A stretch of 23,832 nt of DNA, taken from assembly GCA_002450295.1 (NCBI GenBank), contig DJYX01000041.1:1-23832 (forward strand), given 5' to 3'. The notes below the pieces were generated by a model. The model did not search any database. It had not been told where the DNA came from and saw nothing but the letters and a program-made list of their open reading frames with translations. Positions within the stretch are counted from its first letter, which is position 1, and each line of letters opens with the position of its first letter. The stretch is from Deltaproteobacteria bacterium UBA6967 (GTDB lineage: Bacteria; SAR324; NAC60-12). This document shows positions 1-23,832 of the stretch, piece by piece. Position numbers and translations under genes: made by a program.

Positions 1-345
1 CAGTGATCGCTTTTGACGCGTAACAACACCCAGTGGATTGACAGGTGGTCGGTCATTAGCAGTTTTCCGAGGTGGTGGAGGCCCTGGCTGCCAGTATTGA
101 TCGAACAAAGGATCAAATTGTTCATTCTCCTGCCTCGAAGAACACAGGAGCGCACGCAGTGCGGCACGGAGATAGGAGCGCTGATCCAGAGGGCCCACTC
201 GACAAGCTTCCAAGGCTGCCAAGGTTTCTGCTACACCAACCCGAAAACTTTGACGACGCAGAAAGCGACAGAACCCAATGACAGCTGCGGTCAGGTCTGT
301 CTGTGCATTCATGTGTTCCGTAACGAACATGTTCGTCGACTTCAT
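1..345 (-). CDS. coxE: CoxE-like protein, N-terminal part (runs off the left edge)
   Basis: The minus strand is open from the ATG at 345 to the window edge, giving 115 codons. The translated N-terminus contains FCRFLRRQ, VGVAETLAALEA and RAALRALLCSSRQE, followed by a proline-rich stretch. This is the usual N-terminal region of CoxE-type proteins, whose von Willebrand A domain lies further downstream and is outside the window. CoxE works with the MoxR-type ATPase CoxD in maturing the Mo/Cu active site of CO dehydrogenase. Its ATG overlaps the TGA of coxD (ATGA), so the two are probably translationally coupled. ATGs at 330 and 312 are alternative starts. The call rests on the N-terminal pattern and on gene order, since the metal-binding VWA motif cannot be seen. 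Confidence 0.82.
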   Translation of the reverse strand, partial: MKSTNMFVTEHMNAQTDLTAAVIGFCRFLRRQSFRVGVAETLAALEACRVGPLDQRSYLRAALRALLCSSRQENEQFDPLFDQYWQPGPPPPRKTANDRPPVNPLGVVTRQKRSL

Positions 346-1241
346 CCCACGGCTGCAGTCAACAGATTGTCCAGACCTCGCTTGCGTACCAGTTCCTGAT
401 CTTCTGTCGACTTCAGCACACATCCCATGGTACGTTCAAAAGTCAGTTCATCCAGATGTGGGCGATTGAGCAGCAGGAGTGCCTGAGCCCAATCCAGGGT
501 CTCAGCGACGCCTGGTGATTTGCTCAGTGGGAGTTCTCGCAAAGACTGAATACATTGCACTGTTTGACGTGCCAACTCGGCTTCTACCTGAGGTAATCGC
601 TGACGCACAATCTCCTGCTCTTGCTCTGCATCCGGATAACCAATCCAGTGGTACAGACAGCGCCTCTTGAGTGCATCACTCAACTCACGGGTCCTATTCG
701 AAGTCAGCACCACATGAGGACGGTGAGTCGCCTGTACAGTCCCCAACTCTGGAATCGTGATTTGAAAGACAGAGAGCAACTCCAGCAGGAAAGCTTCAAA
801 TTCCTCATCGGCACGGTCTACCTCATCGATCAGCAACACGGGAGACTTCGCTGAGTGACGCAAGGCGGATAACAGTGGTCGCTCCAACAGGAATTCTTCA
901 CTGAAAATTTGTGCTTGTTTACTGTCCAGACGATTGGCACCACTCGCTTCTTCCAGTCGGATAGCCAAGAGCTGCTTCTGGTAATTCCACTCATAAACAG
1001 CGCTGTGCACGTCGAGCCCTTCATAGCACTGCAAACGGATCAATTCCGTCTGGCACAAGGTGGCCAGTGCTTGGGCCAGTTCCGTCTTACCAACTCCAGA
1101 GGGGCCTTCCAACAGCAAGGGTCGGCCTAGATGTAAAAGTAGAAAAGCTGAGGTCGCCAGCGCCTCATCAGCTACATATCCGGTAGCTTGAAGCTCTGTG
1201 ACCACTGCCTGAGGATCTGCAGGCAGAGGCAAATTAGTCAT
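342..1241 (-). CDS. coxD: CoxD: MoxR-family AAA+ ATPase for CO dehydrogenase maturation
   Basis: This is a 299-residue MoxR-type AAA+ ATPase. Walker A is GPSGVGKT (residues 46-53), Walker B is VLLIDE (135-140), and the sensor-1 region LTSNRTRELSDALKRRC follows. In carboxidotrophs CoxD is needed for post-translational assembly of the [CuSMoO2] centre of CoxL, acting with the VWA protein CoxE as a metal-insertion chaperone pair. Here it sits 63 nt downstream of coxL and overlaps coxE by 4 nt, the order known from cox operons. The region just upstream of its ATG is pyrimidine-rich and shows no clear Shine-Dalgarno sequence, so translation may be weaker than that of the structural genes. A general MoxR chaperone is the alternative, but context favours coxD. 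Confidence 0.92.
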   Translation of the reverse strand: MTNLPLPADPQAVVTELQATGYVADEALATSAFLLLHLGRPLLLEGPSGVGKTELAQALATLCQTELIRLQCYEGLDVHSAVYEWNYQKQLLAIRLEEASGANRLDSKQAQIFSEEFLLERPLLSALRHSAKSPVLLIDEVDRADEEFEAFLLELLSVFQITIPELGTVQATHRPHVVLTSNRTRELSDALKRRCLYHWIGYPDAEQEQEIVRQRLPQVEAELARQTVQCIQSLRELPLSKSPGVAETLDWAQALLLLNRPHLDELTFERTMGCVLKSTEDQELVRKRGLDNLLTAAVG

Positions 1242-1273
1242 GAAAAAATCGGATTTGGAGAGAAAGGAGAGTG

Positions 1274-1292
1274 AGGAGCCCCAGAGGCTCCT
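1274..1292 (-). other. Intercistronic hairpin between coxL and coxD
   Basis: AGGAGCC (1274-1280) and GGCTCCT (1286-1292) are perfectly complementary around a 5-nt loop. The hairpin begins 12 nt after the coxL stop. On the transcribed minus strand no T-run follows it, so it does not look like a full intrinsic terminator. It may stabilise the 3' end of the coxMSL message or partly terminate transcription before the accessory genes coxD and coxE. Confidence 0.55.
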
Positions 1293-1304
1293 TCAGTCAG
1301 CTAA

Positions 1305-3680
1305 TTAGGAAATGACGCCCTTTTCCTTCAAAATCTTCCAGACCTTGAAGGGAGTGACAGGGATATCAACATGGGTCACACCCAAGTGAGAGAGCGCATC
1401 TACTACCGCGTTGGCCACTGCAGGAGGTGCTCCCACGGTTGGGGATTCTGCAACTCCCTTGGCACCCAGTGGGTGGTGTGGGGAAGGTGTGATCGTATGC
1501 CCGGTTTCCCAATTCGGAGTTTCTACCGACGTTGGTAGTAGGTAGTCCATGAAGGTACCGTTGAGAATGTTACCATCATCATCATAGATCAACTCCTCGT
1601 ACATTGCTGGGGCAATTCCCATTGCCAGGCCGCCATGTATTTGACCTGTTACAATCATTGGATTGATGATATTTCCACAGTCATCAATCGCCACGAACCG
1701 GCGAATCTTCATCTCTGCAGTTTTGGGATCAATGTCCATCACACAGATGTAGGACCCAAAGGGGAAGGTCAGATTGGGTGGATCATAGTAGTGCGTCGCT
1801 TCCAGCCCAGCTTCCATTCCCTGTGGATGGTTGGTATAAGCCGCAAACGCAATGTCCTGAATCGTCTTGGAGCGCTCTGGGGCTCCCTTGACAAAGAACT
1901 TGCCGGGTTCCCATTCCAGATCTTCTTCACTGACTTCCAGAAGATATGCAGCAATTTTACGTGCCTTGTCCCGGATCTTGTGAGCAGCCTTGGCAGCAGC
2001 AGCACCAGCGGTAGGTGTACTGCGTGAGGCGTAGGTTCCCAATCCATAAGGAGCAGTGTCGGTGTCACCTTCCTCAATCTGAATGTGCATGGCTGGAATG
2101 CCCAACTCTTCCGCGAGGATCTGGGCATACGTTGTTTCGTGGCCTTGCCCCTGGGATTTAGTTCCAAAGCGAGCGATTGCCTTCCCCGTTGGATGGATTC
2201 TGACCTCAGCGCTATCAAACATCTTGATGCCGAGGATATCGAAATCTTTGGAAGGACCTGCCCCAACAATTTCAGTGAAGCTGGATATACCAATACCCAT
2301 CAACTCACCTCGGGCACGTTTCTCTGCCTGCTCCTTGCGCAATTCCTCGTAGCCCACCATATCCATTGCTTTACGCAACGCTGGGGCATAATCACCAGAG
2401 TCGTACTCCCAACCCAATGCGGAGCGGTAGGGGAACTGATCTTTCTGAATGAAGTTTTGAAACCGAAGATCTGCCGGATCCCGTCCCAACTTCTGGGCGA
2501 GCACATCCGTAATTCGCTCAATTGCGTGCACAGCTTCCGTCACTCGGAAAGAACAACGATAGGCGACCCCTCCCGGTGGCTTGTTTGTGTAAACCGCGTC
2601 CATCTCAGTGAAGGCCGTTGGAATATCGTAAGAACCCGTTACGATCGAGAAGAGCCCTGAAGGAAACTTGGAAGGATTCGCTGCCGCGTCTGTGTAACCA
2701 TGGTCGGCCAAGGTCTTGATTCGCAGACCGGTCATCTTACCCTCCTTGGTGGAGGCCAGTTCAACAGTCATATGGTAATCACGAGCAAAAGAATCTGCCT
2801 GAAGGTTCTCGGAGCGGTCTTCAATCCACTTGACTGGCTTACCAATCAGAAAGCTTGCGGCAATCGCGATGACGTAGCCCGGATAAACCGGCACCTTACC
2901 TCCAAAACCACCTCCAATATCTGGAGAAATTACGCGAATACGCTCTTCTGAGAGGCCAACGTGACCTGCAACAAGAGCGATAACGGTGCGAATCGCATGG
3001 GGAGCCTGTGTTGTCATCCAGACTGTCAGCTTACCTTCAGCTTTTTCGTAACTGGCTACACAACCACAGGTTTCGATTGAAGCAACGTGAATTCGAGGGA
3101 TATAGACTTGTTCTTTGACCACCACGTCTGCCTCATCGAAGGCTTGTTCAGTGGCTTCCTGATCACCTGTCTGCCAATGCCAGATATGGTTATCTGTTCT
3201 ACCTTCCTTGTCTGGTCGCAGCAACGGAGCATCTGCATCCAAGGCCTTGTGAGGATCAATGAGCGGCTTCATCTGCTCATATTCAATCGAATTTTCCAGA
3301 GCCTGTACCGCATCGGCAGCAATATAGCGGTCTGTAGCAATCACAGCAGCAACTTCCTGGGCCTGATACATCACCGTATCAGTGGGTAGGACCATCTGAG
3401 TGTCTGACATCAGAGTCGGCATCCAGTGCAAATTGTACTGCTTAAGATCTTCCCCAGTGATGACAGCTAACACTCCGGGAATCTCCATCGCTGCACTTTT
3501 ATCTATGCTCTTGATCTTGGCATAGGCAAAGGGACTGCGAGCAATGTCCATGTAGAGCATTCCCGGCAACTGTACATCATCTGTGTATTTGCCTAATCCT
3601 CGGATAAAGCGCGCATCTTCCTTTCGTTTGAGGCTATGCCCCATACCTCCAATTTCTTTGGATGTCTTGCACATTATCAT
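1305..3680 (-). CDS. coxL: CoxL: form I aerobic CO dehydrogenase, molybdenum-binding large subunit
   Basis: This 791-residue protein belongs to the xanthine oxidase family and catalyses CO + H2O to CO2 with transfer of two electrons to CoxS. The active-site loop AYRCSFR (373-379, Cys376) matches the AYXCSFR signature that separates form I CO dehydrogenases from form II homologues, and Cys376 would carry the Cu-S-Mo bridge. Also visible are GGGFGGK (256-262) and SQGQGHET in Mo-cofactor binding regions, and GVAESP with Glu745 at the position of the catalytic glutamate. The ATG at 3680 overlaps the coxS TGA (ATGA), and AGGAGG repeats lie 4 and 10 nt upstream of it; the ATG two codons later is also well placed. 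No disruption is visible. Confidence 0.97.
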
Positions 3681-4168
3681 GCGGCCTCCTCCTGCTTCTC
3701 GTTCAGTTTATTGGCGGCATACTGGATCGACTTGATGATGTTCGAGTAGCCTGTGCAACGACACAAATTTCCTGAAATTCCCCAGCGAATTTCCTCTTCT
3801 GTTGGGTTCGGATTTTTTTCTAACAATTCTTTTCCTCGCATTATCATCCCCGGAGTACAGAAACCACACTGCAGCCCATGCTCCTGATGAAAACCTTCCT
3901 GAAGTGGATGAAGCTGCCCTCCTTGCTCGACTCCCTCAATCGTCTCTATCTTTTGATTGTTGGCCTGAACCGCGAAGAAAGTACAGGCCTTGATCGACTT
4001 CCCGTTCAAAAGGATCGTACAGGCGCCACAGCTAGACGTATCACAACCGATGTGTGTACCGGTCAGAGCTAGGTCATCGCGGAGAAAATGGATCAACAAT
4101 TTTCGGGAATCTACCTCTTGGGTGAATGATTCACCGTTGATTTCAATCGTGATGCTGTGCTTCGACAT
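3677..4168 (-). CDS. coxS: CoxS: CO dehydrogenase [2Fe-2S] small subunit
   Basis: The 163-residue protein carries both iron-sulphur clusters of this family. The N-terminal plant-ferredoxin-like cluster uses Cys42, Cys47, Cys50 ([10 protein letters not shown]) and Cys62. The C-terminal helical cluster uses Cys101, Cys104 (CGFC), Cys136 and Cys138 (CRC). It passes electrons from the Mo/Cu site of CoxL to the FAD of CoxM. The start at 4168 is 3 nt after the coxM stop and has a strong GGAGGAG ribosome-binding site about 7 nt upstream. Length and motif spacing are normal for the family. Confidence 0.97.
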
Positions 4169-4171
4169 GGG

Positions 4172-5047
4172 TCAACTCCTCCCTTGGGCGCGTTCCACTG
4201 AGCGGCGGAGTGCGCGTTGTATCAGTTCACGAATCAGAGTAAGCTTGTATTCAGCAGAACCTCTCAAATCATCTGCTGGGCTTGATGCATCTGCAGCAAG
4301 CTGTCCTGCCTGCGCAAATAGCGCATCAGATGGTTGTTGGCCCCGCAGAGCGTTCTCCGCATCCACTGCTCGAGTGGGGAGCGCTGCAACGTTAGTCAAT
4401 CCGATACCAGCCTGTTCAATACTACCATCAGCCGCTAGCGAGAGTTGAACCGCTACTGCAGCAGCAGCGTAGTCACCTACCTTGCGCTCTACTTTCAAGT
4501 AACAACCCCCACTCCGGGAAGGGGGAATTGGTATTCTAATCTCAGTGAGAATCTCTCCGTGCTCCAATGCTGTTGTGAAGAAATCCGTGAAAAACTCATC
4601 TATCGGCACTATCCGAGCTCCAGAAGCCCCAGTGATCTCAATCTCAGCTCGGTAGGCCAGCATGGTCGCAGGGTGATCGTTGGCGGGATCACCGTGAGCT
4701 AGATTACCCCCCACAGTTGCTAGATTTCGAACCTGGGGATCTGCAATCATCTTCGTGGTGTCCACTAGTAACGGATACCGTTCACTAATCCAGGGTAGAT
4801 CTTCTAGAACCACTTCACGAGCCATTGTACCGATTTTCAGAAAACCACCTTCCTCACGGACGTAGTCCAAGCCAGGAATGTGGCTAATATCAATCAAGTG
4901 GCTCGGCTCTGCGAAGCGTAAGCGCATCGCGGGGATCAGGCTATGACCACCAGCCAGCACCTTGGCTTCATCTCCATGTTCATGTAACAAGGCAATGGCC
5001 TCCGGCAGAGTGGCCGGAACCAAGTAATCGAAAGTAGGGGGTATCAT
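4172..5047 (-). CDS. coxM: CoxM: CO dehydrogenase FAD-binding medium subunit
   Basis: The 291-residue flavoprotein has the two FAD-binding signatures of the family: AGGHSLIP at 32-39 and TVGGNLAHGD at 111-120, followed by PANDHPA. It collects electrons from CoxS and hands them to the respiratory chain. It is the first gene of the coxMSLDE unit, in the canonical order. A GGGAGAG ribosome-binding site lies upstream of the ATG at 5047. A start two codons into another family member's reading frame was considered but the N-terminus (PTFDYLVPATLPEAIALL) aligns well with typical CoxM, so this start is likely correct. Confidence 0.96.
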   Translation of the reverse strand: MIPPTFDYLVPATLPEAIALLHEHGDEAKVLAGGHSLIPAMRLRFAEPSHLIDISHIPGLDYVREEGGFLKIGTMAREVVLEDLPWISERYPLLVDTTKMIADPQVRNLATVGGNLAHGDPANDHPATMLAYRAEIEITGASGARIVPIDEFFTDFFTTALEHGEILTEIRIPIPPSRSGGCYLKVERKVGDYAAAAVAVQLSLAADGSIEQAGIGLTNVAALPTRAVDAENALRGQQPSDALFAQAGQLAADASSPADDLRGSAEYKLTLIRELIQRALRRSVERAQGRS

Positions 5048-5319
5048 GTTGGCTCTCCCTCAGGCTCTTAGACGTCTGACACAAGACCAAGATTATTTGG
5101 TACCTGCATTCAGGCAAGACGATCAACAGTCGCAGATTTCAACTGCCGCTAATTTGTCACACCAAAATAGAACAACAGCAAAAGAGGAGGAAAGCAAGGT
5201 TTGGAAAAATAATTTTTTCCGAGAAGTCTCTATCTTGTAGAATTAATTTTTGAAGAGAGACTTTCTCGGAAGATTGGAAGGATGATTTGATCGTGATAGG
5301 GATGATTCCGTTGTGAACC
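5048..5319. promoter_or_regulatory. Intergenic region expected to hold the cox operon promoter
   Basis: These 272 nt separate coxM from the end of the pentapeptide gene and must contain the cox leader, unless transcription reads through from upstream. I see no convincing -35/-10 pair. Notable elements are an AGACGTCT palindrome at 5070-5077, close to the coxM start, and a long hairpin at 5219-5269. No gene is supported here. Confidence 0.35.
5219..5269 (-). terminator. Long imperfect hairpin: terminator of the pentapeptide gene or cox leader structure
   Basis: CCGAGAAGTCTCT (5219-5231) pairs with AGAGAC-T-TTCTCGG (5256-5269), a 13-bp stem with one bulged base and a loop of about 24 nt. On the minus strand it lies about 50 nt after the pentapeptide stop and about 170 nt before coxM. 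It is followed by A6TTAT5 rather than an immediate T-run, so the intrinsic-terminator call is tentative. Confidence 0.4.
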
Positions 5320-5952
5320 TCAACGAGGTTCAAGTTCGCAGTGTCGAAACTCAATCTGCGGGGTAACTTCTGTGCCAAAGTGTGTATTGCAGAAGTATGC
5401 TCCACGGAACTGGGTTCCACGTAATCGTGTGCTGTAGAAGATAGTCCCTGATAGATTTGATTTCGACAAGTTAGCGTTCTGTAGGTCTGCGGTATTGAAC
5501 CAAACTCCACTTAGATTGGCTTCGGACATGTCGGCACCAAACAACTTCACTCCTTTTAAATTGGCACCTTGGAGATTTGCTCTTTTTAGATTTGCGCCTC
5601 GCAGATTTGCACCCTCTAGATTGGAACCCTGCAGATTTGCGCCCTGCAAATCTGCTTGCTCTAAGTTGGCACCTCGCAAGTTACTACTAGAGAGATCGGC
5701 TACCTGAAGATTCGCACTGAAAAAGATTGTCTTCGCCATATCGGAAGAACGGAGATTGGCACCGTTCAGTTTGGTCATCCGCAGATCAGCCTCACTGATA
5801 TTGCACTCTACGCACGCTCCAAAATTACGTAATCGACCCAGATCTCTTTGGTCATAAGCCCAGAGAAATTGGGGAACGATCCATCCCAAGCTGACAAGGA
5901 GCCAGCAAAGGCCAAGTGGTAGAGACAATCGGAACTGTCGAAGGAGATGCAT
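5320..5952 (-). CDS. Exported pentapeptide-repeat protein
   Basis: This 210-residue protein begins with a positively charged segment and a hydrophobic stretch (about residues 10-32), consistent with a signal peptide or membrane anchor. Residues about 52-190 are near-continuous A(N/D)LxG-type pentapeptide repeats, including GANLQGSNLEGANLRGAN, which predicts a right-handed quadrilateral beta-helix. The pair CVEC (47-50) just before the repeats and two cysteines near the C-terminus could form disulphides after export. Such proteins have no single function; many are of unknown role and some bind protein partners. It is on the same strand as the cox genes, 272 nt upstream, but nothing shows that it belongs to CO oxidation. 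A 7-bp inverted repeat (5315-5331) overlaps the stop codon. Confidence 0.85.
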   Translation of the reverse strand: MHLLRQFRLSLPLGLCWLLVSLGWIVPQFLWAYDQRDLGRLRNFGACVECNISEADLRMTKLNGANLRSSDMAKTIFFSANLQVADLSSSNLRGANLEQADLQGANLQGSNLEGANLRGANLKRANLQGANLKGVKLFGADMSEANLSGVWFNTADLQNANLSKSNLSGTIFYSTRLRGTQFRGAYFCNTHFGTEVTPQIEFRHCELEPR

Positions 5953-6258
5953 ATTCGCTCGTTTGTGAATTTATCAAAGAAAAATCCCTATTGAAAACAA
6001 CGATAAACAGCATCCGATTCTGATCGTTTCTTACAAAATTAGACTGGCAAAAACGGAACCAAACTACTTTGACAAGTCTTCAATCTCACCAAAAGCCTTC
6101 ACGCACCAAAGTAATTTCAAAGCGGAATGGAACCGAGAACTCGGTAATCAAACGGGGTGAGGAGATAGGAGCTAACTGAGGAAAATTTCAATCTTGGCAG
6201 GCTCAGAGATGCCTTCTCTAGCAAGAATTTCCAGAAAAGACATCTCAGGTAGGCAAAA
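5953..6258. other. Intergenic region, no gene seen
   Basis: These 306 nt lie between the end of the amide operon and the pentapeptide gene. They should include the operon's 3' end and the pentapeptide promoter. A short hairpin, ACCGAG-AA-CTCGGT at 6132-6145, and a wider inverted pair GAGATG/CATCTC near 6206-6246 are visible, but neither has a T-run on the minus strand. No open frame here looks protein-like. Confidence 0.4.
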
Positions 6259-7272
6259 TTAGGAAATGTATTTTTTCGGAATTGCAGCTCCCATTGTATA
6301 CTTGGGGTCAACAAAATTCCCCAAGCGGACCTTTCCACATTGGCTCAACATCATATAGGCGTCGTAGCGTTCAAAACCAAAATCCCGCTCAAGCCAATAG
6401 ATTAGCTCCCGATAAGCAATTCTACACGCATCTTCCAGAGGTCTGGTGCTACCAATCGCCATGATGAAATCATCTGCTTCAAGGCGTGGCCACTCGATAT
6501 TGTAATTTTTAATCACGTTTACGGTAAAGGTTGTAAAAGTTGGATACTCAACAGCTACGCCGCAAACCTCTCCATCCCCCTGACAAGCGTGCGCATCACC
6601 AATGAAAACCCGTGCACCCTCAACGCGAACAGGTAGATAAGTCACGGTGCCAGGCCCCATGTCAGGCAAGTCCATATTCCCACCGTGGCTATCCGGTGTT
6701 AGGGAATTGATTGAATCAATTTCCGGTGAAGTACTCAGTGTGCCAATGTGGGGACGATATGGTAGCTTGATTCGGTCGCTCCAGTGGACAGTCTCTTCAT
6801 CCACATGAATCTTACGGACAATCTCTGGCAACGGTTCGTTTAATGTTGCAGTCAGGTTGGTTCCGGTCAAAGCACCGAATTCAGGAATCATGCAGCAGGT
6901 GCCCCGAGGCTGATCACCACGAGGCACCATTTTCTCAATGTGAATGCAAATCGTATCTCCAGGCTGTGCACCCTTGACCATAATGGGCCCACATTGAGGA
7001 TTAAGATAAGGCATTTTGAGAAGCTTTGTTGGTTTGTCAGATTCCGATCGAATTTTCCCCTCAAAAGCATCGTGTGTTTCGGCAACAATTGTATCTCCAG
7101 GCTCTACTTCCAAAACGGGATTACTGTAGGGCCCAATCGTATAAACGTATTTCCCTTGCTTTTCAGCACTTAAGTGATGAACTTTGCCGGTGGGGGCTTT
7201 AGCAATACCATGCTTGTACATCATCGAATCACTTACCCAATCATTGGGGTAAGACCGCATGATCATTTCCAT
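6259..7272 (-). CDS. Acetamidase/formamidase family amidohydrolase
   Basis: The 337-residue protein matches the FmdA/AmdA family, which hydrolyses formamide, acetamide or related short amides to ammonia and the carboxylate. Family hallmarks visible are GDTIVAETHDAFEG near 59-72, NPQCGPIMVKGAQPGDT near 91-107, HGGNMD at 196-201 and GDAHACQGDGE at 225-235, which together form the metal-dependent active site. There is no signal peptide, so it acts in the cytoplasm. It is the last gene of an ABC importer operon, 15 nt after the second ATPase gene, and has an AGAGG ribosome-binding site 5 nt before the ATG. ATGs at 7266 and 7260 are alternatives. Context points to hydrolysis of an imported amide; formamide versus acetamide or a larger amide cannot be decided from sequence. 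Confidence 0.9.
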   Translation of the reverse strand: MEMIMRSYPNDWVSDSMMYKHGIAKAPTGKVHHLSAEKQGKYVYTIGPYSNPVLEVEPGDTIVAETHDAFEGKIRSESDKPTKLLKMPYLNPQCGPIMVKGAQPGDTICIHIEKMVPRGDQPRGTCCMIPEFGALTGTNLTATLNEPLPEIVRKIHVDEETVHWSDRIKLPYRPHIGTLSTSPEIDSINSLTPDSHGGNMDLPDMGPGTVTYLPVRVEGARVFIGDAHACQGDGEVCGVAVEYPTFTTFTVNVIKNYNIEWPRLEADDFIMAIGSTRPLEDACRIAYRELIYWLERDFGFERYDAYMMLSQCGKVRLGNFVDPKYTMGAAIPKKYIS

Positions 7273-7287
7273 GTCTACCTCTTTAGG

Positions 7288-8007
7288 CTAGATTGACAAA
7301 ACTTTGCTAAGCTTTTCTTCATCCCGAACCGCATCAGAATCAAGCATAGCAACAACAGAACCCTTCTCAACAGCGTACGCTCTGTCAACTGTGTTAGAAA
7401 TTAATGAAGCATTTTGATCAATCAAAATTATGGACAAGTTGAGTTGTTTCCGAAAATTCAATATAGCCTCACCAATTTGACCGACAATATTTGGCTGTAC
7501 TCCCTCACTTGGTTCATCCAAGATAAGTATTTCAGGCCCACCTGCTAAAGCTCTGCCAATTGCTAACATTTCTTGTTGTCCCCCACTAAGTGATCCTGCC
7601 ATCTGACTTCTTCTTTCATGAAGAATAGGGAAAAGATCGAAAATTAGTTTGTTGAATTTAGAACGCTTCTTAGAGTCTCGCTGTAGATAACCACCAAGGA
7701 GAAGATGTTCGTTGACTGTCATTCCTGGAAAAATTCCTCGACCCTGCGGGACATATCCAACTCCCTTGCGAGCAATTAATTCAGGCTGCAGGTTTGTGAT
7801 GTCGTTTCCGAATAAGGTCACTTTGCCATTGCTGGCACGAATTAACCCAATTAAAGTTTTGACAAATGTAGATTTCCCAACTCCGTTTCTACCAATAATA
7901 CCAACAATTTCATTTGTAAGAATATCTACTGAGATATCACGTACAACAGTTGCCGTTCCGTATCCACTGCACACATCTTGGGTAGTCAAAACAGAGGACT
8001 GATTCAT
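7288..8007 (-). CDS. ABC transporter ATPase, LivF/UrtE type
   Basis: This is a 239-residue ATPase of a hydrophobic-amino-acid/urea/amide uptake transporter. Walker A is GRNGVGKST (39-47), the signature motif is the canonical LSGGQ (140-144) and Walker B is ILILDEP (160-166). GYVPQGRGIFPGMTV is typical of LivF-type subunits. I chose the ATG at 8007, one base after the stop of the partner ATPase; a TTG at 8019 gives a slightly longer frame but overlaps it. It is predicted to pair with the ATPase encoded upstream and with the two permeases to energise import. Confidence 0.93.
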   Translation of the reverse strand: MNQSSVLTTQDVCSGYGTATVVRDISVDILTNEIVGIIGRNGVGKSTFVKTLIGLIRASNGKVTLFGNDITNLQPELIARKGVGYVPQGRGIFPGMTVNEHLLLGGYLQRDSKKRSKFNKLIFDLFPILHERRSQMAGSLSGGQQEMLAIGRALAGGPEILILDEPSEGVQPNIVGQIGEAILNFRKQLNLSIILIDQNASLISNTVDRAYAVEKGSVVAMLDSDAVRDEEKLSKVLSI

Positions 8008-8008
8008 T

Positions 8009-8725
8009 TTAGTACCCAAGATATATATTTTTCACCTCAACATTGTTGAGGGTAGACTGTAAATCACCCTCATAAAAAACACCGCCCTGGTGCATAACCG
8101 TAATTTTTTCAGCGATTTGCTTGATGAATTTAAGATCATGTTCAACAACAATAATTGTTAGGCCATGTTTTTTACATGACTTGACAGCGTCAGCAGTCAT
8201 ACCCGTTTCCTTCTCTGAGAGCCCCGCTGTTGGTTCATCAAGAAGTAGAACATCAGCACCTGTGTGAATGATCATCAAAATTTCTAACCATTGCAAATGA
8301 TGATGAGCAAGATTTTTAGAAGGGAAATTTGAGTTAATTGAGAAATCAAACAATTCGATTAGTTCTTTCAATAATTCATTCTTCTCATCAGAATGATTTC
8401 CAATCGAAAATCCCGAAGCGATTTCAATATTTTCTCTCACTGAAAGATTATTGTACGCTCGAATAGTCTGAAAGGTCATCCCTAAACCGAGCCTAACTCT
8501 GGCGCTAGGTTCAAAGTTTGAAATCTCTTTCCCTTTAACAACGACAGTACCACTATCTAATTTAATAAGACCAAAAAGTGCTTTGAAGAGCGTTGATTTT
8601 CCAGCACCATTGGGCCCTATAACACATCTGATCTCATTTTTTTCAACCTGAAAATTCACGTTTGACAGCGCTGACACGCCACCAAATTTCTTACTCAGGT
8701 TATTTGTTTCAATAATTTTTTCCAT
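8009..8725 (-). CDS. ABC transporter ATPase, LivG/UrtD type, with degenerate signature motif
   Basis: This 238-residue ATPase has Walker A GPNGAGKST (38-46), Walker B VLLLDEP, and the switch histidine in VVEHD. The QWLEI segment after the signature is typical of UrtD/LivG-type subunits. The signature itself, usually LSHGQ or LSYGQ in this branch, reads LAHHH; I checked this in the nucleotide sequence (gct cat cat cat). The serine and glycine that contact ATP across the dimer interface are therefore missing. Its partner LivF-type ATPase keeps a normal LSGGQ, so the heterodimer may have one standard and one altered ATP site. It starts 35 nt after the LivM-type permease gene. Confidence 0.92.
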   Translation of the reverse strand: MEKIIETNNLSKKFGGVSALSNVNFQVEKNEIRCVIGPNGAGKSTLFKALFGLIKLDSGTVVVKGKEISNFEPSARVRLGLGMTFQTIRAYNNLSVRENIEIASGFSIGNHSDEKNELLKELIELFDFSINSNFPSKNLAHHHLQWLEILMIIHTGADVLLLDEPTAGLSEKETGMTADAVKSCKKHGLTIIVVEHDLKFIKQIAEKITVMHQGGVFYEGDLQSTLNNVEVKNIYLGY

Positions 8726-8760
8726 ATACTTGAAAAATAGTTCTAACGAATCTAATTATC

Positions 8761-9798
8761 TCATTTTTTCTCAAATAATTTCCCAAGCTTACCGACATTA
8801 TTCCAAAGTGTTAAAACAATACCATCTCGGAACAGCATTATTGACGCAACTGCTGCTGCACCAATAAAAATTAATGAAAGTTGGTTGCCTTGTGTGGAGA
8901 GTGTGAACGAAAACCAAGTCATTCCAATGGTAGATAAGGATACAGCCAATAAACTTGAACGTCCTCCGATTGCAGCCCAAATTACAGGTTGTGCAGCTGC
9001 TACTAGTCCTAGTTGACTTGGTGTAATATAATTTCCCCACTGAACATATAAAATACCACTTACTGAAGCAAGAGCCGCTGCTAATACAAAAACAAAAAAC
9101 TGCCATTTTCTAATGTCGTATCCTAGAACCTCTGTCCTTAACGAGTCTTCGCGAATTGCTACAATTATTGAGCCATATTTTGAATTGATAAAAATTCTTA
9201 GAGCCACAAAAACAAGTGCTACAAAGGTAAGAACATAATAGTAAAAAGAGTACCCATAGAGAGGATCATCTATCCATGGAAGTCGCATTGATGGAATACC
9301 TGTCATTCCATTATAACCACCCAACAAAACGTTTCCAATTTTCCATTGGTAACCAGCAGTTTGAGCAAGAAACGTTTCTAGCAAAAGTGTGAAAACCAAA
9401 GTCAAAACTGGAATAATCCAATTTTCAACTCTGGCGAAAAATAGAAAGTAGGCTAAAATTGAAGCAAGCAACATGCTTGACAAAATACCACCACCAATTC
9501 CAATAAATTCATATGCCGGCAGTTGAGTTAGGTTTCCAGCAATTATTCCATATGCGTAGCCAGCTACTCCAAAGAAAGCGATTTGTCCAAAACTTAGAAT
9601 TCCACAGTAGCCCCAAACTAAAGTAACGCTAAGTCCCAATGGAACATTTAAGAGGAAATAAGCAAAATTCATTGCCTCATAATCACCCATTACCATAGGT
9701 ACTATTGACAAACTAACTAAGTAAGCCAGAAAAAATATTAATGAACTCTTTTGTTTGCCAAGATCACGTTCTCCCAGGAAAAGCTGTAATGGTCCCAT
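8761..9798 (-). CDS. ABC transporter permease, LivM/UrtC type
   Basis: A 345-residue, highly hydrophobic protein with about nine or ten membrane segments. GYCGILSFGQIAFFGVAGYAYG (in part, residues 63-84) is the hallmark of LivM-type permeases, and the cytoplasmic loop with AIREDSLRTEVLGYD is the expected coupling region for the ATPases. I prefer the ATG at 9798, which has AGAAGG 4 nt upstream and begins just after the stop of the preceding permease gene. A TTG at 9813 would extend it by five residues but lacks a ribosome-binding site. Product: one half of the transmembrane channel for the amide-type substrate. Confidence 0.92.
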   Translation of the reverse strand: MGPLQLFLGERDLGKQKSSLIFFLAYLVSLSIVPMVMGDYEAMNFAYFLLNVPLGLSVTLVWGYCGILSFGQIAFFGVAGYAYGIIAGNLTQLPAYEFIGIGGGILSSMLLASILAYFLFFARVENWIIPVLTLVFTLLLETFLAQTAGYQWKIGNVLLGGYNGMTGIPSMRLPWIDDPLYGYSFYYYVLTFVALVFVALRIFINSKYGSIIVAIREDSLRTEVLGYDIRKWQFFVFVLAAALASVSGILYVQWGNYITPSQLGLVAAAQPVIWAAIGGRSSLLAVSLSTIGMTWFSFTLSTQGNQLSLIFIGAAAVASIMLFRDGIVLTLWNNVGKLGKLFEKK

Positions 9799-9799
9799 T

Positions 9800-10675
9800 T
9801 TACCTTCTACCAAAAAGTCTAATGCTTGCTAGCCCATTAGGATAAAGTCTAATTAATATTAGTGCTGCGAAGAATAGACCCACTGTTCCTGCAAATGATC
9901 CTAGGTACATACCAATTGGTGTTCTAATAGCTGCTAGTGATCCTGCACTATAAAGAGTACCTGTTATTATATTTGTAGCCCCACCTACAACCACAGTTAT
10001 GAAAGCTGGCGCGACAAATTGTGTTCCCATGAATGGTGCGATCGTTGTTGTTGGTGCTAACACTCCTCCAGCTAAAGCGGCTAAACCCGCGCCGAATGCG
10101 AAAGTTATAGAAAACATTTTCTTCCTATTGATCCCAATTGTTGACGCAATTTCTGGGTTTTGCATTGTCGCACGTGCCTTCAGACCCAATTCTGTTTTCT
10201 GAAGAATAAAATAAATCAGCGCTACCAGCAAAGCTGCAACAAAAATCAAAAACAATTGGTATATCGAGTAAGTAAACCCACCATATTCAATTGAGCCAAA
10301 TGGAATTTTTATTGAAGGTAAAAATGGACCATAAATTAATAATGCTCCTTGCGCAATTATTAATCCTAGTCCCCAAGTCAATACTAAAGCAGATAAAATT
10401 CTCGAGTATAAGTACCTAATGAATAGAAATTCAATTACCAATCCGACCAAAACACCAACGAGAAAGCAAAAAGGTAATGTTAGGAAAAATGGTAGTCCTT
10501 CTGTTACTAATAGCGAGGCCACATATGCCCCAATCATCATAATTTCACCGTGAGCTAAGTTGATTATGTTCATCATACCTAGCACAATCATTAGACCTAT
10601 CGAACACAACACCAAAAATGCACCAGCAGTTAATGCTTGGTACACTAAGCTTATTATCAGAGGTGCTATTTCCAT
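9800..10675 (-). CDS. ABC transporter permease, LivH/UrtB type
   Basis: A 291-residue integral membrane protein of the LivH family. GMMNIINLAHGEIMMIGAY (33-51) is the characteristic N-terminal motif, and LKARATMQNPEIASTIGI is the coupling-helix region that contacts the ATPases. I start it at the ATG at 10675; the frame can begin at a TTG at 10687, but that start sits close to an intercistronic hairpin and has no better ribosome-binding site. Together with the LivM-type permease it forms the heterodimeric pore. The gene, like the next three, is visibly AT-rich compared with the cox genes. Confidence 0.92.
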   Translation of the reverse strand: MEIAPLIISLVYQALTAGAFLVLCSIGLMIVLGMMNIINLAHGEIMMIGAYVASLLVTEGLPFFLTLPFCFLVGVLVGLVIEFLFIRYLYSRILSALVLTWGLGLIIAQGALLIYGPFLPSIKIPFGSIEYGGFTYSIYQLFLIFVAALLVALIYFILQKTELGLKARATMQNPEIASTIGINRKKMFSITFAFGAGLAALAGGVLAPTTTIAPFMGTQFVAPAFITVVVGGATNIITGTLYSAGSLAAIRTPIGMYLGSFAGTVGLFFAALILIRLYPNGLASIRLFGRR

Positions 10676-10692
10676 AATCACTTTCAAGAGAT

Positions 10693-10713
10693 GCCCGGGA
10701 GAACACCCCGGGC
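10693..10713 (-). other. Intercistronic hairpin after the amide-type binding-protein gene
   Basis: GCCCGGG (10693-10699) and CCCGGGC (10707-10713) form a perfect 7-bp GC-only stem with a 7-nt loop, placed between the binding-protein stop (10723) and the LivH-type start (10675). The T-run lies on the wrong side for the operon: it would follow the stem only on the plus strand. On the minus strand it more likely protects the binding-protein mRNA from 3' decay, raising binding protein over membrane subunits. Confidence 0.6.
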
Positions 10714-10722
10714 TTTTAATTT

Positions 10723-12228
10723 TTACTTCCCAAACATTGTGAAGTAAGGATCCTCATCTGGAATATACTGCTTGTATTCCTTTTTACCAACGAGATTTAC
10801 ACCCATTCTATGTAGCCACCACGGAGTAATCATTGGCCACTCTCTCAAGAACTGAACATTATGCTCTGCATCAGCCACAGCTAATCGAATATAATGTCCT
10901 GCGTGGTGAGTTGCTGGCTCCATGAAGACGGTACCCTCTGGAGCCTCGATGCTCATTCCAGACTCCAGAGCTTTTTTAACAGCTTCTTGCTCCGTAGTAC
11001 CTGCTAATCTTGCAGCCTTTGCGTACATGTGGATTGAGAAGTATGTGTTTTGCGCCATCTGACCAATGTATGGGTCATTCGGGAACATTTTGTACCATCT
11101 TTGGACAAAATCCCTATTTCTCTTCGTAGGAATTTCTTCGATGTAGTTCACGCAATTATGCATCCTGTTCAGTGATGGTGCAGAAAATCTACGGTGCTCG
11201 TAGCCCTGTGCCATGTTAACAGTTGATGCCATCGGATATTCAAGTCCTGCAGCTGAAGCTTGTGGATAATAATTCGACTGATTTGATCCTACAAGGAGTG
11301 TGAAGACCCAATCAGGTTTTGCTGCTTGGATTCGGGCAATCGATGTACTGAAGTCAGAAACACTAAGTGGAACAAATTCCTCTTCAATAATTTCCCCACC
11401 GACCAATGGTGCTGTTGCCTTTGTCCATGCAGCCGTGAGTTGTCCAAAATTGTAGTCGGCTGCTATCGTGTAGATTCTCGGCCCAAAGGTTTTCACCATG
11501 TAATCGACAACAGGGATCACCTGTTGCTCGCAGATTGCCCCTGTACAAAATGTATTGGCGTCTGCAACCCCACCTTCATACTGATTCGTGTAGATATATA
11601 ATTGCTTGAACTGGTCTACAATTGGCCTAATTGCTTCTCGCTCAGCACTTGTAAAGCCTGCAACCAAGCAATCTACCTTGTCACCCTGAATCAATTTTCT
11701 TGTTAGCTGTTGCCAGACATTATTATTGGATTGGCCATCAAGATTGATGAGTTCAACAGGTCTTCCAAGAATGCCATCATCGCCTGAATCCACCAAAATT
11801 TCATCGTCTTCAGTGAATGTGACAGCTTCTTTAGAACGACCTCCACCATCGTTTACATAATTAAGGTCACCCTTGCCGACTCCCATCAAGGGTGGCTTGC
11901 TCGCTACATTTCCGAAAGCACCTAAACCACCGGATCCAACTGGGCCACCTTTCAAAGTTAATCCAGCATTAATTTCCGAAACAGCTAGCTGTGCAGCGTG
12001 GTCTTTCTGAACTCCATACACTGCTAAATTTCCTGACAGATCCTCCAGATGTCCGACTTTAACTGCAGCTGCGTGCCCAGCGGCTTGTGCTGACTTTGAA
12101 GTGATAATCGCAGGCATTGCAAGCGCGGCTCCCACTGCAAGTGAACCTTTAATGAAAGTTCTACGGGTTGAACCATCGGATTCCACGTTTTCAGTATTTA
12201 CAGTTATATCTTTTTCGTTTCGATCCAT
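10723..12228 (-). CDS. Tat-exported substrate-binding protein of urea/short-chain-amide ABC importer
   Basis: The 501-residue protein has a twin-arginine signal (STRRTFIKG, Arg22-Arg23, then a hydrophobic stretch and a likely cleavage after about Ala49). The mature part is a type I periplasmic binding fold (VKVGHLEDLSGNLAVYG, LGRPVELINLDGQS, PDWVFTLLVGSN) resembling UrtA, AmiC and FmdD proteins, which bind urea or short amides. Between SEINAG and ILGRPVEL lies about 60 residues of Gly-rich then acidic sequence that typical UrtA-like proteins replace with a short turn. It is the first gene of the operon with a TGAGGT ribosome-binding site 4 nt before the ATG. A branched-chain amino acid or other amide ligand remains possible. 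Confidence 0.9.
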   Translation of the reverse strand: MDRNEKDITVNTENVESDGSTRRTFIKGSLAVGAALAMPAIITSKSAQAAGHAAAVKVGHLEDLSGNLAVYGVQKDHAAQLAVSEINAGLTLKGGPVGSGGLGAFGNVASKPPLMGVGKGDLNYVNDGGGRSKEAVTFTEDDEILVDSGDDGILGRPVELINLDGQSNNNVWQQLTRKLIQGDKVDCLVAGFTSAEREAIRPIVDQFKQLYIYTNQYEGGVADANTFCTGAICEQQVIPVVDYMVKTFGPRIYTIAADYNFGQLTAAWTKATAPLVGGEIIEEEFVPLSVSDFSTSIARIQAAKPDWVFTLLVGSNQSNYYPQASAAGLEYPMASTVNMAQGYEHRRFSAPSLNRMHNCVNYIEEIPTKRNRDFVQRWYKMFPNDPYIGQMAQNTYFSIHMYAKAARLAGTTEQEAVKKALESGMSIEAPEGTVFMEPATHHAGHYIRLAVADAEHNVQFLREWPMITPWWLHRMGVNLVGKKEYKQYIPDEDPYFTMFGK

Positions 12229-12713
12229 TCTTACCTCAATAATGAAAATAATTGTTCAGCAAAATAAATCATCTTTAAAGTTGTGTCTAACATCACCTCC
12301 TTTCATTACCATTGCACAGCTCTTTTCCATCATCAATGTGGCTAGAACAGCTTTTCCAGACCATCCAATTGTCTAAATGAATTTACAGTCTTACGTCGGC
12401 TTCAAATGAAAGTTTGTGCCTATATTTTAGAATGTTTGATACTAGAATCGAAAGATAGTTAGTAATTTATTACCTAATATTTCAAGTCTTTTTCTCGTGA
12501 GTGAATATGCTGATTAGTGTATCGCACAATTCAAAAGGTTAATTTTTGGTCAAATTCAAATTAACTGATTAATTTTTAATCAAATTAGACATTGAATTAC
12601 AATTAATTTTATAAGAACTTTACACGAAAATTATCATTAAATAATATCAGTATTTCTTCATCCTGTAGTTGAAACTTTAAGATTACTTAGTTTTTTCACT
12701 CCGCATTTTTTAA
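12229..12713. promoter_or_regulatory. AT-rich divergent intergenic region with repeats and leader signals
   Basis: This region of about 485 nt separates the amide operon (minus) from the MFS gene (plus) and must serve both. It contains a sequence matching the ideal Shine-Dalgarno (AAAGGAGGTGAT on the minus strand, 12292-12303) that is not followed by an obvious gene; an 18-nt near-repeat, TTAATTTTTNNTCAAATT, at 12539-12556 and 12569-12586; and a perfect inverted repeat TGATTAA-TTT-TTAATCA at 12566-12582. The repeats are plausible regulator sites. I see no confident -35/-10 pair, no recognisable riboswitch and no real gene. Confidence 0.4.
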
Positions 12714-12719
12714 GATTAT

Positions 12720-13958
12720 TTGAGTATTTTGGTGTTTTTAAATTTAGATTCATTTCTGCGAAAATGGTTTGAAAAAATTCCCTCAACTGTCGGCTGGTTA
12801 GGACTGTGCTTTGCTCTGTCAGGCACCTCTGCGAGTTTGACGATTTCAGCGGCCGCCTTGGTAGGACAACGAATTGCCGACGACCCGGCATGGGCCACGC
12901 TACCTCTTTTTCTCAATTTACTTGGCACGATGAGCAGCGGTATTCCAGCTTCTCTACTGATGCAAAGAATTGGGCGACGCAACGGTTTCCGACTGGGGAC
13001 TCTCGTCGGCATGTTGGGAGGGTTAATGAACATCTATGCGATTCAATCCGAAAGTTTCATTCTTTTCTGCTTAGGCAGTTATCTGATCGGTTGTCTACTT
13101 GGTTTTGGGCAGCTCTATCGATTTGCGGCTATCGAAGTGACTCCTAAGGAACACAAGGCAAGGGCCGTCTCTCTTGTGTTATTTGGTGGGATTTTATCTG
13201 GAGTTCTCGGACCTGGAATCGCCTTGCTGACCAAAGATTGGGTGGAAGGAGCTCCTTTCATGGGAAGTTACCAGTCCCTGATAGGTCTCTACATCCTGAT
13301 TTTTCTACTGTTGCAACTGGTAGATCTACCAAAGCCCGCGGCCAGTGAGCAGCAACCCCGAACACGTCCATTCTGGGAAATCACTCGCCAGACTTCCTGG
13401 AAAGTCAGTATCCTCAGTGCCGCTCTGGGCTACGCAGCAATGTCACTAGTCATGACAGCAACCCCGCTCTCCATGCAGGCTCATCATCACTCTTTCTCTA
13501 CATCAGCCTTCGTTATTCAGTGGCATATCATTGCCATGTTCCTACCTTCTTTCTTCACTGGAAACATAATTCAGTGCTTCGGTAGCAAGAACATCATGCT
13601 GGTAGGAATCGGCCTGAACCTACTATGTATCCTGATCAATACCCAGGGACAGTTCTTTGTGTTTTACTGGTCTGCTCTGATATTGTTGGGAGTGGGCTGG
13701 AATTTCATGTTCATTGCCGGCACAACACTATTGACGGAAACCTATCGGCCCGAGGAGAAGGCACTGGTGCAGGGAGTCAATGACGTACTAGTGTTTGGGT
13801 CAGCTGCGAGTGGTTCACTACTGGCGGGGGTATTACAGAATCATATCGGTTGGGAGTCACTAAACACGGTTTTGGCCCCTCCCCTGCTTCTTTTAGCGGG
13901 ATGGTTGCTTTGGCTGAAGCGGAAGAAAAGGATATTGGTTCAACAACCACTTCAATAA
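12720..13958 (+). CDS. Major facilitator superfamily transporter, non-ATG start
   Basis: The 412-residue protein has about twelve hydrophobic segments. The loop between helices 2 and 3 reads LLMQRIGRRNGFRLG, close to the MFS motif A, and the second half has FFTGNIIQCFGSKN at the equivalent place. Substrate is unknown. An in-frame stop at 12711-12713 means the frame can only begin after it, and it has no ATG before about codon 70; TTG at 12720, TTG at 12729 or GTG at 12732 are the options, none with a strong ribosome-binding site. The hydrophobic first helix (WLGLCFALSGTSASL) is complete, so the protein is probably full length. Its last 314 bp are duplicated downstream. Confidence 0.8.
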   Translation: MSILVFLNLDSFLRKWFEKIPSTVGWLGLCFALSGTSASLTISAAALVGQRIADDPAWATLPLFLNLLGTMSSGIPASLLMQRIGRRNGFRLGTLVGMLGGLMNIYAIQSESFILFCLGSYLIGCLLGFGQLYRFAAIEVTPKEHKARAVSLVLFGGILSGVLGPGIALLTKDWVEGAPFMGSYQSLIGLYILIFLLLQLVDLPKPAASEQQPRTRPFWEITRQTSWKVSILSAALGYAAMSLVMTATPLSMQAHHHSFSTSAFVIQWHIIAMFLPSFFTGNIIQCFGSKNIMLVGIGLNLLCILINTQGQFFVFYWSALILLGVGWNFMFIAGTTLLTETYRPEEKALVQGVNDVLVFGSAASGSLLAGVLQNHIGWESLNTVLAPPLLLLAGWLLWLKRKKRILVQQPLQ

Positions 13959-14136
13959 AAAAAGAATGAACCCTAATGAGTCTCGTTGCTCTTAACAGAG
14001 ACATAGAAGTTATAGACGCACATCATGAAGGCAATTAAACTGATCAATCCCAGATCAAGACGGGGCACTTTATAAACCAAAATTTCAAGGAAAATGCCCA
14101 GCGCCATGGTACCTGTAAGGGCTAACACAAAACGCA
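13645..14136. repeat. Tandem duplication, copy 1 (492 bp)
   Basis: This unit starts at AGGGACAG inside the MFS gene, runs through its stop and through the convergent small-gene copy, and ends at ACAAAACGCA. It is repeated immediately at 14137-14628 with the same length and no net indel. By hand alignment the copies differ at roughly 50 of 492 positions, so they are about 90% identical. Copy 1 keeps the functional MFS 3' end. Confidence 0.93.
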
Positions 14137-14137
14137 A
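13973..14137 (-). pseudogene. Duplicate of the 54-residue membrane protein gene, lacking ATG and ribosome-binding site
   Basis: This minus-strand frame of 54 codons is the copy-1 counterpart of the gene at 14465-14629. The duplication joint falls on its start codon: what is ATG in the other copy is TTG here, and the upstream GGAG signal is replaced by MFS-derived sequence. The frame has no internal stop and differs from the intact protein at about five residues besides position 1 (I7L, I10T, A11M, G18E, D43N). It has no visible means of expression, so I treat it as a remnant; weak translation from TTG cannot be excluded. Confidence 0.7.
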
Positions 14138-14453
14138 GGGACAGTTTTTCGTGTCTTACTGGTTAACTCTAATTTTGTTGGGAGTGGACTGGAATTTCAT
14201 GTTCATTGCCGGCACGACACTATTGGCGGAAACCTATCGGCCCGAGGAGAAGGCACTGGTGCAGGGAGTCAACTAAGTGCTAGTGTTTGGGTCAGCTGCG
14301 ATTGGTTCACTACTGGCGGGGGTATTACAGAATCATATCGGCTGGGAGTCACCAAATATAGTTTTGATGACTCCCCCATTTCTTTTGGCGGGATGATTGC
14401 TCTGGCTGAAGCGGAAGAGAAGAATCTTGGTTCAACAACCACTTTAATAAAAA
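14137..14453 (+). pseudogene. Decayed 3' fragment of the MFS transporter gene
   Basis: This is the copy-2 duplicate of the last 104 codons of the MFS gene. It has no start of its own and has acquired in-frame stops, including TAA where the intact gene has a GAC codon (after LVQGVN, near 14274) and TGA replacing a Trp codon in the last helix. Substitutions include G to D and S to L inside a membrane helix, which suggests lost constraint. About 35 of 314 bases differ from the intact copy by hand count. Confidence 0.88.
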
Positions 14454-14628
14454 AAGAATGAACCCTAATGAGTCTCGTTGCTCTTAACAGAGACATAGAA
14501 GTCATAGACGCACATCATGAAGGCAATCAAACTGATCAATCCCAAATCAAGACGGGGCACTTTATAAACCAGAATTCCTAGAAAGATGCCCAGCGCCGCA
14601 ATGCCTGTAATGGCTAACACAAAACGCA
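14137..14628. repeat. Tandem duplication, copy 2 (492 bp)
   Basis: Second unit of the duplication, directly abutting copy 1. It carries a decayed MFS fragment on the plus strand and the intact small membrane-protein gene on the minus strand. The joint at 14136/14137 shows little or no microhomology beyond one or two bases. Confidence 0.93.
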
Positions 14629-14629
14629 T
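14465..14629 (-). CDS. 54-residue two-helix membrane protein, unknown function
   Basis: The ATG at 14629 has a GGAG signal about 9 nt upstream and lies 4 nt after the amidase stop, so the gene is the tail of the TRAP operon and probably translationally coupled. The protein has two hydrophobic segments, about residues 3-22 (VLAITGIAALGIFLGILVY) and 28-46 (LGLISLIAFMMCVYDFY), separated by the short charged turn KVPRLD, and a polar C-terminus SVKSNETH. I do not recognise a family. Its conservation within the duplication (no stops in either copy) supports it as a real gene. A role as small accessory subunit of the TRAP transporter is conceivable but only inferred from position. A longer frame beginning at 14722 overlaps the amidase gene and is unlikely. 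Confidence 0.7.
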   Translation of the reverse strand: MRFVLAITGIAALGIFLGILVYKVPRLDLGLISLIAFMMCVYDFYVSVKSNETH

Positions 14630-14633
14630 CTGT

Positions 14634-15995
14634 TCACTCTCCACTAGAAGATTGATCACGTGCAGTTGTTTCCAACCAGCGTGCAGTTCGTAAGAGCCGG
14701 GCTTCTCCTGCTGGAGGTCCAACTAATTGAACTCCCAAAGGCATTCCCGAAGTCGATTGAAACAGCGGCATGCTTAATACCGGTATCCCACAGAGATTCC
14801 ACAAATCTTGAAAATGAGTTGATTCCTCAGAATTCCCGCGACACGGTGCTGTTCCCAAAGTAGCAGGAACCACGAAGGCATCGCAGCGCTGGAGGATTTC
14901 TTCCAGCCCAGAACGTAAGACCTTGATCCAGTCTAAGGCTTCCAAGTACTCATTGGCGCGCACCTCTGCGCCATCAGCTAATATATGCTGAAGAGCCTCA
15001 CTCAATCTTTCTTTGCCTCGATTCCAATAGTGTCTTAGTGTTCGGGAAAGCTCTGCCTTAACGATCAGATCATGGGCAGCCAATCCCTCTTCAAATAGTG
15101 GTGGTAACACAACACGGAATGCCTGATCTCCAAGCACTTCTTCCAGTTCTACTAGCGCTGCCTCGGTTTCCTCATCTAGCTGGGCAAAAGGCAACTCCAG
15201 AAAAGCGATGGTCGGCTTGACCGGAACATTGCTAAGACAGGTTTCCAGCAATCGTGTTGGGGTGTTCAAGCGTGTGCTGGAATCTTGATCGTCATAGCCA
15301 TACAGTACATCTCCCAACAACGCCAAATCCGCCAGAGAGCGACCGAGCAAGCCGACTGTATCCAGAGTCGGCACAAGCGGTAGAATTCCGCGCCGTGAAA
15401 TACTTCCGTAACTTGGCTGCATTCCATAGATGCCACAGTAGGCAGCAGGACGCAATACTGAGCCACAAGATTCTAAGCCGACACCCATTGACGCCAAACC
15501 AGCTGCGATTGCGGCTGCGGCACCACTCGCGGAGTTTCCAGGGCGGTGTTCCGCACTCGTCGGATGCATGGTTTCGGGTGGAGTAACAACTCCAAGTTCA
15601 GAGACCCTCGTTTTCCCCAACAGCACTGCTCCACTGGCTTTTAAGCGTTCGGCAACTGCAGAGTCTTTGAATCCTTGTTTTGCTGCATCAAGCTTCGTTC
15701 CATTGGTCGTTGGCTGTTGCTGAGTTTCGATCAGATCAGACAACACGATCGGCAATCCATGAAGTGGTCCAACCGAACGACCACTCAACCGAAACACATC
15801 CAGTGCCTGAGCAGCTTCCAGAACCAGTTTGGGCTCGATTGAGGTAAAGGCCTGTAATTTCGGTTCTACTTCTCCTGCCTCCCGCAATACTAACTCACAT
15901 ATTTCCCGAACCTTTTGGCCTCCTGCCTGGAGATTACGAAGCAATTCCAGAGTAGCAATACTCTGGAAAAGTGTAGGAACTGTCTCACTTGCCAT
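14634..15995 (-). CDS. Amidase-signature family protein lacking the catalytic lysine
   Basis: The 453-residue protein has the amidase-signature fold seen in GatA and related enzymes: GPLHGLPIVLSDLIET (76-91), PGNSASGAAAAIAAG (152-166) and ESCGSVLRPAAYCGIYG (175-191). The nucleophile serine is at Ser179 and the cis-serine at Ser154. The lysine that acts as general base in the Ser-cisSer-Lys triad, normally in GIPxxxKD, is Ser86 here (codon TCT, checked). The second Ser and Gly of GGSSGG are also changed. The protein may be inactive, use another base, or bind rather than hydrolyse an amide. It overlaps dctM by 11 nt, so it is part of the TRAP operon. GatA itself is unlikely because no gatB or gatC is nearby. 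Confidence 0.82.
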   Translation of the reverse strand: MASETVPTLFQSIATLELLRNLQAGGQKVREICELVLREAGEVEPKLQAFTSIEPKLVLEAAQALDVFRLSGRSVGPLHGLPIVLSDLIETQQQPTTNGTKLDAAKQGFKDSAVAERLKASGAVLLGKTRVSELGVVTPPETMHPTSAEHRPGNSASGAAAAIAAGLASMGVGLESCGSVLRPAAYCGIYGMQPSYGSISRRGILPLVPTLDTVGLLGRSLADLALLGDVLYGYDDQDSSTRLNTPTRLLETCLSNVPVKPTIAFLELPFAQLDEETEAALVELEEVLGDQAFRVVLPPLFEEGLAAHDLIVKAELSRTLRHYWNRGKERLSEALQHILADGAEVRANEYLEALDWIKVLRSGLEEILQRCDAFVVPATLGTAPCRGNSEESTHFQDLWNLCGIPVLSMPLFQSTSGMPLGVQLVGPPAGEARLLRTARWLETTARDQSSSGE

Positions 15996-17409
15996 AAAAT
16001 ACTTCTGGTAGGTAGAAGACGATTTCTGGGAAGACGTAGATCATAAACATGGAGATGAAAACCATTGCTAGAAAGGGCATGCAGCCCGCAAAGATCTCTG
16101 TCAATTTGACATGCGGTGGCGCAATTCCCTTGAGATAATAGGCTGACATCGCCATTGGTGGTGTGAGGAAAGAGGTCTGTAGGTTAAGCGCAACCAGAAT
16201 CCCGAAGAATAGCGGATCGATCCCAAATTGAGGTAGCAGTGGCAGGAAGATGGGGACAAAGATGATGATGATCTCCGACCACTCTAGTGGCCACCCCAAC
16301 AGGAAAATGATCAACTGAGCTAAAAGTAAAAATGTTACTGGTGAGAGATCTAGGTGCTCAACAAACTCAGAAATAATCTGCTCACCTCCAAGATATGAAA
16401 ACACTGAAGAAAAGGTGTACGATCCAACGAACAGCCAGCAGACCATCGCTGTAGTTCGCATTGTCAGATAAACAGATTCACGCAGCCGCTGCCAAGTCAG
16501 TGCTCGGTAAGCGACCGCTAGCAACAGACCACCCATTGCCCCCACAGACGCTGCTTCTGATGGAGTCGCCAAACCACCGAGGATTGATCCAAGCACTGCT
16601 AGAATCAGTACAGCTAGAGGAAGGAAAGAAGTCATTAACATCCAGATCACTTTCAGCACTGGTATATCTGGAACTTCATCCTTGCTTGGCTTGGGTGCCA
16701 TCTCCGGTTGGACTATAGACCGGCCCACCACATACACCAGATACAGTCCGGCTAACATAAAACCTGGAAATAATGCACCTGCGTAGAGTCGAACAATTGA
16801 AGTCCCAGAAGCAGCTGCGTAGACAATGAGCATAATCGAAGGTGGAATCAAGATGCCCAGTGTTCCACCAGCACAGATAATCCCGGAAGCGAAACTTGTG
16901 TTATAACGGGCCTTAAGCATCGCTGGGAAAGCTAGTAGTCCCATCAGAGTAACAACAGCGCCAACGATTCCAGTAGCTGTGGCAAAAAGTGCGCAGGTGA
17001 TCAAGGCTGCGAGGCCCATAGATCCTGGTAAATTCTTCGCTGAAATATTCAGAGTATAGAAAAGTCTGTCAACTATATTTGCTCGTTCGACAATATAACC
17101 CATGAACAGGAACAATGGTACTGCTGTCAGTACCTCATTTGCCATCACCGTGTAGGTCTGGTTGATAAATAAATCGAATATCCTGCTATTGAAGAAACCC
17201 TCAATCCAGGTTTGAAATAGTGTGAAATCATCCGCATCTTTCCGAATCGCTCGATCAAAAGATCGCCACATTCTGCCTTCGTCAAAGTAGGCATAATAGC
17301 CAAACCCTATTCCCATTGCCATCAGCGTAAAAGCGATAGGGAAGCCAAACATGACTGCTCCAAGGAACAGACCCAACATCAACAGTGCAATTTGCGGATC
17401 GGTCATCAT
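15985..17409 (-). CDS. dctM: TRAP transporter large permease, DctM type
   Basis: The 474-residue membrane protein has the repeated helical architecture of DctM subunits, with typical segments such as LFLFMGYIVERA, GTLGILIPPSIMLIVYAAASGTSI (partly, near the first scoop motif) and FLTPPMAMSAYYLKG. It is longer than the common 425-residue DctM because of an inserted loop with DEGRMWRSFDRAIRKDADDF, as in the mannitol/chloroaromatic or 2-oxo-acid branch. It drives substrate uptake with a Na+ or H+ gradient together with DctQ and DctP. ATG at 17409 overlaps the dctQ TGA; the AGGAG signal is only 2 nt from it, so the second ATG at 17406 is better spaced. Confidence 0.93.
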   Translation of the reverse strand: MMTDPQIALLMLGLFLGAVMFGFPIAFTLMAMGIGFGYYAYFDEGRMWRSFDRAIRKDADDFTLFQTWIEGFFNSRIFDLFINQTYTVMANEVLTAVPLFLFMGYIVERANIVDRLFYTLNISAKNLPGSMGLAALITCALFATATGIVGAVVTLMGLLAFPAMLKARYNTSFASGIICAGGTLGILIPPSIMLIVYAAASGTSIVRLYAGALFPGFMLAGLYLVYVVGRSIVQPEMAPKPSKDEVPDIPVLKVIWMLMTSFLPLAVLILAVLGSILGGLATPSEAASVGAMGGLLLAVAYRALTWQRLRESVYLTMRTTAMVCWLFVGSYTFSSVFSYLGGEQIISEFVEHLDLSPVTFLLLAQLIIFLLGWPLEWSEIIIIFVPIFLPLLPQFGIDPLFFGILVALNLQTSFLTPPMAMSAYYLKGIAPPHVKLTEIFAGCMPFLAMVFISMFMIYVFPEIVFYLPEVFYGK

Positions 17410-17990
17410 TGCTCCTTGTCAGACTGTTTTCGCTGACGAGCTAGGATTACTTCTGTTTCCTCAACCTCGTCAGTTTCTTTGATTTCGTACCAAGAACCGT
17501 GGCGAATGCAGTGAACACATCGCAAAACTTGGGCGATTCCCTGAATCATCAACAACACACCGGCTAGCACAATGATCGCTTTGAACTGGAAAATTGGAAT
17601 GCCTGCTGGACTGTTGATACTAACTTCACCGTACCGGACGGATCGAGCTGCGTACTTGAATCCGGTGATGGAGAGAGCGAGGACTCCTGGGAAAAAAAAG
17701 AGAAAATATAGAATTAGATCGACACGAGCTTGGGTACTAGGCTTCCAATTACGGTAAAGGAAGTCTCCTCGCACATGTCCATTTTTTCCAAGGGTGTAGG
17801 CTCCACCCACCATAAACAATGTTCCATACATAATGAAAGAAACATCCAGCGCCCAAGGAGTAGGTGCGTTCAGCACATAGCGAACGAAAACCTCGTAGCT
17901 TACTCCAAATGCCATGAACATTATTAACCAGGCAAAGGCTTTTCCAATCCATGCACTTAAACTGTCAGCAAAATTGATAAATTTGTACAT
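17406..17990 (-). CDS. dctQ: TRAP transporter small permease, DctQ type
   Basis: A 194-residue protein with four hydrophobic segments, the size and layout expected of DctQ. SYEVFVRYVLNAPTPWALDVSFIMYG (in part, 31-56) is the family signature. The charged C-terminal tail (ETDEVEETEVILARQRKQ) is cytoplasmic. It pairs with DctM to form the membrane part of the transporter. It begins 130 nt after dctP, and that gap holds a very strong hairpin; the ribosome-binding site before the ATG is weak. Confidence 0.9.
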   Translation of the reverse strand: MYKFINFADSLSAWIGKAFAWLIMFMAFGVSYEVFVRYVLNAPTPWALDVSFIMYGTLFMVGGAYTLGKNGHVRGDFLYRNWKPSTQARVDLILYFLFFFPGVLALSITGFKYAARSVRYGEVSINSPAGIPIFQFKAIIVLAGVLLMIQGIAQVLRCVHCIRHGSWYEIKETDEVEETEVILARQRKQSDKEQ

Positions 17991-18027
17991 GGTTCTATCT
18001 AAAGAAATAAGAGATAGCGGTGAATGG

Positions 18028-18064
18028 CCTGGCCCAAAACTTTAGGACAAAGTTTTGGGCCAGG
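18028..18064 (-). other. 16-bp perfect hairpin between dctP and dctQ
   Basis: CCTGGCCCAAAACTTT (18028-18043) is exactly complementary to AAAGTTTTGGGCCAGG (18049-18064) around the 5-nt loop AGGAC. It lies 56 nt after the dctP stop and 37 nt before the dctQ start. No T-run follows on either strand, so it is not a standard intrinsic terminator. A 3'-protecting, processing-site or attenuation role that favours binding protein over permeases is the likely explanation. Confidence 0.8.
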
Positions 18065-18120
18065 AGGCGGAAAGGTAGGTAAGATTAGCAGTTACTAAAG
18101 TGTCTGCTGAAGAGTGTCAA

Positions 18121-19275
18121 CTACATTTTTAAGCGGCCAGGGAAATAGTGGTTGTAAGCTGTCACAAGATCTGTGCCGGCCATAATTTCATAATATGAAC
18201 AACGTTCTACCCAAGCGCGTTGACTATCAAGACACTTCTTCATGAAAGGATCTTTCTCGAGTTCGACGATCAGTTCATCCCAAGAATCTAGTTGAGCTGC
18301 CAAAATATCTTTAGAGGTACGGTGGACCGTAACCCCTTCTTGCTTTTGTAATTCGTCCAAATCCCTTGAATATTGATCCAGTGCAAGCATTGTGTTAGCA
18401 GTCGAAGTTGCTTCAACTGAGTGTGTAAGTATAGCTTGTAGATCTGGGTCCAAATCTTCAAAAAAATCTTTGTTGAAAAGAAACTCGAAAGATTCTGACG
18501 CTTGGTGGTACGAGGACAAGTAGTAATTCTTGGCTACGTCAGCTGCGCCGAAGCGGCGGTCAGAGGTTGGATTGTTGAATTCAAAAGCGTCAATCACACC
18601 ACGCTCCATGGCGGGGACAATTTCTCCGCCCGGCAATTGAGCCACTGACATGCCCATCTTCTGCAACAAGTCTGCTGCTAAACCTACAGTGCGATATTTG
18701 AAACCTTTTAAGTCACCACGCTTACTGACTTCGCCTTTAAACCATCCGAAAGGTTGTGGGAACATTGGGAATCCCATCATACCTACTACGTTAAGTCCCA
18801 TTATGTCTTGGGTCAATTCCCTGTACAACTCTTGTCCACCACCTTTGTAAAACCAACCCATCATTGTATTCGCGTTTCCACCAAATACAGGACCGGTACC
18901 AAATAAAGAAGCAGCTTTATTCTTTCCGTACCAGTAGACGGGTACGTCGTGACCGGCGTCAAGCACACCGTCATTGACGGCATCCAAAACCTGAAATGCA
19001 GCAACAACGGCGCCAGCTGGCAGCAACTCGATTTTTAGGCGGCCATTTGACATTGCTTCTACACGATCAACATATTGCTGCGCCATTTCCTGAAAAATTT
19101 CAGATGCTGGCCATGAAGTCTGCATCTTCATGGTAATAGCTCCGTGTGCTCCCGCATGAACTGCCGGTGCGCCTATTGTAGAAGCAGCCGCAACTGCTCC
19201 AACAGCGGCTGTCCCCTTAAGGAAGGATCTCCGATTCACTTTTTTCAATGCATCTTGTTTCACTAAATCATTCAT
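18121..19275 (-). CDS. dctP: Tat-exported TRAP substrate-binding protein, DctP type
   Basis: The 384-residue protein has a twin-arginine signal (NRRSFLKG near residues 14-21, then AAVGAVAAASTIGAPAVHA with likely cleavage after about Ala41). The mature sequence, with MKMQTSWPASEIFQEMAQQY, LLPAGAVVAAFQVLDAVNDG and GFKYRTVG, fits TRAP DctP proteins, closest by pattern to the TakP/mannitol-chloroaromatic branch that binds 2-oxo acids or other organic acids. The arginine in GFKYRT is the usual carboxylate clamp, so an organic anion is the expected ligand. An AGGAG site lies 5 nt before the ATG at 19275. It is the first gene of the operon dctP-dctQ-dctM-amidase-like-small membrane protein. Confidence 0.92.
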   Translation of the reverse strand: MNDLVKQDALKKVNRRSFLKGTAAVGAVAAASTIGAPAVHAGAHGAITMKMQTSWPASEIFQEMAQQYVDRVEAMSNGRLKIELLPAGAVVAAFQVLDAVNDGVLDAGHDVPVYWYGKNKAASLFGTGPVFGGNANTMMGWFYKGGGQELYRELTQDIMGLNVVGMMGFPMFPQPFGWFKGEVSKRGDLKGFKYRTVGLAADLLQKMGMSVAQLPGGEIVPAMERGVIDAFEFNNPTSDRRFGAADVAKNYYLSSYHQASESFEFLFNKDFFEDLDPDLQAILTHSVEATSTANTMLALDQYSRDLDELQKQEGVTVHRTSKDILAAQLDSWDELIVELEKDPFMKKCLDSQRAWVERCSYYEIMAGTDLVTAYNHYFPGRLKM

Positions 19276-19853
19276 GTTTTCTCCTATTGCTTACTTGGAA
19301 AATAGAAAATTTCCTCGAAAAATCTTCCCACACACTACTAAAAAATGAGCAGAGTTTTGGAAGTAATGGAATATATATCAAACAAATAGATTTCGAAGTC
19401 AAGTCATCATAGTCTAAATTTGTTTTTGCTCTACAAACCAGATGAACTTAATTGAGTTATAGATGTATGAAAAAATTAGTTATGTTTTAATTCATACTCC
19501 ATAGTTTTCTTTCATGATAAGAGTTTTGTCAACTATTTAACTAAGTAATTATTCTAGTAATTCAGTACTTTACCTTTTTATTAAGAATAAATATTTACCT
19601 GCAAAACACTGAAAAGCAACTAATTGCGCATTTAATTGTTAAATTGAAAAAACTTTTTAAATTTAATCTAAAAATCAATTATTTTTCAAATAATTTTGAA
19701 GAATTAAATTAATCTTTTTGACAGTAAAATAGGATAGCTGAGTCATTAGAAACCATTAATCAATTGGTCAAACGATGTCGCAACTAGGTCAAACATAATG
19801 AGACAACTTGTCTCAGATAAGATTTTTGAAAGGAGAGGGCTGAGATAGTTTCT
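19276..19853. promoter_or_regulatory. AT-rich region upstream of the TRAP operon with repeats and a palindrome
   Basis: This 578-nt region has no supported gene. Its central part (about 19400-19720) is very AT-rich. At its far end are two GGTCAAAC direct repeats (19766-19773 and 19787-19794), spaced 21 bp, about two helical turns, and then a 17-bp palindrome at 19799-19815. These could be regulator sites for the TRAP operon, though they are about 500 nt from dctP, or they could belong to the 3' end of the neighbouring unit. No promoter can be assigned with confidence. Confidence 0.4.
19799..19815. promoter_or_regulatory. Perfect 17-bp palindrome
   Basis: TGAGACAA-C-TTGTCTCA has 8-bp arms and a single central base, the form of a dimeric regulator operator. 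It lies 39 nt after the stop of the Rap1a/Tai-like gene. As RNA it could form a hairpin followed on the minus strand by TTATGTTT, so weak termination is the alternative. Confidence 0.5.
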
Positions 19854-20198
19854 TCAGGTGCAGGGGAAGTCTTGAGCGAGGATTTCACGTACTAGACTGG
19901 CCGCATTGTATCGACGTAATTCGGGGCGCTCACTCAACATCTTGAGTAATTTTTTAGTTAGAAAAGCGCTTTGAGTATCTGGCGTGACACAGATTTTCGG
20001 ATCTCGCAGCAATGAGGCTGTATCAACGGCTCCAAGGACATAGAACTTAGCAGCTGCTCGTTGCCCCACATCATTTGAATTCAATAAAGCAAATAGTTGC
20101 TCTCCAGTCACAAATCGGGCTGCCTGGCCTGCTGAAAGACTACCCACTACCATAGTAAGAAAAAGTAGCAGTGACAAGGACTGTCTAATAATTGTCAT
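19854..20198 (-). CDS. Small exported Rap1a/Tai-like protein
   Basis: A 114-residue protein with a signal peptide (residues 1 to about 26, ending AGQA-A). The mature 88 residues follow the Rap1a/Tai pattern: an initial FVTGEQLFALL, a central GAVDTA, ICVTP (Cys70), then KLLKMLSERPELRRYNAASLV and a terminal DFPC (Cys113). Cys70 and Cys113 probably form a disulphide. The first two cysteines common in the family are absent. The family was named for type VI secretion immunity proteins but many members occur without any effector. Here the ATG overlaps the cytochrome TGA (ATGA), so a role tied to the dehydrogenase/cytochrome unit is more likely, though unproven. Confidence 0.7.
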   Translation of the reverse strand: MTIIRQSLSLLLFLTMVVGSLSAGQAARFVTGEQLFALLNSNDVGQRAAAKFYVLGAVDTASLLRDPKICVTPDTQSAFLTKKLLKMLSERPELRRYNAASLVREILAQDFPCT

Positions 20199-20761
20199 GG
20201 TCGATAAGCTTGAATCCTTATTGAACTGTACCAGCCAATGATTTTTTTAGTTTCTTCATCGCTTAAATGGTTTGCAATTGCGACCATACTGGCGTCTAAG
20301 TGCTTACCGCCTTCACGCAACGCCCTAAGCCTATTCACCAAATAAAATTCTGGTTGCCCAGCTAGTGTGGGGGCTTGTGGATTTCTAGAAATCCCAATTA
20401 AGCCATGGCAAGCTGAGCAAGTCTGTGCTGCTTGCTCATTCTTCGTAGGGTTCCAATAAGTGACTTCTACATCAAGCGAATCATACCAGTCTGCTAGTTC
20501 TTGAATTTTACTGTCATCTAGACCTTGAGAAACAACATTCATAAGTTCGTGTTCCCGATGTCCATCTCGATATAATTTAAGTTGTTTTACTATGTAGTTC
20601 GGAGATAAGCCCGCCAGATTAGGGCTATCAGGTCTGGCAGATATACCGAGGGGACCATGGCACACAGCGCAATGTTTCATAGCGCTGAGCTCCCCACCGT
20701 AGTCAGCCAATACATTTTGAGAAAAGATGATCAGTATTAGCGGCCAGAGATAGAGCAGCAT
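20195..20761 (-). CDS. Dihaem c-type cytochrome, cytochrome c4-like
   Basis: The 188-residue periplasmic protein has a signal peptide (about 1-19) and two similar class I cytochrome domains. The haem-binding motifs are CAVCH (31-35) and CSACH (115-119). Each is followed by the c4-type pattern P.LAGQ/LS..Y, with probable axial Met in HELMNVV (Met74) and DASMVAIA. Located 123 nt downstream of the PQQ-type dehydrogenase, it is the probable electron acceptor that passes electrons to a terminal oxidase. No strong ribosome-binding site precedes the ATG at 20761. Confidence 0.92.
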   Translation of the reverse strand: MLLYLWPLILIIFSQNVLADYGGELSAMKHCAVCHGPLGISARPDSPNLAGLSPNYIVKQLKLYRDGHREHELMNVVSQGLDDSKIQELADWYDSLDVEVTYWNPTKNEQAAQTCSACHGLIGISRNPQAPTLAGQPEFYLVNRLRALREGGKHLDASMVAIANHLSDEETKKIIGWYSSIRIQAYRP

Positions 20762-20835
20762 TTGTGCTTATGATTGTAGATGTTTTGGTCCTCACAAAGG
20801 GACCCATTCTTTAGCAAAGCTTGAGCAAGAATCGA

Positions 20836-20865
20836 AGGCTCTCCGAAAAAAATTTCAAAGAGCCT
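20836..20865 (-). other. Hairpin between the dehydrogenase and cytochrome genes
   Basis: AGGCTCT (20836-20842) pairs with AGAGCCT (20859-20865) around a 16-nt loop that contains T7 on the minus strand. No T-run follows the stem, so it resembles the other intercistronic hairpins in the window rather than a terminator. It sits 19 nt after the dehydrogenase stop. Confidence 0.5.
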
Positions 20866-20884
20866 GCCTTAACAAATGAAAAGA

Positions 20885-22156
20885 TCAGTTACCGTAGCTG
20901 ATACGGTAGATGGCACCTACGTAGTCATCGGAAACTAGCATTGACCCATCCTTCATCATCGCCACATCAACTGGGCGGCCTTTATAAATACCAGTTTCAT
21001 CCAGCCATCCCTCAGCAAATACTTCGGACTGACCGGCGGTACCATCATCGTTCAAAGGAATGAAGTTGATCAGGGCCCCTGATGGCTCTGTTCGGTTCCA
21101 AGAACCATGGGAAGCTACAAATATACCACCCCGATACTTGCTTGGAAATTTCTGACCAGTATAAAAAGCCATTCCCAGTTGAGCTTGGTGCGCCGGGAAA
21201 TTGACCTGTGGAAACACCGCACCGACTGGTTCAGCCATATCTGCCAAATCTGGTGCTGCCCCAGATCCAGCAACTTTGTAGTCGCCGTTCCAGTATGGGA
21301 AGCCAAAGTGCTCACCAATGGTAGTTGAACGATTTAGCTCTCCTGGAGGTACGTTATCACCCAATCCATCAACCTGATTATCTGTCCACCATAGTGTGCC
21401 ATCTGCAGGGTTAAAGCCCATACCTACCGAATTGCGGACACCGCGTGAGTAGACCTCTCGTCCACTTCCATCGAAAGGATCTAGACGGATAATTCCACCG
21501 ATTCCAATCTCATCGTAGTAATCAACCTTCGTCGCAGGCTGAACATTGTATGGCTGACCTAAAGTTACATAGAGCTTGCCATCTGGGCCCACTTCACAAG
21601 TTCTAGCACCATGATTAAATGATTCTTCGGACTCCGGAATCAGATTTCCTTGCGAGACCACTTCAATCACAGCAACGTCTGGGCTCTCATAGAAGAACTC
21701 TGCCGCTGGAAAATTAAGAATCCGATTGTGCTCCACGATGATCAAAAAACCATCTGGTGTGAAACAAACAGCGTTGGGAACTTTTTTGCTAATGGAAGGT
21801 GCAAATTCTTTAACTTCGTCAGCGATGCTGTCGCCGTTTCGGTCAGTTACGGCCCAGACAGAAGTTTTGCGTGTGCCAACAAATACCATATTAGTGGCAA
21901 GCCCCACTGCCATCTCTCGTGCGTCTGGTACTATCGCGTAAAGTTCAATGTTGAAGCCTGGTGGTAACTTTACCTTTTCCAAGTTAGCTCGAATCGCGTC
22001 GGCATTTCGGCCTTCCTGAGGGACAGTCGGAATATCTAAGCTGATGCCTGTCACTTTCACATTCTTCAGCTTTTCAAGATTGTCCATCGCAAAAGCAGTT
22101 CCGCTCAGCGCTAGCAATGCACTGGTCATCAGTGCAAATGATTTTGAGAATTTCAT
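20885..22156 (-). CDS. Periplasmic PQQ-type sugar/aldehyde dehydrogenase (sorbosone dehydrogenase-like)
   Basis: The 423-residue protein has a signal peptide (about 1-23, ending AFA-M) and a beta-propeller sequence of the glucose/sorbosone dehydrogenase family, which use PQQ to oxidise aldoses or related aldehydes/alcohols. Visible family motifs are FNHGARTCEVGPDGKLYVTLG (near 180-200, His182 as candidate catalytic base), SRGVRNSVGMGFNP (237-250), PPGELN, SHGSWNR and GRPVDVAMMKDGSMLVSDD. The downstream cytochrome is a fitting electron acceptor, and pqqABC diverges 368 nt away, which supports PQQ as cofactor. The substrate cannot be told from sequence. The ATG at 22156 has an AGGA site 5-6 nt upstream. 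Confidence 0.88.
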   Translation of the reverse strand: MKFSKSFALMTSALLALSGTAFAMDNLEKLKNVKVTGISLDIPTVPQEGRNADAIRANLEKVKLPPGFNIELYAIVPDAREMAVGLATNMVFVGTRKTSVWAVTDRNGDSIADEVKEFAPSISKKVPNAVCFTPDGFLIIVEHNRILNFPAAEFFYESPDVAVIEVVSQGNLIPESEESFNHGARTCEVGPDGKLYVTLGQPYNVQPATKVDYYDEIGIGGIIRLDPFDGSGREVYSRGVRNSVGMGFNPADGTLWWTDNQVDGLGDNVPPGELNRSTTIGEHFGFPYWNGDYKVAGSGAAPDLADMAEPVGAVFPQVNFPAHQAQLGMAFYTGQKFPSKYRGGIFVASHGSWNRTEPSGALINFIPLNDDGTAGQSEVFAEGWLDETGIYKGRPVDVAMMKDGSMLVSDDYVGAIYRISYGN

Positions 22157-22260
22157 GTTGTCCTCGGGAAATGGAGGGTTAATTCATCAGCCTAATTGAA
22201 ACAGAATTCGTGAGAGGCTATGCGTTAGATCTCAGGAAATTCCTAAATTGGCTGCCAGCA

Positions 22261-22290
22261 TATAAAGAGGATACTGTGGTATTATGTCAA
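22261..22290 (-). promoter_or_regulatory. Candidate promoter of the PQQ-dehydrogenase operon
   Basis: Minus strand TTGACA (22290-22285), 18-bp spacer, TTTATA (22266-22261), about 100 nt before the ATG at 22156. The -35 is perfect; the -10 is weak, and TATATG two bases on is an alternative. Confidence 0.35.
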
Positions 22291-22404
22291 ACCCTTTTTT
22301 TTTAGGACTTCAAACATTAATTATAAACAACTGATTATAAAAGAAAAAACTTTTTTAAGTTTTGGGTTTCAAAAGCCAAAAGATTTGTGATCGTAAAAAA
22401 AGTT

Positions 22405-22429
22405 ATAGACTTTCGTCTATTTGTTTTTT
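22405..22429 (+). terminator. Terminator-like hairpin in the pqqA leader
   Basis: ATAGAC-TTTC-GTCTAT (22405-22420) forms a 6-bp stem with a tetraloop and is followed by TTGTTTTTT. A7 precedes it, so it could also work on the minus strand. No gene ends here on either strand, which makes attenuation of the pqq transcript, or a short noncoding transcript, the reasonable readings. The stem has only two GC pairs, so strength is uncertain. Confidence 0.45.
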
Positions 22430-22523
22430 AGCTTCTCCCCACAGTCTGCTCTCGTATGGACTGGACCAATGGCCACAAGTAACTATTGGTAAACTTTTTT
22501 CAACATCTCGACAGGAGACAAAC

Positions 22524-22604
22524 ATGAAGACTTGGAAAGCACCGAAAGTACGTGAAATTGCTGTAGGCATGGAAATCAACTGCTACGCTTGCGCCAAGCT
22601 CTGA
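22524..22604 (+). CDS. pqqA: PqqA: precursor peptide of pyrroloquinoline quinone
   Basis: A 26-residue peptide with the invariant Glu and Tyr spaced as E-x3-Y (Glu17 and Tyr21 in GMEINCYAC), the two residues that PqqE cross-links to build PQQ. The start has an AGGAG site 6 nt upstream at 22513-22517. A longer in-frame start exists upstream at 22362, but it would add an untypical 54-residue extension with no ribosome-binding site. It is directly followed by pqqB and pqqC. The C-terminus, CYACAKL, is short and cysteine-containing. Confidence 0.95.
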   Translation: MKTWKAPKVREIAVGMEINCYACAKL

Positions 22605-22639
22605 TGGTTTTAACCTCCTCCTGCTAAAGAATCTTAACG

Positions 22640-23575
22640 ATGCATATACGCATTTTAGGCTCTGCAGCCGGTGGAGGCTTTCCTCAGTGGAACTGCAATC
22701 ATCCAAACAGTCGCCGCGCACGTAGAAAAGATTTTACGGCTAGTCCTCGCACCCAATCCTCATTAGCAATTAGCTCTGACAGAGAGCACTGGTTCCTTTG
22801 CAATGCTTCTCCCGATCTGCGCCAACAAATTAATGAAAATTTAATCCTCCAGCCCCAGCCTGACGGTCCATTGCGCGCTAGCCCTATTGCTGGTGTTGTG
22901 GTAACCAATGCAGATGTTGATCACATTGCAGGCTTGCTCAACTTACGTGAGTCACAAGCATTACAGCTCTATGCTACCAGGCGAGTACTTGAGGTGCTTG
23001 CAGCAAATCCGATCTTCCAGGTGTTGAATCCTAAATTCGTGCAACGCCGACCTCTACAGCTAGAGCAGGATCATATGCTCCAGTTGCCCGATGGTAGCTC
23101 GAGTGGTTTATTAATTCGTCCTTTCGCAGTCCCCGGGAAAATTGCTCTGTGGTTGGAAGAAAAAGGCCAAGCAGTGCCAACTGATGCAATTCAGGAAGAC
23201 ACGATTGCCTTGGAAGGCAAAAGCGCAGACGGTAAGACTCTCTTCTTTTACATTCCCGGTTGTGCATCAATGCCCGAGTGGTTGCAAGAACGACTACAAC
23301 ATGCACCGCTGCTGCTCTTTGATGGCACCCTCTGGCAAGACAATGAAATGATTGTTTCAGGAGTGGGGCAAAAGACTGGTCAGAGAATGGGACACATGAG
23401 CTTATCTGGGCCGCAGGGTTCCATTGCGACCCTGCAAAATCTTGGAATTGAGCGAAAAATCTTTGTGCACTTGAATACGACCAATCCTGTGTTGCTAGAA
23501 GATTCGCCTGAGCGTGCTGAAGCTACTGCAGCTGGATGGGAAATTGCCCACGATGGAATGGAATTGAGCCTATGA
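22640..23575 (+). CDS. pqqB: PqqB: PQQ biosynthesis protein, metallo-beta-lactamase fold
   Basis: A 311-residue protein with the N-terminal PqqB hallmark GSAAGGGFPQWNCN (7-20) and the metal-binding TNADVDHIAGLL (89-100). PqqB is a metallo-beta-lactamase-like enzyme of the PQQ pathway, proposed to hydroxylate the tyrosine part of the intermediate after PqqA cross-linking and trimming. It starts 35 nt after pqqA and overlaps pqqC (ATGA). Length is normal and no disruption is seen. The ribosome-binding site is weak. Confidence 0.96.
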   Translation: MHIRILGSAAGGGFPQWNCNHPNSRRARRKDFTASPRTQSSLAISSDREHWFLCNASPDLRQQINENLILQPQPDGPLRASPIAGVVVTNADVDHIAGLLNLRESQALQLYATRRVLEVLAANPIFQVLNPKFVQRRPLQLEQDHMLQLPDGSSSGLLIRPFAVPGKIALWLEEKGQAVPTDAIQEDTIALEGKSADGKTLFFYIPGCASMPEWLQERLQHAPLLLFDGTLWQDNEMIVSGVGQKTGQRMGHMSLSGPQGSIATLQNLGIERKIFVHLNTTNPVLLEDSPERAEATAAGWEIAHDGMELSL

Positions 23576-23832
23576 TTGTCGCAGCTTCCTTGATGCCCGC
23601 TGAACGACCTGAACTAGGGGGCATCATACCCTATACTGAAGTTGAGTTTACAGAGCAACTGACCATGATTGGGGGGACTCGCTACCACAGCCTCCATCCC
23701 TTCCACCAGTTACTGCATAACGGCCTATTGCACCATGGACAGGTGCAAGCCTGGGCTCTCAACCGCTACTACTACCAGTGGTCCATACCGCGTAAAGACC
23801 TAGCACTAATGGCTCGGATTGATGATCTTGAA
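23572..23832 (+). CDS. pqqC: PqqC: pyrroloquinoline-quinone synthase, N-terminal part (runs off the right edge)
   Basis: The frame is open for 87 codons to the window edge. RYHSLHPFHQLLHNG and the later ALNRYYYQWSIPRKDLALMAR are the typical N-terminal helices of PqqC, the cofactorless oxidase that closes the ring and oxidises the last intermediate to PQQ. The ATG at 23572 overlaps the pqqB TGA; an ATG at 23593 is an alternative. Some bacteria fuse pqqC to pqqD, which cannot be checked here. Confidence 0.95.
   Translation, partial: MIVAASLMPAERPELGGIIPYTEVEFTEQLTMIGGTRYHSLHPFHQLLHNGLLHHGQVQAWALNRYYYQWSIPRKDLALMARIDDLE

Follow-up and report, generated by a model that had tools for sequence, protein, structure and literature searches.

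A 492-bp tandem duplication in a draft bacterial genome leaves two convergent genes whole in different copies

How does a short tandem repeat come to hold the ends of two neighbouring genes, each of them whole in a different copy, and does such an arrangement call for anything beyond the duplication itself? The question is raised by positions 13645 to 14628 of the window, by which is meant the whole stretch of 23,832 bases analysed here. At this locus a transporter gene of the forward strand enters the repeat from the left and a small gene of the reverse strand enters it from the right, and a second, detached part of each lies in the other copy. The explanation is very probably a simple one, namely a tandem duplication in which the MFS transporter gene extends intact into copy 1 and the small gene intact into copy 2, the detached fragments of both most likely decaying.

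The repeat is made up of copy 1 (13645..14136) and copy 2 (14137..14628), two head-to-tail units of 492 bp each, which by direct count differ at 49 of 492 positions (90.04% identity) with no indel. Tandem Repeats Finder reported the same region, 13645-14628, with a period of 492, 2.0 copies, 90% matches and 0% indels, and in a repeat search of the 23,832-base window this was the sole family of direct repeats reaching 30 nt or more, with a spacing of 492. Its ends are sharp on both sides, with position 13644 differing from 14136 and position 14137 from 14629, and the duplicated segment starts within the MFS gene and stops at the opening bases of the small gene. When the genome itself was queried with 13000-14900, that locus alone gave a match. 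The original prediction of two tandem copies of equal length, approximately 90% identical and free of indels, was thus right to the base, and its mismatch figures, 35 of 314 positions in the MFS part and 14 of 178 in the remainder of the unit, were reproduced by direct count. The accompanying claim that changes are denser in the MFS part is not borne out statistically (Fisher p = 0.28), and this contrast in density was dropped as a sign of uneven decay.

The MFS transporter gene (12720..13958, + strand), which runs into copy 1, is intact and codes for a protein of 412 aa that matches the Pfam family MFS_1 (PF07690) with 86.3 bits, above the curated cut-off of 33.4. Copy 2 possesses a detached 3′ fragment of this gene (14137..14450, + strand, 314 bases), which is without a start of its own. 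This fragment had been said to contain stop codons and three were found in frame (14274-14276, 14394-14396 and 14445-14447), all before the old stop, two of them being internal and the third lying just ahead of the old stop.

The small gene is intact at 14465..14629 (− strand, 54 codons, 54 aa), with its ATG at 14629-14627 on the right edge of copy 2. This ATG lies four bases past the stop of an amidase gene (14634..15995, − strand), which is upstream of the small gene and outside the duplicated unit, and it is preceded by a GGAG resembling a ribosome-binding site. A detached copy of the small gene is found within copy 1 (13973..14137, − strand), where everything upstream of the start has been cut off, including the GGAG. 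That this copy had lost its ATG and ribosome-binding-site-like sequence is correct, but its frame is unbroken, because it is open throughout and a TTG made by the joint stands at the position of the ATG. TTG is a permitted start codon in bacteria.

With regard to the 54-aa protein itself, a search of family profiles gave no match above cut-off; DUF4267 (PF14087) was considered and rejected, its score of 15.7 bits falling below the cut-off of 27.8. The protein has 94 database matches, with homologues of 54 or 63-64 aa in length. One of its database clusters spans 316 contigs, and one homologue bears a SAR324 cluster name. A small protein 94% identical to it, P0007, comes from a contig of 37,851 bp. 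Among the 31 genomes of the family that were searched, the small gene is present in five, these being five of the six of this genus and none of the 25 others.

The presence of the two genes, whole, in different copies is an inevitable result of the geometry of a tandem duplication and not a coincidence. A tandem duplication adds one joint and keeps both of the old edges, and because of this both genes remain whole: whatever gene enters from the left must run on through copy 1, and whatever gene enters from the right must run on through copy 2. At this locus, one 492-bp segment, from the interior of the MFS gene to the very beginning of the small gene, would have been duplicated in place, an event which would add the joint 14136/14137, keep the old edges and so leave both genes whole by geometry; the two detached fragments would then most likely decay without selection. 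The geometrical argument needs neither selection nor luck, and it is our own reasoning, being neither computed nor taken from a paper. The prediction of a different surviving copy for each gene is therefore true, though automatic for any tandem duplication. Since every tandem duplication treats the genes crossing its ends in this way, the pattern of survival is no evidence of selection or of special design.

The draft assembly of this genome is fragmented (290 contigs, 69% complete) and the window is one of its contigs, a setting in which assembly may have put two strain variants of one single-copy locus head to tail. The joint provides a means of judging this, as it is spanned by an ORF of 60 aa (14094..14276, + strand), useful as a joint marker only. 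Compared with approximately 5.8 billion proteins, this ORF gave four matches, the best of which (P0001, in a cluster of four member sequences) has the same residue at 59 of 60 over all 60 positions. P0001 originates from a separate contig of at most 548 bp and therefore from another molecule than the 23.8-kb contig, though it may stem from the same sample. Because the joint ORF recurs, with one residue different, on this separate 548-bp contig, an assembly error is unlikely. In addition, the MFS part of copy 2, with its three in-frame stops and a spectrum of changes (described below) resembling that of DNA free of selection, does not resemble the working allele of another strain, and the joining of strain variants during assembly appears most improbable.

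A longer query crossing the joint, aimed at sister lineages in which copy 2 might be less decayed, gave 11 matches, of which six were inspected (P0103 and P0105-P0108 were left out). Among the six, P0101, P0102 and P0104 have ordinary MFS sequence at their start and do not span the joint; P0002, P0003 and P0004 start inside the MFS part. A 23-base pattern of the joint had no match in viral_contigs.

The DNA of 13000-14900 was also searched against 39 genomes, this genome included, of which 17 matched. The strong matches were with four genomes of the same genus (G001-G004); a fifth genome of the genus (G005) was without a match. In G001 the locus is present as a single copy, with the order MFS gene, small gene and amidase gene as in the window, and G002, G003 and G004 have one copy each of the shared part, the DNA beyond it being different. 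The joint at 14136..14137 is the single new one, and it is not found in any of these four relatives. In a tree of the sequences compared, the two copies are sisters in the MFS part with an ultrafast bootstrap of 100, and 44 sites are shared by the copies to the exclusion of the relatives used. Because the relatives are single-copy, the copies are sisters with full support and these 44 sites are shared, the duplication is shown, as judged by sequence comparison, to have arisen in the lineage of this genome after its split from the four relatives of the same genus in which the locus is present. A tandem duplication in place, as originally predicted, is borne out by the single copy of G001 in the same context together with the grouping of the two copies. 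Comparison with close relatives had been proposed as a check, an independent paralogue being the finding that would speak against the prediction; one copy in place was found, and such a paralogue was not seen.

The same relatives vary in the neighbourhood of the unit. The small gene of G002 and G004 is a remnant lacking about the first 20 residues, and that of G003 is a remnant lacking the very start only. No close orthologue of the amidase was found in the genomes of G002, G003 and G004, where the best match has 38-39% identity. Further right of the MFS gene, these three have a gene for a glucose/sorbosone dehydrogenase, and the dehydrogenase region is 94% identical between G002 and G003, which is above what their MFS genes would suggest. 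The MFS gene of G001 has one in-frame TAA near the edge of its contig, which may be real or an edge error.

To assign the differences between the copies, changes were polarised against G001-G004, with only G001 and G003 being used beyond 14050, as G002 and G004 have lost that part. Two rules were used, one following the majority of the relatives and the other being stricter. In the MFS part the majority rule places 26 changes in copy 2 and 8 in copy 1, with one unassigned (p = 0.003), and the stricter rule places 25 in copy 2 and 8 in copy 1, with two assigned to neither. In the tree, the branch of copy 2 for this part measures 0.111 and that of copy 1 measures 0.019. Sixteen of the 26 changes in copy 2 replace an amino acid or make a stop, where approximately 67% would be expected without selection (the expectation was set at 67.5%); in copy 1 this is the case for three of the eight.

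These figures bear on another possible origin, in which the copies were already different on meeting, unequal recombination with a diverged strain having set a foreign version beside the resident one. A divergence of 10% is large for a repeat that recombination can remove, and the mismatches are clustered over the unit (p = 0.013 for the sum of squared identical runs; p = 0.084 for the longest run of 57 nt), a feature which would suit a foreign version and which could also mean some gene conversion. When the MFS part is taken by itself, the copy 2 changes are not significantly clustered (p = 0.23 and 0.07). However, working alleles would differ mostly silently, unlike the MFS part of copy 2 with its 16 of 26 changes to amino acids or stops; the copy 2 branch is also about six times the length of the copy 1 branch, and the two copies are mutually closest among the sequences compared. 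The arrival of a foreign version is hence very improbable, and the differences are better ascribed to duplication in place with change thereafter.

For the small gene, the majority rule gives seven changes in each copy, and the stricter rule gives seven in copy 2 and five in copy 1, with two assigned to neither. Its branch in copy 1 (0.032) is shorter than that in copy 2 (0.066), contrary to copy 1 decaying faster. As to the kind of change, four of the seven changes in copy 1 alter the protein, compared with two of seven in copy 2, and those of copy 1 have affected a glycine kept in 94 of 94 homologues and an aspartate kept in 91 of 94. When pooled, the parts still attached to their genes have 5 protein-altering changes of 15, which is below the no-selection expectation (p = 0.007), and the detached parts have 20 amino-acid or stop changes of 33, which is not below it (p = 0.25); compared directly with each other, attached and detached parts do not differ significantly (Fisher two-sided p = 0.12). 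For both detached fragments, decay free of selection is the most likely course. The original prediction that the duplication is neutral and records decay is thereby partly supported. It holds for the MFS fragment of copy 2, with its excess of changes, its three stops and the nature of its replacements; for the small gene of copy 1 the equal counts lend it no support, and decay there is only hinted at by the kind of change and the two conserved residues.

The even split of the small-gene changes would also suit a repeat that is kept by selection, either with the small ORF of copy 1 being translated from the TTG of the joint or with the 492 bp acting as a spacer between convergent transcripts. 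This ORF is open and has a usable start codon, and dN/dS between the two small genes is 0.051/0.258. A scan of 12500-16100 found no terminator-like site between the two genes, its four promoter-like sites (4.0 expected) and two terminator-like sites (3.4 expected) all lying outside the unit. The age of the repeat, considered below, is in keeping with selection as well, age alone being weak evidence. Against these points, the upstream sequence resembling a ribosome-binding site has been lost from copy 1, and the residues changed in it are near-invariant in the 94 homologues. Maintenance by selection is thus quite unlikely, and a duplication with two fragments most likely in decay remains the preferred reading.

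Silent divergence between the copies is much the same in the two parts of the unit, with Ks at 0.244 over 100 codons of the MFS part and at 0.258 over 53 codons of the small gene, as a single event would give. Against the four relatives, Ks amounts to 0.99-1.16 for the portion of the MFS gene that precedes the unit and to 0.62-1.44 for the portion inside it. The repeat would appear to be old on the scale of species divergence, and not recent, because the Ks of approximately 0.25 between its copies is comparable to that between G001 and G002 (0.278). Tandem duplications are described as often unstable, with loss or inactivation of one copy as their usual fate, in the available part of PMC3857721, and the shortest of the constructed duplications in the available part of PMC12607827 (2.6 and 3.3 kb) were lost slowly but measurably.

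The duplication likely originated through an error of replication or repair with little or no homology between the ends. In the window itself there is no overlap at the ends of the unit. Three of the four relatives (G001, G002 and G004) have ACGC just left of the unit, and the right end has ACGCA; if the ancestor had ACGC, the joint may have been steered by a short match of a few bases, which is suggestive at most, and the joint carries one A beyond a simple ACGC/ACGCA overlap.

One way in which an initially unstable repeat may have come to persist is that decay in opposite parts of its two copies made most routes of losing it costly. A crossover in the MFS part would carry the stops of copy 2 into the only working MFS gene. 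The copies share seven identical stretches of at least 20 nt, summing to 241 nt, of which 134 nt lie inside the MFS part. The longest of them (57 nt, 13954-14010) sits between the two genes, and a crossover there would be expected to collapse the repeat harmlessly; because of the position of this stretch, any lock would be at most partial. Such locking by decay is considered doubtful as the cause of persistence. If true, a repeat without a function of its own would have become a lasting part of the genome.

The idea has a counterpart in the SNAP hypothesis which, in the part of the source available (PMC7055797), consists of a duplication followed by the loss of different genes from the two copies, with a lock being proposed for large duplications. 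In common with what is set out there, different copies lose different genes at this locus. It differs from that account in that the losses here are immediate from the positions of the ends, that gene order is unchanged and that the unit is without any whole gene including its own start region. A partial lock of the SNAP type at this locus is possible on the basis of its sequence, and if decay did lock the repeat, the lock proposed in the available text for large duplications would have a sub-gene counterpart here in miniature.

The locus is a confirmed, well-preserved and ordinary tandem duplication. It has in common with bacterial tandem duplications followed by pseudogene decay the head-to-tail copies, one new joint with the old edges kept, a single copy in relatives and a relaxed constraint on the detached MFS part. 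It differs from them in that the unit is only 492 bp, with ends that fall within two genes or at their edge, and in that the repeat is old for its kind (Ks approximately 0.25). With such an age, the locus could serve to test the persistence of very short tandem repeats. As each gene end is present once attached and once detached, it is also a small natural experiment, in which 984 bp allow a direct comparison of change under selection with change free of it. A literature search, by which subscription journals were mostly not covered, found no paper on this locus and none on SAR324 together with tandem duplication. Elsewhere in the window, imperfect tandem repeats of 30 bp and 15 bp are present at 5550-5648, these being the coding repeats of a gene for a pentapeptide-repeat protein (5320-5952, − strand).
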